Below, piece after piece: positions 1-64,000 of a stretch of 64,000 bases of DNA. The stretch's first letter is position 1. Each line of letters begins with the position of its first letter. The notes beneath the pieces were generated by a model, which made no database searches, was not told the DNA's origin, and worked only from the letters and a program-made list of their open reading frames with translations. This stretch comes from Candidatus Micrarchaeum acidiphilum ARMAN-2 (GTDB lineage Archaea; Micrarchaeota; Micrarchaeia; Micrarchaeales; Micrarchaeaceae): positions 188,001 to 252,000 of the forward strand of contig GG697240.1 in NCBI GenBank assembly GCA_009387755.1, in the 5' to 3' direction. Position numbers and translations under genes: made by a program.

Positions 1-336
1 AGTGCCATTTATGTACAGCATCCTTGAGATTTGCAGGCTTCCGGCAGAGCTCAGGTTCTTTGGCCCGTATAGGGCAGTCGTTTTTCCCTGACTCAGGTTG
101 CCCTGTGACAGCATCGAAGTTGAGGTATTGGGCCCGGTTTCCTCGAGAAATATGATGTTCTGCAATTCCTCGGCGCGATTCAGCGCTGCCTGGCCCTGTA
201 TTATGCCTGATGACATGCTGTGCTGCGCGCCCATTATGGCAGATGCCGCGAAAAGCGCCGCGGTTGAGAACGCCATTATGGCGACCAGCTCGTCGAGCAT
301 CAGCAAGCCCTTTTTGTTTTTCATGTTGTCAGCCAT
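1..336 (-). CDS. Pilin-like membrane protein, 3' end outside window
   Basis: Reads from ATG at 336 toward position 1 with no stop, giving 112 residues of a longer protein. The N-terminus is short and lysine-rich, followed by a hydrophobic segment (KKGLLMLDELVAIMAFSTAA) with an acidic residue early in the helix. That layout resembles type IV pilin-like class III signal peptides, although no consensus cleavage site is obvious. The rest is polar and Ser/Thr/Asn-rich, as in pseudopilins. It overlaps the preceding pilin-like gene by 8 bases and is the last visible member of the Tad-like pilus operon. The family assignment rests on architecture and context only. Confidence 0.6.
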   Translation of the reverse strand, partial: MADNMKNKKGLLMLDELVAIMAFSTAALFAASAIMGAQHSMSSGIIQGQAALNRAEELQNIIFLEETGPNTSTSMLSQGNLSQGKTTALYGPKNLSSAGSLQISRMLYINGT

Positions 337-532
337 ATGAAATTTGGAATCCCGGATACATGATCTGCACCGGTGCGCCAAGCGCAGAGCCGTTGGATTG
401 CAACTCGTGTGCTGCCGAGTATCCGGAATGCACTCCTGAAACCAGGCTCCCGAAAAACACCGCGGAGGCCAGCACGAAAGACGCCGAAACGGCAAGGGCT
501 AGCAGGAGCGAAATCGAAATCTGCGCCATCAT
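329..532 (-). CDS. Small pilin-like protein (67 aa)
   Basis: Starts MMAQISISLLLALAVSASF: a very short leader, then AQISIS and a hydrophobic helix. This resembles archaeal pilin precursors, in which a FlaK/PibD-type peptidase cuts before Q-x-S. Its ATG at 532 overlaps the stop of the upstream gene (ATGA type), and its own stop overlaps the next start by 8 bases, so the genes are translationally coupled. At 67 residues it could be a minor pilin or a structural subunit. The specific role is unknown. Confidence 0.6.
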   Translation of the reverse strand: MMAQISISLLLALAVSASFVLASAVFFGSLVSGVHSGYSAAHELQSNGSALGAPVQIMYPGFQISYG

Positions 533-918
533 GGTGATGCACCCTGCAGCGTATAAGTGCCGTTGTAGTCGTATGACAGGTTTAGCTCTTCAGTAGAGCC
601 GCTGCCTGCGCATACGCTGCTTGATATCTCAAGGTTGTAATCGGGCCTGAAGACGCTTTTTCCTATGGCTATGCTGCTTCCGTTTGCCACCGCAGTGCAT
701 ATGCTCTTCGGGACGTATGCAGAGAACACGGAGTCGGGATACTGCATATGGTAGTCCAGCTTTGCAAAAAGCGAATTCAGGTACGCCTGCCCTGCTTCTG
801 ACGAGTATCTTGAGGAGTAGGCAGAGTACGCGTATACCGCGGCCGCAAGCGAGGAAAGCGCTACTGCCATGTACACCATGAACTCGATTGATATCTGTGC
901 CCTTGCGGTAATGCCCAT
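529..918 (-). CDS. Class III signal-peptide pilin-like protein
   Basis: A 129-residue protein beginning MGITARAQISIEFMVYMAVA. The ARAQISIEF stretch is a good match to the archaeal class III signal peptide: a short basic leader, then Q-x-S-x-E-F at the start of the hydrophobic helix, with predicted cleavage before the Gln. The C-terminal two thirds are polar with two Cys and several N-glycosylation sequons. The ATG at 918 is used here; a GTG at 921 is in frame. The start overlaps the stop of the preceding pilin gene. Probably a pilus subunit assembled by the ATPase/TadC genes upstream. Confidence 0.7.
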   Translation of the reverse strand: MGITARAQISIEFMVYMAVALSSLAAAVYAYSAYSSRYSSEAGQAYLNSLFAKLDYHMQYPDSVFSAYVPKSICTAVANGSSIAIGKSVFRPDYNLEISSSVCAGSGSTEELNLSYDYNGTYTLQGASP

Positions 919-1160
919 CACCCTGTGGAGCTCAGGTTTTTAAGCTCTGATGCCAGCTTTGATGATACTGTTGAATTGCTGCCGTTGAAAAACATGTGCA
1001 CTGCAGTGCCCTTGAGCTGCGCTATCATCGCGAGCGCGATTATTATGACTATGCTGACCGCGGACAGCATCATCAGGTATTCCAGCGAGCCCTGGGCCTT
1101 GCCAGAGCGTAGCAGCAGCAGCGCCGTCCTTATCTGGTCCGTATACTGTGCGTATTCCAT
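918..1160 (-). CDS. Class III signal-peptide pilin (DUF361-like)
   Basis: 80 residues. The motif GKAQGSLEYLMMLSAVSIVI at about residues 20-39 is a textbook archaeal prepilin processing site (A|QGSLEYL) followed by the assembly helix. The leader of about 22 residues is longer than usual. The mature part is about 58 residues, typical of small archaeal pilins of the DUF361/class III group. It lies 3 bases after the stop of the TadC-like gene and overlaps the start of the next gene, within the same operon. It is the strongest pilin call of the four. Confidence 0.8.
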   Translation of the reverse strand: MEYAQYTDQIRTALLLLRSGKAQGSLEYLMMLSAVSIVIIIALAMIAQLKGTAVHMFFNGSNSTVSSKLASELKNLSSTG

Positions 1161-1163
1161 CCT

Positions 1164-1946
1164 TTACACCCCTATAATATTAGCGGCCATGAGGGCCGCG
1201 GCGTCCATAGAAATGACTCCGAAAATTGAGAGCAGCACGGCTTTGAAGACGCCGGGCAACCGTTCTTTGCCGCGGCTGAAGGCGAATGATATGTAGTTCA
1301 CCAGGATTATGTAGGTTGCCGTTGCGTAGAAAAGCACTGACGCTGGGTATCCAGACGCGCCCGTGAACCGCAGTATGTTGATTGATATGCCGGCGAACGC
1401 CGGAAGGAAGACGGCGCTGCTAAGTGCGGTAATGCTCAGTGTGTTGCCCAGCGTGGCGCGCATCCTTCTTGAATGCGCGGACATTGACCTGTAGCTTTCC
1501 TCCAGCGACGCCAGAGGCTTCGACATGCTTATACCGCTTGCAAGCGACGCATTCGCTATTTCCAATGTGCTGCGCAGGAGCGCGGATCCTGTTTCAAAGC
1601 GTATCTCGTGGTCAATGCCGTTGTACATCTCGTATTTTGACACGGCATCAGACAAGCCGCGATAGAAGACGAACCTTGGATTAAGTGATATTTTAATTGC
1701 GGTTATGGTACTTTTGTAGTAAGCAGAGTTGCCGATTAGGCTCCTGAGAAACTCGTATGCATCTCTTTCTTCCCTGACCGCGATGCCGAGCTTTGGCCGT
1801 ATCGCCAGAATGTATCCCAGTGCATAGGCAGCGGCCAGTGCAGCGGCTGTCCAGAGGTCTCTTGCAAGCGCAAGGACAAGCGCTGCCGCTCCCAGCGCAA
1901 ACATCGCCGAAAGCCATGCCGCCTTGAAATTTTTGTTAGCCTTCAT
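1164..1946 (-). CDS. Type II secretion F/TadC-like pilus membrane platform protein (second copy)
   Basis: 260 residues with two hydrophobic segments near the N-terminus (about 9-50), a soluble helical middle containing a pattern like T2SSF domains (ALLRSTLEIANASLASGISM), and three hydrophobic segments after about residue 165. This matches the TadC/FlaJ half-protein organisation that anchors the secretion ATPase. It starts inside the end of the other TadC-like gene (11-base overlap), so the two probably form a paired platform, as TadB and TadC do in bacteria. The family call is from architecture and operon position. Confidence 0.75.
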   Translation of the reverse strand: MKANKNFKAAWLSAMFALGAAALVLALARDLWTAAALAAAYALGYILAIRPKLGIAVREERDAYEFLRSLIGNSAYYKSTITAIKISLNPRFVFYRGLSDAVSKYEMYNGIDHEIRFETGSALLRSTLEIANASLASGISMSKPLASLEESYRSMSAHSRRMRATLGNTLSITALSSAVFLPAFAGISINILRFTGASGYPASVLFYATATYIILVNYISFAFSRGKERLPGVFKAVLLSIFGVISMDAAALMAANIIGV

Positions 1947-2652
1947 ATTTCCACATAAGTGATTTCACGAGTATGTACAATGCTGGCAGGGCCATGAGCA
2001 TTGAGAATGCCACTGCACCGGCTATAAGTCGGGTATTTCCTATTATTGAAAGGCCAACCGACGTGAATATTGCGAAGGACGGCAGCACAGTTGTCAGGAC
2101 CACGGTCAGCGTAGAGTACTTCTGCAGCGAATACCCTGAATTCGCAAGTTCCCTTTTGTAGTATAGATCAATCCGCTTGCTGCTGCTTTCTATTGCGCCC
2201 AATGCGCTTCCTGACTGGCATATGTCCTTTCCTATGCACGAAAGTTCGTACGCCATTGCCGGATTTCCCCGAAGCCTGCTTGACAGGGCAAGCATGGCGT
2301 CGGAGGCGTTCTGCCCAAGGCGCATCCTCCTTGACATTTCGCGCAGAGCTGCAGAGGCTCCGCCAGTGCTTTTCAATCCCGCCATGGCCTCTTCAGCCGC
2401 GTTTGGAAGGGTTGAGCGGTAGAATCGCATCCTCAGCCGCATTCCATTTATTATCCTGCCGAATTCTTTCATCGAATCCGAGTTTCTATGGGACAGCCCC
2501 GAGGCATATATAACCATATATGATGCTGCGCAGAATCCGAGCACTGCCGCAATCCAGTACGGCAGGTCTGCACTGTAATAAAGCAGCGCGGCTAGGCCTG
2601 CAGCCGCCATGACTGCCGGGATTTCGATGCATCTTATCCAATAGCTGTCCAT
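1936..2652 (-). CDS. Type II secretion F/TadC-like pilus membrane platform protein (first copy)
   Basis: 238 residues from ATG 2652, which lies one base after the ATPase stop. A longer reading frame from 2697 would overlap the ATPase by 44 bases and looks less likely. Two membrane segments lie within the first 55 residues. A T2SSF-like helical region follows (SALGAIESSSKRIDLYYKRE), then three C-terminal membrane segments. Its position directly behind a TadA/FlaI-type ATPase and ahead of a second platform protein supports a role as the inner-membrane core of a pilus or secretion machine. Confidence 0.78.
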   Translation of the reverse strand: MDSYWIRCIEIPAVMAAAGLAALLYYSADLPYWIAAVLGFCAASYMVIYASGLSHRNSDSMKEFGRIINGMRLRMRFYRSTLPNAAEEAMAGLKSTGGASAALREMSRRMRLGQNASDAMLALSSRLRGNPAMAYELSCIGKDICQSGSALGAIESSSKRIDLYYKRELANSGYSLQKYSTLTVVLTTVLPSFAIFTSVGLSIIGNTRLIAGAVAFSMLMALPALYILVKSLMWKYEG

Positions 2653-2653
2653 T

Positions 2654-4129
2654 TCAATCAACTTTTGCACTGTAGCTGCGCACGTATTCGTCTGCATCGA
2701 ACCTTGAAGGTCCCTGAATCCCGGCTATCCTGCTTAGGAATTCGGATCTCGACTTCAGTTCCGCTACGGATTCCCTGATGGAAATGCAGTTTATGCTTGA
2801 GAACCTCTTTATTATTTTTGATGTCCTTATCGCAGGGTAGTTTGGCTCTCCTGATTCGAAAATCTTTGCAATGGCCATTTCCTGGCCCCCTTCCGAATAT
2901 GCTATCTCGCCGCGGCTGAGCCAGGAGTATTCGAATATGCTGTCGACCTTTCTTTCCTCCATCCCAGACCTCTTCATGAATACGGAAACGTCAAGCATGG
3001 ATATCATGCTGGGCTCTACCGACATCGGCTTTGACCTAAGCCTGGAGATTATCGCGGTGCCGTTTTCCATAGCGTGCATGGTAGTGGCAAATGGTATGCC
3101 AAGGTTCGACCCGAAAAATACATCCCTTGCCTCATCGCCCCTTATCTCGCCCACCAGGATCCTGTCCGGGCGCATGTGGAGCGAATTCACCACCTGGTCC
3201 TTGAGCGAAGCCTTTGACTTGCCAGAGATGCCCTTCAGCGAAACTGAGTTGACAAAGTTGCTGTAGAATAGAAGTTCGTTGACATCCTCCTCTATGGTTA
3301 TAATGCGCTCGTACCTTGGCATGAACGCATTGAGCGCCATCAGCAGGCTGGTCTTTCCAGAAGAAGGCGCGCCGGCAATGACTATGTTGACTTCGGACTC
3401 AATCGCCATCCAGAGGTACGCAAGCTCGTACGGATTTGCAGTGCCAGAATGCAGTAGCCGCGCTATGTCTATTTTCTTGCTGCCGCCCAGCCTTATTGAA
3501 ACGGCGGCGCCGGACACTGCATACGGCCTTGATTGCGCATGTATTCTTGATCCGTCATGCAGCTGGGCATCCACTATTGGGCTGCCCTCGCCAAGCTCGG
3601 TGTTTGATTGGCCCAGTATCCTGTTTACGACAAACCTAAGGTCAGATTCGGACCTGAATCTCATGTTTGTAGAGCAGTATCCGTATTTTGCGTGGTAGAT
3701 CGATATCATGTCGGTTGGCTTGTTGACAAGGATCTCCTCCACATCCTTGGAGTCCTCCATAATAATGCTTATGGGGCCGTATCCTGCGATTTCGTGCGCG
3801 ACTATGTATGGGACTATTGATTCCTTGGAGGTCTTGCCGCAGATGCGCTCCGCGATGCCCTGGACGCTTGAAATCCACGCCGCGCTGTACGCATCAGGCG
3901 CATTAATATCCATGGATAGTATCTCGTTTATCACCTTGGTCTTTGTTATCCCTGATTCGCGCTCTATGTCGCGGTCGTCAGGGCACGGGACCAGCGAGTA
4001 TACGAATCCCTTCCCCATTTTGCCGACCGCCTTGTGTCCGCCGGTAGCCTCTAAGACCTTTTCTGGGAAAATGGGTGATACAGAGAAAGAGATTGCCGAT
4101 GGAGCCGGCTCTGGCTGAGAACGGCGCAT
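2654..4129 (-). CDS. Type II/IV secretion ATPase, TadA/FlaI/VirB11-like
   Basis: 491 residues. It has Walker A GAPSSGKTS (about residue 252), an Asp-box region ITIEEDVNELL, a Walker B-like segment ILVGEIRGDEARD (about 325-337) and a His-box TTMHA. These are all hallmarks of secretion-superfamily hexameric ATPases. The N-terminal half is the usual N-domain that binds the platform protein. It is the first gene of the pilus operon, so it likely powers assembly of the four downstream pilin-like proteins. The reading frame stays open upstream of ATG 4129 but without a clear start. An A+T-rich promoter region lies at about 4200-4240. Confidence 0.9.
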   Translation of the reverse strand: MRRSQPEPAPSAISFSVSPIFPEKVLEATGGHKAVGKMGKGFVYSLVPCPDDRDIERESGITKTKVINEILSMDINAPDAYSAAWISSVQGIAERICGKTSKESIVPYIVAHEIAGYGPISIIMEDSKDVEEILVNKPTDMISIYHAKYGYCSTNMRFRSESDLRFVVNRILGQSNTELGEGSPIVDAQLHDGSRIHAQSRPYAVSGAAVSIRLGGSKKIDIARLLHSGTANPYELAYLWMAIESEVNIVIAGAPSSGKTSLLMALNAFMPRYERIITIEEDVNELLFYSNFVNSVSLKGISGKSKASLKDQVVNSLHMRPDRILVGEIRGDEARDVFFGSNLGIPFATTMHAMENGTAIISRLRSKPMSVEPSMISMLDVSVFMKRSGMEERKVDSIFEYSWLSRGEIAYSEGGQEMAIAKIFESGEPNYPAIRTSKIIKRFSSINCISIRESVAELKSRSEFLSRIAGIQGPSRFDADEYVRSYSAKVD

Positions 4130-4199
4130 GCGTCCGAACTTAAGGCCGCGTATTGCAGAGGCTATGTCACCCGTTTTCAGCGTCTCACCACCCAGTATT

Positions 4200-4219
4200 A
4201 TATTTACTTAAGTAAATAT
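4200..4219. promoter_or_regulatory. 20-bp perfect palindrome between divergent genes
   Basis: Positions 4200-4219 read identically on both strands, centred on ACTTAAGT. The site sits between the pilus ATPase gene (minus) and the winged-helix gene (plus), within A+T-rich DNA that includes TATA-like runs in both directions (4214-4224 and 4232-4240). A dimeric regulator binding here could control both transcripts. The neighbouring winged-helix protein is the obvious candidate, but that link is inference. Confidence 0.5.
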
Positions 4220-4322
4220 TTATATACTTTTGTATAAATATTAGCATTTTCATAAATTAATTAGCTGCAGAGGGCTCAAGTTTTATTTTTGTATAAGCTT
4301 ATGAACTTCCATATTAGAAAAC

Positions 4323-4330
4323 TTTATAAA
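4323..4330 (+). promoter_or_regulatory. TATA box for the winged-helix gene
   Basis: TTTATAAA lies 22-29 bases before ATG 4352, the spacing expected between an archaeal TATA box and a transcription start at or next to the start codon. This supports a leaderless mRNA and the downstream ATG (4352), not the upstream in-frame ATG at 4289, which would precede the TATA box. Confidence 0.6.
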
Positions 4331-4351
4331 TATTCATTACCAAAGGGTATT

Positions 4352-4678
4352 ATGGCAAAAATAGAAAAGCAGCGCGATTCTATATGGGCCCTCAGGAAGG
4401 TGCTCAGCAGGCCCAACTATGCAGTTATGGAGCTGCTGCTCCAGAAATCACCCAGGACCACCAAGGAGCTCTACTCCGTGCTTGAGAAGAAGTTCACAAG
4501 GAAGACGCTTATAATTACGCTTAGGGAGCTATCCCTGGACCTTAACGTGATACAGCCTACGCACATAAGGACGGCGAACGGCTACGGCCTTGGATACAAG
4601 CTCAACCCCAAGCTCAAGGACATAATAAAAAGCGTGCAAAAGTTCTCGAAGGTCATAGAGAACGTGAAGCGCATGTGA
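4352..4678 (+). CDS. Winged-helix-like DNA-binding protein
   Basis: 108 residues from ATG 4352. The sequence NYAVMELLLQKSPRTTKELY, then a second helix FTRKTLIITLRELSLDLNVI and a Gly-Tyr-rich turn (ANGYGLGYKLNP), reads as a helix-turn-helix plus wing. That is typical of small archaeal regulators. It is strongly basic and has no other domain. It is divergent from the pilus operon across a 20-bp palindrome, so autoregulation or pilus regulation is plausible but not shown. An in-frame ATG at 4289 would add 21 residues but lies upstream of the TATA box. Confidence 0.6.
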   Translation: MAKIEKQRDSIWALRKVLSRPNYAVMELLLQKSPRTTKELYSVLEKKFTRKTLIITLRELSLDLNVIQPTHIRTANGYGLGYKLNPKLKDIIKSVQKFSKVIENVKRM

Positions 4679-4681
4679 CGG

Positions 4682-6454
4682 CTAGCCCTCAACTCTGACC
4701 TTTTTCTGCATTTTGTACATCTCGATGATTTCGCTGGTCTGGTTCACCTCTTCCACGCTCTTGTCCGACCTTATGGCCTCCTCGCCGACGAGCCTGGGAA
4801 ATCTAAGTGCATAGCCAGCTTCGGTGCCGTCTTCCTGCTTCTCCCTGCCGCAGGTGTGCATCGGTGATTTTGTTATCTCGTCCGCCCTCACAGTCACTAC
4901 ATATTTGGGGTATACCCAGAAGTCCGGCTTTACCAGTGAATCGACCCTTGCAGGCTTTGCCTGGGTCTTTATCTTGCTAAGCAGCTCCTCCAGCTCGGAC
5001 ATCTGCTTCTCGGTGAACCCGCTACCCAGGCGCGATATGGTCTCAAACATGTCCCTCTTCTTGTTGTATACGGCGCAGAGCAGGCCCCCGAATTTGAATG
5101 ATGCCCTGGATCCCCTGCCCAGGTAATATCCTACTATGGCCACGTCTATGGTGTCTGAGAGCTCGCCCTTGTAGCTGCGCTTCATCTTTATCCATGAGAA
5201 TTTCCTGGCTCCGGCAATGTATGGGGCCTTGAGGTCCTTCGCAACAATGCCCTCCAGCCCGTTCTCAACGCTGGCTTCGAAAAATTCTTCCATCTCCTTT
5301 GAGGAGTCTGTGATTATCCTGTTTGAAGGTATTATGGTGGTGGAGCCTTCCAGCAGCTTCTCCAGCATCTTCCTCCTTGTTTCGTATTCCTCGTTCATGT
5401 AGGACTTGCCGTTTGCGTACATGAGGTCGAACGCTATCAGGTGCAGCGGCAGCTCTATCGCCTTCTTCCCTATTTCGTGCTTCCTCTTCCTCTGTATGGT
5501 CTCCTGAAATGGGAGGAATTCTCCGGTGGCCTCGTTGTACGCCAGCGCCTCGCCCTCGAAAATTATGTCGTCGGAATGCACCTCCTTTAATGCGGCATCT
5601 GCTATGTCGGGAAACATCTGTGTGGTGTCCTCCAGCCTCCTTGAGAATATCCTGACCTTCTTCCCGTGCATGTGGACCTGGCACCTGAAGCCATCGTATT
5701 TCTGCTCAACAGCACACCTGCCGCCCATCTTTTTGAGTATTTCTTCGGCAGTCGGCAGCCTCTCTGCAAGAGCAGGTCGTATGGGCTTGAACATCGCGAC
5801 CTTGAAGTTCCTTACGCGCCCTATTCCGCCCTCGAAAAGCTCTTTGCCTACGTATCCCAGGTCGCTGCACAGATTGTAGGCGCGCTCGAGGGTTTCCTTT
5901 TCGACGCGGCTGCCGGTCTTTGCTATCGAAAGGGATTCGAGGATGGTGGCGTCTCCAAGGCCGAGCCGCAGCTGGCCGAGCGGGTACCTTACCAAGTATC
6001 TCGCCTCTATCCCTGCAGATGACGCGATGAGCTCGGAAAGCAGGCGTATCTTTATGTCCTTGCTTCCGGAGCCTGAAGTTTCGGAGATCTTCTTCATCGT
6101 GTTGTAAACTTCAATGACCGTGTATTTCTTCTGCAGCATGGGCTTGAGCTTCGACTTTGACTTAAGGTTTTCAGCCGTGATTCCTAAGTCGCCGGATTTC
6201 TTGTAGTCCCTGTCGGTCTCCTCTTTCGTGTATCCTGTTGCTATAGCTATGGCCTCTTCCGCCATCTTTTCCGCGAGCCCGAATTCTATGCCGTCGAACG
6301 CCGGGGCCAGGACGCCCTGCGTCATGTATATTATCTTGTCTATTTCCTCTACCGATGCGCTTTTCAGGGCTTCGGCGAATATGTCTATCATGCCCAGCCT
6401 TGAAGAGGTGGCCTCGAGCTTTTCGTAGTATTTTGCCAGTTCGCTGAAAAGCAT
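4682..6454 (-). CDS. lig: ATP-dependent DNA ligase (archaeal/eukaryotic type I-like)
   Basis: 590 residues, the normal length for archaeal LigI-type enzymes. The adenylated lysine is in EQKYDGFRCQVH (about residue 249). Later nucleotidyltransferase motifs are visible: FEGEALAYN, LMYANGKSYM, EGIVAKDL and FSWIKMKR. The protein joins Okazaki fragments and repair nicks using ATP. The N-terminal third is the helical DNA-binding domain. Start ATG 6454 is preceded by a GGTGG ribosome site. It lies 14 bases behind the beta-helix protein gene, so the two may share a transcript, an unusual pairing. Confidence 0.95.
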   Translation of the reverse strand: MLFSELAKYYEKLEATSSRLGMIDIFAEALKSASVEEIDKIIYMTQGVLAPAFDGIEFGLAEKMAEEAIAIATGYTKEETDRDYKKSGDLGITAENLKSKSKLKPMLQKKYTVIEVYNTMKKISETSGSGSKDIKIRLLSELIASSAGIEARYLVRYPLGQLRLGLGDATILESLSIAKTGSRVEKETLERAYNLCSDLGYVGKELFEGGIGRVRNFKVAMFKPIRPALAERLPTAEEILKKMGGRCAVEQKYDGFRCQVHMHGKKVRIFSRRLEDTTQMFPDIADAALKEVHSDDIIFEGEALAYNEATGEFLPFQETIQRKRKHEIGKKAIELPLHLIAFDLMYANGKSYMNEEYETRRKMLEKLLEGSTTIIPSNRIITDSSKEMEEFFEASVENGLEGIVAKDLKAPYIAGARKFSWIKMKRSYKGELSDTIDVAIVGYYLGRGSRASFKFGGLLCAVYNKKRDMFETISRLGSGFTEKQMSELEELLSKIKTQAKPARVDSLVKPDFWVYPKYVVTVRADEITKSPMHTCGREKQEDGTEAGYALRFPRLVGEEAIRSDKSVEEVNQTSEIIEMYKMQKKVRVEG

Positions 6455-6468
6455 TGCCTATCCACCGC

Positions 6469-9400
6469 TTATTTGCATGTCAGTGACGAAGCCGATATCC
6501 ATCCGCAGTTTTCAGATGATGAGCATACGTTTCCGCCCTGGTCGTATGCACTTTTGTTCCCCTGCGCAGAAGCCAGGCATTCTATGCCTATGCCCGTCGA
6601 ATTGAATATGTTGTTCTGGAAGCTGTCCGCAGAGGACCCATATAGGTATAGCCCTAGAGTGCTCTGCGGCGGGGCAATGTTGCCCTGGAAATCGGTGCTG
6701 CTGGTATTGTATGCGTAGTAGGCTATTGAGCCCGTTGCGTTGTTGTACTTAATGCTGCCGGAAGTGGAGTTTGAGATGTTTATCGCTATGTAATCAGTAA
6801 GCACATTGCTGCGCAGTATGCTGAACTGCTTCGACATGTTTACGGATATTGCGGATGCGCTCGGGGCGAGTTTCGTGGAATTCACGTATACCGTTGCGTT
6901 GATGATTGAAACGCTGGTATTTGTTGCGGTGATGGGCGTAGCGAACCCCTTCAGGTAGCAGTTCTCGATCTTGGAGCTTCCGGAATGCGCGAATGCTGCA
7001 AACGTTCCGCCGCTGTTTGATATTATTGTATGGTTGTTGCAGTTGAGTGTCACTCCGGAAGAATATATGCCGTAGCATATGTTGCCTGACTCGTAAAGCG
7101 CGTCTGTTGAAAGAGAGTATGTTGTTGGGGTCAGGGCGACCTGGCAGTCTGCGCTAGGCGCAGTCGGCGAAAGCGCGGCTAGCCAGTGGCATCCGATTTT
7201 CTTTGTGCCGTAGTTGACCCCGCCATTCTCGGAGTTGAGATTGCTGTCCTGCGGGGCGCACACGTAATCCTCGTAGCCGCTCAGCTCCATGTAGTTGTTT
7301 GAAATGTTATTGCCCTGCGAAGCTCCGGAAAGCTGCATGCCAATGTGTGCGTCAAGGCCGGTATTGTTCGCAATTGTATTCCTTGTGGAATTTTCAATTA
7401 GCATGGACACCGAGGTAGGCCTTGAGTTCGTCATGTTGTTGGCCATGAATATGATTCCGGAGGATTTGTCTAGCACCACGTCATAGTTGGAATTGGATTC
7501 GGCCTTGCTCTTGACAATGCTGCTGGCGGATACGTTGCTCAGGGTAATTCCGGTTCCGCCAAGACTTGCGTTGAGCCCGCTTACCCGGATGTTGCGCGCA
7601 TTGGCCGCATACAGCCCATACCTGAACGATGAAAGGGTGCAGTTCGTTATGGTTATGTTGCTATGCCCGGAGTCGAATATCCCATAATTCGTTGTTGAGG
7701 GCAGCACCTCGGATATCCTGTTGCCGTTGCAGGACAGCTTCACATTGTTCGTATTTATTGTGAGGCAGCTGCCAGCCCCAGCAGCGAGGCTTCCTGACAG
7801 AGAGTAGTTGCCAGGCCTGTACAGGCTGCCGCATGAAAACACAGGATATACTTTCAGGTATGGTTCTTCGTAGTTCCTGCACGTTGACCAGTGCGTGTCG
7901 CTCAGGCCGCACACAGTAGAGCCCATGAAGTTGTCTGTGCTGTTGGCGGAATTTGGCGTTGCGTACAAGTCTATCTGCGAGTTGTTCACAGCGACGCCTC
8001 CGGTAAACGAATTGCCTATGGAGGAATTCACGTATATGCCGTACGAGTTGCGCGAGAAGTTGAAGTTTTTGATTATGCTGCTGGACGAATTTGAAATATA
8101 AATGCCGTTGGTGTCGTTCTTTGCGTCAACGCCAGACATGGTTACAAGATCTGATCCTGACAAGGTTATTCCCGTATAGCTTTTCGAGAAGCTTGAATTG
8201 TATATAGAGGAGTTTGTCGCGTTTTCTATGAGCGCCCCGAAGGTGGTGCCGGATACCCTGCAGTTCTCTATTTTGAATAGGGTCTTGCCCTTTGCCATTA
8301 TTCCGACCGTAGCATTTGTGATTGTGTGGTTGTTGCAGTTGAGCACAGCAAGAGGGGAGTTTATTGTTATGCACGGAACCGCATAACTGAATATGTTTAT
8401 GCCCGAGTTCGCGCCCTTCAGGTACATTGTGAGGTTGTCCTGGAGGGTGTATGTGCCGGGGCTGTCTATGGAGCCGCAGGTGGTCACAGTAGGAGACAGC
8501 ACGACATTGGACAGGTTATCAGGGAGGTTTATTCCGCTGCATGTTAGGAAGTCGCAGCCGGTGTTGTTGTAGCATAAGTTATCTATTGCAGAGCTTGCCT
8601 TGGGGAAACCCGCTTCGGATGAGCACACGAATGATGTGGGAGTAAGGTTTACGCTGTTGTAGTAGAATTTATTGCCCTGCGAGAATACGTTGACACCTGT
8701 TACTGCGCTGTGACCTATAGCATTCTTTATTACCGTGGTGTTTGCCGATCCGTTCCCTATGAAAAGCGCACCCTGAGCGCTGGTTGCATTGTAAAGCTTG
8801 TTGCTAGATATTGTGCTGCCGTTGGTGTCGTTCAGGTATATGTCAGACATCACGTTGAATGACACATTGCTTTCGGATACGTTTATTTTAGATGAGGAGT
8901 ACGCGTAGACGCCGTATGAGAAATTGGATATGGCGCAGTCCTGCACTGTAACGTTGCTTACGCCGCTTGCATTGATCCCGACGCTGAAAGGAGGCTTTCC
9001 TATGAGTGGAGCAGAGCCCACTATCTTGTTGCCGTTGCAGATCAGCTTCACGTTGCTTGAAGTCACGCTTATGCAAGTACCGTTGGTAATTTTCGTGGAT
9101 ATTGGAGCCTCCTGATAATACAGCCCTGGGGACCTTATCGTTGTGCACGATGTGAAGGATGAGACTGGATGCGCAGGTATGCTGGTTGTTGAAATCGTGG
9201 TTGTGACGTGCGGCTTGCTGATAAACATGACACCTGCCACCGCTATGACAGCTATTACAATTATTATAGGTATAAGCATCTTCTTGTTTGATTTCCTCTT
9301 TTCTTTTTTCAGTTCTCCGGACCCCAGCTCTCCGCTGGGCGGCTGCGCTATCGGATTTTCCGGTGTTACGTTTACACTCATCCCCTGACCGTACTGCTGC

Positions 9401-9543
9401 GGGCCCTGGCCTATGTATCCGGACTGCGGGTATTCGGGCTGGCCGCTTGGATTCTGAGGGTTATTCTGGTCTGGGGAGCTCGGTGCATAGGGATTTGGTA
9501 TGCCCTGGTTCTGGTTTGTATAATCATTTTGAGGGCTTTGCAT
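6469..9543 (-). CDS. Large membrane-anchored parallel beta-helix surface protein
   Basis: 1024 residues. The N-terminus (1-85) is a disordered Pro/Gln/Asn/Gly-rich cytoplasmic tail, followed by a basic KKEKRKSNKK stretch and one membrane helix (LIPIIIVIAVIAVAGVMFIS, about 90-109). The rest is extracellular, Asn/Ser/Thr-rich, with many N-glycosylation sequons and repeated short units such as NNTGLDAHIGMQLSG and SNGIYISNSSSSIIKNF. Those are the periodic pattern of right-handed beta-helix (NosD/PbH1) folds. Three blocks beginning with a Cys and PGxYxL (for example SPGLYYQ, SPGTYTL, RPGNYSL) show internal duplication. An A+T-rich TATA-like stretch lies about 30 bases before ATG 9543. Probably a cell-surface glycoprotein; ligand unknown. 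Confidence 0.75.
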   Translation of the reverse strand: MQSPQNDYTNQNQGIPNPYAPSSPDQNNPQNPSGQPEYPQSGYIGQGPQQYGQGMSVNVTPENPIAQPPSGELGSGELKKEKRKSNKKMLIPIIIVIAVIAVAGVMFISKPHVTTTISTTSIPAHPVSSFTSCTTIRSPGLYYQEAPISTKITNGTCISVTSSNVKLICNGNKIVGSAPLIGKPPFSVGINASGVSNVTVQDCAISNFSYGVYAYSSSKINVSESNVSFNVMSDIYLNDTNGSTISSNKLYNATSAQGALFIGNGSANTTVIKNAIGHSAVTGVNVFSQGNKFYYNSVNLTPTSFVCSSEAGFPKASSAIDNLCYNNTGCDFLTCSGINLPDNLSNVVLSPTVTTCGSIDSPGTYTLQDNLTMYLKGANSGINIFSYAVPCITINSPLAVLNCNNHTITNATVGIMAKGKTLFKIENCRVSGTTFGALIENATNSSIYNSSFSKSYTGITLSGSDLVTMSGVDAKNDTNGIYISNSSSSIIKNFNFSRNSYGIYVNSSIGNSFTGGVAVNNSQIDLYATPNSANSTDNFMGSTVCGLSDTHWSTCRNYEEPYLKVYPVFSCGSLYRPGNYSLSGSLAAGAGSCLTINTNNVKLSCNGNRISEVLPSTTNYGIFDSGHSNITITNCTLSSFRYGLYAANARNIRVSGLNASLGGTGITLSNVSASSIVKSKAESNSNYDVVLDKSSGIIFMANNMTNSRPTSVSMLIENSTRNTIANNTGLDAHIGMQLSGASQGNNISNNYMELSGYEDYVCAPQDSNLNSENGGVNYGTKKIGCHWLAALSPTAPSADCQVALTPTTYSLSTDALYESGNICYGIYSSGVTLNCNNHTIISNSGGTFAAFAHSGSSKIENCYLKGFATPITATNTSVSIINATVYVNSTKLAPSASAISVNMSKQFSILRSNVLTDYIAINISNSTSGSIKYNNATGSIAYYAYNTSSTDFQGNIAPPQSTLGLYLYGSSADSFQNNIFNSTGIGIECLASAQGNKSAYDQGGNVCSSSENCGWISASSLTCK

Positions 9544-9643
9544 TCAACCACGCAAACATATCAACACAAATTTAAATTTTATATTTCTAATGCCTTATAA
9601 AAGTATAAAAGCTTTTAATATCAGCGCTGCTTAATAATTTTAA

Positions 9644-9741
9644 GCCCCAGTAGCTCAGTGGTAGAGCGCCTGTCTCGTAAACTTCTAAGGCATTGGAGCC
9701 ATGAAAACAGGAGGTCGAGGGTTCAACTCCCTCTTGGGGCT
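9644..9741 (+). tRNA. tRNA-Thr(CGT) with canonical-position intron
   Basis: Acceptor stem GCCCCAG pairs with TTGGGGC (one G-U), the D-arm is normal, and the T-arm is GAGGG/CCCTC around TTCAACT. The anticodon stem is CCTGT (9669-9673) and ACAGG (9707-9711). The loop is C-T-CGT-A-A once a 26-nt insert at 9680-9705 is removed, placing the intron at the canonical 37/38 position. Discriminator U73 agrees with archaeal tRNA-Thr. It decodes ACG. It directly borders the accessory island on its 3' side. Confidence 0.92.
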
Positions 9742-9914
9742 TTCATCTTAGAGATGGAAGTCCTTTTATTGCATAGGATAACTTTTTCAGGTAAAGCAAC
9801 AAGCTGCACGAGAAGAACATGCTGTTTATAAAAAGCAGCGCCAAGCATTCGCCGGACTTCATAGCATTCCATATAAGCAAGAAGAAGAGGTATTTTTGGG
9901 ATACCTAAAGCGGA

Positions 9915-10130
9915 ATGAGCTACGAAATACGAACAAGCACAAGAAAGGACACGATAGAAATTAACTAAGTGAAGACAGGCATTCGGATAATGTGGATGGC
10001 CGAGAATGAAGGAGTAATAGAAAACATTAAAGAGCTAACGAAGCAAAGAGACGACTATGTGCTTTTAATGTTCAATATTGCGATATTACATAAAGTATTG
10101 GCAATACTTACACCTTTAAATATTTTATAG
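9915..10130 (+). pseudogene. Possible degenerate small ORF with one internal stop
   Basis: From ATG 9915 the frame runs 17 codons to TAA at 9966-9968, then continues in the same frame to TAG at 10128-10130. The second part contains ATG 9990 and would encode 46 residues (ending FNIAILHKVLAILTPLNIL). The peptide is amphipathic and matches nothing I recognise. It may be a decayed gene from an integrated element, a real 46-residue protein, or chance. Confidence 0.25.
10093..10109. promoter_or_regulatory. Operator-like palindrome (8-bp arms, 1-base centre)
   Basis: AAGTATTG, one base, CAATACTT. The core TATTG/CAATA is shared with a second perfect palindrome at 10187-10200, and both lie upstream of the A+T-rich gene at 10218. 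A TATA-like run (10115-10128) lies between them. Two related dyads before one gene suggest a dimeric repressor, but no regulator gene is adjacent. Confidence 0.35.
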
Positions 10131-10186
10131 TGCACGTTGTAATTAATTTTAAGCCGCGAACAAAGTATCCGAAATCATACATAATG

Positions 10187-10200
10187 GTTATTGCAATAAC
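10187..10200. promoter_or_regulatory. 14-bp perfect palindrome upstream of the A+T-rich gene
   Basis: GTTATTGCAATAAC is its own reverse complement and ends 17 bases before ATG 10218. It shares the TATTG/CAATA half-sites with the palindrome at 10093-10109. At this distance it would overlap a transcription start, consistent with repression. This is a sequence observation only. Confidence 0.35.
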
Positions 10201-10217
10201 TAAATTGATTGATTAAA

Positions 10218-10904
10218 ATGGGGTTTGTTTCAAAACTTATTGGAGTTATTGTTGTTATCGGCATCTTGGGATCCATAGTATATGGTGCATATTATTTTGA
10301 TTTATTTGGGCTTCAATCATATATACCAATTTCAGGTATTCCAGGAATAACAGCACCAAATTCTCAATTTATAAATGGCTCTCTTGGAAATAATGTAAAT
10401 GCAAATTATAGCTCACAATACAGACTTGCATTAAATATAACAAAGAAGTATAATGAGCCAATAAAAAAGATAATACTTTTTTCAGGAAATTTAACAAATA
10501 GTTTAATAAATGCAAATAATGAGCAACAGTTCTCAACACAAGGAACATCTCTATATCAAGTAAAATATAATGGATTTTATATTCCAATTTCTCAAAATAT
10601 TTCAGATGAGTTAGTAAATGACTTAAATTATATCCCTTCATTAGTTGGCAAAACAGTTTATTTAGAATTTACTGTTGGTGGATTTAATAAGAAGGTTTTT
10701 AATATTACTCAAGCTCCATATACAGTTAAATCAGAAAGAATAGTTGGACCAAAAGTATTTTGGTATCTAACACAAGCAACAGGAATACCAGATTCTACTG
10801 CAATAAATTGGATTCATGCAAATGAAACAGTTATGAATAAAAGTGTATTTGGAATTGTTGGCATATATTATAATGGGACAGAGATTTTAACTCCGACAGG
10901 TTAA
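10218..10904 (+). CDS. A+T-rich, N-terminally anchored exported protein, unknown function
   Basis: 228 residues from ATG 10218 (an in-frame TTG at 10209 is the alternative). One N-terminal membrane helix (LIGVIVVIGILGSIVYGAYY) is followed by an extracellular domain with many NxS/T sequons and no Cys. Codon choice is visibly different from all surrounding genes: almost every third position is A or T (AAT, ATA, TTA, AAA dominate). This points to recent transfer, from a low-GC archaeon or a virus. It lies between the tRNA-Thr and the ankyrin cluster. I do not recognise the family. Confidence 0.7.
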   Translation: MGFVSKLIGVIVVIGILGSIVYGAYYFDLFGLQSYIPISGIPGITAPNSQFINGSLGNNVNANYSSQYRLALNITKKYNEPIKKIILFSGNLTNSLINANNEQQFSTQGTSLYQVKYNGFYIPISQNISDELVNDLNYIPSLVGKTVYLEFTVGGFNKKVFNITQAPYTVKSERIVGPKVFWYLTQATGIPDSTAINWIHANETVMNKSVFGIVGIYYNGTEILTPTG

Positions 10905-10993
10905 TAAATTATTAAGGTGTTCCAGCATCGTGTTCATAAAATATATATCTATTTGTATTTGAAAGATTTTCTGAAAGTGAAAGGCCTGTTTGA

Positions 10994-11512
10994 TTAGTTG
11001 TTATCCTGCTGGCGCCTCAGCACCCCGGATAATTCGGGTTTGAGTCTGCTGGCGCTTCCTTCTTCTTTTCTTATGCTGTTAGTTATACGATTCTTAATCC
11101 GTGCAAGCATGATGGAATCCAGGTACTCTGCTATCTCTGCATGTCCGTTATCTTTAGCCATATCAGAAGCGGTTTTTCCATCATTTCCGGTTATGCTTAA
11201 ATCCGCGCCATGTTCGGCAAGAAACTTTACAATGTCGAAGTGGCCTTGCGAAGCGGCTAGCATAATTCCGGTCAATCCGGCGCTATTCTTTTTATTTATA
11301 TCGACGCCTTGGGCCAATAGCCTTTCTACTTTGCCCAAATCCCCTTTGCTTGCTTCATTTGGCCAATCATCTACCGAAGTCCTGCTTTTGGACCATGCAG
11401 GTGTCCATGAAGAGCCACCATCCTCGGTTATTCCCGTATTATACACCAAATTTATTTTGCGTGTGGTTGCACTGATAATTGTTGTTTTTATGCGTGCTGC
11501 ATTCTGGCACAA
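10994..11512 (-). CDS. Ankyrin-repeat protein 1 (172 aa)
   Basis: The middle contains about three ankyrin repeats (GLTGIMLAASQGHFDIVKFL and GKTASDMAKDNGHAEIAEYL are clear). A polar 48-residue N-terminus with GGSSWTPAWSKS precedes them. The C-terminus, LKPELSGVLRRQQ, matches the tails of the two ankyrin proteins downstream. The only upstream start in frame is TTG 11512. It is preceded by a promoter box at 11527-11552 almost identical to that of the MoxR operon. It therefore appears to be transcribed separately but co-regulated. Ankyrin repeats bind proteins, so it is probably a partner or adaptor for the MoxR/VWA pair (inference). Confidence 0.8.
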   Translation of the reverse strand: MCQNAARIKTTIISATTRKINLVYNTGITEDGGSSWTPAWSKSRTSVDDWPNEASKGDLGKVERLLAQGVDINKKNSAGLTGIMLAASQGHFDIVKFLAEHGADLSITGNDGKTASDMAKDNGHAEIAEYLDSIMLARIKNRITNSIRKEEGSASRLKPELSGVLRRQQDNN

Positions 11513-11526
11513 CGTATAAGCAACAC

Positions 11527-11552
11527 AGGTAGCGTTCAGATATATAAAGTTT
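11527..11552 (-). promoter_or_regulatory. Promoter box shared with the MoxR operon
   Basis: On the minus strand this reads (CAAAC)TTTATATATCTGAACGCTACCT, a TATA box with about 12 conserved bases downstream of it. The copy before the MoxR gene (16728-16753) differs at only a few positions. The TATA element lies about 30 bases before TTG 11512, so a nearly leaderless transcript is expected. Confidence 0.6.
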
Positions 11553-11562
11553 GCCCTTCTTT

Positions 11563-11636
11563 GGGCTTTGTTGAGAAAGTCGATTTTGTTGGTAAAGCAA
11601 TAAAAATGTTGATAAGGTCCGACTTAATCAACAAGG
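11563..11636. repeat. Dispersed hairpin repeat, copy A
   Basis: Begins GGGCTTTGTTGAGAAAGTC and ends GACTTAATCAACAAGG. Like the other copies it has two or three direct TTGTTGA-type units on the left and one inverted unit (TCAACAA) on the right, so the ends can pair as an imperfect hairpin. The right end is less perfect than in copies B-D. It sits between two ankyrin genes. Confidence 0.6.
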
Positions 11637-11723
11637 ACGGAAATTAGCAGAGGAATAACTTTATTTTAAACGTCTCTGCCAAGAGCAGTTAATTACCTGA
11701 TTAAAAGCTGCTCGCTAAATATT

Positions 11724-12410
11724 CTAACGCCTCAGGACGTTTGAAAATTCAGTTTTGAGTTGGTTTTTGCTGCTAGCTTCGCGGACTGTGCCTCTTGCAT
11801 CAGAATTTATTTCCTTGGCATCTTTCTGCATTAGGGAATCCAAGTACGCCGCTATGTTCTCGTGCCCGTTTTCTCTTGCCAGAATTGCAGCAGTAATTCC
11901 ATTATAGTCAGTCATGGTCTGGTCTGCGCCGTGCGCCACCAAATACTTTACAATACTTAGATCTCCTTTCATGGCAGTCAGTAGGAGAGCTGTGCGGCCG
12001 CTAGGATCTCTTGCATTTACATCGGCACCGGCCTCGACTAAGTACTCTACATAATTTAGGAGACCAGAATCAGCAGCCCATAAAAGAGCTCTTACATCAA
12101 CTTTAGCGCCGTGCGCCACAAGAAACTTTAGAATATCTAAGTAAAGATTCTGCACGGACAGCATAACTGCCGTCGATCCGTCCTTGCCCTGTTTATTTAC
12201 ATCTGCACCGTTTTTAACCAGCAACTCTACAATATTAAGATGGCCGCCGGGGATAGCCATTAGCAGAGCCGTGCGCCCATCGCGCGTTTTTGCATTTGCA
12301 TCTGCGCCATCTTCCAGTAATTCTTTTACCGTGTTTATGTTACCATTGGCGGCAGCACGGACCAGCTTTGCATTAAGCCTTTCTTCTAGCATATCTGTAA
12401 AAATTGGCAT
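11724..12410 (-). CDS. Ankyrin-repeat protein 2 (228 aa)
   Basis: About five consecutive ankyrin repeats cover residues 10-180 (for example GRTALLMAIPGGHLNIVELL and GRTALLLTAMKGDLSIVKYL). A charged linker and the C-terminal tail QLKTEFSNVLRR follow. That tail is nearly identical to the one in ankyrin protein 3 and close to that in protein 1. ATG 12410 has a GGGTGA ribosome site 6 bases upstream and lies 16 bases after ankyrin gene 3, so it is the last gene of the moxR-vwa-ank-ank operon. No enzymatic domain, signal peptide or membrane segment is visible. Confidence 0.88.
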   Translation of the reverse strand: MPIFTDMLEERLNAKLVRAAANGNINTVKELLEDGADANAKTRDGRTALLMAIPGGHLNIVELLVKNGADVNKQGKDGSTAVMLSVQNLYLDILKFLVAHGAKVDVRALLWAADSGLLNYVEYLVEAGADVNARDPSGRTALLLTAMKGDLSIVKYLVAHGADQTMTDYNGITAAILARENGHENIAAYLDSLMQKDAKEINSDARGTVREASSKNQLKTEFSNVLRR

Positions 12411-12426
12411 TTAGTTCACCCGTATT

Positions 12427-13062
12427 TTATTGACGCCGCAGGACGTTTGAAAATTCTGTGTTGAGTTGATTTTTGCTTCCAACTTCACTCTTCGTGGTGT
12501 TTGTTATTTCATTCCTCATCCGAATTAGGGAATCAAGGTATACTGCCACATCATTATAGCCGTTGCGTTTAGCCTGCATGGCGGCGGTTTCTCCATTATT
12601 ATCTTTTATTGTCAAATCCGCACCGAGCTTCACAAGCAATTCTACAACTTTAAAATCGTTTTGCGAAGCCGCGAGCATCAGTGCCGTCGATCCGTCTTTG
12701 TCCCTCATATCTATTTCTGCTTTGTTTTTAACCAGAAATGAGATAATTTCCATAGCGGCCCCCACATCATAAGCATTATCAGAAATCTCCATAAGCGCTG
12801 TCCGCCCATTGTCCGTTTTTACATCCACAAGTGCACCGTGCTCCACAAGCAATTTTACCACATCGGGATGGCGGCGATTTGCGGCCCAAATAAGGGCTGT
12901 CCAGCCGTCTTCGCCCTGTTTATTTACGTCTGCGCCTCGCTCCAAGAGCTTTTTAACCTTGTCTATGTTGCCTTCCTTTGCTTCGTATAGCAAATCGTCC
13001 TTTGGGACTTCATGATGCCGGCTTGTAAAGTAGTAGTCACCATCTCCCGTCGATCCTCCCAT
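12427..13062 (-). CDS. Ankyrin-repeat protein 3 (211 aa)
   Basis: Ankyrin repeats span residues 20-175, with clear units GWTALIWAANRRHPDVVKLL and GSTALMLAASQNDFKVVELL. One repeat is lengthened by an insertion (AYDVGAAMEIISFLV). The N-terminus MGGSTGDGDYYFTSR is polar. The tail QLNTEFSNVLRRQ is shared with ankyrin proteins 1 and 2. Its ATG lies one base after the VWA gene stop, indicating tight translational coupling to the VWA protein and hence a likely physical partnership. Sequence is close to protein 2, so tandem duplication is likely. Confidence 0.88.
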   Translation of the reverse strand: MGGSTGDGDYYFTSRHHEVPKDDLLYEAKEGNIDKVKKLLERGADVNKQGEDGWTALIWAANRRHPDVVKLLVEHGALVDVKTDNGRTALMEISDNAYDVGAAMEIISFLVKNKAEIDMRDKDGSTALMLAASQNDFKVVELLVKLGADLTIKDNNGETAAMQAKRNGYNDVAVYLDSLIRMRNEITNTTKSEVGSKNQLNTEFSNVLRRQ

Positions 13063-13063
13063 A

Positions 13064-15181
13064 TTACCGCCTTAATCTATTTTCCAACTGCTTTTTTATA
13101 TTGTCTACTATGCCCTTTATGCCTTTTTCAAGGACCTTTTCTACTTCGTCCATAGAGCTGACATTAAAATACCAATCGCTCGGTGAGAATATTTCCACCG
13201 CGCGCGCGGCTTCCCTTGAGATAAAGATTGTAAATACATTTACATTCTTCATTGCATTCTTTAGGCTATTCAGGGCATTTTTGGTTTCCTGGCCATTGTT
13301 TGGATCCCCATCCGTTATTATGAAAAGGGTTTTGTCAAAATTGCTTTTGTCTTTCTTCATCAGATCCATGGCATAATAAATTGCAATATCGGTAGGTGTG
13401 TCGCCCATAGCAGCCAGGTTCATTAGCATCTTCCTATCAAACTCGAATACATGGGTGCCGTCTGATCCGTAAAAACCAAACATCCTTAGATGCACGTATT
13501 TAGAGCCGTCCAGGCTATCGTGTATACTTCCGAGTATCCTCTTGGCTGCATTTATCTTTTGGCCCCCCATTGAGCCAGATATGTCAAGGAGCATCCATAT
13601 TTCTGCGCCTGCGTCCTTGATGTGCCTAAGGTAAGGTTTAGAAATGTATGCAGGATCCTTTGTTACTTCATACCTTATAAGTTTTCTTATATCGGGCCTG
13701 ATTCCGCTTGTGCCACCGGTAAGATCCCTCCGCGGATTGTTCAAAAGTTCAATTTCTTCAAGCATCTTTTTTATTTTGGGGTTCGGCCTTATTCTTTCAT
13801 TGTACTGTTCGACAGGACCGTCATATACGGTTATTGCACCCACGCCGTTTTTTCCGTGGCCGGTTATTTCGAATACCTCTTTAGAAGATGACTGATCAGA
13901 CGTTCTGTTAATGGTTCTATCAAGATTATGAATGATTGGATATTTTGATAGGGGCATGTTCTTCAGCAGGTTTAATATTTCGCCTCTGCTGTTATTGAGT
14001 ATTTCTTCTTCGGACCCCGTTAGGTCCTTGTTTAGCTCATTATTGCTTTTAGAGCCGGTTTTGTCACCCATAATCTCTCCTAGAGTAGGCACCAGCTGCG
14101 ATAGAAGCTTGATTTTCTCTTCGATTGCTTTTGAGATCGAGGCTGCGCCGTTGCCAGGCGAGCCTCCTGCGCTGCCTTTGGATTCCATGCCACAACTATC
14201 GGCCTGCGCTCCGTTGCCTGAGTTGCTTCCCTCTGCTTCTTCAGCAGATTTTGTACCGGATGCACTACCGCTGCCCTCATCTGACTTTTCTTTATTTGAA
14301 GCATCCTGTTCCGAGTCTTTTCCTTTGCCGGGCGATATGCCTTCTTTCGGCTGGCCCTGGCTTTGGTCAGAACCGTTCCCCTTAGTGCCTTGCTCGTCTT
14401 CAGCGTTGCTACTGCGGCTACCGGCAAGCACACCGTTATACTGAGTGACGTCAGGCTTGAACTGGAGCTTCTCGCGCTCAAGAGTTTCATTGAAGAGGCT
14501 GAGGATATTGTCGGTTACAACATAGGTGCCCTTCCAGTCGGTGTTTTTGACCTTTTCGAGCTCTTCGGCAAACTTGTCATAGTAGGGTTTGACTTTTGCC
14601 GGAAGCTTAGACTCAAGCGCTATGACATTCCCTCCTGCAATTCCAAAACGCGCAATAAGCAGCGCTTCCTCGAAACCAATTGGGTTTTGTTGTGCAGCGT
14701 TAAATTCGCTTTCGTGCTTGCTCTTAATTCCTTCTATAGTAATATTGTAAAGCGGTATAAAACTTCTCATGCTTCCTGGGAATACCGTGGTCCAGACGCT
14801 TTCTATTCTGCAGTCTTCCACTATGTTTTCGATTTGCTTGACAAATTCGATGGGCATGTTGTGTTTTTCGGAGAGATTTTTTACCATTTCTTCGGTTGCC
14901 CCAAAATTTGTAAGCCAGGTGTGTGCACATTCATGCTGTAGCAGAGCGCGGGCTACACTGACTCCATTCTCTCCAGAATCCGCTATAAGCTTAGAATTGG
15001 AAGACAGATATATTCCATATTCGTTTGGACCTTTCTTGAAACTTGCTGCTGGCGGGCCGCCAGGTATGGAATCGGTTAAGATAAGCGTTAGTTCTCTGTC
15101 TTCGAAGCTGCTGATTAGATCTAACTCGTCTTTCAATAATGATGTATCAAACTTTTTCTTTGTTTTGGCAGTTCCAATCAA
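13064..15181 (-). CDS. VWA-domain protein with HExxH metallopeptidase-like motif (MoxR partner)
   Basis: 705 residues. HECAH at about 83-87 sits in a helix (LLQHECAHTWLTNFG), as in predicted VWA-associated metal-dependent peptidases. Residues of about 255-350 are a low-complexity Gly/Ser/Lys/Glu linker. The C-terminal 190 residues form a von Willebrand A domain with a MIDAS motif (DISGSMG, about 532) and later T and D positions (DTPTD, ITDGDPN). The C-terminus ends ENRLRR, resembling the LRR ending of the ankyrin tails. The start is TTG 15181; no ATG lies nearby. It is 23 bases behind the MoxR gene. VWA/MoxR pairs generally remodel or activate target proteins; the target here is unknown. Confidence 0.85.
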   Translation of the reverse strand: MIGTAKTKKKFDTSLLKDELDLISSFEDRELTLILTDSIPGGPPAASFKKGPNEYGIYLSSNSKLIADSGENGVSVARALLQHECAHTWLTNFGATEEMVKNLSEKHNMPIEFVKQIENIVEDCRIESVWTTVFPGSMRSFIPLYNITIEGIKSKHESEFNAAQQNPIGFEEALLIARFGIAGGNVIALESKLPAKVKPYYDKFAEELEKVKNTDWKGTYVVTDNILSLFNETLEREKLQFKPDVTQYNGVLAGSRSSNAEDEQGTKGNGSDQSQGQPKEGISPGKGKDSEQDASNKEKSDEGSGSASGTKSAEEAEGSNSGNGAQADSCGMESKGSAGGSPGNGAASISKAIEEKIKLLSQLVPTLGEIMGDKTGSKSNNELNKDLTGSEEEILNNSRGEILNLLKNMPLSKYPIIHNLDRTINRTSDQSSSKEVFEITGHGKNGVGAITVYDGPVEQYNERIRPNPKIKKMLEEIELLNNPRRDLTGGTSGIRPDIRKLIRYEVTKDPAYISKPYLRHIKDAGAEIWMLLDISGSMGGQKINAAKRILGSIHDSLDGSKYVHLRMFGFYGSDGTHVFEFDRKMLMNLAAMGDTPTDIAIYYAMDLMKKDKSNFDKTLFIITDGDPNNGQETKNALNSLKNAMKNVNVFTIFISREAARAVEIFSPSDWYFNVSSMDEVEKVLEKGIKGIVDNIKKQLENRLRR

Positions 15182-15204
15182 TTTAAGCGCCTCTTGGCTG
15201 GCAG

Positions 15205-16638
15205 TCAGCCAGTCTTACTATAATCCATAGAGCTACCTTTTGAATCTGATGATTTGTCGTCTATTTCTAATTTGTCTACACCATAGCCAGGGAATATGTC
15301 TTTTACTTTTTCAACTATTGCCTTTCTGTCTTCGGGATCTGTATAGTTGTTCACAATAGCGTTTGTAATGGCGGTATTAAACGCTGCTTGTGGGTCTTTA
15401 AATGCTTCCTGATATGCAATTGTTAGATCTATCGTGTTGGTAAGCAAGGCGGTAGATATCGGCATTATGTCCTTATCAGTCTTTCGAGTATGCTGGGCTA
15501 GTTTTATTAGGTTCTTTATAAGTCCTACGTCCTTTGTAAAATGCTCTAGAATCTTTTGCTCTTCAATCTCTGTGGGAAAATCAAGCGCTATCTTTGCTAT
15601 GAATCTCCTCATCAGATCTATATTGATCTGATTTATTCCGCCGTACCCGTTGCCTATTACGTTCGTAGTTGCCACGATAAAAAGCTTTGAATCTGCGTTA
15701 AGGAACCACGCCTTTTCGCCAAAAATAACTGCCCTTCTTTCATCGAATAGTGGGTTGAGGATTTTCTGCGCTTCTGGGGTCAAAGCAGAAAGCTCATCAA
15801 GCACCAAGATAGCGAACCCATGCTTGTTTGCCTCTTCGATTGCAATTGGCAAAGGCCCTTTTTGGAATTTTACGACGCCATTTTCAAGTACTTCGTGGCC
15901 TATAAGCGAATACGCATCTGAATCCCTAGAGCATTGAACGTTAATCAGTGGTATAATAGACGAGTGCGGCGCAGGTTTATTCCTGTCGTTCCATGCTGCA
16001 GCAAGATATTCGATGGATAAAGTTTTGGCTATCCCGGTTGGGCCGTACACCATTGTTGGTTTATCCGAAATAACATTTACAATAAGGGAATTCAAGTATG
16101 TTTCTGATTGCCCTCCTGAAACGGTGTAGAAATTTGGTAATTTGGAATCATTGGAGAAATATTTTACGCATGACAAGTCTTCCAGAATTTTGTTATCTGG
16201 GCGCTCTGAGGATTTATATAATGCATATTCGAAGGCGTGCTCTTTTATGCTGTCCAGCGCTCCTTTCATGCCTTTAATCGCATTTAGGTCCTTATCAGAT
16301 AACAGGTTGCCTATCTCAATTTCCAGGTTAGCATAGAATTCTTGCAGCTTTGCGGCATTTTCTGGGTTCCGGGTAAGAAGTGCTTCCGCGACAAAATTGT
16401 AAGGAGCTTCAATTCCATAGGCCGGCAGCATATCCTTGGCTAAACCATTATAATTGTTGAAGTCTATCACTCTGCCTGCAAGCCATGCGGCTCTGTTTAT
16501 TAATTCTAGCTCTTCTCCGCTTACCTTAGTTGCAAGGTCGTTGCTAACGGCTTTTATCAAGTCTTTAATTTCGAATTTATCAGCCTTATCTTCACGTAGA
16601 TAAGCTTTTGGTGTTGTACTTGTCATCTTTTCGCTCAT
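15205..16638 (-). CDS. MoxR-type AAA+ ATPase
   Basis: 477 residues from ATG 16638, chosen because GGTG lies 6 bases upstream; ATG 16650 is in frame but has no such site. Walker A is GPTGIAKTLS (about 198), Walker B is AILVLDELSAL (about 280), and a sensor-1-like stretch reads KLFIVATTNVIG. A Gly-Tyr loop and FPTEIEEQKILEHF lid region follow, all as in MoxR/CobS-like ATPases. The first 190 residues are helical and not recognised. It heads the operon moxR-vwa-ank3-ank2. It should hydrolyse ATP and act with the VWA protein on a target, perhaps selected by the ankyrin proteins. Confidence 0.88.
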   Translation of the reverse strand: MSEKMTSTTPKAYLREDKADKFEIKDLIKAVSNDLATKVSGEELELINRAAWLAGRVIDFNNYNGLAKDMLPAYGIEAPYNFVAEALLTRNPENAAKLQEFYANLEIEIGNLLSDKDLNAIKGMKGALDSIKEHAFEYALYKSSERPDNKILEDLSCVKYFSNDSKLPNFYTVSGGQSETYLNSLIVNVISDKPTMVYGPTGIAKTLSIEYLAAAWNDRNKPAPHSSIIPLINVQCSRDSDAYSLIGHEVLENGVVKFQKGPLPIAIEEANKHGFAILVLDELSALTPEAQKILNPLFDERRAVIFGEKAWFLNADSKLFIVATTNVIGNGYGGINQINIDLMRRFIAKIALDFPTEIEEQKILEHFTKDVGLIKNLIKLAQHTRKTDKDIMPISTALLTNTIDLTIAYQEAFKDPQAAFNTAITNAIVNNYTDPEDRKAIVEKVKDIFPGYGVDKLEIDDKSSDSKGSSMDYSKTG

Positions 16639-16727
16639 TTTATGCACCATTGATTTATTGCATAAGAACGTACCTATAACGCAATTTTATGCATTCGTGT
16701 TTTAGGCATAACTTACGAAATGCTTAA

Positions 16728-16753
16728 GGTAGTTTCCAGATATATAAAGGTTT
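16728..16753 (-). promoter_or_regulatory. MoxR-operon promoter box
   Basis: On the minus strand it reads AAACCTTTATATATCTGG then AAACTACCT. It is almost the same as the box before ankyrin gene 1 (11527-11552), including bases well outside the TATA element, so the two units probably respond to the same factor or arose by duplication. Confidence 0.6.
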
Positions 16754-16909
16754 ACTTTTATTTAAAATCAATAAATTATTTTTGAGGATTTGTAAAATGG
16801 CTTGCAGGAAGCAGGCGTAGCGGTAAAGTTATATGAATAAGCGGGTGGTGGTTTTATATTGTGTTAGCCTGGTCCGCGGCTGAATGCTAATTTTCATTTT
16901 TTTCGACGT

Positions 16910-16931
16910 AAAAACCTAACAAAAACCTAAC
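16910..16931 (+). repeat. 11-bp perfect tandem repeat (2 copies)
   Basis: AAAAACCTAAC occurs twice head to tail, ending 49 bases before ATG 16981. Direct repeats at this position can be binding sites for a regulator upstream of the TATA element. The downstream gene itself encodes a helix-turn-helix protein. Confidence 0.45.
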
Positions 16932-16980
16932 TCTCTCAAAACGTTAATATAATAAGGCGAAGAAATAGCCTTGTGGTTTA

Positions 16981-17679
16981 ATGTCCGGAACGCTTGACAC
17001 CAAGAAAAAGATTGTATCGATGTTGAGGAAGAAAAGCATGAACATTACCGAGATCAGCAGAGACTTGGGCCTGTCAAAAGCAACCATAAGCCAGCACATA
17101 TCCGAATTAGAGGCCATGGGTGTGGTCGAGGTAATAAACAATCCACATTATAGGAAGGTCAAATATTACAGGGTTTCTAGTCCGCTTGGAAACAATGCAG
17201 AGATAGCAAATGCAGGGCAGCAAAGCAGCATTGCAAAAATACTGGTGCCTGCAGTGTTTGCAATAGCACTACTCGTGCTGTTCGCATTCGCTGTGGCAAA
17301 CGAATCGGGAAAAAGCGGAGTGCCTGTTCCTTCGCCGGGCGTGGCCTCTGCGTGCCCTGTGATACTGGCTTACAATTCAACAAACAGGGCTAATATGTCC
17401 GCTGTTGATAGCATCATATATGGAATAGCTTCTGGCTCTCCGTGCTCACTGCCGTATGCAACGGGTAAAAGCATTGGCGGATGGAATTACACAAGCTACA
17501 ACGGCTCAGTGTATGTTAGGGGGCTCAAGATCGTTTATACGCTTAACCAGACACAGAAGGAGCACCTTATAAGCCAGATTGATGACGGATACTGCTTCGA
17601 AACAAAGAGCCTGGCCTTCTTTGGTATAAACTATACAGTGCCAAAGGGCGTGAGCTGCAAGGTTTCGGTATTTTCTTAG
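16981..17679 (+). CDS. Membrane-bound HTH regulator with extracytoplasmic domain
   Basis: 232 residues. Positions 8-60 form an ArsR/MarR-type winged helix (MNITEISRDLGLSKATISQH), followed by a wing (NNPHYRKVKYYRV). One membrane helix (ILVPAVFAIALLVLFAFAVA, about 83-102) leads to an exported domain of about 130 residues with four Cys (CPVILAY, SPCSLPY, GYCFET, GVSCKV) and several N-glycosylation sites. This architecture suggests a one-component sensor that detects an outside signal and binds DNA inside. Its 3' end faces the arginine deiminase gene, 13 bases away. The ligand is unknown. Confidence 0.75.
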   Translation: MSGTLDTKKKIVSMLRKKSMNITEISRDLGLSKATISQHISELEAMGVVEVINNPHYRKVKYYRVSSPLGNNAEIANAGQQSSIAKILVPAVFAIALLVLFAFAVANESGKSGVPVPSPGVASACPVILAYNSTNRANMSAVDSIIYGIASGSPCSLPYATGKSIGGWNYTSYNGSVYVRGLKIVYTLNQTQKEHLISQIDDGYCFETKSLAFFGINYTVPKGVSCKVSVFS

Positions 17680-17692
17680 CCGGACTTGCAGA

Positions 17693-19018
17693 TCAGCTTC
17701 TTTCTATAGGCGCGGTCATGCAGTGCGCGCCGCCGTACCCGCCGGTAAGATTCTGCAGGTTTACTGCATAGAAGTCTATCCCGTTCTCAAGCAGCTCCCT
17801 GCTGTGCGGGAATATCTGACCTGTGCTCCTGAAGCGGTTGTATTCCTTTGACATTTCGGCATGCAGCGCGCCGTACCTGTGCGGATCAGCCCTTGCCTTA
17901 AGCGCAATGTATTCCAGGGATGACTTTGCGATGAGTTCGGTGCTTATTGCGATTATGACGCCGTCCTTTACGCACAGGAAATTCGATGCGTATGAGAGCT
18001 GCTCCAGCGTGGAAAGTTCTATGATGTTGAATCCCTTGCCTTTTATGTATTCGTAGAGACTCTGCCTGCCACGGGCCTTTGAGTACCTTCCCCTGCCTTC
18101 TTTTTGGTATACATCCACAGAGGCGTGCCTCATCAGCAGACCCGATCCGACTACGGTTGAGCTTCCTGCTACGTTAAAATACATGTCAAGGTGCATGTCA
18201 AGCATCGGGTCCGGCTCGCTACCAGGCATCAGTGGGTGGCTTGGCTGGTGCACGACAGCCACCTCGTCGAAATCCGCACCGTACTTGAGCATCTGGCTTA
18301 CGCCTGCGGCGTTTGTCCGGTCTCCCTCACCCAGCAGTGCGAAGTCCTTCATCGGCATAAAATCGCCGCCTTCTATGATGGCGTTCTCTTCGGCTTCGTG
18401 CACTATCTTTATTCCGAGGGCCTTCCAGAGCAGTTTGGTTAGTTCCGTTTCATGCCTCCTTTGGGGCTTAGCCATTCTTGAAATGAATACGCCCTTGTCT
18501 GTGACAAGTTGCTGGTCCCTCATGAAATACAGGTTTGTCAGCGGGTCTGTGCTTGTTATCCTTAGCTGGGCTGGCTCATTCTTCCTTGTGCCGTGCAGGT
18601 CTATTGTGGGCCTTGAAACCAGTATGTCGAAAAAATGGTCTGAATCGTAAACGTTTACGTTCTTTTTGAGTTCTGCCCTTGCCGCTTTTGCTTTCTTTGG
18701 ATCGCCTAGATAGCCGAGCGCGCCCATTGCGTTGTCTATCAGCATGGCCCGCAACTCAGCATTCCTGTCTGCGGCCTTCAGCACCGCGTCCCTGAGCTTC
18801 ACGACCTTTATTCCGAAGTCATCCTTTAGCATTTCCTCGAATCTTCTGTGCTCTGCTATTGCCGAATGTCTGTTGAATGCGCGCTCGTAGAGCGAAGCCT
18901 CTGGATTCAGCAGGCCAAGAAACATTTCGAACCCGGGCCGGTGTATGGCAACCTCCTTCAGCGTGCCCCACTCGCTGCGTATCCTGCCCCTCGTATTCTC
19001 ACCAGTGTGTTTACGCAT
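17693..19018 (-). CDS. arcA: Arginine deiminase
   Basis: 441 residues, slightly longer than the usual ~410. It shows guanidino-modifying motifs: FMRDQQLV, the EGGDFMPM block, the HLDMYFNVAG block, and the C-terminal catalytic Cys in GGAHCMTAP (C433). It converts arginine to citrulline and ammonia, the first step of ATP generation from arginine and a source of alkali in acid environments. No ornithine carbamoyltransferase or carbamate kinase gene lies next to it in this window. Confidence 0.93.
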   Translation of the reverse strand: MRKHTGENTRGRIRSEWGTLKEVAIHRPGFEMFLGLLNPEASLYERAFNRHSAIAEHRRFEEMLKDDFGIKVVKLRDAVLKAADRNAELRAMLIDNAMGALGYLGDPKKAKAARAELKKNVNVYDSDHFFDILVSRPTIDLHGTRKNEPAQLRITSTDPLTNLYFMRDQQLVTDKGVFISRMAKPQRRHETELTKLLWKALGIKIVHEAEENAIIEGGDFMPMKDFALLGEGDRTNAAGVSQMLKYGADFDEVAVVHQPSHPLMPGSEPDPMLDMHLDMYFNVAGSSTVVGSGLLMRHASVDVYQKEGRGRYSKARGRQSLYEYIKGKGFNIIELSTLEQLSYASNFLCVKDGVIIAISTELIAKSSLEYIALKARADPHRYGALHAEMSKEYNRFRSTGQIFPHSRELLENGIDFYAVNLQNLTGGYGGAHCMTAPIERS

Positions 19019-19213
19019 GCAACCTTATTAATATTGCACTTTGGCGCTTTGCGGCCATTCGAATGGCTAAGGAAAGGTTTAATAACAGCCTGCAAATTTT
19101 CATGGAAATATATAAATATTACAATAGCGGAATAAAGAATGCCTGGACCTTCCGCGCCACGAAGTAATAAGATATGCAAAACATTATTTATTTATCTTTT
19201 AAAATAAGTGCGT

Positions 19214-19311
19214 GCAGGGATGGCGGAGCACGGTCAAACGCGACGGACTCAAGATCCGTTGACTTAGGTCTACGGGAGTTCAAAAAATTTGAACAAATCT
19301 CCCTCCCTGCA
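19214..19311 (+). tRNA. tRNA-Leu(CAA) with insertion in the T-loop
   Basis: Acceptor GCAGGGA pairs with TCCCTGC (19304-19310), discriminator A 19311. The D-arm, anticodon stem ACGGA/TCCGT around CTCAAGA (anticodon CAA) and the long variable arm typical of Leu are all present. The T stem GGGAG/CTCCC is perfect, but its loop (19279-19298) has 20 nt instead of 7. Removing 13 nt restores TTCAAAT. This looks like a non-canonical intron in the T-loop. Confidence 0.88.
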
Positions 19312-19339
19312 TGCACTGTTTATGCTCAAGGTGATTGCA

Positions 19340-20020
19340 ATGAAAAATAACAAAACTCAGCACAAAAATAAACCCGCTTCACATAAGTCTGCGAAAATCA
19401 GGAAGGAAAAGGTTTATGACATACCCAACTACGCGCAGTCGGAGGAGTTCACTAGCGCAGCGGCATGCAGCATGATGGTGCTGAAGTACATAAACAAGAA
19501 TTTCAAGATGAAGAAGGACGAGGAATTCAACATCTGGCAGGAGGCCGTGAGCGGCAGCGTATGGCACGGCTCCAGATACGGCATTGCCTACGCCCTGGCG
19601 AAGAGGGGGGCGAAGCCCAGCATAATAAGCAGCAATGTCAAAGACGAAGGATACGAGCGCAAGCTTGCAGTCTACGAAGGAATAAACCTGGACACCCTCA
19701 AGTCGTCTTTTGGCGAAATAAGGGAAAAGGTCAAGGGCATGAAGGTGCAGGAGGAACACGGCACGGTAACTGTGAACACTATAAAGAAGCTGCTCAATGA
19801 AGGCAAGATACCGATAGTGCTGGTGAATGCCAACCTGATAAACCCATATCTTGAGGAGTCTCCGCACTGGATCGTTGTAAAGGGCTATGACGACGACACG
19901 ATATACATAAACGATCCGTACTCTGATAGCACAATAGCGATGGAGCCCGAGGTATTCAAGGGTGCCATAGGCTATGAAAACGAGCACCATCTTATAGCAG
20001 TCAGCGCGAGAAAGAGATAA
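19340..20020 (+). CDS. C39-like papain-fold protein, cytoplasmic
   Basis: 226 residues from ATG 19340, which has a GGTGAT ribosome site 4 bases upstream; longer in-frame starts run into the tRNA-Leu. The motif SAAACSMMVLKY near the N-terminus supplies the Cys, and HWIVVKGYDDDTIYINDP near residue 185 supplies the His and Asp positions, as in the Peptidase_C39_2 family. There is no signal peptide and the N-terminus is very basic (KNNKTQHKNKPASHKSAK). Substrate unknown. A T-rich terminator-like stretch follows the stop. Confidence 0.7.
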   Translation: MKNNKTQHKNKPASHKSAKIRKEKVYDIPNYAQSEEFTSAAACSMMVLKYINKNFKMKKDEEFNIWQEAVSGSVWHGSRYGIAYALAKRGAKPSIISSNVKDEGYERKLAVYEGINLDTLKSSFGEIREKVKGMKVQEEHGTVTVNTIKKLLNEGKIPIVLVNANLINPYLEESPHWIVVKGYDDDTIYINDPYSDSTIAMEPEVFKGAIGYENEHHLIAVSARKR

Positions 20021-20037
20021 CAGCAACAGCAATTTGC

Positions 20038-20056
20038 TCTTTTTCTTTTCTTTTTA
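20038..20056 (+). terminator. T-rich terminator-like tract
   Basis: CTCTTTTTCTTTTCTTTTT follows the C39-like gene by 18 bases. Archaeal RNA polymerase commonly stops in such oligo-T runs, and the next gene is convergent. Confidence 0.5.
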
Positions 20057-20154
20057 ATCCTTCGTTGATGGGCAGTCCTGCCAAGGCTTTGCGCGTCTTA
20101 GGTGCCTCATGGTAGAAACGGCGGCTTTGCGCACCGCATTGTTTCCTGTCTGCC

Positions 20155-20556
20155 TTACCTTATTTTTATTGCAGCGCTCAGCTTTGGATTTCTGAAACCG
20201 AACCTCACGCCATAGTGCAGCATCCCAAGGCCCAGCCTCTTCCTGTAGACGAGCTTGACCCTGCTCTTGCTTATTATGTTCTTGTAGCAGCTTTCGCAGG
20301 ACAGCCTCTCTGTTATCGGCATTCCGGACTCGCCGAACCTCCTTGAAGGCAGGACGAATTTTACCTCTCTCTTTTCCAGGAACCTGCCGCACACGGAGCA
20401 GGAGTTTGACGCCAAGTACTGCCTGTCAGCCTTCTCAGCGCATTTCACGCAGTATATCCTGCCGTCGCTGAGAGCCATTTTCTTGGAGAAGTTGTATAGA
20501 GCTGAACCGCACTTCGTGCAGCGTTCATTCTCATTTACGTTTAGGTATTCCCCCAT
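20155..20556 (-). CDS. Zinc-ribbon protein, two C4 modules
   Basis: 133 residues from ATG 20556, preceded by GGTGGGTGAG; an ATG at 20574 is in frame. Two zinc-binding units are visible: CTKCGSALYNF with YCVKCAEK, and CSVCGRFLEKREVKF with LSCESCYKN. The C-terminal 35 residues are basic (RVKLVYRKRLGLG). The spacing suggests one zinc ribbon and one LIM-like or treble-clef finger. It may bind RNA or DNA, but I do not recognise the family. Confidence 0.7.
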   Translation of the reverse strand: MGEYLNVNENERCTKCGSALYNFSKKMALSDGRIYCVKCAEKADRQYLASNSCSVCGRFLEKREVKFVLPSRRFGESGMPITERLSCESCYKNIISKSRVKLVYRKRLGLGMLHYGVRFGFRNPKLSAAIKIR

Positions 20557-20711
20557 TCTCACCCACCACTTCATATTATTTTGTTTTAGCCGCTATATAT
20601 TACTTTCTAGCTTCCACTATTTTAGACGAACTGCAGGTGCATGCGTATTCTGTATACGGCAAAGCTGCCACGGATTCCGGAAAGCCTTTTAAAGCTTGAA
20701 CTATTTCTAAA

Positions 20712-21827
20712 TTAATTTTTATGCTTCAGCGCATTCTCTATCGCATCCCGGACCTCGTGTATCCCTGCCGTGGACTTTATGCTGCTGCTCTCGAAGTGCG
20801 TCTTTGAGGATTCGTAGCCTGCAGCCGAAAGCCTTTGCATTATTTCATCGACGCCGACAGACCTTGCCTTCATCAATTTTGTTATTGAAGGTATATGGTA
20901 ATAGAACGGAGTCGCAATTTCGCTCTTGATTGCCTCGGCTATGCGCAGTTCCGCACCCGGATAGCCGCTTTGCTCGAAGTAGCGCGAAGCGTACCCCGCA
21001 GCTGCGTCGGATTTTATGCTGCCGAGCCAAAGCCTGCCGTAGAATTGCATCTCGCTGCCGCAGTAGCCGCAGTTCAGGCTCTTCGGGTACGCGCCCTTCG
21101 CAGTCTTCACGTTGCTGCATTTGGTGCAGTATCCTACATAGCCTAGCTGGTCGATTGACTCAGATGCCTGCTTGGCACCCTTGGACAATATGACAAATGC
21201 GCGGATATAGTGGCGGTTGTAAAAGGCGGCAAGCGCTCCTATGCCGAAGTTGAACTGCGCGGCCTGCCTTGCAATGTAGCCGAGCAGTATCCTGGCTCCG
21301 CTTTCGTAGCACAGCTTGTTGTGTATTGGCCTTGAATCATAGATCTTACGGCATGCGCGCTCCTGTGCGCCGCAAAGCACGGCGGTGTCGGTTGCGGTTA
21401 CCATCATCAGGGCCCCGTCAGAAGTAATCTTGAGCAGATCGTTTATGTTGGGCACAGGACTGCCGAACGGGTCCAAGTCTATTACATCAAACTTTGCCCT
21501 CGTTGTGTTGGCAAACTCCTGTATGCTCATGTTTATCGGCTCTATGCGGGACTTGAGCCTGTTGTGCGCTACGTTCGCACTTAGGTCCCTGAATGCGCTG
21601 CGGTTTATTTCAAGGCATGTTGCCCTTCTTATGCCTGCCTCTTTGCAGTAGCGTATCGCCCTTATGCCGGTGGCTGCCGTGGAATCCAGGAGCCTTGCAT
21701 TAGGGTGCTGCAGCTCCTTTGTGTAGTAGCTCACCATGGCAACGCTGAAGTCCCTGGAAAACCTTGCCTCCGGGTTCATGAAGGACCTTGAATGCATCGC
21801 TATCCTGGCAGAAGCCTCCGAGTACAT
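20712..21827 (-). CDS. trm1: tRNA (guanine26-N2)-dimethyltransferase
   Basis: 371 residues, the usual archaeal Trm1 length. Class I methyltransferase motifs are seen: LLDSTAATGIRAIRYCKEAG, CLEINRSAF and the catalytic-loop DLDPFGSPVP. A C-terminal zinc finger CTKCSNVK...CGYCGSEM is typical of the family. It dimethylates G26 of tRNAs at the D-arm/anticodon-arm hinge using S-adenosylmethionine. ATG 21827 immediately follows the DUF357 stop, so the two are co-transcribed. Confidence 0.93.
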   Translation of the reverse strand: MYSEASARIAMHSRSFMNPEARFSRDFSVAMVSYYTKELQHPNARLLDSTAATGIRAIRYCKEAGIRRATCLEINRSAFRDLSANVAHNRLKSRIEPINMSIQEFANTTRAKFDVIDLDPFGSPVPNINDLLKITSDGALMMVTATDTAVLCGAQERACRKIYDSRPIHNKLCYESGARILLGYIARQAAQFNFGIGALAAFYNRHYIRAFVILSKGAKQASESIDQLGYVGYCTKCSNVKTAKGAYPKSLNCGYCGSEMQFYGRLWLGSIKSDAAAGYASRYFEQSGYPGAELRIAEAIKSEIATPFYYHIPSITKLMKARSVGVDEIMQRLSAAGYESSKTHFESSSIKSTAGIHEVRDAIENALKHKN

Positions 21828-22079
21828 TTACTCATCGCCCTCCTTGATTGATTTTATCGCATCCAGCAGCCCGTGAGCATAAGATATGCACGAAAAAGAC
21901 GTGAACAGGTCGCCCTTGTCAAGGTAGCTCTTGGAATCCGACGCGTACAACTTTGACATCTCTATTACCGAGAGCGCCTTTTTGTCGCCCTGCGCATTGC
22001 GCTCCGCTTCCTTTACCGATTCGTAGAACATGCGTATGTCCTTTTCAATCCTCTCTCTGGCTTCAGATTCTCCCTGCAA
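21828..22079 (-). CDS. DUF357 family protein
   Basis: 83 residues, entirely helical and charged. The pattern ALSVIEMSKLYASDSKSYLD, then SCISYAHGLLDAI, matches the archaeal DUF357 family, a small conserved protein of unknown role. It sits directly upstream of trm1 with no gap, suggesting a link to RNA metabolism. Confidence 0.75.
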   Translation of the reverse strand: MQGESEARERIEKDIRMFYESVKEAERNAQGDKKALSVIEMSKLYASDSKSYLDKGDLFTSFSCISYAHGLLDAIKSIKEGDE

Positions 22080-22195
22080 TGCATCGCCTCGCGCTTATTT
22101 ATATGCGACAATCTTTATTTAATTTGCATTTTGCGTGCTTTGGATGCTTTACAAACAATTAAAAAATTTAATTGCTTTAGTATAGCGGTGTTTGG

Positions 22196-22795
22196 ATGGC
22201 AGAACCATGGACTGGATACGCTAACATGATAATAAACTATGTGGAACCGAGCATAAAGGACAAGTATAAACTTTCGCTTACAAATCTGCTAAGCGATCCC
22301 GACAGCTACATCGCCAAACCGGACATGTGGATCACGGTTGAGAACATCTCCGACTTCATAAAGGGCTATGTAAATGATATGATATCGAAGATGCCGAAGG
22401 ACAAGGCCGCGCTTGAGAAGGACGCCATGAAGTGCGACTCAATAACAAAGCAGATAAGCCAGAACGTATCTATGCAGGCGAAGCAGAACAAGGTTCCTTT
22501 CATAAAGGCAGATAGCGTAGAAAGGGACACTTCGAAGGACGAGGTTATAAACATTAGCACAGTAGATGCTGACATACTCAAGCTTGTGGAGAAGCTTGTG
22601 GCAGAAGCGCATTTCGTATCTGACTTTTCATCTGATTATGAGGACTATAAGATTGGCGAATGGCTTTTTTCTGGTGCAAAGAACTACGTGATAAGGGTCA
22701 ACATGCAGCCAAACAGTGTTCTTGATCTTGAAGTGGGCAGGGAAGAAGTGCTTGAGATGCTGACTGGCATACAGAACGCCATGAAGAAGGAATAG
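22196..22795 (+). CDS. Conserved-looking hypothetical protein, soluble helical
   Basis: 199 residues with no signal peptide, membrane segment or recognised motif. It is acidic-basic balanced and mainly helical, with a beta-rich segment near the C-terminus (KNYVIRVNMQPNSVLDLEV). A GGTG lies 6 bases before ATG 22196 and an A+T-rich TATA-like element about 28 bases before. It is followed after 10 bases by the AK6-like kinase gene, so the two probably form an operon. I do not recognise it; it may be lineage-specific. Confidence 0.6.
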   Translation: MAEPWTGYANMIINYVEPSIKDKYKLSLTNLLSDPDSYIAKPDMWITVENISDFIKGYVNDMISKMPKDKAALEKDAMKCDSITKQISQNVSMQAKQNKVPFIKADSVERDTSKDEVINISTVDADILKLVEKLVAEAHFVSDFSSDYEDYKIGEWLFSGAKNYVIRVNMQPNSVLDLEVGREEVLEMLTGIQNAMKKE

Positions 22796-22805
22796 CTTGA
22801 GTCGG

Positions 22806-23408
22806 ATGGCTAAACCCTTTTTGTTTGTTACTGGGACTCCGGGCGTTGGAAAGAGCTACTGTGCAGCTAGGCTCGGAAAGGCGTTCAATGGCATAAAGAT
22901 AATAGAGATAAACGATGTTGCAGAGCGCTATCGCACTTATTCCGGAAAGGACGAATACGGTTCAAGGATTGTAAGGCTCGGGGCGCTGCGCATGAGGGTT
23001 ATGCACGAGATAGAAAGGGCAGATGGAATAGCAGTCATTGTAGGCCATCTTGCGCCAGAGCTGCGCATAAGAGCAGGGTTCGCAATAGTTAAGAGAGAAA
23101 GCCTGAAGAAACTTGCTGCGAGGCTTAAAAAAAGGAGGTATGCAAAGGGAAAGATAAGGGAGAACCTTATTGCCGAGGCATTCGACTATTGCGGAGAGAG
23201 GATGGCTAAATTTGCAGATGTCACATGCGAGGTTGACACTTCTAAGCAGTTCGACGTTGTAGCAAGGAGCATTATAGAGCGCATGGAAAAGAGGGCGCAT
23301 AAAGTAGGGAGCAGCGATGCGATGAAAAAGCTTTGCAGTGGAGAAATTAAGTACAAGCTAGACGAACTTGCGGAGATGGCGCTCTCCGGAAATGAATTCG
23401 GTTTCTAA
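22806..23408 (+). CDS. AK6/Fap7-like adenylate kinase
   Basis: 200 residues from ATG 22806 (TTG 22797 is in frame). Walker A GTPGVGKSY is at residues 10-18. The lid-like stretch reads LKKRRYAKGKIRENLIAEAF and matches the R-x-Y...KI-x-EN pattern of the Fap7/hCINAP (AK6) family. In archaea and eukaryotes this family combines NMP-kinase/ATPase activity with a role in small-subunit ribosome maturation. Fap7 proteins are usually about 180 residues; this one has a short C-terminal extension. The alternative is a generic AAA_18 kinase. Confidence 0.8.
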   Translation: MAKPFLFVTGTPGVGKSYCAARLGKAFNGIKIIEINDVAERYRTYSGKDEYGSRIVRLGALRMRVMHEIERADGIAVIVGHLAPELRIRAGFAIVKRESLKKLAARLKKRRYAKGKIRENLIAEAFDYCGERMAKFADVTCEVDTSKQFDVVARSIIERMEKRAHKVGSSDAMKKLCSGEIKYKLDELAEMALSGNEFGF

Positions 23409-23416
23409 GTGCAACC

Positions 23417-24838
23417 CTATATTGTCATTTTCCGGATGTAGGCGCGATAGACCAGCTTTGCGCATCCTTCCGGTATTTCTTTGCTATACAGCACGGTGGA
23501 TTTTTTCTTTAGGTACGAGGGAAACCTGAATGACTTTGAATTCAGCGCGGCCCTTATCGCCTCTTCAGGCGTTTTGTATCTTGCCTCCTCCAATGCGAAA
23601 ATCCTCTCGCCGTCGAAAGATACGTTGTCCATGTCCTTGTTTACGTGCTTCTTGTAGAATACTACGGCATCTTCGTGCATGAAGCCTGGCGGACCACGGA
23701 CTAGTTCTATAGATGAGCTTTGCCGGTCCATGAAGAACGCGATTACGCCGTCCCCTCCGTCCATCTCCTGCAGGGTTATTACCGGCTTGAACGAATATGA
23801 CTCAAGAAAATGGACCATCTGGCCCGATAGTTTCACTATCTGCGGCCACAGCGTATCATCAGATATTTTTGGCAGGCGAATCTTCAGCGTGTATATTTTC
23901 AGCCCGGTGGCTTTTTCGATGGATTCAAGCCTCCTGTACGAATCGTCATCGGAGAAACCGTACCTGCTTATGGCTTTGAGCGACTGTTCTTTTATGATCC
24001 TGTATGAAACCATAGATGCGCGAAACAGCGACTCTTCGGACACGCTGGCAGCCACGTTCCTGTCGGGATCAGTAGGATCAATAACTACAAAATTGCTTTT
24101 GAAATGTTGGCTTGCCTCCTTTGCGGACTCCGCGGTTGACACGCCCCTTGACAAGGGCTCCACCAGACAGGGCCTTTTCACTGAAGCAAAAAACTCAAGC
24201 GTCTTTGTTATGTCGCCGAACGTGTGCACCAGTAGCTCGCACAGGTAGCCTGAAAATCCTCTGACACGCGCCTCTGCGCCGTATATGTTGTGCTCTCGTA
24301 ATATGTACTTCAGTAGGCGGACATGGTCCTTCTGCGTCTCGCTCAGGCTGGCCATTACGAACTGGTTGTGGAGCTGCGTGCGGTCAACAGCTGTTGCCAT
24401 TTCTGATGAATCTCTTATTTTGAAGGCAGGAACTATGTCGGCCTTTACCCCGAACTTCTCCGAGATGAGCTTCAGGTAAGGATGCTCGGCGTAGTTTATC
24501 ACAAAGGATTCGCCATGGCTGCGGTGCACGACCTTCTTTGCCAGCTCTATGGCCTTTCTTTCCATCTCCCTTTCTGCAATGCCTTTTGGGAACAGCATGA
24601 ATATGTCTATGTCGGAAGTGCCGCGGATTTGCGTGCCCCTTGCAACAGATCCAGCTAGTATTATCTCGACATTGCGAGGGACAACCTTTCTAAGCCTACC
24701 CATTAGTTCGTTTGAATATTCGTTGAGTGCTGCAATTTCTTCCGCTGTTGGTCGTATCTCTTCGAGTATGCCCTTTAATACGCCATTTAGCCTCTGATAC
24801 CCTGATTGCTTTCTGGATCTTACAGATTTGGATTTCAT
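23417..24838 (-). CDS. cca: CCA-adding tRNA nucleotidyltransferase, archaeal class I
   Basis: 473 residues, the normal archaeal length. The catalytic signature is AGSVARGTQIRGTSDIDIFM (about 61-80), with two of the carboxylates in DID; VKADIVPAF supplies the third. PAP/CCA core motifs (NQFVMASLSETQKDHVRLLK) and a C-terminal RNA-binding domain follow. It adds or repairs the 3' CCA of tRNAs without a nucleic-acid template. None of the tRNA genes in this window encode CCA, so the enzyme is required. It is convergent with the kinase gene. Confidence 0.93.
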   Translation of the reverse strand: MKSKSVRSRKQSGYQRLNGVLKGILEEIRPTAEEIAALNEYSNELMGRLRKVVPRNVEIILAGSVARGTQIRGTSDIDIFMLFPKGIAEREMERKAIELAKKVVHRSHGESFVINYAEHPYLKLISEKFGVKADIVPAFKIRDSSEMATAVDRTQLHNQFVMASLSETQKDHVRLLKYILREHNIYGAEARVRGFSGYLCELLVHTFGDITKTLEFFASVKRPCLVEPLSRGVSTAESAKEASQHFKSNFVVIDPTDPDRNVAASVSEESLFRASMVSYRIIKEQSLKAISRYGFSDDDSYRRLESIEKATGLKIYTLKIRLPKISDDTLWPQIVKLSGQMVHFLESYSFKPVITLQEMDGGDGVIAFFMDRQSSSIELVRGPPGFMHEDAVVFYKKHVNKDMDNVSFDGERIFALEEARYKTPEEAIRAALNSKSFRFPSYLKKKSTVLYSKEIPEGCAKLVYRAYIRKMTI

Positions 24839-24966
24839 AGTTTCACATCAGACAATAGGATTTAATTGATAAAGGATTTAGTTATTTGCGCGCATAGTCA
24901 AAAATAGTTTTGTGCGGGATTGCAGGTTAGCAGCACGATTTGGCTTTGCAGAGTAGGCGGGTAGCT

Positions 24967-25758
24967 TTGGCAGATTACGAAATAGGTGGGGAGCGCGAAC
25001 GCGGCGCAGGAACGCTTAAGAGATTCGTGATTAACCGGCTTGTCCGAAAGTCTGCCGCCATAGATGACAAGGTAGAGAAAATGGTCAGGGAATTCGAGTC
25101 TAACCCCAAAAGCAAGGGCGACGAAGAGATAAAAAAATATTTTGAGGTTCTCGGGATAAGGCCAACCAAGGACAGGAATGCAGTGAGAAATGCCTACAGG
25201 TCGATGGCAAAGAGGTACCATCCAGATGTCTCCAAGAGCATGGGCTCGGAAGAGATGATGAAAAAGATAAATGAGGCTTACAAGGCCATCTCTTCAGAAA
25301 AGGCGGAATTTAGAATTGAGCTTGACGATAATGTAGCTACAATAAGGATTGAGAATCGGTTCTTGAACCTGTACGAACAGGCGAGGCAGTACGACTACGA
25401 GATTTTTCTGGGCAAGCTCAAGGTGATAAGCAGCAGAAACGAACTCTACGGCGTAGTTGGGGAGTTCACAGACTGGGAAGCAAGGATAGACCGGGTAGAA
25501 AGGGCGCTGTTCGGAAAGTTCAGGAGCGCTATGAAGGACCTGGAAAAGATGAATATACGCATAGAAAAGGCCATGAAATCAGATTTGGGCGAAAGCTTAT
25601 TGAACACCTTGAGGGCCAGCAGGGACAGAAATTCCGAAACATTGGATGACGCGCGCAAGATAGACAGGACAATAAGGACAGCATTGGCAGATGCCACAAA
25701 AAAGATAAACGAGGTTGAAGATAGGCAAAGGAAAAATATATATGAGCAATTGAAATAA
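24967..25758 (+). CDS. J-domain (DnaJ-like) protein
   Basis: About 263 residues. The start is uncertain: TTG 24967 is used here and TTG 24940 is in frame; there is no ATG nearby. The J-domain spans about 25134-25310, with the HPD tripeptide in KRYHPDVSK and the helix III pattern INEAYKAIS. It should stimulate an Hsp70. Unusually, the J-domain is internal: a basic 55-residue N-terminus precedes it and a long helical, coiled-coil-like C-terminus (EDRQRKNIYEQLK at the end) follows. There is no Gly/Phe or zinc-finger region, so it is a type III J-protein. Confidence 0.8.
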   Translation: MADYEIGGERERGAGTLKRFVINRLVRKSAAIDDKVEKMVREFESNPKSKGDEEIKKYFEVLGIRPTKDRNAVRNAYRSMAKRYHPDVSKSMGSEEMMKKINEAYKAISSEKAEFRIELDDNVATIRIENRFLNLYEQARQYDYEIFLGKLKVISSRNELYGVVGEFTDWEARIDRVERALFGKFRSAMKDLEKMNIRIEKAMKSDLGESLLNTLRASRDRNSETLDDARKIDRTIRTALADATKKINEVEDRQRKNIYEQLK

Positions 25759-25768
25759 TATTATGCGC

Positions 25769-25840
25769 GGGCTCTTAGCTCAGGAGTAGAGCGCCTCGTT
25801 CGCAACGAGGAGGCCGCGGGTGCGAATCCCGCAGGGTCCA
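25769..25840 (+). tRNA. tRNA-Ala(CGC)
   Basis: A 72-nt cloverleaf without intron. The acceptor GGGCTCT/AGGGTCC includes G3-U70, the alanine identity pair. The anticodon stem is CCTCG/CGAGG around TTCGCAA (anticodon CGC), the T-arm is GCGGG/CCCGC, and the discriminator is A. It lies 10 bases after the J-domain gene. Confidence 0.95.
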
Positions 25841-25857
25841 CATTTCTAAGTGCTGCC

Positions 25858-26082
25858 ATGTTAATAAAAGTAAAAGTGATTCCGAATTCCAAATTCGAGG
25901 CATTGCAAAAGATAAACCCTACAAGTTATAAACTCAAGGTTAAAGAAAAGGCGATTGAAGGGCGTGCCAATATGGCCGTAATAAGTGCTCTTTCATCATA
26001 TTTCAATGTGAAAAGGGCAGATATAAGAATAATAAAAGGCGCAACGAGTAAAGATAAGATAATAGAAATTGCAAGTCAGTAG
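25858..26082 (+). CDS. DUF167/YggU family protein (UPF0235)
   Basis: 74 residues. The sequence VKVIPNSKFEALQKI, then YKLKVKEKAIEGRANMAVIS and IIKGATSKDKIIEI, is the typical DUF167 layout (beta-alpha fold with KvKv.aP..G.AN). Function is not established. It sits 17 bases downstream of the tRNA-Ala gene. Confidence 0.85.
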   Translation: MLIKVKVIPNSKFEALQKINPTSYKLKVKEKAIEGRANMAVISALSSYFNVKRADIRIIKGATSKDKIIEIASQ

Positions 26083-26197
26083 GCCTCGCAAAGTCCACTA
26101 ATTTCAGTAGTATATAAATTTAGATTGTTACTGAATGACCTAATTTTTGGACATGTTTATATATTTGATCGATTTTATTACTTAGTATTCGCTGGAC

Positions 26198-26749
26198 ATG
26201 CCGCAACGCAATCAAAAGGCGCGCAAGTACAAGGGTTTTAAAATGACTGAAAGGATTAGGGTTTATACGATATCTGAGGGCGATCTTCAAAATGCTATTA
26301 TAAGGCTGCGTAGCTTGCTGCGCCAGGCGTCAGAGCTTGTAACGCATGACAAATCGGATGATTTTGTAGCCATGAGGAGGGACTTTGGAGACCCTGTTTG
26401 GACCATAAAAGCCACAGGGCCTAGAAATAAGGCCGCACTGTTCTGGTATGACTCTGGCTTGGCTTCCAAAATCGAATTTGAGGAAGCCGACGGAACCTAC
26501 ATAACCGTGGAGAGGATAAGCGCTTCCACATACGAACTTGTTTCTACTTGCAGGGATTACCCGGACCTTGTCGAATCATACCTGGTCAAGTACGGTGCCG
26601 CGCAGGGTATGCCATGGCAGGACGATGGAGTTATCAGCCTAAACATAGAGGATGGGAATGGCAATCTGGTTGATGAGCTCTATTTCCGCAGGTTCATGGG
26701 CACGGAGATCATTGACAGCGGTTTTGATGTCAGATTAGATCAGCCCTAG
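26198..26749 (+). CDS. Hypothetical soluble protein (183 aa)
   Basis: The N-terminus is basic (MPQRNQKARKYKGFK), and ATG 26243 is an alternative start. The body is a mixed alpha/beta acidic domain without Cys clusters, membrane helices or known motifs; it contains GDPVWTIKATGPRNKAALFW and a C-terminal FRRFMGTEI. A TATA-like TTTATATATT (26156-26165) lies about 35 bases before ATG 26198. I do not recognise a family. Confidence 0.55.
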   Translation: MPQRNQKARKYKGFKMTERIRVYTISEGDLQNAIIRLRSLLRQASELVTHDKSDDFVAMRRDFGDPVWTIKATGPRNKAALFWYDSGLASKIEFEEADGTYITVERISASTYELVSTCRDYPDLVESYLVKYGAAQGMPWQDDGVISLNIEDGNGNLVDELYFRRFMGTEIIDSGFDVRLDQP

Positions 26750-26848
26750 CTATTTGTAAGCAATGCATAAGCATTGATGCAGAGCCGTTAGATCTGCAAA
26801 CATATAAGAATTATGCATCGCATAGTATTTTACCTTAAAGGTGATTTT

Positions 26849-26986
26849 ATGAAAGATCCTGTGTGCGGCATGGAGGTCAAAGATGCAAAGTTTAAGAGCA
26901 CATACGATGGCGCGGGCTACGAGTTCTGTTCTTCTGCGTGCAAGGAAAAATTCGACAAAGACCCGAAAAGATACGCCAAAAAGTGA
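26849..26986 (+). CDS. Small YHS-domain protein (45 aa)
   Basis: ATG 26849 has GGTGAT 4 bases upstream. The protein begins MKDPVCGMEV and contains YEFCSSACKEKFDKDP. It is a complete YHS domain with the metal-binding Cys pattern DPVCGM...FCSxxC. The same domain forms the N-terminus of the Cu P-type ATPase encoded 75 bases downstream, so this is probably a free copper or metal chaperone partnering it. Confidence 0.85.
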   Translation: MKDPVCGMEVKDAKFKSTYDGAGYEFCSSACKEKFDKDPKRYAKK

Positions 26987-27060
26987 CGTATTGATGTCAC
27001 GCGCACCCGTATAGGGCAAGTGCAGTCGGAGGTCTTTATCCTTATGCCTAGTTGGTTAGT

Positions 27061-29124
27061 ATGGCAACAGATCCTGTGTGCGGCATGTATGTCGATGAGT
27101 CAAGTTCTACCCTAACCGCAACTGTTGAAAACAGGAAATACTATTTCTGCAGCACCACTTGCAAGCTGCAATTCGAAAAACCTGAGAGGGAGCTCAGGGG
27201 CTTGAAATATGCGCTTGCGGTCTCGTGGCCCATTACCGCGGTTGTGGTTGTGCTTGCGTATGCACCACATTTTGGGCTAAGCGATTACATAATGCTTGTG
27301 CTGGCAAGCATAGTGCAGTTTTATTCCGGAAGGAGATTTTATGCAGGCATTCTGGATGCCATAAGGAACAGATCAGCCAATATGGACACTCTGATAGCGT
27401 TGGGCACCTCTGCGGCCTGGGCTTACAGCGCCCTGGTCACGCTTTTCCCTGCTGTGTTCCGTGGCGGAGTGTATTTTGACACGTCCACGATAATAATATC
27501 TCTTATACTTACTGGGACGTATATGCAGAGGATTGCAGAGGCGCGCGCGTCCAGCGCAGTTTCAGCACTTATGGCCATGCAGCCGAAAACCGCATATGTA
27601 TTAAGGGGCGAGACGCCTGCAGAAGTACCAATTGAAGAAGTCAAAGTTGGCGACACCATCCTAGTAAGGCCGGGCGACAGGATACCGGTGGATTCCGTGG
27701 TGATAGAGGGCAGCAGCTCAGCCGACGAATCTATGATCACCGGAGAAAGCATGCCTGTGGACAAGAAGCCGGGGGACAAGGTCATAGGAGGCACCATTAA
27801 CGTCTCCGGGTCACTGAAAGTAAGGGCTACAAAGGTCGGTGAGGATACCGCCCTTTCTCAGATAATTGAGATTGTCAGGAATGCAGCTTCCAGCAAAGTG
27901 CCAATACAGAAGCTTGCTGACAGAATTTCGTCGTATTTTGTGCCTTTGGTAGTGGCACTGGCAGTGCTGGCGGCATTGCTTTGGTACATTTTTGGAGGCG
28001 TTGGGACATCGGTTGCCGTGCTCATATTTGTAAGCGTTTTGATAATAGCGTGTCCGTGCGCCCTCGGAATCGCAACTCCTGCTGCGCTGCTGGTGGCTTC
28101 CGGCAGGGCAGCAAAATTCGGGATACTCGTAAAGAGCGGTGAAAGCCTGCAGGCCGCAAGCAAGGTGGATACCGTAGTACTTGACAAGACGGGTACGCTT
28201 ACAGAAGGCAAACCTGCAGTCACAGATATTATCCCGCTTGCGGGCTACGGCAAGGCCGATGTCCTGGCATATGCCGCATCCGCAGAAATAAACTCTGAGC
28301 ATCCGCTGGGCAGGGCAGTTGTCGAAGAAGCAAAGAAGAATGGCATGAAGGTAAAATTTCCGAAAAAGTTCTCATACAGGCAGGGAAGCGGGGTAATTGC
28401 CGTTGATTCAAAGGAAAACAAAATTTTAGTAGGCAACCGCGACCTTTTCAGCAAGGCAGAAATTGAAGCGGTAGAGAGCAAGCTGGGAGAGCTGGAAGAT
28501 GGCGGGAAAACAGCACTTATCGTAGGCGTGAATGGGAAGATTATAGGCTTAATATCTGTTGCGGACGAGCTCAAAAATGGGAGCAGGGAGGCTGTCAAAG
28601 AGCTGCTCGATGCGGGCCTTGACGTATGGCTGATAACTGGTGATAACAGGGAGGTTGCCGCAGGCATTGCGGCGCAGCTCGGCATAAAGAATGTGATGTC
28701 AGAAGCAAAGCCTGGAGACAAAATGAAAAAGATTGAGGAAATGCAGAAAAGCGGCAGGGTTGTGGCCATGATAGGAGACGGAGTAAATGACGCACCTGCA
28801 CTCACGAAGGCGGACCTTGGCATAGCGATTGGTGCCGGCTCTGAAGTCGCAGTGCAGGCAGGAGGGATAGTCCTGATACAGAACAACCTGCACGGCGCTG
28901 TGGTGGCTTTGAGGCTGGGAAGGAGGACAATGTCGAAGATAAAGCAGAACCTCGCATGGGCCTTTGGATACAATGCAGTGCTCATTCCGGTGGCTGCCGG
29001 CGCACTCATTCCTTTCTTTACGACAGGCGTGTACGATTTTCTGCCCATGCTGGCTGCGCTTGCAATGGCCTTCAGCTCCGTTACTGTGGTTTCAAATTCT
29101 CTTCTGCTGCTGAATTTTAAGTAG
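27061..29124 (+). CDS. Cu+/Ag+ P1B-type ATPase with N-terminal YHS domain
   Basis: 687 residues from ATG 27061; an A+T-rich element (CTTTATCCTTA) about 25 bases upstream fits a leaderless start, and TTG 27052 is also in frame. A YHS domain (residues 3-45, DPVCGM and FCSTTC) replaces the usual heavy-metal-associated domain. The actuator motif TGES, metal-site CPCALG (about 331), phosphorylated DKTGT (about 375), EHPLG and GDGVND (about 571) are all present. It exports copper or silver across the membrane, useful in metal-rich acid habitats. It follows a stand-alone YHS gene. Confidence 0.92.
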   Translation: MATDPVCGMYVDESSSTLTATVENRKYYFCSTTCKLQFEKPERELRGLKYALAVSWPITAVVVVLAYAPHFGLSDYIMLVLASIVQFYSGRRFYAGILDAIRNRSANMDTLIALGTSAAWAYSALVTLFPAVFRGGVYFDTSTIIISLILTGTYMQRIAEARASSAVSALMAMQPKTAYVLRGETPAEVPIEEVKVGDTILVRPGDRIPVDSVVIEGSSSADESMITGESMPVDKKPGDKVIGGTINVSGSLKVRATKVGEDTALSQIIEIVRNAASSKVPIQKLADRISSYFVPLVVALAVLAALLWYIFGGVGTSVAVLIFVSVLIIACPCALGIATPAALLVASGRAAKFGILVKSGESLQAASKVDTVVLDKTGTLTEGKPAVTDIIPLAGYGKADVLAYAASAEINSEHPLGRAVVEEAKKNGMKVKFPKKFSYRQGSGVIAVDSKENKILVGNRDLFSKAEIEAVESKLGELEDGGKTALIVGVNGKIIGLISVADELKNGSREAVKELLDAGLDVWLITGDNREVAAGIAAQLGIKNVMSEAKPGDKMKKIEEMQKSGRVVAMIGDGVNDAPALTKADLGIAIGAGSEVAVQAGGIVLIQNNLHGAVVALRLGRRTMSKIKQNLAWAFGYNAVLIPVAAGALIPFFTTGVYDFLPMLAALAMAFSSVTVVSNSLLLLNFK

Positions 29125-29157
29125 TGCAGCCTCTGCACAACTTCAATCTTATGCCTT

Positions 29158-29183
29158 ATTATTTTTTTCTATACAATTTTTCT
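29158..29183 (+). terminator. T-rich terminator-like tract
   Basis: Two T-runs (7 and 5 T) follow the P-type ATPase stop by about 35 bases, as expected for archaeal oligo-T termination. The same A+T-rich stretch may also carry promoter elements of the next gene. Confidence 0.4.
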
Positions 29184-29197
29184 TAATCCTCTTTGGT

Positions 29198-30256
29198 ATG
29201 AATTTCATCATGGCCACAAAAAAGAATAAGACTGCAGACGGGTTAAGGCTTGATTATTCCGGCGGAGGCTACCCACCGGCGCCTTCAGTGTCAAAGGCGG
29301 TAAGGGACGCGTTGCCAAAGCTGAACCTTTATCCGTACGAATGGTACGACGAGCTCAGGAGCGCCATAGCTTCCTATTCGGGGGTCAGAAAGGAGAATGT
29401 GCTGCCGACCAATGGCGGCGACGAGGCAATAGGAATTATTACTTCGATATTTGGAAAGAGATCGCTTATCCCTGCGCCGACTTACGGGCAGTACGAGTAT
29501 ATAGCCAGGGCATACGGCTACAGCATACGCCTCAAGGACTGCATGCCAGATGGCTACAACTACAAAGTGGCCTACACAAATTCTGATCTCAGATGGGCCA
29601 CTCTGACATGGATATGCAATCCGAACAACCCCACCGGAAACATAGTTCCGCGTGAGGACATAGAAGATTTCCTGCACGAGACGGGAGGCCTTCTTGTTGT
29701 CGACGAAGCGCATTACGAGTTCTGCGGGAAAACCGTAGTTGACATGGTTGAAAGGTACGACAACCTTGCCGTAATAAGGACTTTTTCTAAGGCATTTGGT
29801 ATAGCTGGGCTTAGACTCGGATACATAATCGCCAATGAAAGGCTTGTAGAGCGCCTTAACTCATCCAAGCAGGAGTTCAACGTCAGCAGGGTTTCAAGAG
29901 ACGCTGGCATAGCCGCTCTCAGATCGCTGCCATACTACAGAAGGCAGATCAGGAGGACGATTGCGGAAAGAGACCTGACAGAGAGGTTTTGCAGAAGCCT
30001 TGGAATATTCGCATTCGAATCCAACGGCAGGTTTATACTGCTCAGGTTCAGCAGCAGGAAGGAACTCTACAGGGTGCACCGCAGCCTGAAGGCAGACGGC
30101 ATAACTACTTTTGTTTCTGGTGATTCGGAGTTCAGCGGGCTGCGCGGACCTTACATGAGGATAGCAGCAGGCAGCAGCATGCAGATGCGGAGGTTCAGGA
30201 AGGCAATTAGAAAGGTAATTATTAAAAAACCTGTGTATTCCGCTAATAAGAAATGA
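29198..30256 (+). CDS. PLP-dependent aminotransferase, HisC-like (fold type I)
   Basis: 352 residues; ATG 29210 is an alternative start. Motifs are TNGGDEAIG, CNPNNPTGN, the Asp of LLVVDEAHYEF, the PLP lysine in RTFSKAFGIAGLRLGY (about 198), and the Arg of PYMRIAAGS. This fits the histidinol-phosphate/aromatic aminotransferase subgroup. No other histidine-biosynthesis gene is nearby, so the substrate may be an aromatic amino acid, cobyrate-type threonine phosphate, or histidinol phosphate. Confidence 0.82.
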   Translation: MNFIMATKKNKTADGLRLDYSGGGYPPAPSVSKAVRDALPKLNLYPYEWYDELRSAIASYSGVRKENVLPTNGGDEAIGIITSIFGKRSLIPAPTYGQYEYIARAYGYSIRLKDCMPDGYNYKVAYTNSDLRWATLTWICNPNNPTGNIVPREDIEDFLHETGGLLVVDEAHYEFCGKTVVDMVERYDNLAVIRTFSKAFGIAGLRLGYIIANERLVERLNSSKQEFNVSRVSRDAGIAALRSLPYYRRQIRRTIAERDLTERFCRSLGIFAFESNGRFILLRFSSRKELYRVHRSLKADGITTFVSGDSEFSGLRGPYMRIAAGSSMQMRRFRKAIRKVIIKKPVYSANKK

Positions 30257-30294
30257 TTAAATATTAGTTCAGCTCCATTGTTTTTGGGGTTTTT

Positions 30295-30774
30295 ATGCAA
30301 ACTTTGGCAAAGTCGGACTCCGAAAAGTTGGTCGAGAGGATAATAAAGGAGGAGGACAAGCTTATCTTCTTGAATTCGTGGCTTGGGAGGCTCTTGAGGG
30401 GAAGGGATGAAGATTATAAACTTGAAATTTCACGCTCTGCCAAGAACATAGCCGGAATGCTCAGGGACCTGATGGCGCAGGAGCATGGCCCGATCACCTA
30501 CGTAAGACACAACATTGAGCTTTACCCGTTCAGGGTGGAAAAATTACACAAAATATACTCCAAGGAAATCGTAGATAAGTTCATAGAAATTGAAAAGAAG
30601 CTAAAGCTCTTATACATGCCAATGCCGCAGGCTGTCAACCAGACATATGATTACGATTACGAAGTAGTCGACAGCACGAACAACCGTGAAAGGTCGAACG
30701 GCATACTGACGCACATGCTGGGCACCTTGAGCTCCAAATATCCGGAGGCAGCATTCAATCCAATAAAATTCTAA
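30295..30774 (+). CDS. Hypothetical helical protein (159 aa)
   Basis: Soluble and rich in charged helices (LVERIIKEEDKLIFLNSWLG, KFIEIEKKLKLLYMP), with no known motif. An ATTAAATATT element about 30 bases before ATG 30295 could be its TATA box. It is convergent with the giant surface-protein gene. I do not recognise a family. Confidence 0.55.
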   Translation: MQTLAKSDSEKLVERIIKEEDKLIFLNSWLGRLLRGRDEDYKLEISRSAKNIAGMLRDLMAQEHGPITYVRHNIELYPFRVEKLHKIYSKEIVDKFIEIEKKLKLLYMPMPQAVNQTYDYDYEVVDSTNNRERSNGILTHMLGTLSSKYPEAAFNPIKF

Positions 30775-30824
30775 ATAATTAATAGGTATGTGCTGCGCGG
30801 CCGCTGTGCGCAATGCTTTTAAAG

Positions 30825-33800
30825 TCAGCAAGAGTTCTCAATCGTTATTGTCTGCGTATAGGCTCCTGAAGGCTGGCCTGAAGGTATTGATACGCCTAGA
30901 TTTATTGTATTGGAACCGGAGGCAGGGATTTCAATTGATGTATTAAATGCGGTTCCTGAAAGTTTGCTTGCCGATGCAAATGGAGTGTTTGATGTTGCGG
31001 ACCATGAAGTATTGCTCACGCCGAAATTGGAGCTTGTTGAAGCCCATTTTGTTCCATATATAAAAAGGTATGCGAGTGCGGTTCCAGAGTTCGAATCGAT
31101 CACGGAATTTACAGTAGGTATGCTTGTTGCCGGGTTAAGGGTGCCGAAGTCGATTGCGTTTGGACTGAGGTTTATATTGCACACGTTGACAGGGCTAAAC
31201 TTTATTTGTGTGATGTTTCCCGCGATTATGTAGCCGTTGTCTGGAAACGGCACGTATTTTATGCCTGAGACTGTTTGGTTAGGCACAGTAAACAGGTAGT
31301 TACCAGGTATTGTATCGAAGGCTATTGTATTGCTGCTGCTGGAATTGAGCATGCCGTCGTAAATCGCATTCCATGTTGTACCAGAAGGCAGACCGGTTTC
31401 TCCGAATGTAGTTATTCCATTGTAGTTGGCGGTGACTGTGCCGTTTCCGATTATGGTAAGGTTGGTTGGGCTTGCAAGGTCGTTTTTTATGGTGAGATTT
31501 ACGGTGTTGCTTACCGACCAGTAACTGAATACGAAATGTGGGGGCGGCTGGGCAGATATGGTTCCGTTTCCTATCTGGTTTGCAGAAAATCCGTTCGGAT
31601 AGTCCTTTCCTTCGAAATAGACCACACCTGACTGCGGATTGTCATCAAACTTTACTGTGTAGGGATTGAATACGTATGCAGCGAGGACGGCGGCGCCGGT
31701 GCCGGTGCCCGTAAGCGTGCTTGATGCAGTGTATGTTCCGACTGTTTGGTTTTGGCACACTGCAACATATGCCGAGTCCGCCTCATCAGGATCTTCAATC
31801 GAATTTACAAGGCTGCAGTTGCTAGGGATATTAAAGGATGACGGGCTTACCCCGGATGCGCCTATTATAACTACGAAAGATCCGGATTTCGAGACAGTAT
31901 ATGTAAGGCTGTCTGCCGTTGCTGAGTTGGCCGCAGCAGTATATGCAGTATAAGATTTGGCATTGACGCCAATGCCTACAAGCGACATGTTCGGATCTGC
32001 CGCAGGAGTGCTTGCAGTGCATGTGTTGCTGGTTTGAAACCCGGCAGAAGCCGCAGGCTTGCGGGATAATGGGCCCGTAGCTGTTACGCTGGGCGTCCAG
32101 CTTGGTGGAGCTCCTGGTTTAAGGTGATTTATCACACCGACAGCACAGAGGTATAGAGGATAGCCAGGTTTCATAGTTATTGATAACGGTGTGGAAGAGC
32201 TGTATGCGCCATTTGATGAATATGCTACGACAGACGTTTCAGGCAATATTTCAAAGTTGCCAGTAATTGCTGTGGCAGTGTAGTTTGCATTCCCCGTTGT
32301 ATTGAAAACTGCATTGTATGTGCCTACGCCCGGGGCAGTTACAAATGAACCTGTTTTGTAAGTGGATGCTGAGAGCGCGTTGTTTACATAAAGATTGCCT
32401 AGCAGCTGCGAATCATACGTCGAAATGCCGAAAAGTATTTTGCCGCCGGTTCCATTGTATATAAAGGAGCGGGGCACGCGCAGCGATAGCGATGGATTTG
32501 CCTTTATGACATTAACAGTTATGCTGTTTGAAAGGGCGCCGGTAGAAGGAAGGTAAGCGGTTATGTTGTAGCTGCCAACGCCGTACGGCTTTGTAGAATT
32601 GCACGTATACATGTTGCACGATGCAGTGCCCGTTCCGGAAGCGACTACAGTGCCTTTTGAAGTTCCGCTGCCTATGAGTATGTCTACCGTCTCGTTGCTT
32701 AACGGCGCTATTGCGCGTATTATGTCGCTTTGATTGTAAGGCACAGTTGTGTATTGCGCTGATATTGTGAGAACGCCCTTTTGCGAAAAGCTGATAAGTG
32801 TTGAGTTTCCTGCAACCAAGCTGCCTGATGATGGGGTTGGTATATAAGTTATGCCGTTGTATGTTACGTTAGATGTTGTAAATATGAAGTTGCCGGGTGC
32901 CGTGCTGAAGACTATCGCATTTGGGGCTATTACATTTTCTGTTATTCCATCGTATGTCATATTCCATACTGCACCGGTAGGGAGCCCAGACTCGTCAAAA
33001 GTTGAGTTGCCGTTCCATGATGCAGTAAGGGTGCCATTGCCTTGAATGCCTACACTGGTTGTGGGATTGAGGCTGTTTGCTATTATTATGTTGGAAGGGT
33101 TGTTAGTGGACCAACCGTGAAATGTAAAATTGCCAGTTGGAGGTGGGTTTGCCGTAACTTTTTGTTCTCCCACTATCGATGCGCTTGCGCCGTTTTGATA
33201 GTTTACCCCTGAGATAGTCATGTTCGCGGATTGGGGCACGTCCAGCAGATTTACCGTTCCTATTGGGAATACGTAGGCCGCCAAGGCCATCGAGGTAAGA
33301 TTCCCGTCTGATGCTGTTATAGTATAAGTGCCTGCAGACTGGTTTTGGCACACGTCTACATAAGTGTTAGTATAGGTTCCATAGGTCGCAGTGGACTTAC
33401 ATGATACGCTCGGGGTAAAGGCTAATGTCATGCCCCCATACCATCCAGACGCGGCAGTCACTATCACCAAGGAGTTAGAATTGGTTACGGTATAGGTCAG
33501 CGACACGCTGCTGCTGTCAGATGCGTTTGCGGCAAAGGCGGTATATTTGGATGCGTTGATTCCGATGCCAGATACTATCATACCGTAATAAGCTTCATTG
33601 AATTCCGTCAGCGAGCACACATTGCTGGATTGGTAGCCTACAGATGCATTTAATTTGGTTGTCGCAGCGCCGCTCGGCGCTTCGCTTTCCACGTTCCACG
33701 ACGGCGCAGAATTGAATACTGTGGATACAGCTCCCGCACAGAGGTAAAGGTTGTACCCAGGGGTCAATGTTAGGTTGACAGTTAGCTGCGTATCAGATAT

Positions 33801-34970
33801 ATCCGATATGCTGTTTACCGCAGAAAAAGATACTAGATATGTAGAAAACGAGGGCGATATCGCGCTATACACATAGTTGCCGTCCTTTTGGTAAAGCAGG
33901 TTTGTTTCTATCGGGTTCCATGTGCTGTTTGCATACCTGTACATCGTAACTTGGAATGGGGATATATCCTTCGATTGTATCCATAAAGAATTTACGCTGA
34001 ACACGTACTCTGCCTTGTGCACGTATTGGTCGCTCAGGCTGCTGTTTATCAGCATGTATGTATAGACTGGTTTTTTAAAGCTCTGTGAAGCCTTTAGCAA
34101 CTGGCTTCCTATGCTTATTTTTACATTGGTATTGCTTGAAATGTCGTTTGTCGGTTCAACGTATATGGAGTCAAGGAACGCGTTTGGACCTGAGTTGCTG
34201 CCATTTGATACCCACAGTGGATTTAGTATCCCTGCATATACTTTTGGAGCACTGATTGAAATCGCATTTGCAGATAACTTGTGTGAATTTTTCACCATAT
34301 ACAGCACGCTGCTAGCTGGGTTTGCGTTATTTAGTGCTAATACAATATTCTGCTGTGTACCGTTGCTATAGTTCTGCGTGTACGCCAATATGTCCTGGAG
34401 GCCATTTGGAGGTCTCTTTTTGCTTGCAGTTATTTCGTTCATTAGATTGTATATTTTCTGGTATATTGCGGAATACTCTGACTGACTAAGATTGTACTTT
34501 AAAAGGCTGTTTGACACAAAGTTGGCATGTGGCAGTTGCTCTGAAAATTTTACTCTTATAACGCTTGATTCTAAACCATTCAGCATGCCGTTACTTGGAT
34601 ATGGCGTGTAAGTATTGCCATACGAAATTGAATTGGATATGGCGAAGGGTTCTATTGCTGCAATATTGTTAAACGTTATTGAGTTTGGTGCAAATGTGTT
34701 ACTTGTTACGGAGCCGTATGAAACGCTCCACTGCGTGCCGTTCGGAAGCCCGGACTCTACGAATTCCGTGTATGGCACTGTTGTAGATGAAGTTGTGCTT
34801 GACGACGTTGTTGTTGAAGTTGAACTTACTGAATTGCTTGTGCTTGAGGCGTATGCAAATGAAGCACTTGCGGCGTACATTACCACCGCAATCGCGATTG
34901 CAAACATAGCCAGGGCTCCAAGTGCGTACGCGCCCGGTACCCCGTTTCCATGCAGCTGCATGGGTTTCAT
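30825..34970 (-). CDS. Giant secreted/surface-layer-like glycoprotein (1381 aa)
   Basis: ATG 34970 is chosen because TTTATAA at 34997-35003 lies about 28 bases upstream; ATG 35006 precedes that box. A signal/anchor helix (GALAMFAIAIAVVMYAASAS) is followed by a Ser/Thr linker. GLPNGTQWSVSYG, GLPTGAVWNMTYDG and GLPSGTTWNAIYDG mark three repeats of a known archaeal surface domain. Residues of about 310-390 resemble a PGF-pre-PGF region (FQVTMYRYANSTWNPIETNL). Two long modules of about 330 residues, each starting near PGYxLYLCA, are tandem copies. N-glycosylation sequons are numerous. There is no C-terminal membrane helix, so it may be held by the N-terminus or by other proteins. Confidence 0.8.
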   Translation of the reverse strand: MKPMQLHGNGVPGAYALGALAMFAIAIAVVMYAASASFAYASSTSNSVSSTSTTTSSSTTSSTTVPYTEFVESGLPNGTQWSVSYGSVTSNTFAPNSITFNNIAAIEPFAISNSISYGNTYTPYPSNGMLNGLESSVIRVKFSEQLPHANFVSNSLLKYNLSQSEYSAIYQKIYNLMNEITASKKRPPNGLQDILAYTQNYSNGTQQNIVLALNNANPASSVLYMVKNSHKLSANAISISAPKVYAGILNPLWVSNGSNSGPNAFLDSIYVEPTNDISSNTNVKISIGSQLLKASQSFKKPVYTYMLINSSLSDQYVHKAEYVFSVNSLWIQSKDISPFQVTMYRYANSTWNPIETNLLYQKDGNYVYSAISPSFSTYLVSFSAVNSISDISDTQLTVNLTLTPGYNLYLCAGAVSTVFNSAPSWNVESEAPSGAATTKLNASVGYQSSNVCSLTEFNEAYYGMIVSGIGINASKYTAFAANASDSSSVSLTYTVTNSNSLVIVTAASGWYGGMTLAFTPSVSCKSTATYGTYTNTYVDVCQNQSAGTYTITASDGNLTSMALAAYVFPIGTVNLLDVPQSANMTISGVNYQNGASASIVGEQKVTANPPPTGNFTFHGWSTNNPSNIIIANSLNPTTSVGIQGNGTLTASWNGNSTFDESGLPTGAVWNMTYDGITENVIAPNAIVFSTAPGNFIFTTSNVTYNGITYIPTPSSGSLVAGNSTLISFSQKGVLTISAQYTTVPYNQSDIIRAIAPLSNETVDILIGSGTSKGTVVASGTGTASCNMYTCNSTKPYGVGSYNITAYLPSTGALSNSITVNVIKANPSLSLRVPRSFIYNGTGGKILFGISTYDSQLLGNLYVNNALSASTYKTGSFVTAPGVGTYNAVFNTTGNANYTATAITGNFEILPETSVVAYSSNGAYSSSTPLSITMKPGYPLYLCAVGVINHLKPGAPPSWTPSVTATGPLSRKPAASAGFQTSNTCTASTPAADPNMSLVGIGVNAKSYTAYTAAANSATADSLTYTVSKSGSFVVIIGASGVSPSSFNIPSNCSLVNSIEDPDEADSAYVAVCQNQTVGTYTASSTLTGTGTGAAVLAAYVFNPYTVKFDDNPQSGVVYFEGKDYPNGFSANQIGNGTISAQPPPHFVFSYWSVSNTVNLTIKNDLASPTNLTIIGNGTVTANYNGITTFGETGLPSGTTWNAIYDGMLNSSSSNTIAFDTIPGNYLFTVPNQTVSGIKYVPFPDNGYIIAGNITQIKFSPVNVCNINLSPNAIDFGTLNPATSIPTVNSVIDSNSGTALAYLFIYGTKWASTSSNFGVSNTSWSATSNTPFASASKLSGTAFNTSIEIPASGSNTINLGVSIPSGQPSGAYTQTITIENSC

Positions 34971-34996
34971 ACGCACTTCCTTTGATTTTAAAAGCT

Positions 34997-35003
34997 TATA
35001 AAC
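34997..35003 (-). promoter_or_regulatory. TATA box of the giant surface protein
   Basis: TTTATAA on the minus strand lies 27-33 bases before ATG 34970, the distance expected for a leaderless archaeal transcript. This decides the start codon against ATG 35006. Confidence 0.5.
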
Positions 35004-35039
35004 CATTTTATTTGACTTTGCTTTTGCGTAATCTTATGG

Positions 35040-35885
35040 CTACTTATATTCGTAGAACCCTTCCTTGGACTTTCTTCCGAGCTTGCCCTGGCTTACCTTC
35101 TCGCTTATGAGCTTCGCCGGCTTGTATTTCTCGTCTCCGGTCTCGTTGTATATTGCCTCCATTATGTCCTTGCACACGTCAAGGCCTATGAAGTCTGCCA
35201 GCTCCAGGGGGCCCATGGGGTGGTTGAGGCCAAGCTTGACTATGGTGTCTATTCCTTCCCTGTCCGCAACACCTTTTTCCAAAAGCAGCGCTGCTTCGTT
35301 GAGCATAGGCATCAGCACGCTATTGGCTACAAAGCCAGGATAGTCTTTGACTCTGATTGGGACTTTTCCGCATGCCTTGGCAAGGCTTATTGCCATTGCA
35401 GCAGCATCCTCTGAAGTAGACTCTGCCACTACTATTTCAACGGGCTTCATTACAGGCACTGGATTGAAAAAGTGCATTCCGAGGAACTTTGACGGATCAG
35501 ATAGAGCTGATGCCATCTTTTTTATCGGTATCGAGGACGTGTTTGTTGCTATTATCGCCTGTCCGGAAAACTTTTCGATCTGCTTTAGCACGCCAGTCTT
35601 TTCATCGAGCTCTTCTGCAACGGCCTCTATTATTGCAGATGAGCCTGATATTTCAGAATAGTCTGTGGTAAGCTTGAGCATCGAAAGCAGTTTCTGCTTG
35701 TCCTGCTCTGACATTGCCCCTTTCTTTATCGCCTTGTCCATGCTTGCGCCGATTCTTTCAGCGCCCTTTTTTATTGATTCGTCGCTTCTTCCAACAACTA
35801 CTACCGAGTATCCTGCCTGCAAAAAGGACTGTGCTATGCCAGAGCCCATTGTTCCTGGACCAATTACAGATATTTTTCCAGCCAT
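35040..35885 (-). CDS. hbd: 3-hydroxyacyl-CoA (3-hydroxybutyryl-CoA) dehydrogenase
   Basis: 281 residues, standard for the single-domain bacterial/archaeal enzyme. The NAD-binding motif GPGTMGSGIAQ is at the N-terminus, the catalytic His is in GMHFFNPVPVM, and GLNHPMGPLELADFIG is the C-terminal dimer-domain signature. It oxidises 3-hydroxyacyl-CoA to 3-ketoacyl-CoA with NAD+. It is the last gene of the beta-oxidation operon, starting one base after the thiolase stop. Confidence 0.93.
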   Translation of the reverse strand: MAGKISVIGPGTMGSGIAQSFLQAGYSVVVVGRSDESIKKGAERIGASMDKAIKKGAMSEQDKQKLLSMLKLTTDYSEISGSSAIIEAVAEELDEKTGVLKQIEKFSGQAIIATNTSSIPIKKMASALSDPSKFLGMHFFNPVPVMKPVEIVVAESTSEDAAAMAISLAKACGKVPIRVKDYPGFVANSVLMPMLNEAALLLEKGVADREGIDTIVKLGLNHPMGPLELADFIGLDVCKDIMEAIYNETGDEKYKPAKLISEKVSQGKLGRKSKEGFYEYK

Positions 35886-37109
35886 TTAATCTACCCTGCT
35901 TATCACCATGGATGCGGATCCGCCGCCGCCGTGGCACAGCGATACCACCCCCATATTCTTTTTCCTGTCCCGCATTGCATGGACCAGGGTTGCGAGTAGC
36001 CTGGCGCCCGATGCACCTATCGGATGCCCAAGTGCAGTTGCGCCTCCGTTAACGTTGAGTTTGTCCAGGCTTATGCCCATTTCCTTTGCAACTCCGAGAA
36101 CCTGCACGCAGAATGCCTCGTTTATTTCGAACAGATCTACGTCTTCGATTGCCCTGCCTGTCTTTGAAAGGGCCTTGGATATTGAGTCTATAGGCGAAAG
36201 GCCGTACCAGTTGGGGTCTATCCCTCCATCGGCATAGGATTCTATCCTGGCAATGGGCTTCAGTCCCAGTTCCTTTACCTTTTTGCCTGATACCACTATC
36301 GAAAATGCAGCGCCGTCGCTTAGCTGCGACGCATTGCCAGCAGTTACCGTGCCGCCCTCCTTGAAAGCGGGCTTAAGCGCGGCCAGCTTTTCTATGCTTG
36401 TATCGCGGCGTATGCCTTCGTCCTGGGAGAAGACCTCGCCGCTCTTGAGCTTTATTGGTATGATTTCGTCCCTGAACTTTCCATTGTCGGTTGCGTATGC
36501 TGCGCGCCTGTGGCTTTCAACTGCAAATTTGTCCTGGTCTCCGCGCGCTATGCCGTCCTTTTCGCCTATTTTTTCCGCTATCGTGCCCATGTGCATGTCA
36601 GAGTAGCAGTCCCAGAGGCCTGTGTACAACATTTCGTCGACCAAATCATAGGAATCTGCGCTCCCGTTTGCATTTGCAAAATCGTACAGCTCCTTTAGTT
36701 TAACATTGCCAAATTTCCTGAATGAGCGCACGCCCTTGACAGTGTGCGGCGAGTTGGTCATGCTTTCAATGCCGCCGGCTATTACGATATCAGAATTTCC
36801 TGCCTGTATCGACTCCGCGGCAAGCGAAACGGCCTTCAGGCCGGATGCACATACCATGTTGACGTTGAGCGTTGGCACGGTGTTCTTTAGCCCAGAGTAT
36901 ATCAGGACCTGCTTTGCCGGATTCTGCCCGAGCCCTGCGGAAAGCACGTTTCCGACTATTATGCTGTCAGGGACAGCACCCATTTTTGATTTTGAAACAA
37001 GACCCTTGACCACTTCTGCTCCAAGAGCCGTTGCAGTAAATTCTGACAGCCTGCCCATGAATTTTCCTATGGGGCTCCTCACAGATTCCAGTATGTATGC
37101 ATCCTCCAT
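35886..37109 (-). CDS. Acetyl-CoA acetyltransferase / 3-ketoacyl-CoA thiolase
   Basis: 407 residues from ATG 37109, preceded by GGCGGTGTGG; a longer frame from 37136 would overlap the hydratase by 14 bases. The acyl-accepting Cys is in NMVCASGLKA, GHPIGASGARL carries the His, and SLCHGGGGSASM the second Cys. It splits 3-ketoacyl-CoA to acetyl-CoA plus a shortened acyl-CoA, or works in reverse. It lies between the hydratase and dehydrogenase genes of the same pathway. Confidence 0.92.
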   Translation of the reverse strand: MEDAYILESVRSPIGKFMGRLSEFTATALGAEVVKGLVSKSKMGAVPDSIIVGNVLSAGLGQNPAKQVLIYSGLKNTVPTLNVNMVCASGLKAVSLAAESIQAGNSDIVIAGGIESMTNSPHTVKGVRSFRKFGNVKLKELYDFANANGSADSYDLVDEMLYTGLWDCYSDMHMGTIAEKIGEKDGIARGDQDKFAVESHRRAAYATDNGKFRDEIIPIKLKSGEVFSQDEGIRRDTSIEKLAALKPAFKEGGTVTAGNASQLSDGAAFSIVVSGKKVKELGLKPIARIESYADGGIDPNWYGLSPIDSISKALSKTGRAIEDVDLFEINEAFCVQVLGVAKEMGISLDKLNVNGGATALGHPIGASGARLLATLVHAMRDRKKNMGVVSLCHGGGGSASMVISRVD

Positions 37110-37122
37110 TTCCACACCGCCA

Positions 37123-37866
37123 TTATTTGTTATCATGAGGTTTTACGAAACCTGATATCTTAGACTTTGCTTCTTCGCTAAGCAGGGCCTTTACGAAGTT
37201 TGACCTTTCGCTTGACGAATCAAGTTTTATGCCCCCGTTTATAGAGCGCTTAGCGTAGAATATGCCTGGAGCGTTCTGAACAACGGATTTGCAAAAGTTT
37301 TTTGATTCTGAGATAGCATCGTGAGATATCCTGTCTATCAGGCCGATCCTAAGCGCTTCATCCGCATTTACGGCCCTGGCGGTAAGTATCATGTCCTTCG
37401 CCTTCTGAAGCCCTATTATTTTTTCAAGCCGGTATGTTGCCCCGCCGCCAGGAGGTATGCCGAATTTCACTTCTGGCTGCGAAAATACTGAATCAGGCGA
37501 GGCTATCCGGAAGTCGCACGCCATTGCAAGCTCGTTTCCGCCGCCCATACAGTAGCCGCTTATGGCAGCAACAAATAGCTTTTCAGAGGACCATATGCCG
37601 TTGGTAACCCTGTAGAAAAGGTCAAATATCTCTTCTGCCTCGGTACTGCTTTCAGCGCTTAGCAGATAATTAAGGTCTGCTCCTGCAGAGAATGCCTTGC
37701 CGCCGGCGCCGGATATTACCACTGCCTTGCATGCCTTGTTTGAATCTGCAAGGCTTATTTTCTCCTGCAATGACAACAGGGTTTGCCTATCAAGCGCGTT
37801 GTGCTTCTCAGGCCTATTTATCTGGATTGTTGATATCTCGCCCTCTGTGTATTCTACAACCGCCAT
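37123..37866 (-). CDS. Enoyl-CoA hydratase (crotonase family)
   Basis: 247 residues. The oxyanion-hole region is AFSAGADLNYL. Both catalytic glutamates are at their usual places, in GGGNELAMACD and SQPEVKFGIPPGGG. It hydrates trans-2-enoyl-CoA to 3-hydroxyacyl-CoA. It is 49 bases behind acyl-CoA dehydrogenase 1 and runs into the thiolase gene. Confidence 0.92.
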   Translation of the reverse strand: MAVVEYTEGEISTIQINRPEKHNALDRQTLLSLQEKISLADSNKACKAVVISGAGGKAFSAGADLNYLLSAESSTEAEEIFDLFYRVTNGIWSSEKLFVAAISGYCMGGGNELAMACDFRIASPDSVFSQPEVKFGIPPGGGATYRLEKIIGLQKAKDMILTARAVNADEALRIGLIDRISHDAISESKNFCKSVVQNAPGIFYAKRSINGGIKLDSSSERSNFVKALLSEEAKSKISGFVKPHDNK

Positions 37867-37915
37867 TTAACTGCCCATTTCCTATTGTGAGCAAAAGATT
37901 AAAGCCTTTCACACG

Positions 37916-39145
37916 TTATCTGTAAGCCTTGAATTCGTCGCCAAGCAGTTCCGACGCGATCTTGAGGTCATGGATCTCGTCGGTGCCTTCGTATATCCTT
38001 GCGACCCTGCTGTCGCAGAAGAGCTGCCCCACAGGGGACATGAGCGAGTAGCCGAATCCGCCGTGGACCTGCACTGCCCTGTCGGCGGATTCAAAAGCGA
38101 GCCTTGAGGCGATGCGCTTCGCCATCGCGGAGTACATATCCATTTCCCGAAGCGCGGGAACATTGTTCGGGTCCTTGTCAAATTCCTGCTTTTTCATTGC
38201 GGCATAGAATATCGGCCATCTTGCCATTTCGAGGTTCTGGCGCATTGCGGAGATGTGCTGCTGTATCAGCTGGTGTTTGCCTATCTGCTTTCCGTGCTGG
38301 ACTCTTTCCCTTGACCGCTTTAAAGAGGCATTAAGCGAGGCCTCTATTACACCTATACATGCGGAGCCTATACCTATCCTTCCGTTCAGCAATGCGGAAT
38401 AAGCAACGCGCAGGCCATTGCCGATTCCGCCGAGCACTGCGTCTTTTTCCACAAGAACATTTTCAAAGCTGAGCATGGATGTGTCTGAGGTGAAAAGGCC
38501 GATCTTTTCCTCCAGTTTCATTTCGACCTTAAAACCTTTGCTTTTTGTGTCAACTATAAATGCGGTTATCTCCTTTTTCGGCCCTGGAGCCTTTCTTGCA
38601 GCAAACAGTATTATATAATTGCAGATGGACCCGTTAGATATGAGATATTTGGTGCCGTTTAGCAGATAGCCCCCTTGGCTCTCTTCATACGTTGTGGATA
38701 TGAGCGACTGATCACTGCCTTCGCCAGGCTCGGTCAGGCCGAACGCGAAGATCGATTTGCCAGAGCACATGTTTTTGAGGTGCTCCGACTTCTGCTCTTC
38801 CGTGCCCCAGCGCTGGACTGTAGGCTCAGCTATGAACGTCTGTACATCGTATAACGTAGATACGCCTAGGCCAAGTTGGCCCAGCCTCTGCTGCACAAGC
38901 GCGTGCACCAAAGCCCCAGAGCCTGTGCCGCCGTATTTCTTTTCCACCGGAACCCCGAAAAGGTTGTGCTTGGCCAGAATCCCGATTGCTTCAGAGTTGA
39001 ACTCGTGCTTCAGGTAGTGCTCGTATTCGGGCTCTGCAAGCTCTTCTGCTGCCTTGTCCGCTTCTTCTAGAACGCCAACGTCTTTGTCAGATAGCGCGCC
39101 GAGCTCCTTAAGGTCATCAATATCACTCTTGAAAAGCGCTTCCAT
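37916..39145 (-). CDS. Acyl-CoA dehydrogenase 1
   Basis: 409 residues. FAFGLTEPGEGSDQ is the FAD/substrate segment, FESADRAVQVHGGFGYS the flavin-binding region, and RIYEGTDEI carries the catalytic Glu. It oxidises acyl-CoA to enoyl-CoA, passing electrons to an electron carrier; no ETF genes are in the window. It shares two DNA tracts of about 145 bp at roughly 99 percent identity with acyl-CoA dehydrogenase 2, separated by diverged sequence, indicating gene conversion. It starts 2 bases after the carbonic-anhydrase-like gene. Confidence 0.93.
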   Translation of the reverse strand: MEALFKSDIDDLKELGALSDKDVGVLEEADKAAEELAEPEYEHYLKHEFNSEAIGILAKHNLFGVPVEKKYGGTGSGALVHALVQQRLGQLGLGVSTLYDVQTFIAEPTVQRWGTEEQKSEHLKNMCSGKSIFAFGLTEPGEGSDQSLISTTYEESQGGYLLNGTKYLISNGSICNYIILFAARKAPGPKKEITAFIVDTKSKGFKVEMKLEEKIGLFTSDTSMLSFENVLVEKDAVLGGIGNGLRVAYSALLNGRIGIGSACIGVIEASLNASLKRSRERVQHGKQIGKHQLIQQHISAMRQNLEMARWPIFYAAMKKQEFDKDPNNVPALREMDMYSAMAKRIASRLAFESADRAVQVHGGFGYSLMSPVGQLFCDSRVARIYEGTDEIHDLKIASELLGDEFKAYR

Positions 39146-39147
39146 TC

Positions 39148-39687
39148 TTACACTCCGCCGTTTTCAGTTTTTGCCTGGCCGCCCAGGTACCTGTCCTTTA
39201 ATTTTACATATGCCTTCCAGTTTCTTGTTATCCTTGCCCTGTGCGCGGGTGTAACCTTTCCGCGAACCTTTCCTGGAACGCCCATCACTATGCTGTGCGG
39301 AGGTATTGTCGAACCTTCAGGAACTACTGCGCCAGCAGCAATTATGCACCAATCGCCTATTTTTGCACCTTCGAGTATGATGCTTCCCATTCCAATCAGG
39401 CAATTGTCCCCTATTGTGCAACCGTGCACTATTGCATTATGACCTATTGATACGTTGTTTCCCACTACTGTGGGGAATTTGTCTGCAGTGCCATGCATTA
39501 CCGAGTTGTCCTGAACGCTGGTGTTGTTGCCTATGCGTATGTAGTGCATGTCTCCTCTTAGCACAGTTCCATACCATATGCTTGAGTTCTTTCCTATCTC
39601 GACGTCACCCAATATCACTGCGCTCTCTGCCACAAATGAAGTTTTGTCTATTTTCGGCCTCTTGTTGCCGAATTTAATTATGGACAT
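39148..39687 (-). CDS. Gamma-carbonic-anhydrase-like left-handed beta-helix protein
   Basis: 179 residues from ATG 39687; a longer frame from 39738 would overlap the preceding gene. Hexapeptide repeats (VILGDVEIGKNSSIWYG, VGNNVSIGHNAIVHG) form the left-handed beta-helix. Histidines of MHGT and of SIGHNAIVHG match the zinc ligands of the gamma-CA/PaaY family. In bacteria PaaY-like members hydrolyse CoA thioesters, which would suit its place between two acyl-CoA dehydrogenases; carbonic anhydrase is the alternative. Confidence 0.85.
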   Translation of the reverse strand: MSIIKFGNKRPKIDKTSFVAESAVILGDVEIGKNSSIWYGTVLRGDMHYIRIGNNTSVQDNSVMHGTADKFPTVVGNNVSIGHNAIVHGCTIGDNCLIGMGSIILEGAKIGDWCIIAAGAVVPEGSTIPPHSIVMGVPGKVRGKVTPAHRARITRNWKAYVKLKDRYLGGQAKTENGGV

Positions 39688-39694
39688 TGGACCA

Positions 39695-40915
39695 CTATGA
39701 ATATGCCTCGAACCCTTCTCCCAGGATACTTGAGGCAATTTTCAGATCCTGGATCTCGTCGGTGCCTTCGTATATCCTTGCGACCCTGCTGTCGCAGAAG
39801 AGCTGCCCCACAGGGGACATGAGCGAGTAGCCGAATCCGCCGTGGACCTGCACTGCCCTGTCGGCAGATTCAAAAGCAAGCCTTGAGGCGATGCGCTTAG
39901 CAAGCGAAACGCGGAGCTCTACCTCTTCCATGAGGGCCTTGTCATTCGGATTGCTTTCGTACTCTCCTTTCCTGATTGCCGCGAAATAGGTCGGCCATCT
40001 TGCCATTTCGAGGTTCTGGCGCATTGCGGAGATGTGCTGCTGTATCAGCTGGTGTTTGCCTATCTGCTTACCGTGCTGGACTCTTTCCCTTGACCGCTTT
40101 AGAGAGGCATTAAGCGAGGCCTCTATTACACCTACGCAGCCTGCTGCAACTCCGAGCCTGGCATTTAGCAGGGCGGAATACGCAACCGGCATGCCCCTGC
40201 CCTCAGGGCCTATCATATTCTCTTTCGGCGCGGCTACGTTTTCGAAGTCAAGCATCCCTGTATCCGAAGTGAAGAGTCCTATTTTTTCCCTGAGCTCCAT
40301 GCGGCTCAGGCCTGCGCTCTTTGCATCTACCAGTATTGCGCTTATTGTGCCTGGATTCTCTGCGGACCGCGCAAAAACCAATATGTAGTCAGCAATAGTT
40401 CCGTTTGATATCAGGTACTTGGTGCCGTTTATTATATAGCGGTCTCCTTCCTTTTTGTACTGCGTCTTTAGGGAAGCTGGATCGCTTCCTGCCTCTGGCT
40501 CGGTCAGGCCGAATGCAAACACCTTTTCCTTACGGACCGCCTTTGGCAGGTATTCAGACTTCTGCTCTTCCGTGCCCCAGCGCTGGATCGTCTGAGCGCA
40601 TAAGAAAACCTGCACATTTATGAAGCTTGAAAGGCCCAATCCCAGCTGGCCCAGGCGCTCTTTTTCCAAGGCGGATATAATAGGCGGCATTTCCAGTCCG
40701 CCATATTCTTTTTTTATTGGTATGCCGAGGAGATTGTGCTTTGCAAGTATGCCTGGAGCCTCCGAGTTGAACTCGTGCTTCAGGTAGTGCTCGTATTCAG
40801 GCTCTGCGATCTCGTCGGCTGCCCTGTCTGAAGCCTCCAGGACCTTCATCTCATCGTCGCTGAATTTGCGGAGCCTTTCAAGATCTTTTATCGAATTTGC
40901 GAACTGCTCTTCCAT
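39695..40915 (-). CDS. Acyl-CoA dehydrogenase 2
   Basis: 406 residues with the same motifs as acyl-CoA dehydrogenase 1 (FAFGLTEPEAGSDP, ADRAVQVHGGFGYS, catalytic Glu in RIYEGTDEI). The two differ across most of the substrate-binding half, suggesting different chain-length or branch preference, but are nearly identical in two internal blocks. Second gene of the operon, 3 bases after the CoxG-like gene. Confidence 0.93.
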   Translation of the reverse strand: MEEQFANSIKDLERLRKFSDDEMKVLEASDRAADEIAEPEYEHYLKHEFNSEAPGILAKHNLLGIPIKKEYGGLEMPPIISALEKERLGQLGLGLSSFINVQVFLCAQTIQRWGTEEQKSEYLPKAVRKEKVFAFGLTEPEAGSDPASLKTQYKKEGDRYIINGTKYLISNGTIADYILVFARSAENPGTISAILVDAKSAGLSRMELREKIGLFTSDTGMLDFENVAAPKENMIGPEGRGMPVAYSALLNARLGVAAGCVGVIEASLNASLKRSRERVQHGKQIGKHQLIQQHISAMRQNLEMARWPTYFAAIRKGEYESNPNDKALMEEVELRVSLAKRIASRLAFESADRAVQVHGGFGYSLMSPVGQLFCDSRVARIYEGTDEIQDLKIASSILGEGFEAYS

Positions 40916-40918
40916 TTA

Positions 40919-41374
40919 CTACACCGACTCTGGGCCTTTTTCGATTTTCTCCTTGACCTTTGATATTATCTCGCCGACCTTTTCATCGGTCGCCTTCCGT
41001 ATTATGGATTCGCTTACCCCGCTTATTATGCCGGTGAATTCGGCATCGGATTTCCAGTCTATTGTCGTTGAATTTCCAGAGCCCGACATCTTTATCGAGA
41101 GGTTCATTTTTACCGTGCTGCCCAAACCCTTGCCCTGAAAGGTGTATGTCACTTCGTCGTTCCCTGCCTCTGCAATTGAACCATCCATCCTTATAGTACC
41201 CTTAACTACGCTTATACCGACTCCGATGTTTATTGTAAACGTTTGGTCCCCTGTCTTTGCAAAATTGCTTGCATCAGGTATGCACGAAAATACTTCCTCC
41301 GGATTTAGAACGAAGCTCCTTACGGTAGATATTTCAGCGCCAAGCTGCACAGACCCATCGGATTGTATACGCAT
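40919..41374 (-). CDS. CoxG-like SRPBCC family protein
   Basis: 151 residues. The layout VLNPEEVFSCIPDASNFAKT, then FTINIGVGISVVKGTIRMDG and the C-terminal helix EKVGEIISKVKEKIEK, fits the CO-dehydrogenase subunit G/polyketide-cyclase-like fold, which binds hydrophobic ligands. No CO-dehydrogenase genes are nearby. As the first gene of the beta-oxidation operon it may bind a fatty-acyl or quinone-like molecule (inference). Confidence 0.75.
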   Translation of the reverse strand: MRIQSDGSVQLGAEISTVRSFVLNPEEVFSCIPDASNFAKTGDQTFTINIGVGISVVKGTIRMDGSIAEAGNDEVTYTFQGKGLGSTVKMNLSIKMSGSGNSTTIDWKSDAEFTGIISGVSESIIRKATDEKVGEIISKVKEKIEKGPESV

Positions 41375-41477
41375 AATTACCCTTTGGCTGCCAAGCTTTT
41401 AATACTTTTATAACAGGTTTTTTACTGCCGGCTACCGGGCATGAGGGCTATTTATGGGGCGCTGGGGCACAGTGCTG

Positions 41478-42284
41478 TCATATCCTGTCCAGGGGATTCT
41501 CGCCCCTGAACCTGAAAATCCTGAAAAATGTGTAGAACGCAAAGACGTCGAGCGCGAAGGGCAGGTAGCCCAAGTATCCTATTAGGGGCATTTCAAAAAG
41601 CCTGAACTGCGGCAGGAATATGGATGGCAGGAAATAAAGCCACTTCGCGTATGAGAGGTAGTTCCACATTTCCCAGAAAAAGCCCATTATTATCCCTGAG
41701 AGAAACAGCTGGAACATTTCGCTCCACCTGCCTGTGGTCATTTTTCCGAATACGCTGGCGTTTCCCATCAGGTAGTTTATCGGGTCCAAGATCAGGAATA
41801 TGCCTATCCATATGAGCGGAAACGCTGCTTTGGGCACGAAAATGGGTATAATCATAAGCGCAACGCCAAGAGCTATTGAGGGCTTCATTATGCCCTTTGA
41901 TATTTTCGGCAGCCTGACATTTTTGAATATGCCGAGCGCCTTTACGAGCGTGAAAGTCTCTGCTACGGCCGGGAGTATGGTCGTGAAATCCAGGAGGTGC
42001 TCGTACCACACCCAGTGTATGTATATCCAGTCTACTGCAGTAAGGTTGTACAGCTCGGATATGAGCCAGAACGGCACAGATATGAGCAGCATGAGCAGAA
42101 ATTCCCACGGGTAAGTGCTTATTATTGACCTGTGCCTTATCTTGTACACTATGCTGTCAAAAAGGAATATGTAGCCGTACCACGCTATCGGTATGTAGAA
42201 CAGAGCGAAGGGCTCGACTTTCGTAAAGAAATTTATGTTGGCAAATGCCAGCATGAAAATTCCAAGATAGCCGTACCATTTCAT
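41478..42284 (-). CDS. Polytopic membrane protein, unknown function
   Basis: 268 residues from ATG 42284; the frame extends to a TTG at 42320, which is less likely. About seven or eight hydrophobic segments rich in Trp, Tyr and Phe are visible (WEFLLMLLISVPFWLISEL, MIIPIFVPKAAFPLIWIGIF). Short loops carry conserved-looking charged pairs (ELYN, EMWNYLSY). I do not recognise a transporter or enzyme signature. It lies between the beta-oxidation operon and the repeat-bracketed ATPase gene. Confidence 0.65.
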   Translation of the reverse strand: MKWYGYLGIFMLAFANINFFTKVEPFALFYIPIAWYGYIFLFDSIVYKIRHRSIISTYPWEFLLMLLISVPFWLISELYNLTAVDWIYIHWVWYEHLLDFTTILPAVAETFTLVKALGIFKNVRLPKISKGIMKPSIALGVALMIIPIFVPKAAFPLIWIGIFLILDPINYLMGNASVFGKMTTGRWSEMFQLFLSGIIMGFFWEMWNYLSYAKWLYFLPSIFLPQFRLFEMPLIGYLGYLPFALDVFAFYTFFRIFRFRGENPLDRI

Positions 42285-42624
42285 AGATGCACCGTATTTG
42301 GGGTTATGCGCCTGCCGCAATGAAACGCAGTGCAGGCAGGAGCGTATTTATTGAGCCGGCAAGGTTTTTATTTTTGTATATTTTTTATCCTGCAGCGCAA
42401 TGCCGCATGCCCCGTGGCGCGGCGATGCCTGCGTATAAGCTTTGTTGAAAAAGTCAAATTTTGTTGATAAAGTGTGATTGTTGTTGAAAAAGTAAGACTA
42501 AATCAACAAAGCTCAAAAAGAGGTTTCCAACACGATCAATTTTTGCAATGGCTTGTGTAAATGCAGATTTGCAATTTTCTGAAATCCCCACTTGCGGGTT
42601 GTGACCGCAGTTATGACTAAAATA
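42285..42624. other. Intergenic region with hairpin repeat B
   Basis: Contains the minus-strand promoter region of the membrane-protein gene and hairpin repeat copy B (42438-42513). The remaining 42514-42624 shows no gene. Confidence 0.55.
42438..42513. repeat. Dispersed hairpin repeat, copy B
   Basis: AGCTTTGTTGAAAAAGTC opens the element; two more direct units (TTTGTTGATAAAGT and TTGTTGAAAAAGT) follow, and ACTAAATCAACAAAGCT closes it as the inverted unit. The ends AGCTTTGTTGA and TCAACAAAGCT are perfectly complementary. It lies on the 3' side of the ATPase gene at 42625. Confidence 0.7.
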
Positions 42625-43725
42625 TCATATTTGTATTTTTCTAGCAAGAGCATGATAATAAGCAATTATGGGTGCTTTTATGAGCTTGTATCTGCCCCTG
42701 CTGATTTTCTTTATGACTTTTAGTCTCACGAGTCTGCCTACATAAACCGCAGAGACCCCGGCATTCAGAAGCTCTGCGCTTGTAAAGTATTGCTTATTCA
42801 GCTTCGCTATCTTAAAGAATGACACTATATCATTATCAGAAGCGCTTTTTATTTCGTTGTTTAGCCACGGCCGACCTATGTCTAATGCCGTTTCCAGTGT
42901 TTTATCTACACGCTCTTTTGTTATCGTTCCTTCTATGTAACTAGCCGCAGCTATGCACTGCACTAGGTATGGATATCCACTCGAAAGATCGTTCACTTTA
43001 TTTATTGCTTCGTCGCTCCAGTTTGTTTCAGTGCCTTTTACAGGCTCGTCCAATACCTCCTTCAGTTCATTTAATGTAAATGATCCCAAATTGAAACTGG
43101 CTCCGGAGAATACTCTTGCTATCGGTGAATAATCTCTTATCAGTCTCTCTTCAAAATCCTCGCCGCCAGATACTACAAGTAGCAGCGGTATCTTTGCCTG
43201 CGCTTCTACTATCGTTTTAAGCTCTCCAAGCGCTTCGGAGCTTAAGTAATCCGCATCATCTATTTCAATCATTATGAAATCCACGCTCGGAACATTGTCG
43301 CGTACCTTTTGCCATAAATAATAGGGGCTATTTTCTTCTTCAGTTTTCAAATCAAGATCTAAAAGCGGTGTATGTACCGAAGAGATTTTCTCTTTCACAC
43401 CGTTTATAACTCCTTTCACACCCAATCTTTTTTTTACTGCTTCTACAACTTCTTCTGATATTAAACGGTATAAATCTCTCTCCGTTGTTGTGCTTCCAAG
43501 CCGGCGGTATATGACAATGCCTTTTTGCTTGCTCTCTGCTTCTGCTTTGATTTTGTATAACATCGATGTTTTGCCTATGCCTCTGTAACCATATACGAGT
43601 ACGCCTGCAGATCTGCGATAACTTATCGCACCATCTATTTTCTCATTTACTATGCGCAGATACTCTTTTCTGCCACCGAAGTAATTCGGGTCAGCTGGAT
43701 TCTGCGGATTATATGGATTTGGCAT
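42625..43725 (-). CDS. Archaeal-type AAA/STAND ATPase (PF01637-like)
   Basis: 366 residues. Near the N-terminus NPADPNYFGGRKEYL is the characteristic domain start of archaeal ATPases. Walker A is GYRGIGKTSML (about 46) and Walker B is FIMIEIDDADYL (about 150). A winged-helix C-terminus (FTSAELLNAGVSAVYVGRLV) follows. Such ATPases are abundant in archaea and often travel as lone accessory genes; they are thought to act as NTP-dependent switches. This gene is bracketed by hairpin repeats B and C. TTTATAAATATTTATAAA-type sequence just upstream of ATG 43725 can serve as promoter. Confidence 0.82.
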   Translation of the reverse strand: MPNPYNPQNPADPNYFGGRKEYLRIVNEKIDGAISYRRSAGVLVYGYRGIGKTSMLYKIKAEAESKQKGIVIYRRLGSTTTERDLYRLISEEVVEAVKKRLGVKGVINGVKEKISSVHTPLLDLDLKTEEENSPYYLWQKVRDNVPSVDFIMIEIDDADYLSSEALGELKTIVEAQAKIPLLLVVSGGEDFEERLIRDYSPIARVFSGASFNLGSFTLNELKEVLDEPVKGTETNWSDEAINKVNDLSSGYPYLVQCIAAASYIEGTITKERVDKTLETALDIGRPWLNNEIKSASDNDIVSFFKIAKLNKQYFTSAELLNAGVSAVYVGRLVRLKVIKKISRGRYKLIKAPIIAYYHALARKIQI

Positions 43726-44037
43726 GATATAATATCGTTTATAAATATTTATAAATGCTTCTATAATGTATTTTTTATAGCATCCTGGCCGGCTTTGTTC
43801 AAAAAGTCAAATTTTGTTTATACGGTCGGACTTAATCAACAAAGCCCTGCTTATACAAAGATTTATATATCTAAGACAACAATATCCAACTGCATATGAA
43901 GATATTGGACATTACTTGAAAGTGTACTGCTTTTATAGTTATTCCGTTGCAGAGGATAGGCATGGAATCGTACCAAGTTTGTATCGCTTAAAGGTAGTTG
44001 GCTGGTATTGCGTATGTCATACACCAACGGTGTTTAA
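43726..44037. other. Intergenic region with hairpin repeat C
   Basis: Contains the ATPase promoter (43738-43755), hairpin repeat C (43791-43846) and about 190 bases before the helicase gene in which short frames are open, but no convincing protein or start is seen. A TTTATATATC element at 43861-43870 may be a promoter. Confidence 0.5.
43791..43846. repeat. Dispersed hairpin repeat, copy C
   Basis: A shorter copy: GGCTTTGTTCAAAAAGTC, then one more unit (TTTTGTTTATACGGTC), then GGACTTAATCAACAAAGCC. The terminal GGCTTTGTT/AACAAAGCC arms are perfect inverted repeats. It lies upstream of the ATPase gene, in the same orientation as copy B on the other side. Confidence 0.7.
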
Positions 44038-45342
44038 TTGAACGAATTTGAAGATATAGGAATAAGCAAGCGCTTAGCCAGTGGCCTAAGCGCGATTGGA
44101 ATAACTGCGCCGACAGACGTCCAGAGGGAATCAATACCAAAGGTTCTTTCAGGAAGGGACATCATAGTGCGCGCAAAGACAGGCACTGGAAAGACCTACG
44201 CGTTTCTGCTGCCGATAATGGAAAAAATCAGCAGGGGCAGGGATATAGAGGCTCTGATACTTGCGCCAACCAGGGAGCTCGCGGTCCAGATATTCGAAAG
44301 CGGCTACAAGCTCAGGGACAACGAGATCAGAGCGGTAGTTGCGTACGGCGGAGTATCGATTAACATGCAGATGCAGAAGATATCCAGAGGCTGCAACATA
44401 CTTATAGGCACCCCGGGCAGGATACTAGATCTTATAAGCAGGGGCGTACTTGACCTTGAAAAGGTAAAATACCTGGTGCTGGACGAAGCCGACATAATGC
44501 TCGACATGGGATTTATAGATGACGTGAAGGATATAGTCAGGCACACAGGAAGAGGCAGACAGACGATGTTTTTCTCAGCGACGATACCGCGCGAGCTGCA
44601 CAGCCTGGCTAACGAATTCATGAGGAATCCGGAGTTTATATCCGTAGGCGAAAAGGAGGACAGCATAGTAAATACCATATCCCATACCTACTGCGAAGTT
44701 GGCAGGAACGAGAAATTCAGCGCTTTGCTGGCATATATCGATGAATACAAGCCCAAAAAGACCATAATATTCGCAGAAACTAAGTTCGGCGCTGAGATTC
44801 TTGCAAGCGCCCTTAGGAACGCCGGCTATGAAAGCCTTCTGATGCACGGGGGGCTTTCGCAGAACAGAAGGGAGAACACGCTGAACAATTTTAAGACCGA
44901 TGCAACGATGCTGGTTACCACCAACGTAACAGCAAGGGGAATAGACATAAGGGACATAAGCGACGTTATAAACTACGACTGCCCTGACAACCCAAGGGTT
45001 TACCTGCACAGGGTCGGAAGGTCGGCCAGGATGGGCGCCGACGGAAGGGCGTTCAGCATAATAACGCACCAGCAGAGGAACCTGATATCCGACATAGAGT
45101 ATATGGCAAAGATTGATGTTAAGGAGTTAAGGCTCAATGTGGGCAAATACTCCGAAGTCGCTGCCCGGGCCTTTTCTGCAGCAAGGCCGGAAAGGAGGGA
45201 ATCGAGGTTCGGCGGGCGCGGAGGGCGTACAGGCGGAGGCTATCACGACAGGGATAGAAGATCGGCCCCGCAGCACGGGAATTTCAGGAGGCAAAATTTC
45301 AGGAGAAGGGGTTTCAGGCAGGAAGGATACGACCGCTCCTGA
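44038..45342 (+). CDS. DEAD-box RNA helicase
   Basis: 434 residues starting at TTG 44038, with GGTG 6 bases upstream. Motifs: Q-motif FEDIGISKRL, Walker A AKTGTGKT, PTRELA, TPGRILDL, DEAD (about 149), SAT, ARGIDI and HRVGRSAR, all in the correct order. The C-terminal 45 residues are Arg/Gly-rich (FGGRGGRTGGG), an RNA-binding tail like those of bacterial CsdA/RhlE and eukaryotic homologues. It unwinds RNA duplexes in ribosome assembly or mRNA turnover. Confidence 0.93.
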   Translation: MNEFEDIGISKRLASGLSAIGITAPTDVQRESIPKVLSGRDIIVRAKTGTGKTYAFLLPIMEKISRGRDIEALILAPTRELAVQIFESGYKLRDNEIRAVVAYGGVSINMQMQKISRGCNILIGTPGRILDLISRGVLDLEKVKYLVLDEADIMLDMGFIDDVKDIVRHTGRGRQTMFFSATIPRELHSLANEFMRNPEFISVGEKEDSIVNTISHTYCEVGRNEKFSALLAYIDEYKPKKTIIFAETKFGAEILASALRNAGYESLLMHGGLSQNRRENTLNNFKTDATMLVTTNVTARGIDIRDISDVINYDCPDNPRVYLHRVGRSARMGADGRAFSIITHQQRNLISDIEYMAKIDVKELRLNVGKYSEVAARAFSAARPERRESRFGGRGGRTGGGYHDRDRRSAPQHGNFRRQNFRRRGFRQEGYDRS

Positions 45343-45356
45343 ATCCAGCTTTATGC

Positions 45357-47093
45357 TCATTCGTGTATATACTTCGGGCCCCTGAGCGCGGATGCTATTG
45401 CAGCTACCAGCGAAAGCAGCGCTCCCAGATAGAACACCAGCCGCATTCCCGACATGAACGCCGAGCTTATTATCTTAGGGAAGAAGCTTTTTGAAGTTAT
45501 TGCAGAAACTGTAGACGAAGGCAGCGATGACAGAACGCTTGCGGGTATAAGCGTCTTCAGGGGATTGTAACCCAGGAAAGCCGAGAATATGGCGGCCGTG
45601 GGCGGCAGCGAAGCTATCGAGTTTGCGGTGCTTGCCGGTACATTTGCAGATACGAGGCCACTGTAAAGCGAATGCGGAAGGCTTATCGCGAATCCGCTTA
45701 TCAGCAGGGTGAAGAATATTGCAAGGCTGAACATGAACGACACGTTCATGAAGGTTGCCCTCATGCCAGAGCCTGAGCCGCGCCTTTCTGCGGGGAGCGA
45801 GTTCATTATCGCGGTTGTGTTCGGCGCTGCGAACAGCCCCTGCCCCACCCCGAGGAAAAATATAATAGCTGCGAACGCAACAAAATTGAACTCGGCAGGG
45901 AGCGTTGCAAGGACTAGGAAGCCGGCTACATTTACGAGCATGCCTATGGTGGAAAGAAGCCTTGCGCCGTAGCGATCTGATAGGTATCCAGACAGCGGCC
46001 CGAAAAACATGAATCCGACTATAAATGGTATCATGTCAAGTGCTGCGTCGAATGGCGTTTGCGAGAACGGCACTCCGTGCAGCGGCAGCCATATGCCCTG
46101 CAACCATATTATCAGCATGAACTGAAGGCCGCCCCTTGATATTCCTGCAAGGAAAAGGCTTATGTTGCCGAAGGTGAACGCCCTTATCTTGAAAAGCGCC
46201 ATGTTGAACATTGGGAACCTTGACTTCAATTCTATGAATACAAAAATTGCAAGCAAAAGAATCCCGATTCCGAGTAGCGACAGTATCAACGGATTTGACC
46301 ATCCCAGTGGGCTGGATCCGTACGGCAGTATGGCGTACGTTAGGGCTATAAGTATTAGGGTCAGAGATGCTGCGAATATTATGTTGCCTGACAGATCAAG
46401 CTTCTTGCTAGGGTCGAGCTTGCCGGTCTCGTGAAGCGCGAGATATGCCCATATGGTGCCTATTATCCCTATAGGCACGCTCAGCAGGAAGACTAGGTGC
46501 CAGTCTACAGTTGAAAGCAGGCCGCCAATGATAAGGCCGAGTATTCCGCCACCTACTGCTGCTATCTGGTTGAAGCCCATGGCCTTGCCGCGTTCCTTTG
46601 AGGGAAACGCGTCCGTCAGTATTGCGGTGCTGTTTGCGAAAAGGAATGCACCTCCCAGGCCCTGCAACAGCCTCAGCAGTATGAGCGAAAGCGCTCCGGA
46701 CGTGCCGCCGATGTAGAGCGATGATATGTATAGCCCTATAGATCCTATGGTAAAGATCAGGAAGCCCAGATTGTAGAGCCTTACGCGACCGTACATGTCT
46801 GACAGGCGCCCTATTGTAAGCAGTATGACTCCGGTCACTACGTTGTATCCCAGAAGCAGCCAGAGTAGGTACACTATAGATGTAGGCATAAGTGGATTTA
46901 TGTTGAGGCCCCTGAATATTGCTGGCAGCGATATTATCAGTATAGAGCCGTTTATCGATGACATTAGCGCTCCCAGGGTGGTGTTTGAAAGCGCTATCCA
47001 CTTGTAGTGCTTGCCGAATTTAAGCTCTTCAGATTCGGCAGTTTTGACTGACTCCTGCCGTGCAGCGCCTTTTATACCTGCTTTTTGATCCAT
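45357..47093 (-). CDS. MFS transporter, DHA2 (14-TM drug:proton antiporter) family
   Basis: 578 residues with about 14 hydrophobic helices. The loop 2-3 motif is GRLSDMYGRVRLYNLG, and motif C-like stretches include LRLLQGLGGAFLFAN and GFNQIAAVGGGILGLIIGG, as in EmrB/QacA-type exporters. The cytoplasmic N-terminus of about 35 residues is charged. It probably exports toxic organic compounds using the proton gradient. It is convergent with the helicase gene. Confidence 0.88.
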   Translation of the reverse strand: MDQKAGIKGAARQESVKTAESEELKFGKHYKWIALSNTTLGALMSSINGSILIISLPAIFRGLNINPLMPTSIVYLLWLLLGYNVVTGVILLTIGRLSDMYGRVRLYNLGFLIFTIGSIGLYISSLYIGGTSGALSLILLRLLQGLGGAFLFANSTAILTDAFPSKERGKAMGFNQIAAVGGGILGLIIGGLLSTVDWHLVFLLSVPIGIIGTIWAYLALHETGKLDPSKKLDLSGNIIFAASLTLILIALTYAILPYGSSPLGWSNPLILSLLGIGILLLAIFVFIELKSRFPMFNMALFKIRAFTFGNISLFLAGISRGGLQFMLIIWLQGIWLPLHGVPFSQTPFDAALDMIPFIVGFMFFGPLSGYLSDRYGARLLSTIGMLVNVAGFLVLATLPAEFNFVAFAAIIFFLGVGQGLFAAPNTTAIMNSLPAERRGSGSGMRATFMNVSFMFSLAIFFTLLISGFAISLPHSLYSGLVSANVPASTANSIASLPPTAAIFSAFLGYNPLKTLIPASVLSSLPSSTVSAITSKSFFPKIISSAFMSGMRLVFYLGALLSLVAAIASALRGPKYIHE

Positions 47094-47116
47094 CTTAACT
47101 TACCGCCATACTTTGA

Positions 47117-47941
47117 TTATTGGCCTGATGATAGGTTCTTTGAGAAAAAGCTGAGCACTCTTTCCCATGCATCTTCCGCAGCAGCCTTGTTGTACGTCCT
47201 TTCATTTGTGTCATTGAAAAATGCGTGCGCTGCCTCAGGATAAAGCTTCATTTCAAAGGCTTTGTTGTACTGCACTGCAGCTGAAAGCAGTTTGTCGACG
47301 TTTGAGCTTATCCTTATATCTTTGCCTCCATATATGCCCATTATCGGACCCTTAACGTTTTCAACCAGCGATATCGGATCCGGATTTTCTCCGTAAAATA
47401 TTATGCATGCATCTATCTTTTCGTTGCATGCAAGAAGTATGGACATGCCGCCGCCGAAGCAGAAGCCCATGCTCCCTATTTTGTCTGCGTTTACGCCATC
47501 TAATGAGCGCAGATATGCTGCGGCGCCCTTCATTTCTTCTACCAGCTTAGGCTTTGGCATTCCGCCCATAAATGCCATTTGCATTGCGGCCAGTAAACCT
47601 TGCTTGTTACCAGTCTCATATTTTTCAAGCGCTTGGGCGACGTAATCTGTGTCGCGCATCTTTTCCATTGGGAGCGTGTGCATGAATTTCATGGCTTCTG
47701 AGAGATTTTCCGAGGTAAGAACACCGGCTATTTCAGGTATAGAGAATAAGTCTGGTGCTATAGTGACATAGCCTGCACGAGCCAGCCTATCCGCCACGTC
47801 CTTTATGTGATCAGAGAGCCCGAATATCTCGTGTATAAGAATAACACCCGGTGCTGGTTTTGAAGTCTTTTCAGGTTTTGAAATGTATGCGGCTACCTCC
47901 CCGGCGCGGCTGGCATATTTTATCATCTCCCCATTTGTCAT
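47117..47941 (-). CDS. Dienelactone hydrolase family protein
   Basis: 274 residues from ATG 47941; ATG 47953 is also in frame. It is an alpha/beta hydrolase with catalytic Cys in GSMGFCFGGGMS, Asp in YGGKDIR and His in PEAAHAFFND, the Cys-Asp-His triad of dienelactone hydrolases. FGLSDHIKDVADRLARAGY is the usual N-terminal block. In bacteria it opens dienelactones from chlorocatechol breakdown; here the substrate is unknown. It sits between two MFS genes. Confidence 0.87.
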   Translation of the reverse strand: MTNGEMIKYASRAGEVAAYISKPEKTSKPAPGVILIHEIFGLSDHIKDVADRLARAGYVTIAPDLFSIPEIAGVLTSENLSEAMKFMHTLPMEKMRDTDYVAQALEKYETGNKQGLLAAMQMAFMGGMPKPKLVEEMKGAAAYLRSLDGVNADKIGSMGFCFGGGMSILLACNEKIDACIIFYGENPDPISLVENVKGPIMGIYGGKDIRISSNVDKLLSAAVQYNKAFEMKLYPEAAHAFFNDTNERTYNKAAAEDAWERVLSFFSKNLSSGQ

Positions 47942-47995
47942 TTTACCACGCATAGCATTACATTTTCTTTATTAAAATGTTTTTGCATGTTTTCT

Positions 47996-49297
47996 TTACG
48001 CTGAATTCGCAGCCTTGGCTTCTATTGCATGCCCGAATATGGCTATGCTGAGCAAGAGCAGGATGCCTGCTGCGAAGAAGCTAACCGAGAATCCAATGTA
48101 GTAGGATATGTAACCGCCAAGAAGCGCACCTATCAGCAGGGCAACGTTCATCATTGCGGTGTATATTCCTAGCTTGCTTGCTGGGTGCTCTTTTCCTACA
48201 GCCTTGAACACCATGGTATTTGATATTACATAGTAGATTGAATATGCGAAGCCTGCAGAGAGGGAATAAAGTATAGTGTTGACGATGACGAACTCTGGCC
48301 TTGAAACTGCAACTAGGAATATGGCTCCCACTAGCATATATGATACGCCTCGGAGCAGCAGCGTATTTGACAGTATCTCGGTATTGAACTTTCTGCCGAC
48401 GAACCTGTTTGAGTATGCGAATGTGATTGTCTGAACCATTATCCCGATAGTTATTATTATGAATATCTCAAACTCTGTCAGACCGTAGTTCTTTAGGCCG
48501 GCAGGATAGACGGTATTAAACATGCCGCTGCTCAGCATGAACATGAATATGCCTATGTATATGATCCCGAGATAGGAAATTTTCTTTTTGCGGTATTCTC
48601 CTATGCTGAAAAGTTTCTTGAAAACGGATATCTTTGGCTTTGATACGAAAAGCACGGGCGTCATGAATATGCGCGTAACAAACACATGGATGTTAGATAT
48701 TATTGCCCTCCTTTCAATTTTTGTAGGCTCCGATGATATGAGCAGGACGCTCATTATTATTGAAGGGATGGCTATTACTGCGAGGAGTATTGTGAGGTAC
48801 TTTATTTCTACCAAGCCGAGCACAAATGTCGAGAAGATGTATCCCGCAGTGCTGCCTGCGCTCACCATTAGCTGCAGCCTTGAAAATTCCGAATGCCATT
48901 CGTCTGCCGGCGCGTTCTCCATTACCAGCATGTTGAGCGGAGTCGCATTAGCGCTTGTAAAGAATGATACGAGCACATAAAAGAGCACTACGAGCACTAT
49001 GGCATTGGTGAAATACATGGCAGCCGTAAAAATGGCTATTCCGAAGTAGGATATTATGATCTGGGGCTTTTCCCTTTTGAACTTGTCTATTACCTTGCCC
49101 CAGAAATATGCGGCGGGTATTACCACCAGGCTCCCGAGGGTTATCGCATATGATGCGTCTATTACATTCCCGCCGAGGTACAGTATATAAAGTATCACTA
49201 TTGTAGATATAGGGCCGTATGCCATGCTGCCCGGAAGCGTTGAATACAGCCATCTCTGACTTGGCGCCGGCTTGACGGCGCCCTCGGATTCGGTCAT
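47996..49297 (-). CDS. MFS-type transporter (12-TM)
   Basis: 433 residues with about 12 hydrophobic segments split by a central cytoplasmic loop (about 190-240, KPKISVFKKLFSIGEYRKKK). There is a weak motif A-like WGKVIDKFKREKPQ after TM2. A Pro-rich N-terminus carries no signal. Substrate unknown. Its ATG follows the stop of the upstream membrane-protein gene by 1 base, indicating an operon. Confidence 0.8.
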   Translation of the reverse strand: MTESEGAVKPAPSQRWLYSTLPGSMAYGPISTIVILYILYLGGNVIDASYAITLGSLVVIPAAYFWGKVIDKFKREKPQIIISYFGIAIFTAAMYFTNAIVLVVLFYVLVSFFTSANATPLNMLVMENAPADEWHSEFSRLQLMVSAGSTAGYIFSTFVLGLVEIKYLTILLAVIAIPSIIMSVLLISSEPTKIERRAIISNIHVFVTRIFMTPVLFVSKPKISVFKKLFSIGEYRKKKISYLGIIYIGIFMFMLSSGMFNTVYPAGLKNYGLTEFEIFIIITIGIMVQTITFAYSNRFVGRKFNTEILSNTLLLRGVSYMLVGAIFLVAVSRPEFVIVNTILYSLSAGFAYSIYYVISNTMVFKAVGKEHPASKLGIYTAMMNVALLIGALLGGYISYYIGFSVSFFAAGILLLLSIAIFGHAIEAKAANSA

Positions 49298-49298
49298 G

Positions 49299-50024
49299 TT
49301 ATCGTCTTTTGCCCTTTGGCTTTTTTAACCTGTATTTGCCGCTTGACGCGAACACGAGCACGGCGAAGATTGCAGCCCCAGAGAGATGGAGCCACCAACT
49401 CGGGTTTCCTATTATGTATGAGTATAAAGTAAAAACTGCGAGAACGTATACAAACGCGCCGAATATTATAACCTTGAATAGCCCTATAACCACGAAGTTT
49501 ATGTGATTGAGCAGGCCCCTTATGGTCATCTGCTGCGGACCTCCCGCTATTTTATGCAGTATGGAATGTGCCTCTGAAATGAGCATGTACGCTATGAGGA
49601 TTGAAAAGCAGAACCCTATTACCGAGGTTCCAGTGCTCGGCGTGCCCAGCAGCACGAAAATGATAAAAGACAATATGTATGAGGAGAGTATGCTGAAAAC
49701 GAATGTGGTCCTTACGTAGCTTTTGCCGTTTTTCAAGACGAAATCGGCAATCACCTCTGATATCAGTATGAGCAGCGCAACTACAAAGAAGTTCGATATC
49801 AGGCCGACGGTGACTGACGAGTATATGCGGCTGAAATCCTCAAGCGGACTGAACGGCGACGTAGCAAACAGGAAAAACTGGAACAGCGGCGTATTGTTGA
49901 TCCTGTAATACATTAATCCATATATTATTGAAACTGCAAGGTAGTCGATAGAGAACAATAGCGCATAGGGATATGTCGATGCCTTTTTATGCACGCCTTT
50001 TGTGTCCCAGTACTCGTAGTCCAT
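49299..50024 (-). CDS. Polytopic membrane protein, unknown
   Basis: 241 residues from ATG 50024, or 246 from ATG 50039. The TATA-like run at 50052-50064 favours the shorter form. There are about six hydrophobic segments (LLFSIDYLAVSIIYGLMYY, LISNFFVVALLILISEVIAD) and a basic C-terminus (KYRLKKPKGKRR). It is in an operon with the MFS gene that follows. No family is recognised; it may be an accessory subunit of the transporter (inference). Confidence 0.65.
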   Translation of the reverse strand: MDYEYWDTKGVHKKASTYPYALLFSIDYLAVSIIYGLMYYRINNTPLFQFFLFATSPFSPLEDFSRIYSSVTVGLISNFFVVALLILISEVIADFVLKNGKSYVRTTFVFSILSSYILSFIIFVLLGTPSTGTSVIGFCFSILIAYMLISEAHSILHKIAGGPQQMTIRGLLNHINFVVIGLFKVIIFGAFVYVLAVFTLYSYIIGNPSWWLHLSGAAIFAVLVFASSGKYRLKKPKGKRR

Positions 50025-50173
50025 GCAACCATTTCGCATGAATATTGTTTCGAATTTTATTTATGCCTTAACCCGCTTGCGTGGTTGGCTGCAGGGCTGC
50101 GTTGCTTCCCCTAATCCCGCAAATGAGTAAAGCGTATAAACTTTCCTTTTGATGTTAGATTGGGGTGAATGAG

Positions 50174-50479
50174 ATGCCTGAACAGAACGACAGAGATAGC
50201 AAGAGAATAAAGAGAGAAGCAAGCGCAAGAAAGAGGGCCAGGGAAGCCTTCGACAGAAGCCAGATAGAAGCAGTACTTTCGGCCGCCGGCATAAAGGAGG
50301 CGAAGCCGGAAGCGATAGATGCAATAAGCGCTCTGATGGAGGAAAGGATAGCGCAGATAGCAGCAAGGTCTGCAGAGGCTGCCGAGGACAGGGAGGAAAG
50401 GCAGCTGAGCGCGGCCGCAGTGGCGGTTGCAGCGCAGAGGGAGGCAGAATCACGCAGGGCTGCCGCTGAAATAAGATAA
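50174..50479 (+). CDS. Small basic-tailed protein with histone-fold-like core
   Basis: 101 residues from ATG 50174, with GGGGTGA 5 bases upstream (GTG 50165 is in frame). Residues 1-29 are a Lys/Arg-rich tail (KRIKREASARKRAREAF). Residues 31-86 align without gaps to a typical archaeal histone: the AG turn, the long central helix (ISALMEERIAQIAARSAEAA) and the third helix (LSAAAVAVA) fall at matching positions. However, the conserved loop-2 RxT and the following Asp are not kept. A 15-residue Arg/Glu/Ala tail ends the protein. It could instead be a coiled-coil DNA- or RNA-binding protein. Confidence 0.5.
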   Translation: MPEQNDRDSKRIKREASARKRAREAFDRSQIEAVLSAAGIKEAKPEAIDAISALMEERIAQIAARSAEAAEDREERQLSAAAVAVAAQREAESRRAAAEIR

Positions 50480-50500
50480 CAGGCACGAGCGCATATGCAG

Positions 50501-50535
50501 GGCTAGGGGATTCTTTTTACTCCTAGCCTCTTTTT
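50501..50535. terminator. Hairpin plus T-run between convergent genes
   Basis: GGCTAGG (50501-50507) pairs with CCTAGCC (50522-50528), followed by TTTTT at 50531-50535. The loop also contains TTTTT. It sits between the histone-like gene and the malic-enzyme gene, which converge here, so it may stop transcription from the plus strand. Confidence 0.6.
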
Positions 50536-50554
50536 GTATGTCATTTCCGGGCGG

Positions 50555-51844
50555 TCATTTTATAAGGAGCTTACTGAGCTTTTTTTCCAGCTTCGAGTAC
50601 CTGGCAAGCCTTTCTGCTATTGACCTGCGCATGGCCGACGGGTCTATTTCCTTTACCATGGTGTTGTTGGACTTCAGCGCAGCCTCGCCTATGGCCACTG
50701 CGACGTTCTCCACGACCCTGCGCATCTCCTTCCTGTTTGAAGGGTCAGGCAGTATGTGCTCTACGGCCAAGTTCTTGCCGGCAGCCTGGGAAAGCGCCTT
50801 TGCGGCGTAATATAGCAGGTCGTATTTTATCTTTATTACCCTTGCGTCGAGTATGCCGCGCATTATGGCCGGGAAGGACAGCACGTTGTTGACCTGATTG
50901 GGCTTGCCGCTCTGGCCCGTGGCTGCCACGAATGCCCCTGCTGCCTTCGCATCCTCATATCCTATTTCTGGTACCGGGTTAGCCAGCGCGAATACTATTG
51001 GCTTGTCGCCCATTAGCGATATGAGGTTTTTGTTGAATGAGCCGGCTGAGCTTACGCCTATAAGCACGTCTGCGTTTTTCACGGCATCCTCTAGGGTGCC
51101 GCTTTTCTTGGAGGGGTTTGTGGCCTTCGCTATTTCATCCTTGTACTTGTTCATGTTCTCCTGCCTGCCCTCATAGATAATGCCTGCCTTGTCTAGCACG
51201 AGTATGTTTTTTACTCCCATGTAGTTCAGCATCCTAACTTCTCCGAGGCCGGCGGCGCCGGCTCCGTTTATTACTATGTTTATGTTCTTTATCGTCTTGC
51301 CGGCCAGCTTCAGCGCGTTTATCAGCCCAGCGGTTATTACAACCGAGGTGCCATGCTGGTCGTCATGGAATACAGGTATGCCGAGCGAATCTGAAAGCGA
51401 ATCGACTATGTCGAAGCACTTAGGTGACTCTATGTCCTCTATGTTTACCGCGCCGAACGTGGGCGCTATGTTTTTTACGAATTTTATTATCTCCTGTTCG
51501 TCGGTTGTGCCTATGCACAGCGGTATCGCGTCGACCGCGCCGAACTTCTTGAACAGCAGCGCCTTGCCCTCCATGACAGGCAGGCCGGCTTCGGGGCCGA
51601 TGTTGCCCAGACCGAGTATCCTGGTGCCATCAGAAACTATGGCTATGGTGTTTGACTTCCAGGTGTAATCGTATGCGGCTTCCTTGTTGGCCTTTATGGC
51701 TTCTGAGACGAATGCGACCCCTGGCGTGTAGTACGTAGCCAGGTCATTTCCGGTGTTAAGCGTCACCTTAGGCGCGGTCTCTATCTTTCCCTTGGCCTTC
51801 TTATGAAGATCAAGCGCCTCTTCGTTTGTTACCATGTCTATCAT
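50555..51844 (-). CDS. Malic enzyme (decarboxylating malate dehydrogenase)
   Basis: 429 residues, the length of the short prokaryotic form without a phosphotransacetylase domain (ATG 51835 is an alternative start). Motifs: TPGVAFVSEAI, SDGTRILGLGNIGPEAGLPV, the metal/substrate block NIEDIESPKCF, HDDQHGTS, and the Rossmann NINIVINGAGAAGLG. It converts malate to pyruvate and CO2 with NAD(P)+. It starts where the fumarase gene ends, so malate from fumarase can be turned into pyruvate by its neighbour. Confidence 0.93.
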   Translation of the reverse strand: MIDMVTNEEALDLHKKAKGKIETAPKVTLNTGNDLATYYTPGVAFVSEAIKANKEAAYDYTWKSNTIAIVSDGTRILGLGNIGPEAGLPVMEGKALLFKKFGAVDAIPLCIGTTDEQEIIKFVKNIAPTFGAVNIEDIESPKCFDIVDSLSDSLGIPVFHDDQHGTSVVITAGLINALKLAGKTIKNINIVINGAGAAGLGEVRMLNYMGVKNILVLDKAGIIYEGRQENMNKYKDEIAKATNPSKKSGTLEDAVKNADVLIGVSSAGSFNKNLISLMGDKPIVFALANPVPEIGYEDAKAAGAFVAATGQSGKPNQVNNVLSFPAIMRGILDARVIKIKYDLLYYAAKALSQAAGKNLAVEHILPDPSNRKEMRRVVENVAVAIGEAALKSNNTMVKEIDPSAMRRSIAERLARYSKLEKKLSKLLIK

Positions 51845-53224
51845 CTAAACCAAATTTTTAGGATTGAGTATCCTGTCAAGCTCCTGCTTGGGCATTATGC
51901 CCTCGGCAAGGCAGACCTCCTTTACCGTTTTGCCTTCGCGGTACGCCTTTGCGGCTATGTCTGCAGCCTTGGCGTAGCCTATGTAGGGCGACAGTGCAGT
52001 TGCAAGCGAAAGGTTTCTTTCAAGGTTTGCATTTATGGCCTTGGTATTTGCCTTTATGCCTCTAGCACATCTTGAGTTAAACGCGTTCACGGCGTTTGAG
52101 AGTATCTTTATGGAGTACAGCATGTCGAACGCTATTATCGGCATGAACACGTTCAGCTCGAGCTGGCCCCCAGAGCACGCCTGCTCTATCGTACATGCGT
52201 TTCCGTAAACCTCGAAGCACACCATGTTCAGCATCTCGGCCATGCTCGGATTTATCTTGCCCGGCATTATTGAAGATCCGGGCTGCACCGGCGGAAGGAT
52301 CAGCTCGTTGAGCCCTGCCCTTGGGCCTGAGCCCAGCAGCCTTATGTCGTTGGCTATCTTGCCTAGCGTTATTGCTGCGGTCTTTATTGCGTTGCTTGCC
52401 GCAAGCTCGGCGTATTCCTGCTGCATGGTTGCGTACATGTGCCTTGCCGGCTTGAACTTTATCCTTGTAATGGCGCTCAATTCCCTTATGACGTTGGCCT
52501 TGTAATCCTTTGATATGTTTATGCCTGTGCCTACTGCAGTGCCCCCAAGCGGCAGCTCTGAAAGCTGCGCAAGAGACTGCTCAAGGCCCTCTATGGCGTA
52601 CTCTATGGCACCGTAATATCCTGACATTTCATCGCCTAGGGTGATTGGCACTGCGTCCTGAAGGTGTGTGCGCCCTATCTTGACAACGTTCCTGAATTCG
52701 GCAGCCTTTTTCTGGAAGGTTGCTGCCAGGGCTTTCAGCGCAGGTATAAGGTTTCTGCGCATCGTCGCATTGGCTGCCACCCGCATCGCCGCATGGTACG
52801 TGTCGTTGGTAGACTGCGACATGTTTACATGGTCGTTCGGATGCACCTTTTTGTAGTCGCCCTTCCTGCCACCGAGCAACTCTATGGCCCTGTTCGCTAT
52901 GACCTCGTTCAGGTTCATGTTTGTGCTTGTCCCTGCGCCGGCCTGGAACACGTCGACCGGAAACTGATCGGCAAATTTTCCAGAAGCAACCTCTTCAGCT
53001 GCCTTTATGATTGCGGATGCCCTTTCCTGGCTCAGCTTTCCGGATTTCAAGTTGGCCTTCGCCGCGGCTTTTTTTATAAGCGCGTAGTAGTGTATGAAGT
53101 CAGGGCTTACGGTAATCCCGGACACCGGGAAATTGTCTATGGCCCTTTTTGTCTCTGAGCCGTAGTAGGAGGAGCTGTCTATTTTCACCTTTCCAAGGAC
53201 GTCTCTTTCGGTGCGATAAGGCAT
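51845..53224 (-). CDS. fumC: Fumarate hydratase class II
   Basis: 459 residues from ATG 53224, preceded by GGTG 5 bases upstream; ATG 53239 is possible. Class II fumarase signatures are GTSTNMNLNEVIANRA, SQSTNDTYHAAMR, KIGRTHLQDAVPITLG and GSSIMPGKINPSM (about 313). It interconverts fumarate and malate without an iron-sulfur cluster. It lies 98 bases after sdhB and directly ahead of the malic-enzyme gene. Confidence 0.93.
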   Translation of the reverse strand: MPYRTERDVLGKVKIDSSSYYGSETKRAIDNFPVSGITVSPDFIHYYALIKKAAAKANLKSGKLSQERASAIIKAAEEVASGKFADQFPVDVFQAGAGTSTNMNLNEVIANRAIELLGGRKGDYKKVHPNDHVNMSQSTNDTYHAAMRVAANATMRRNLIPALKALAATFQKKAAEFRNVVKIGRTHLQDAVPITLGDEMSGYYGAIEYAIEGLEQSLAQLSELPLGGTAVGTGINISKDYKANVIRELSAITRIKFKPARHMYATMQQEYAELAASNAIKTAAITLGKIANDIRLLGSGPRAGLNELILPPVQPGSSIMPGKINPSMAEMLNMVCFEVYGNACTIEQACSGGQLELNVFMPIIAFDMLYSIKILSNAVNAFNSRCARGIKANTKAINANLERNLSLATALSPYIGYAKAADIAAKAYREGKTVKEVCLAEGIMPKQELDRILNPKNLV

Positions 53225-53322
53225 TGCAACACCAGTCAAAGCAATTATAATTCACCGCAAACATTATTAATCCAGTATTAAGGACGGTGCGGGCCGTGGC
53301 CGTTAGCTACGGGCAGGCGCCC

Positions 53323-54087
53323 TCACTTTTTTCCTGGTTCGGTCTTCGCCGGCTTTTGGCCGCGCTTGGATGACTGCATTATAGAATCGAATTTAAGCAG
53401 CTGTATCGCGAGCGCCGGGTCCACAGACTTTGGGCACACCTCTGAGCATGCTCCTGCGTATTCGCAGCCCCATATGCCGTTGAGCGTGTCAAGGTAGTCA
53501 AGCCTTTCGCTTTTGCCTTCGTCGCGGGTATCTTCGTTGTACCTGTATGCCTGTGCCAGTGCCTGCGGCCCCACAAAGCCCTTTTCGGTGTTTACCACAG
53601 GGCAGGCGTCCAGGCATAGCCCGCACTTTATGCATCCAGAGAAAGGCAGGTATCTGTCGCGCTCCTCGTCTGACTGCTTGTAGACCTTGTCGTCCCTGAA
53701 CTTTTCAGCGGAGTCCTTGTGCACTATCCATGGCTTGACAGATTTGTGCTTCTTGAAGAAGTCGTCGAAATCTGATACCAGCCCGCGGAGTATCGGCTGA
53801 CCGCGCAGAGGCGCGACCTCTACCGTCTTTGAATTTAAGAGAGCTACCCTTGTGTTGCATGCAAGGCTTGGCTTGCCGTTTATCACCATGCTGCACGATC
53901 CGCATATCGCCATCCTGCAGCTGTACCTGAACGAAACCTTTGCATCCTGCTTCTCCTTTATCGATATCAGCGCGTCGAGCACGGTTGTGAGCTGGCTGAC
54001 CTCCATGCTGTACGTGCTCTTGCTGGCCTTTCCGGTCGCATTGTCAAGGTCGTTGATTATGAAGTCCACCTTTTCAGTTTTTACCAT
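53323..54087 (-). CDS. sdhB: Succinate dehydrogenase/fumarate reductase iron-sulfur subunit
   Basis: 254 residues. The [2Fe-2S] ligands are C57, C62, C65 and C77 (SCRMAICGSCSMV with SLAC). The [4Fe-4S] motif is CIKCGLCLDACP, and the third-cluster motif CEYAGACSEVCPKSVDP follows. A final Cys-poor, basic C-terminus is present. It passes electrons from the flavoprotein to quinone. Its start overlaps the small membrane subunit by 14 bases. Confidence 0.93.
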   Translation of the reverse strand: MVKTEKVDFIINDLDNATGKASKSTYSMEVSQLTTVLDALISIKEKQDAKVSFRYSCRMAICGSCSMVINGKPSLACNTRVALLNSKTVEVAPLRGQPILRGLVSDFDDFFKKHKSVKPWIVHKDSAEKFRDDKVYKQSDEERDRYLPFSGCIKCGLCLDACPVVNTEKGFVGPQALAQAYRYNEDTRDEGKSERLDYLDTLNGIWGCEYAGACSEVCPKSVDPALAIQLLKFDSIMQSSKRGQKPAKTEPGKK

Positions 54088-54271
54088 GTGCGAACACCTC
54101 TATGTAGCCGAGTATCCCGTAGACTATTATGCCTATGCCGGCAAGAACGGCAAGCGCCTGCCTGGCTTCGTAAAGCCCCGGGAATGCGTATGTTACCGCG
54201 ATCACAAACATCAGCAGCGGCACCAGGAACATGCCTCCGTAAAAGAATATCATAAGCTTTGATGCCTTCAT
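54074..54271 (-). CDS. Small SdhD-like membrane subunit (65 aa)
   Basis: Starts at ATG 54271, overlapping the preceding gene's stop, and encodes two hydrophobic helices (LMIFFYGGMFLVPLLMFVIA and ALAVLAGIGIIVYGILGYIE) joined by a short loop. It lies between the larger membrane subunit and sdhB, exactly where the second anchor of complex II is expected. It is much shorter than a standard three-helix SdhD and shows no clear heme-binding His in a helix, so it may be a reduced anchor. Confidence 0.7.
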   Translation of the reverse strand: MKASKLMIFFYGGMFLVPLLMFVIAVTYAFPGLYEARQALAVLAGIGIIVYGILGYIEVFAHGKN

Positions 54272-54681
54272 ACATTCCACCCTATCGCCGCGAAGGCTAT
54301 TCCGACTATCCAGACTGCAAGCACTATATAGGGCAGCGCGGTATATAGCGCAGTGCTGCCCTTGTACCTTTTCCTTGCGAGGAAGGTGTATTCCTCGCCC
54401 AGATGGCCGAATGACAGGCCCCTGGTGCGCGTGAGCGAGAGCACCTTGACCGCGGCGAACACCTGCGGCATGAAAAGTATCCATATTATTATCGTAAATG
54501 CCTTTGCCGCCAAGATCAACGGCGCGTAGAACACCGATGCTATGAGCACTATCCCGTATATTATGCCAAGGAATATTAGTAGCCTGTAGAACAGCATGTG
54601 GATGAACGCGGACTTGTAGAATCCAAGCAGCCTTGCTATGTTTGCCTGGTTCCCGCGCATGTCATAGACTTTCTTCTCCAT
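54268..54681 (-). CDS. SdhC-like membrane anchor subunit
   Basis: 137 residues from ATG 54681; ATG 54690 is in frame. There are three or four hydrophobic helices (FYRLLIFLGIIYGIVLIASV, AAKAFTIIIWILFMPQVFAA, YIVLAVWIVGIAFAAIGW). HMLFYR near the start of the first helix and SFGHLGEEY in the loop supply candidate His ligands. The gene sits between sdhA and sdhB. The family call rests on position and topology. Confidence 0.75.
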   Translation of the reverse strand: MEKKVYDMRGNQANIARLLGFYKSAFIHMLFYRLLIFLGIIYGIVLIASVFYAPLILAAKAFTIIIWILFMPQVFAAVKVLSLTRTRGLSFGHLGEEYTFLARKRYKGSTALYTALPYIVLAVWIVGIAFAAIGWNV

Positions 54682-54690
54682 GTTTACCAA

Positions 54691-56430
54691 CTAATACTTT
54701 CTCTCCTGCGGCTGCCATTTTGTTATCTTTACCGGCATGTAGCTGACCTTGAAGCCGTCGCCGTCCTTCTGGACTATGGTATGTTTCAGCCAGTTTTTGT
54801 CGTCCCTTTTCGGATATTCGACCATGGCGTGTGCGCCGCGGCTCTCCTTCCGCTCCATGGCCCCTGCGATCACGGTCCTTGCAAGCGCTATCATGTTCTT
54901 AAGCTGCAGGTAGTCTATGAGGTTGGTGTTGTACACCATGCTTTTGTCTGCTATTACCGCATCGTCAATCTTTGAGTGGAGCTCATCGACTATCGCCTTC
55001 GCCTTGGCGAGCTTGTCCATGCTCCTGTAGACTCCGACGAAGTTGTCCATCGTGTTCCACAGCGTATGCCTTATGTCGTACGGATTTTCTCCAGACTTCC
55101 TGTCTAGTATTGAAGATATCCTCTGCTGCTCGGCCTCGACTATGGCGCCTATTTTCTTGTCGTCGAACGCCTGTGTCGACGACTTGCACAGCTGCGCCGC
55201 GGAGTTGCCAGTCATCTTGCCCCATATGGCGCATTCGCTCAGGGAATTGCTGCCCAGCCTGTTCGAACCGTGGACGCTTACGCAGCCGCATTCTCCGGCC
55301 GCCCAGACGCCCTTGACTGGCTTCCCGGAAGAAAGCGCTGCGCCGTTTATGTCGGTGTTTATACCGCCCATTGTGAAGTGCGCCACCGGCCTTATTGGTA
55401 TCTGCTCCTTGGAGGGGTCGAGGCCCAGCCTGTTTATGGTTATTTCCTTTATCATTGACAGGTTCTTGTCGATCTTTTCTTCCCCGAGGTGCCTCAGGTC
55501 CAAATATACAAATTCCAGGTCGCTAAGTTTTTCATCCTTTATTCCGTTGCCGTTGTCTATTTCAGTTATTATGGACCTTGACACTATGTCCCTGGGCGCG
55601 AGCTCCATTACGCTCTTTGCGTATTTCTCCATGAACCTCTCGCCCTTTGAGTTGCGCAGGTATCCGCCTTCGCCCCTGGCAGCTTCAGTAATCAGTATGC
55701 CGCTCGGTATCAGCCCGGTAGGATGGAATTGCACGAACTCCATGTTCTTCAGTGATATGCCGGCATCGTAGGCCATTGCTATGCCGTCCCCAGTGCTGGA
55801 ATAAGCGGTTGTGGTGAATCCGTACAGCCTTGCAAATCCGCCTGTTGCTATGATTAGGGCCTTGCCCACTATTGCCTTGAAATCCCCGGTAGCCATGTCT
55901 ATTGCGACCACGCCGTTTGCATGCCCCTCATTGACTATCAGGCGGGTTGCATAGTTTTCATGTAGTATTTCTATATTTTCAAGCTGAAGAACGCTGTCGT
56001 ACAGGGCACTCATCATCGCGAAGCCGGTTTTATCGGCAGCAAAGGCGGTTCTCGGCACGCTCATGCCGCCGAAGGCCCTAAGCACTATCCTCCCGTTTTC
56101 GTCCCTGTTCCACGGCACTCCGAGATTGTCGAACAGCTTTATCTCGCTCGGGGCGCTGTTCACCAGTATCTCGACAGCATCCTGATCTGCCAGATAGTCA
56201 GAGCCCTTTATGGTGTCGTAGGCATGCAGGTCTATGCTGTCGTTCTTTTCGCCAGGATACAGGACTCCAGAGATTCCGCCTTCCGCGGAAACTGAGTGGC
56301 TGCGCATTGCGTGGAGCTTTGACAAGACTGCTATCTTGAGCTTTGGGTTTGACTTCGCAGCCTGCAAAGCCGCCCTGAACCCTGCAATCCCGCTTCCCAG
56401 TATAACTATATCGTACTTTAAGATTTCCAT
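54691..56430 (-). CDS. sdhA: Succinate dehydrogenase/fumarate reductase flavoprotein
   Basis: 579 residues. The Rossmann FAD motif is VILGSGIAGFRAAL. H45 in MRSHSVSAEGGI is the covalent FAD attachment site. Active-site segments include FVQFHPTG, TEAARGEGG, the capping-domain HFTMGGI and GECGCVSVHGSNRLG. It oxidises succinate to fumarate, or the reverse. It heads the operon sdhA-sdhC-sdhD-sdhB-fumC-malic enzyme. Confidence 0.94.
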   Translation of the reverse strand: MEILKYDIVILGSGIAGFRAALQAAKSNPKLKIAVLSKLHAMRSHSVSAEGGISGVLYPGEKNDSIDLHAYDTIKGSDYLADQDAVEILVNSAPSEIKLFDNLGVPWNRDENGRIVLRAFGGMSVPRTAFAADKTGFAMMSALYDSVLQLENIEILHENYATRLIVNEGHANGVVAIDMATGDFKAIVGKALIIATGGFARLYGFTTTAYSSTGDGIAMAYDAGISLKNMEFVQFHPTGLIPSGILITEAARGEGGYLRNSKGERFMEKYAKSVMELAPRDIVSRSIITEIDNGNGIKDEKLSDLEFVYLDLRHLGEEKIDKNLSMIKEITINRLGLDPSKEQIPIRPVAHFTMGGINTDINGAALSSGKPVKGVWAAGECGCVSVHGSNRLGSNSLSECAIWGKMTGNSAAQLCKSSTQAFDDKKIGAIVEAEQQRISSILDRKSGENPYDIRHTLWNTMDNFVGVYRSMDKLAKAKAIVDELHSKIDDAVIADKSMVYNTNLIDYLQLKNMIALARTVIAGAMERKESRGAHAMVEYPKRDDKNWLKHTIVQKDGDGFKVSYMPVKITKWQPQERKY

Positions 56431-56505
56431 CCAATGGCATTTGTCTGAAAATAAATAAAAGCCTTTCAGCTAAAATCAGGTTGGGGATTCATGCCCTATG
56501 GGGCA

Positions 56506-57075
56506 TCATGCAAAATAATTGTCGTTCTCCTTTTCCTTCTGCACCTTTTCAAGTTCCTGCTTTTCCACAGTCTCCTTGAAAAGCTCGAATATTAGCTTTG
56601 TCTTTGCGACCTCTGGCACATTAAATTTCTGGTCAGCGCCGTACATATTGAAAAAGTCTTCTGCTATCTTGTCGCCAAAGCACTTTGCCTCCTTGAATTC
56701 CGCCACAGTTTCATCTATGGCGTTGTCCCTAGTTAGCATCCGATCCTGCTCTTTCAGGGAGGAGTAGTATGCAAGCACCATCAGGGATTTTAAGTGGAGC
56801 TTGCCATCGGAAGTCGCAAGCTCCTTCAGCTTGTCTATCTGCGCTTTCTTGAATATGCCCAGGTAGTTGATGGTATCGTTCATGCTGGAGATGTCCGAAT
56901 TTGACTTTGAAACAAGGTCGAATAGCTCCTTTACGTAGTTGCCCACCACACCGGAGCGCAGCAGTATTCTTATTGGGGCCTCGCCATACGCGGTACTCAG
57001 CATGGAGCATATGTTGAACGCATCGAAATTTCCCTTTGAGACTTCGAATACAATGTCCTTTGTTGCGGTTGGCAT
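56506..57075 (-). CDS. Hypothetical helical protein (189 aa)
   Basis: Soluble, Lys/Glu/Asp-rich and almost wholly helical (FKKAQIDKLKELATSDGKLH, LIFELFKETVEKQELEKVQK). There are a few Cys and no known motif, signal or membrane segment. It stands alone upstream of the sdh operon with a 75-base gap, and precedes another small helical protein gene on the same strand. I do not recognise a family. Confidence 0.55.
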   Translation of the reverse strand: MPTATKDIVFEVSKGNFDAFNICSMLSTAYGEAPIRILLRSGVVGNYVKELFDLVSKSNSDISSMNDTINYLGIFKKAQIDKLKELATSDGKLHLKSLMVLAYYSSLKEQDRMLTRDNAIDETVAEFKEAKCFGDKIAEDFFNMYGADQKFNVPEVAKTKLIFELFKETVEKQELEKVQKEKENDNYFA

Positions 57076-57148
57076 TTTATTACCGTTTCAAATCTGTCTG
57101 AGGTGATATTTAGACTTTACTGCAGGCAGTTAGGCCGCCCTGACAGGG

Positions 57149-57586
57149 CTATTCGCGCATGTGAGGGCCGCTGGATTTGGTGCCCGAGTATATTTCAAGA
57201 AGGTGCATCTGGAGCTCTGGCTTGGCTTTGAGAGAGCCCAGCGCGTTCAGCATTCTGTGGAGCTTCTTGTCTTCAACTTCGTTTGCATCTATGGAATTAA
57301 GGGAAGTGCTGTTATAGCAGGATTTCGCTATCTTCTCGAACACCTCATTTGCAAAATGCAAGTCAATGTCAGAATTTATGAATTTGACTATATAGTCTGC
57401 CGACATCCTGTTTGCAAAATACACCTGCAGCCTTGCCCTGCTGTATCCGTATTGCGCGTAGCTCTGCGAGAACTCTTCGACCTTTTCCTTGAATAGCCTT
57501 GGAAGGCCTTCAATGTTGGAATACTTTGAAGCGCAAGATTCTACAGTATCATCGGCTCTTTGCGACTTCGACTTTATCCCGAACAT
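57149..57586 (-). CDS. Hypothetical helical protein (145 aa)
   Basis: ATG 57586 is preferred because TTAAATATT at about 57608-57616 lies 22-30 bases upstream; a longer frame to 57628 exists. It is a soluble helical protein (KEKVEEFSQSYAQYGYSRAR, LHRMLNALGSLKAKPELQ) with two or three Cys and no known domain. It may be co-expressed with the 189-residue protein downstream. Confidence 0.5.
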   Translation of the reverse strand: MFGIKSKSQRADDTVESCASKYSNIEGLPRLFKEKVEEFSQSYAQYGYSRARLQVYFANRMSADYIVKFINSDIDLHFANEVFEKIAKSCYNSTSLNSIDANEVEDKKLHRMLNALGSLKAKPELQMHLLEIYSGTKSSGPHMRE

Positions 57587-57700
57587 ACTGCTATGAAGAT
57601 TATTATAATATTTAACCCTTCTCTGCAAAGGCGTCGATTGTAGATGTGCTCAGCAGCATAATGCTATTAATTTTTGGCTGCAAAGTATTCTGGGGGTTAT

Positions 57701-58225
57701 ATGGCAGAAAGATTACCTTATTATGAACAGAAATACAGCAGGCTTAGGGATGTGACCCTGTGCTATCTTGTTTCCGGCGACGGGAAAAAGGTGCTCATAG
57801 CCATGAAAAAGAGGGGCTTTGGCAAGGGCAAGCTAAATGGCATAGGTGGCAAGGTTGAGAGCGGCGAAAGCATTACCGATGCGCTGATACGCGAAACTTC
57901 CGAGGAGATAGGGACGAGGCTCTTGGAATTTGAGAAGGTCGGTATGATAAACTTTTACTTTGAAAACAGCCCTCCGGACAAGGATTTTAACCAGCGCGTG
58001 CACGTTTTCCTGGGCAGAAAGTGGGAGGGGGAGCCTTCAGAAAGCGAGGAAATGGCACCCATGTGGACTGACGTGAGCAGACTTCCTTTGGAAAAGATGT
58101 GGGCCGATGATGAATACTGGCTGCCGCTTGTGCTTTCGGGCAAGAAGATAGTTGCCAGCTTTCTCTTCGAGAATGAGGAAAAGATATCAGAGATGAAGAT
58201 TGAAGAGGTAAATGTTGTAGAATAA
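57701..58225 (+). CDS. Nudix hydrolase, MTH1-like
   Basis: 174 residues from ATG 57701, with a G-rich GGGGG 5 bases upstream. The Nudix box runs from G49 to G71 (GGKVESGESITDALI, then RETSEEIG), complete with the REXXEE glutamates. The lead-in AMKKRGFGKGKLNGIGGKVE is the MTH1/oxidised-purine subtype. It probably removes oxidised nucleotides such as 8-oxo-dGTP. A broken msrA lies nearby, so this may be a remnant oxidative-stress neighbourhood. Confidence 0.9.
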   Translation: MAERLPYYEQKYSRLRDVTLCYLVSGDGKKVLIAMKKRGFGKGKLNGIGGKVESGESITDALIRETSEEIGTRLLEFEKVGMINFYFENSPPDKDFNQRVHVFLGRKWEGEPSESEEMAPMWTDVSRLPLEKMWADDEYWLPLVLSGKKIVASFLFENEEKISEMKIEEVNVVE

Positions 58226-58242
58226 CGCTCTAGGTGTTAGAA

Positions 58243-58527
58243 ATGATAAACATTGGACTGTACTACAGGGTAAAGGAAGGGCATAATGCAGATTTCGAAA
58301 ATTATTTCGGCAAGGTAGTTGAAAAGCTTAGGGAATCCGATTTCGGCTTTATTGATGGCAAGATTTACAGGGAAGTCACCAACCCAGACGAATACATGAT
58401 CTACACCGAATGGAAGGATACTGAAGGATTCGCGAAGTTCATGAAGAGCAGTGCCTTCTTCGAGACAATAGAATTCGGAAAGACCATAATAGAGGGGCAG
58501 CCCAGGCACAAGATCTTCAATGCATAG
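58243..58527 (+). CDS. ABM-domain (antibiotic biosynthesis monooxygenase-like) protein
   Basis: 94 residues; ATG 58243 has GGTG 6 bases upstream (GTG 58234 is in frame). The motifs YYRVKEGHNADFENYFGKVV and YMIYTEWKDTEGFAKFMKSS are the ferredoxin-like ABM fold of HmoA/YgiN-type proteins. Members act on heme or quinones; the substrate here cannot be told. It is co-directional with the Nudix gene 17 bases upstream. Confidence 0.82.
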   Translation: MINIGLYYRVKEGHNADFENYFGKVVEKLRESDFGFIDGKIYREVTNPDEYMIYTEWKDTEGFAKFMKSSAFFETIEFGKTIIEGQPRHKIFNA

Positions 58528-58535
58528 CAGTTTCA

Positions 58536-58835
58536 TCAATCTTGGCTTTTTATCCCGAATTCTTTTCTTATCTTCGAGAGTTTTGGGCTTATCACTAGCA
58601 TGCAGTACGGCTGGAAGCGGTTGTTCTCGTAGTAGTTTTTGTGGTAGTCTTCCGCTTCGTAGAATTCGTCTAGCTTCTTAACTTCGGTAAGTATGGGCTT
58701 GCTGAAGCTTGGCCTTATCTTGTCTATATATAGGTCCATTTCCTTCCTGTCGCTTTCGTCAGTATAAAGTATTATGGAGCGGTATTGCTCGCCGACATCC
58801 GCACCCTGCCGGTTCTTTGATGTGGGGTCGTGCCT
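58536..58835 (-). pseudogene. msrA: Truncated peptide-methionine (S)-S-oxide reductase (msrA), C-terminal part only
   Basis: From about 58835 down to the stop at 58536 the minus strand encodes the C-terminal half of MsrA (HDPTSKNRQGADVGEQYRS, then EDYHKNYYENN, and PYC near the end). The first 75-80 residues, including the catalytic Cys of GCFW, are missing. Immediately upstream is the transposase fragment reading the other way, and the missing part was not found beyond it. This is a deletion or insertion scar, so methionine sulfoxide repair by this gene is lost. Confidence 0.85.
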
Positions 58836-59972
58836 TCGCAAACAAACCCTAAGAAGATATACGAAGTGAAACTTACCCTTACTGGTGCTGAATGCACCTG
58901 TGAGGACTACATAGAAAGGCAGATACGCTGTAAGCACGCTTTCGCTGTGGATTTCATAATAACCAAGACCTTCAACAAGGATGGCACTGTAACGGAGACA
59001 AGGACAATAAGAAAGACCTATTCGCAGAACTGGAAGGCTTACACGCAAGCAACCACACATCAAAAAGAGCTATTCCAGAAGCTACTCAACGATCTATGCA
59101 ACACCATAGAAGAGAAGCCTTATGTCTTTGGAAGACCAAAGATGCCTATGCGTGATATGGTCTTTGCATCAGGCTTGAAGGTCTTTAGCACCTTCTCGCT
59201 TAGACGCTTTGCAACTGACAGCAAGGAAGCTCAGGCTAAGGGCTACATGGTTAAAGCACCTGATTACAGCACAGTAGCCAAATACATGGAAGATACAGAG
59301 ATGACACCTATCTTGAATGAATTAATAGCTGTATCAAGCCTTCCATTAAGGAACGTTGAGAGTTCATTTGGCATAGACTCAACTGGCTTTTCTCCTTCAA
59401 AGTTTAGCAGATGGTTTGACCACAAATACGGACAGGTCAGAGATAGGAAGATATGGTACAAACTGCACCTTGTCAATGGCAACGCAACTCACATAATCGC
59501 TGCTTGTGAGGTAACTATGCAATATGTAAGTGATATGAACGAACTGCCTAAGCTCGTAGAGGAGACGCATCAGAACTTTGATATGCAACAGCTATCTGCG
59601 GATAAGGGTTACCTCTCCGACAATAATCTGATGTATCTTGACAAGCTTGGCGTTGCTGGCTATATCCCTTTCAAGAGCAACACAGCACCAATAACAGATA
59701 AGCAGTCAAAGAACTATCACTCTGACATATGGAGAAACGCATACAATTACTTTGCCATGCACCAGTCGGCGTTCTTACAGCACTACCATGACTGAAGCAA
59801 CACCGAGACAGTTATGCATATGGTCAAGTCCAAGTTTGGAGATAGCGTAAGGTCAAAGACTGAAACTGCTTGCATAAACGAAATCCTTTTGAAAGCTCTC
59901 TGCCATAATATCTGTGTACTGATACAGGAAACATTTGAGCTTGGAATCAAGCCAGAGTTCTTGGGTGCGTAG
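58830..59972 (+). pseudogene. SWIM-domain DDE transposase, 5'-truncated with internal TGA
   Basis: A SWIM zinc finger (CTCEDYIERQIRCKHAFAV) precedes a DDE-type transposase core with candidate Asp in FGIDSTGF and SADKGYLSD. The frame starts directly at VPSQTNP with no normal N-terminus, so its 5' end is lost at the msrA junction. An in-frame TGA at 59793-59795 interrupts HYHD-stop-SNTETVMHMVKSKFGD. The frame then runs on to TAG at 59972. The likely catalytic Glu (SNTET) lies after the stop, so the enzyme should be inactive. No terminal inverted repeats were found. Confidence 0.85.
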
Positions 59973-59979
59973 TGTTAGT

Positions 59980-60480
59980 GTGATAGAATCCGTTGTGGCA
60001 ATTTGTGGAGAGGAAAATTCAGGTAAAACAAAAACAGTAAAAACGCTCATCGGCGTTCCATTAAATCAAAGACGACTGCGAAACAATCAGAAGAAAGTAA
60101 GATTAAAAGGAAGGGATATTTACGTTGATATTGTTATATCGCTTGGGGAAGAACAAAAGAAAAATACAGTACAAGAAATAATAGCTTATCTTGAAAAACT
60201 CATTAAACGCATAAACAATGAATTTCCAAGCACAGTAATAACCCTAATTCTAATATTTTCAATCCGTGAAAGAAAAGGCAAAGAAGTAATTGCAGAGCCT
60301 ATAAAATGGCTAAGGCAAAAGTTTCCGAACAATGTCTTTATAGTATATCTAAGGCTTGAAGACGCAAGTGCATTTGCAGAAAATCTAATGCAGGAGATAC
60401 CTGCTCATCACAAGATAGATAGTGTCGAAAACTATCCCAAACAAGCAAATAAGCTAAGGGAATTTATTGAAGGCAGTTAA
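59980..60480 (+). CDS. Small P-loop NTPase of the NTPase/DUF3883 pair
   Basis: 166 residues from GTG 59980. Walker A GEENSGKTKT (residues 10-19) follows a beta strand IESVVAIC. The middle has a strand STVITLILIFSIR that could carry Walker B-like function, though no classic DE follows. There is no other domain. The frame overlaps the transposase remnant if extended upstream to 59935, so GTG 59980 is preferred. It is A+T-rich compared with neighbours. The stop is one base before the DUF3883 gene start, so the two act together. The family is not recognised beyond P-loop NTPase. Confidence 0.7.
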   Translation: MIESVVAICGEENSGKTKTVKTLIGVPLNQRRLRNNQKKVRLKGRDIYVDIVISLGEEQKKNTVQEIIAYLEKLIKRINNEFPSTVITLILIFSIRERKGKEVIAEPIKWLRQKFPNNVFIVYLRLEDASAFAENLMQEIPAHHKIDSVENYPKQANKLREFIEGS

Positions 60481-60481
60481 G

Positions 60482-60811
60482 ATGAAAGAAAAAGAATCCA
60501 TTAAATTGGCTATGGATTATGAAATATCCAAGAGAAGAAAGCCTAATGATGTTCACCTAAAGAAGTTAGGTTATGACATTGAGTCTTCTGGTAGATTAAT
60601 AGAGGTCAAGTATAGAGATTTTCCAAAAAGACGTTTTGTATTTGTAACAACGCATGAATTTGAGACCTTTACTAAGAACAAAAATGCATGGCTTTATATC
60701 GTAACTCCTAATAAAAAGATTATAGAAGTGGATAGGGATAAGGTCTTATTGGGTAGCAAACCAAAACCACATTGGGAAATAAGTCTAAGGAAGGAGATAG
60801 CAGGTTGTTGA
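60482..60811 (+). CDS. DUF3883-like (PD-(D/E)XK-type) protein
   Basis: 109 residues from ATG 60482. YEISKRRKPNDVHLKKLGYD, then SSGRLIEVKYRDF and HEFETFTKNKNAWLYIV, match the DUF3883 (NO VEIN C-terminal) domain found in defence-type proteins. D-x(n)-E-x-K (GYDIESSGRLIEVK) is the arrangement of a restriction-like nuclease fold. It is usually a C-terminal domain of larger proteins; here it stands alone and is coupled to an NTPase gene. Hairpin repeat D overlaps its 3' end. Nuclease activity is inferred, not shown. Confidence 0.7.
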   Translation: MKEKESIKLAMDYEISKRRKPNDVHLKKLGYDIESSGRLIEVKYRDFPKRRFVFVTTHEFETFTKNKNAWLYIVTPNKKIIEVDRDKVLLGSKPKPHWEISLRKEIAGC

Positions 60812-60857
60812 TAAAGTCCTCATGTTGTTGATTAAGTATCACTAAATCAACAAAGCC
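60804..60857. repeat. Dispersed hairpin repeat, copy D
   Basis: GTTGTTGATAAAGTC, then a second unit (TGTTGTTGATTAAGT), then the inverted ACTAAATCAACAAAGCC. It begins at the last codons of the DUF3883 gene, the stop being inside it, so the element has been used as coding sequence at its left end. It lacks the outer GGCTTT on the left seen in copies A and C. Confidence 0.6.
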
Positions 60858-60972
60858 TAAATGTATACTATTTGACGGTTTAAAAGCTTTTGGTTATTAT
60901 CCTATTCTGTAGCGCAGACATGGCCATTATTATGAGTTGTATGCACCCAAATTTATAACCCCAAACTTAAAG

Positions 60973-61045
60973 TGGGGAGCCGGAGATTTGAACTCCGATC
61001 GTAAGCGCCCAAGGCTTACAGTCTGCCAGGTTAGCGTAGCTCCCC
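60973..61045 (-). tRNA. tRNA-Pro(TGG)
   Basis: Minus strand from 61045. Acceptor GGGGAGC pairs with GCTCCCC, discriminator A; T-arm CGGAG/CTCCG with loop TTCAAAT. The anticodon stem TAAGC/GCTTA (extended by G-C) encloses CTTGGGC, giving anticodon TGG with G37, as in proline tRNAs. The D-stem is weak: only two of four expected pairs form (CGCT against GACT), so the assignment is firm but the D-arm is unusual. Confidence 0.82.
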
Positions 61046-61106
61046 CCAACTCAATAAAATTCTCCAAGCATCTTAATATTCCTTTCTATGCAGAGTTTTC
61101 ATCAGG

Positions 61107-63086
61107 CTACCATAGGTTGGCGTATTCGTATTGCTTTTTCATTTTGGCCAATTTGCTCTTTTCTGCAAATGACCTTTCGAAGTTTGGATGCGTGGTTGTA
61201 GGTATAAGGCCCCTGAACCTTGCCGGCGAGTGCGGGTCCGCGGCAGCCAGCATCTTGGCCGCACCCTTGCTAGTCCGGCCCTTCCAGAGCTGCGCCCATG
61301 AGATGAAGAACCTCTGCTCTTGAGTAAATCCGTCTATCCTGCCCCGCGGCTTTCTCCTCTTTGCGCTTGCCTGCATCGCATCATACGCTATGCTTATCCC
61401 GCCAAGGTCCGCGATGTTCTCACCTAGAGTGAGCCTGCCGTTTATCTTGGTGCCCGGCATTATTTCGAGCGCGCCGTATAGCTTTACCACCTTTTCGGCC
61501 CTCTTTCTGAAGTTTGCCCTGTCCTTCGCTGTCCACCATTCATGGAGGTTTCCATTCTTGTCGAAAAGGCTTCCCTGATCGTCGTAGCCATGCGTAAGCT
61601 CGTGGCCTATGACGCCACCTATTGCCGCGTAGTTTATGGCGTCGTCCTTTTCCGGATCGAAGAACGGTGGCTGGAATATCCCTGCGGGCAGCACTATCTC
61701 GTTTTTCGACTGGTCGTAGTAAGCATTGACGGTGTGCGCGTTCATGTGCCACTCGTTTTTATCGACCTTCTTTCCGATTCTGGACATGCGTCTGTGCAAC
61801 TCGAATCTGTACGCGCTGAGAAAGTTGCCGAATAGGTTATTTGGCGCGGTCTTCACTCTTGAGTAGTCGCGGAACCTTTTCGGGTGGCCCAGCTTGGTAT
61901 TCATAGCGTCGAACTTTTCCAGCGCCTTCTTTTTTGTAGAAGGCTGCATCCACTCCAGCCTTTCCAGCCTTGCCCCGAAGGCATTGCGTATGTCTTTTAC
62001 AAGGGCTTTGGCCCGGGCTTCTGCGGCGGGGCTGAAATTTTCCTTTACATAAAGTTCTCCTATAGACTCGCCGACCATTGAGTTAATCATGCCTATGGCA
62101 CGCTTCCATCTGGGCTGCATGGCCTTCTGGCCTAGCAGCTGCCTGCCGAAAAAGTCGAAGTTTTCCTTTACTGCGGCGCTGTGCAGCAGTCCTGCGCTGG
62201 AGTATAGAAGGTTCCATTCGAAGTACGCAATCAGATCATAGATGCTGGAGCTTTTTACAAGCTTGTTTGCCGCTTCCAGAAATTCTGGCTGCCCTACTAT
62301 CACATATGCGGCATTGCCTGCGCCCAGCTTCCTTACTAATCTGTCAATTTCGAGATTTAGATACCTATTTCTGACCGTCTTCAATTCGTATTTATTGTAA
62401 TTCTTGACCTCGTCCCTTGTATCTGCCGCACTTCTGCTGGCCCTTGCAAGCGCGGTCTCGATCCTGAGCACGGCCCTTGCGTGCGTTCTTGCATCTTTGG
62501 CGGGTATGCCGTACAGGGCGAACATGCGCGTCATATGGTCCAGATACTTACTGCGTATGGCTTTGAATTCGCCTTTCAGGTAGTAATCCCTGTCAGGCAG
62601 GGATATTCCGCCCTGCCAGACGTACAGCGCGTATACCGAGCTGTCCCTGCTGTCCTCCGTAGAATAAACGTCGAATAATGGATCCGCGCCGTTCAGCATC
62701 ATGTCCGGCATGATCTTCAGTATATCGCGGTAGCTTTTTGCCCTTTTTATTCTGCTCATAAGTTCTTCTACGGGCCCAAAACCTGCTTCCTCTACTGTTT
62801 TTGTATCCATGAAGGAATTGTAAAAGTCTCCTATGACCCGTAGATTGCCTACGGAACTGCGGCGTGCTGCACAAGAAACTGCGATTTTTTTGAGTATCTC
62901 GTAATTTCTTTCGGTAAGCGCGGTAAAAGAGCCTGTTCTGGTCTTGTCTCTTGGCAGCGGATGGCGCTTTATCCAGGTTCCGCAGGAATAAAGGTAAAAA
63001 TCATTGAAAGGGTCTACCTTGAGATCCATGTTCTTAACTGAAAAGCCTATGTACCTTTTGCTCTTTTGGTAAGTTTTCTTCTTCAT
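61107..63086 (-). CDS. M13-family zinc metallopeptidase (neprilysin/PepO-like)
   Basis: 659 residues from ATG 63086; ATG 63104 overlaps the TATA-like AAATATAAAATGG, so the later start is preferred. The zinc site is VIGHELTHGYDDQG (about 494) with the third ligand in ENIADLGGIS (about 554), the exact M13 signature. The N-terminal DFYLYSCGTWIKRHPLPRD block is also typical. There is no obvious signal peptide or membrane anchor, so unlike neprilysin it is probably cytoplasmic. It cleaves oligopeptides. Confidence 0.93.
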   Translation of the reverse strand: MKKKTYQKSKRYIGFSVKNMDLKVDPFNDFYLYSCGTWIKRHPLPRDKTRTGSFTALTERNYEILKKIAVSCAARRSSVGNLRVIGDFYNSFMDTKTVEEAGFGPVEELMSRIKRAKSYRDILKIMPDMMLNGADPLFDVYSTEDSRDSSVYALYVWQGGISLPDRDYYLKGEFKAIRSKYLDHMTRMFALYGIPAKDARTHARAVLRIETALARASRSAADTRDEVKNYNKYELKTVRNRYLNLEIDRLVRKLGAGNAAYVIVGQPEFLEAANKLVKSSSIYDLIAYFEWNLLYSSAGLLHSAAVKENFDFFGRQLLGQKAMQPRWKRAIGMINSMVGESIGELYVKENFSPAAEARAKALVKDIRNAFGARLERLEWMQPSTKKKALEKFDAMNTKLGHPKRFRDYSRVKTAPNNLFGNFLSAYRFELHRRMSRIGKKVDKNEWHMNAHTVNAYYDQSKNEIVLPAGIFQPPFFDPEKDDAINYAAIGGVIGHELTHGYDDQGSLFDKNGNLHEWWTAKDRANFRKRAEKVVKLYGALEIMPGTKINGRLTLGENIADLGGISIAYDAMQASAKRRKPRGRIDGFTQEQRFFISWAQLWKGRTSKGAAKMLAAADPHSPARFRGLIPTTTHPNFERSFAEKSKLAKMKKQYEYANLW

Positions 63087-63141
63087 CTTTGCACCACAAA
63101 CCATTTTATATTTCTTGCAGAGCTTAAAACTGCTCTGGTTG

Positions 63142-63729
63142 CTATCGGCCTGCGCCGGCCGCTCCAGGGACCATTTTCATGAACTCGTTAAGCGCAACGT
63201 GCAATTCGGAATAGCCCTCTTCGCCGGTAAAGTGCTTTGATATAGGCATTATATTTATCTCGGCATTGAGCCCATCATGAAATATCTTGGAATCTTCTAC
63301 GGGTACATAAGGATCTCGAGTCGACATTACTACTCTGCACTCGCCGATGCTTGCCTTCACTTTGTCTAGGTCTATTGGAGTTGAAATCCATTCCTCTGCA
63401 ACCTTACGGTCCGAATCTGTTTCAAATGCTGCATCTTTTAGATGCAGCCATGGCGCTATTAGCAGAACTCCGGACGCTTTCTTTCCGCTTGACTCAATGT
63501 ATCGCAATATTGCCTGGCAGCCTATGCTGTGGCCTACGAAATATGGCTTATCCGAGCCAGACGCAACATCGGATATCTTTCCTACCCATTTATTTATTGA
63601 TGGTTTGTCGGTTTCTGGCATTTCTGGTATAAAAACTGCAAAGCCCTTCTTTTCCAGTTCGCGCTTGAGCCATTGATACCAGTCGCTTTCTGGAGTGCCG
63701 TTCCATCTGTGCACTATAAATACGTCCAC
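63142..63729 (-). CDS. RBBP9/YdeN-type serine hydrolase
   Basis: 195 residues. It opens VFIVHRWNGTPESDWYQWLK, the YdeN/RBBP9 start, with nucleophile S68 in VGHSIGCQAIL, Asp in STRDPYVPVEDS and His in ISKHFTGEEGY, a complete Ser-Asp-His triad. These small alpha/beta hydrolases have serine-hydrolase activity on unknown substrates. It is located 55 bases upstream of the M13 peptidase gene on the same strand. Confidence 0.87.
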   Translation of the reverse strand: MDVFIVHRWNGTPESDWYQWLKRELEKKGFAVFIPEMPETDKPSINKWVGKISDVASGSDKPYFVGHSIGCQAILRYIESSGKKASGVLLIAPWLHLKDAAFETDSDRKVAEEWISTPIDLDKVKASIGECRVVMSTRDPYVPVEDSKIFHDGLNAEINIMPISKHFTGEEGYSELHVALNEFMKMVPGAAGAGR

Positions 63730-63814
63730 GCAACTAATTTTTCTTTTGCTCTATAAATAGCTTTCAGTGCAAATCAGGCACTTGCATGTTCAATTGCCAG
63801 CTCTCATTTTTTTA

Positions 63815-63841
63815 TTTGGAAAGGCTTTTATAGTTTCCAAA
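63815..63841 (+). promoter_or_regulatory. Inverted repeat flanking a TATA box
   Basis: TTTGGAAA (63815-63822) and TTTCCAAA (63834-63841) are perfect 8-bp inverted repeats around TTTTATA (63826-63832). The TATA element is about 25 bases before ATG 63854, so a protein bound to the repeat would cover the promoter. A regulator is not identified. Confidence 0.5.
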
Positions 63842-63853
63842 CAAGTGTTAAGT

Positions 63854-64000
63854 ATGCCTATAGCCTACGCAGATTACAATAAGGCAATAAAGCGCATAAT
63901 AGAAAAAAACTATTATATTTCGCTTGCAACGTGCGGCGAAGACGGCACCCCGTGGGTAAACGCCGTGCTCTATGTTTACGACAGCAAATATAATCTTTAT
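63854..64000 (+). CDS. Pyridoxamine-5'-phosphate-oxidase-like flavoprotein, partial
   Basis: ATG 63854 begins a frame open to the window end (49 codons seen). MPIAYADYNKAIKRIIEKNY, then SLATCGEDGTPWVNAVLYVY, matches the start of FMN-binding split-barrel proteins, where the strand LATxxxDGxPxVxxV is typical. The C-terminal part lies outside the window. A leaderless start fits the TATA box about 25 bases upstream. Confidence 0.78.
   Translation, partial: MPIAYADYNKAIKRIIEKNYYISLATCGEDGTPWVNAVLYVYDSKYNLY

Follow-up and report, generated by a model that had tools for sequence, protein, structure and literature searches.

Ankyrin-repeat genes with common terminal tags adjoin a MoxR ATPase and an HExxH-VWA protein in Micrarchaeota: a candidate protein remodeller with interchangeable targeting subunits

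A MoxR-VWA operon and its ankyrin genes

The window, that is, the whole stretch of 64,000 nucleotides that was analysed, belongs to a genome of 1.01 Mb that is 96.6% complete (G000), and the five genes considered here all lie on its minus strand (Table 1). Four of them form an operon in the order moxR, vwa, ank3 and ank2, with successive gaps of 23, 1 and 16 bases, and an extra ankyrin gene, ank1, follows after a further 211 bases; it has no early ATG and would begin at a TTG. The initial annotation had described these genes from the letters alone, and its gene order, its gaps of 1-23 bases, the Walker A and B motifs of MoxR and the MIDAS and HECAH motifs of the VWA protein were all confirmed. 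Its claim of a matching promoter box proved to be stronger than it was put: in a scan of the whole 1.01 Mb genome that allowed up to three mismatches, the 23-base pattern CTTTATATATCTGNANNCTACCT occurred at only two sites, upstream of ank1 and of moxR, and the reversed control gave no matches. Given that the pattern is unique to those two sites, the moxR and ank1 transcription units probably share regulation. If the four ankyrin genes of the genome were placed at random among its ~1000 genes, the chance that three of them would fill the three slots adjoining vwa is ~2e-8.

The cluster had also been said to lie beside a tRNA, and two tRNA genes were found to bracket the module, both of which were detected by Rfam and missed by ARAGORN. 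The genes neighbouring moxR and vwa are ankyrin, HTH, arginine deiminase-like and NosD-like genes. The arginine deiminase-like gene (17693-19018, minus strand) has a copy that is 89% identical in the same-genus genome G250; five further members of the family were tested for it and gave no match. When G250 was compared for an empty site, its contig was seen to end inside the module's flanking gene. Next to ank1, a stretch of 36% GC encodes a protein that is hydrophobic over an N-terminal stretch and matches nothing in Pfam (10209-10904, plus strand), and a NosD/beta-helix repeat protein of 1024 residues with a hydrophobic segment is encoded at 6469-9543 on the minus strand.

Table 1. Features of the module and its borders, in window coordinates
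Feature	Position	Strand	Description or basis
tRNA gene	9644..9741	+	Rfam; insert in anticodon loop (presumably intron)
ank1	10994..11512	-	172 aa or shorter, TTG start; Pfam Ank models
ank1 C-terminal tag, SRLKPELSGVLRRQQDNN	10997..11050	-	tail comparison
ank1 promoter, module-specific	11527..11549	-	pattern match
ank2	11724..12410	-	228 aa; Pfam Ank models
ank2 C-terminal tag, KNQLKTEFSNVLRR	11727..11768	-	tail comparison
ank3	12427..13062	-	211 aa ankyrin-repeat protein; Pfam Ank models
ank3 C-terminal tag, NQLNTEFSNVLRRQ	12430..12471	-	tail comparison
vwa	13064..15181	-	705 aa; VWA E=3.5e-11
MIDAS DISGS, VWA protein residues 533-537 (D533-x-S-x-S)	13571..13585	-	alignment
NIVEDCRIE, VWA protein residues 119-127	14801..14827	-	N, E, D, R, E invariant in plasmid proteins too
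HECAH, VWA protein residues 83-87	14921..14935	-	HExxH in 5/5 archaeal relatives and two plasmid proteins
moxR	15205..16650	-	MoxR-type AAA+ ATPase, 481 aa; AAA_5 E=5.9e-10
Walker A GPTGIAKT, MoxR residues 203-210	16021..16044	-	sequence, alignment
moxR operon promoter, module-specific	16727..16749	-	pattern match
tRNA gene with insert	19214..19311	+	Rfam

Both Walker motifs of MoxR (Walker B being LVLDE, by alignment) are located in its AAA_5 domain, the only PDB matches of the protein were CbbQ and NorQ, and a match to the CbbQ_C domain fell below the Pfam cut-off. The VWA protein is composed of an N-terminal HExxH domain, an acidic low-complexity linker and a C-terminal VWA domain in which the MIDAS is complete; a structure model of it was discarded as unusable (pLDDT 33, built from two sequences). 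Residues H83, E84, H87, N119, E122, D123, R125 and E127 do not vary between the archaeal proteins and the VWA proteins encoded on Aeromonas and Pseudomonas plasmids. The genes of these plasmid proteins lie in AAA-DUF3150-VWA operons, and the proteins are identical to the window protein at the HExxH, NxxEDxRxE and MIDAS residues. The conserved NxxEDxRxE, which the initial annotation did not include, is probably the third metal-ligand helix, and the HExxH domain may be an active peptidase.

A MoxR/metallopeptidase-vWA pair has been described in jumbo phages (PMC7824862), and the window pair corresponds to it, with an N-terminal HExxH domain and a MIDAS-bearing VWA domain in one protein encoded next to moxR; the plasmid operons have this arrangement as well. 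In addition, a contig with a terminase gene (L069, G028:C15) encodes a CbbQ-like MoxR and an HEAGH-linker-VWA protein. Based on the plasmid operons, the jumbo-phage pair and this contig, the core pair is of a known kind that is linked to mobile elements. What sets the window-type pairs apart is the tagged ankyrin arrays beside them, whereas the plasmid and jumbo-phage pairs neighbour DUF3150 or virion genes. The same succession of N-terminal domain, low-complexity linker and C-terminal VWA domain is found in NorQ-NorD and CbbQ-CbbO, which include the nearest MoxR relatives in the PDB; those systems, however, serve one fixed client enzyme and have no adaptor array, and no gene for a nitric oxide reductase or rubisco client was among the genes neighbouring the window pair. 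The NorQD machine inserts a finger of its VWA domain into the AAA+ pore, and as ATP drives rotation, the linker that joins this domain to the N-terminal one is stretched (PMC13036017). The window protein has the NorD-like domain order with the HExxH domain at its N-terminus.

Ankyrin genes beside MoxR-VWA pairs across the phylum

A profile search covered all 301 genomes of the phylum, most of which are draft or metagenome assemblies, and identified window-type VWA proteins in five genomes, all of one family. In three further Micrarchaeota genera, represented by G050, G001 and G130, ankyrin genes adjoin moxR-vwa, each time at a different genomic place, and the proposal that these genes constitute a module thus survived the co-occurrence check that the initial annotation had suggested. 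In G001 a contig break falls within vwa, so that moxR and the N-terminal half are at the end of one contig and the C-terminal half and the ankyrin genes at the end of another. In G091 the contig starts just upstream of vwa, and the genome yielded no ankyrin gene; the same-genus G250 (71% completeness) has tailed ankyrin genes and no vwa was found in it. Weak VWA matches were also obtained in G053, G140 and G215, and another in G211 was rejected as an unrelated VWA surface protein. Of two broad scans of genome contigs, the first returned no window-type relative and the second only G050, and a scan of viral contigs returned none; a six-sequence alignment was too diverse for searches of this breadth. 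Ankyrin genes as such are present in 140 of the 301 genomes, most of which have no MoxR/HExxH-VWA pair.

The linkage is not confined to window-type proteins, and the co-occurrence check thereby extended to other MoxR/HExxH-VWA families. Reading of ankyrin-rich loci elsewhere in the phylum brought up a locus in another family (G118) in which moxR, an ankyrin gene, a gene for an HExxH-linker-VWA protein and a second ankyrin gene overlap one another, and this VWA protein has no detectable similarity to that of the window. The second VWA family to which it belongs is present in 15 genomes, with HExGH and an N...D...N signature in 15/15 and the MIDAS conserved. Arrays with ankyrin members flank the loci in G118, G217, G180, G122 and G170, a 1241-residue ankyrin protein is encoded between moxR and vwa in G038, and at several loci of the second family no ankyrin gene lies nearby (G122:C13, G150, G103, G265 and G226). 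A triad in G247 likewise has the moxR-vwa-ank order of the window; unlike in the window, its MoxR belongs to the bpMoxR family and its VWA protein is without HExxH.

Terminal tags and recombining arrays

The ankyrin proteins of the source genome end in a common C-terminal tail, which was not part of the initial annotation, and neither was a fourth tail-bearing gene, ank4, that lies 88 kb from the module (G000:C7:110.9 kb). The tags of ank1-3 and the remote ank4 are LKPELSGVLRR, LKTEFSNVLRR, LNTEFSNVLRR and LKPDIQNVLRT. In the predicted structure of ank2, an ankyrin solenoid (pLDDT >90) is followed by a long helix and then by the tail (<50). Tags of the LKPxIxxLR[TR] type are found in the window genome and its nearest relative, G050, and other genomes have other sequences: G001 and G130, whose machines are more diverged, have different tags, each of them constant throughout its own genome, and a remote ankyrin gene in G001 bears that genome's own tag. 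Conversely, the ankyrin proteins of G006, which is without the MoxR/VWA pair, stop after the last repeat. Ankyrin genes with common C-terminal tails were also seen in G175 (L085, G175:C1) and G225 (L089 and L090), two genomes in which a search with three queries gave no MoxR/HExxH-VWA pair.

The G050 array comprises 38 tandem ankyrin genes, all open, which occupy 34 kb around moxR-vwa (15 before and 23 after) and 3.7% of a 929 kb genome, and 34 of 36 junctions overlap by exactly 11 bp. This array is known from one assembly; that all 38 frames are open and the junctions regular speaks against an assembly error. In its tag, L-[KR]-x-x-[IL]-x-x-[IML]-L-R-T, positions L0, [KR]1, L8 and R9 are kept in 38/38 proteins and T10 in 37/38, with up to five codons used for a single residue and a variable linker ahead, and pN/pS, here estimated from non-independent, recombining pairs, is 0.40 for the tag versus 0.75 for the linker. 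The tag is therefore constrained at the protein level; its final residues overlap the start region of the next gene, and for these the constraint may act on the DNA sequence.

According to a direct seed-and-extend scan, 57% of the G050 array is covered by near-identical blocks (231 in all, each 60 bp or longer), repeats that a blastn self-comparison under-reported. For example, 570 bp at 99.8% identity span both the gene 30/31 and the gene 35/36 junctions, and those genes differ elsewhere. The array is a recombination mosaic. The G050 MoxR is itself a tandem duplicate of 813 aa with two AAA modules (L038:16710-19151), and a 322 bp block that is 95% identical between its halves suggests that they undergo gene conversion. 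In designed ankyrins, the repeat positions used for binding are those randomised in the libraries. At these positions pN relative to overall pS was 1.22 (0.99-1.50) in G050 and 1.81 (1.14-2.19) in G001, versus 0.47 and 0.68 elsewhere, again from non-independent pairs, which is suggestive of diversifying selection. Positional entropy of the repeats was dropped as a module-specific sign of diversified binding, as ankyrins without the module were equally variable there.

Outside the window-type family, tags are shared across folds. The N-terminal motif [LI][IF][DE]xx[RK][RKM]xx[IVL] was present in 19/26 array proteins of G118, G217, G180, G122 and G038 versus 10/883 other ORFs, a descriptive comparison given that the motif was derived from the tested proteins and that the background includes overlapping copies of the same loci; it is common to ankyrin and unrecognised proteins. 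Nine related non-ankyrin genes surround moxR-vwa in G158 (L126, G158:C4), eight of whose products have a complete N-terminus and share an PPRIRNIDKVLRELR-like motif there; the one that was tested had no Pfam match. In G027, a HEAT-repeat protein opens a moxR/HEAGH-VWA operon, and its C-terminal region is common to dispersed ankyrin proteins encoded elsewhere. The best reason to regard the tag as a plug is that different folds bear one and the same tag.

Possible function and competing explanations

We favour, with a probability of roughly 0.55, the interpretation that the module is an ATP-driven protein remodeller, possibly proteolytic, with interchangeable targeting subunits that dock by means of the tag. 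MoxR would form a ring on which the VWA protein would be seated as NorD is on NorQ, a geometry that we infer by analogy, and cycles of ATP would move the VWA domain against the linker-tethered HExxH domain at the N-terminus. Each ankyrin protein would be an adaptor whose repeats bind one target and which is docked on the MoxR/VWA machine by its constant tag at the terminus, so that the machine could remodel or cut the bound protein, and the tandem arrays would provide many specificities that are altered by recombination between copies. Of the roles put forward in the initial annotation, that of exchangeable adaptors is supported by terminal tags common to variable bodies (ankyrin, HEAT and unrecognised), and those of inhibitors or toxin-like substrates are not, as no toxin domain was found. 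The targets may be viral, or may belong to hosts or competitors, and we speculate that the module acts in conflict with viruses or hosts given two features of the core pair: its likeness to predicted conflict systems and its presence on a contig that also bears a terminase gene.

The principal alternative, which we regard as unlikely, is that the ankyrin proteins are clients, the tag being a signal for processing, assembly or export, and that MoxR/VWA acts on them by loading, cleavage or export, one conceivable destination being the host archaeon of these presumed symbionts. Ankyrin effectors are common in symbionts, and tags at one end of variable proteins encoded in arrays, the presence of the same tags on unrecognised proteins and an HExxH domain that could in principle clip a tag are all consistent with this idea. 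However, the operons examined encode neither membrane nor secretion components, the ankyrin proteins have no signal sequence at the N-terminus that is obvious by eye, and the constraint sits on a short hydrophobic-basic motif rather than on a cleavage-like site. It is very improbable that expanding ankyrin genes simply landed by a MoxR/VWA pair and have similar tails only as recent duplicates; ankyrin genes are indeed common in the phylum and array copies do recombine, but the recurrence beside distinct MoxR/VWA families goes most of the way to refuting such a coincidence, and the tag common to different folds, the synonymous changes beneath a constant tag and the unique promoter of both transcription units also speak against it.

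A further explanation, which we consider less probable than the delivery of clients, is that this is a MoxR-vWA ternary conflict system in which the ankyrin proteins detect invaders and activate the HExxH domain, the effector, with no substrate delivery. MoxR-vWA cores with variable third components, encoded by adjacent genes as in the window, are predicted conflict systems (PMC7159879), and DGR-diversified sensors have been reported in this context (PMC10907252). The third components described there (PMC7159879) are VMAP, iSTAND, FtsH and beta-propeller, with ankyrin unmentioned, whereas none of these four was present in the five window proteins, and no effector domain or EAD was detected in them by Pfam, NCBIfam or PADLOC, which weighs against this explanation even though the HExxH domain could play the effector part. 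PADLOC matched no whole anti-phage system, giving only generic ankyrin and weak MoxR matches, and no MoxR-ankyrin system of the window kind was found in the open-access PMC papers searched.

Returning to the remodeller with docking adaptors, the MoxR/metallopeptidase-vWA pair is already known, and it is the tagged ankyrin arrays beside it that differ from known systems. The well-studied MoxR-VWA machines each have one or a few fixed clients. The presence of 3 to 38 tagged binding proteins beside the machine suggests that it can be aimed at many different proteins. In these very small genomes, the targeting part appears to have been replaced by many versions that share one plug. More tentatively, and with considerable doubt, it is possible that recombining repeat-protein arrays with one constant tag program a remodeller or protease against many proteins, and so amount to a repertoire for protein-based recognition that DPANN archaea store in their genomes. 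If true, this would account for the many ankyrin genes kept by some Micrarchaeota and would represent a natural, programmable, ATP-driven protein-targeting system.
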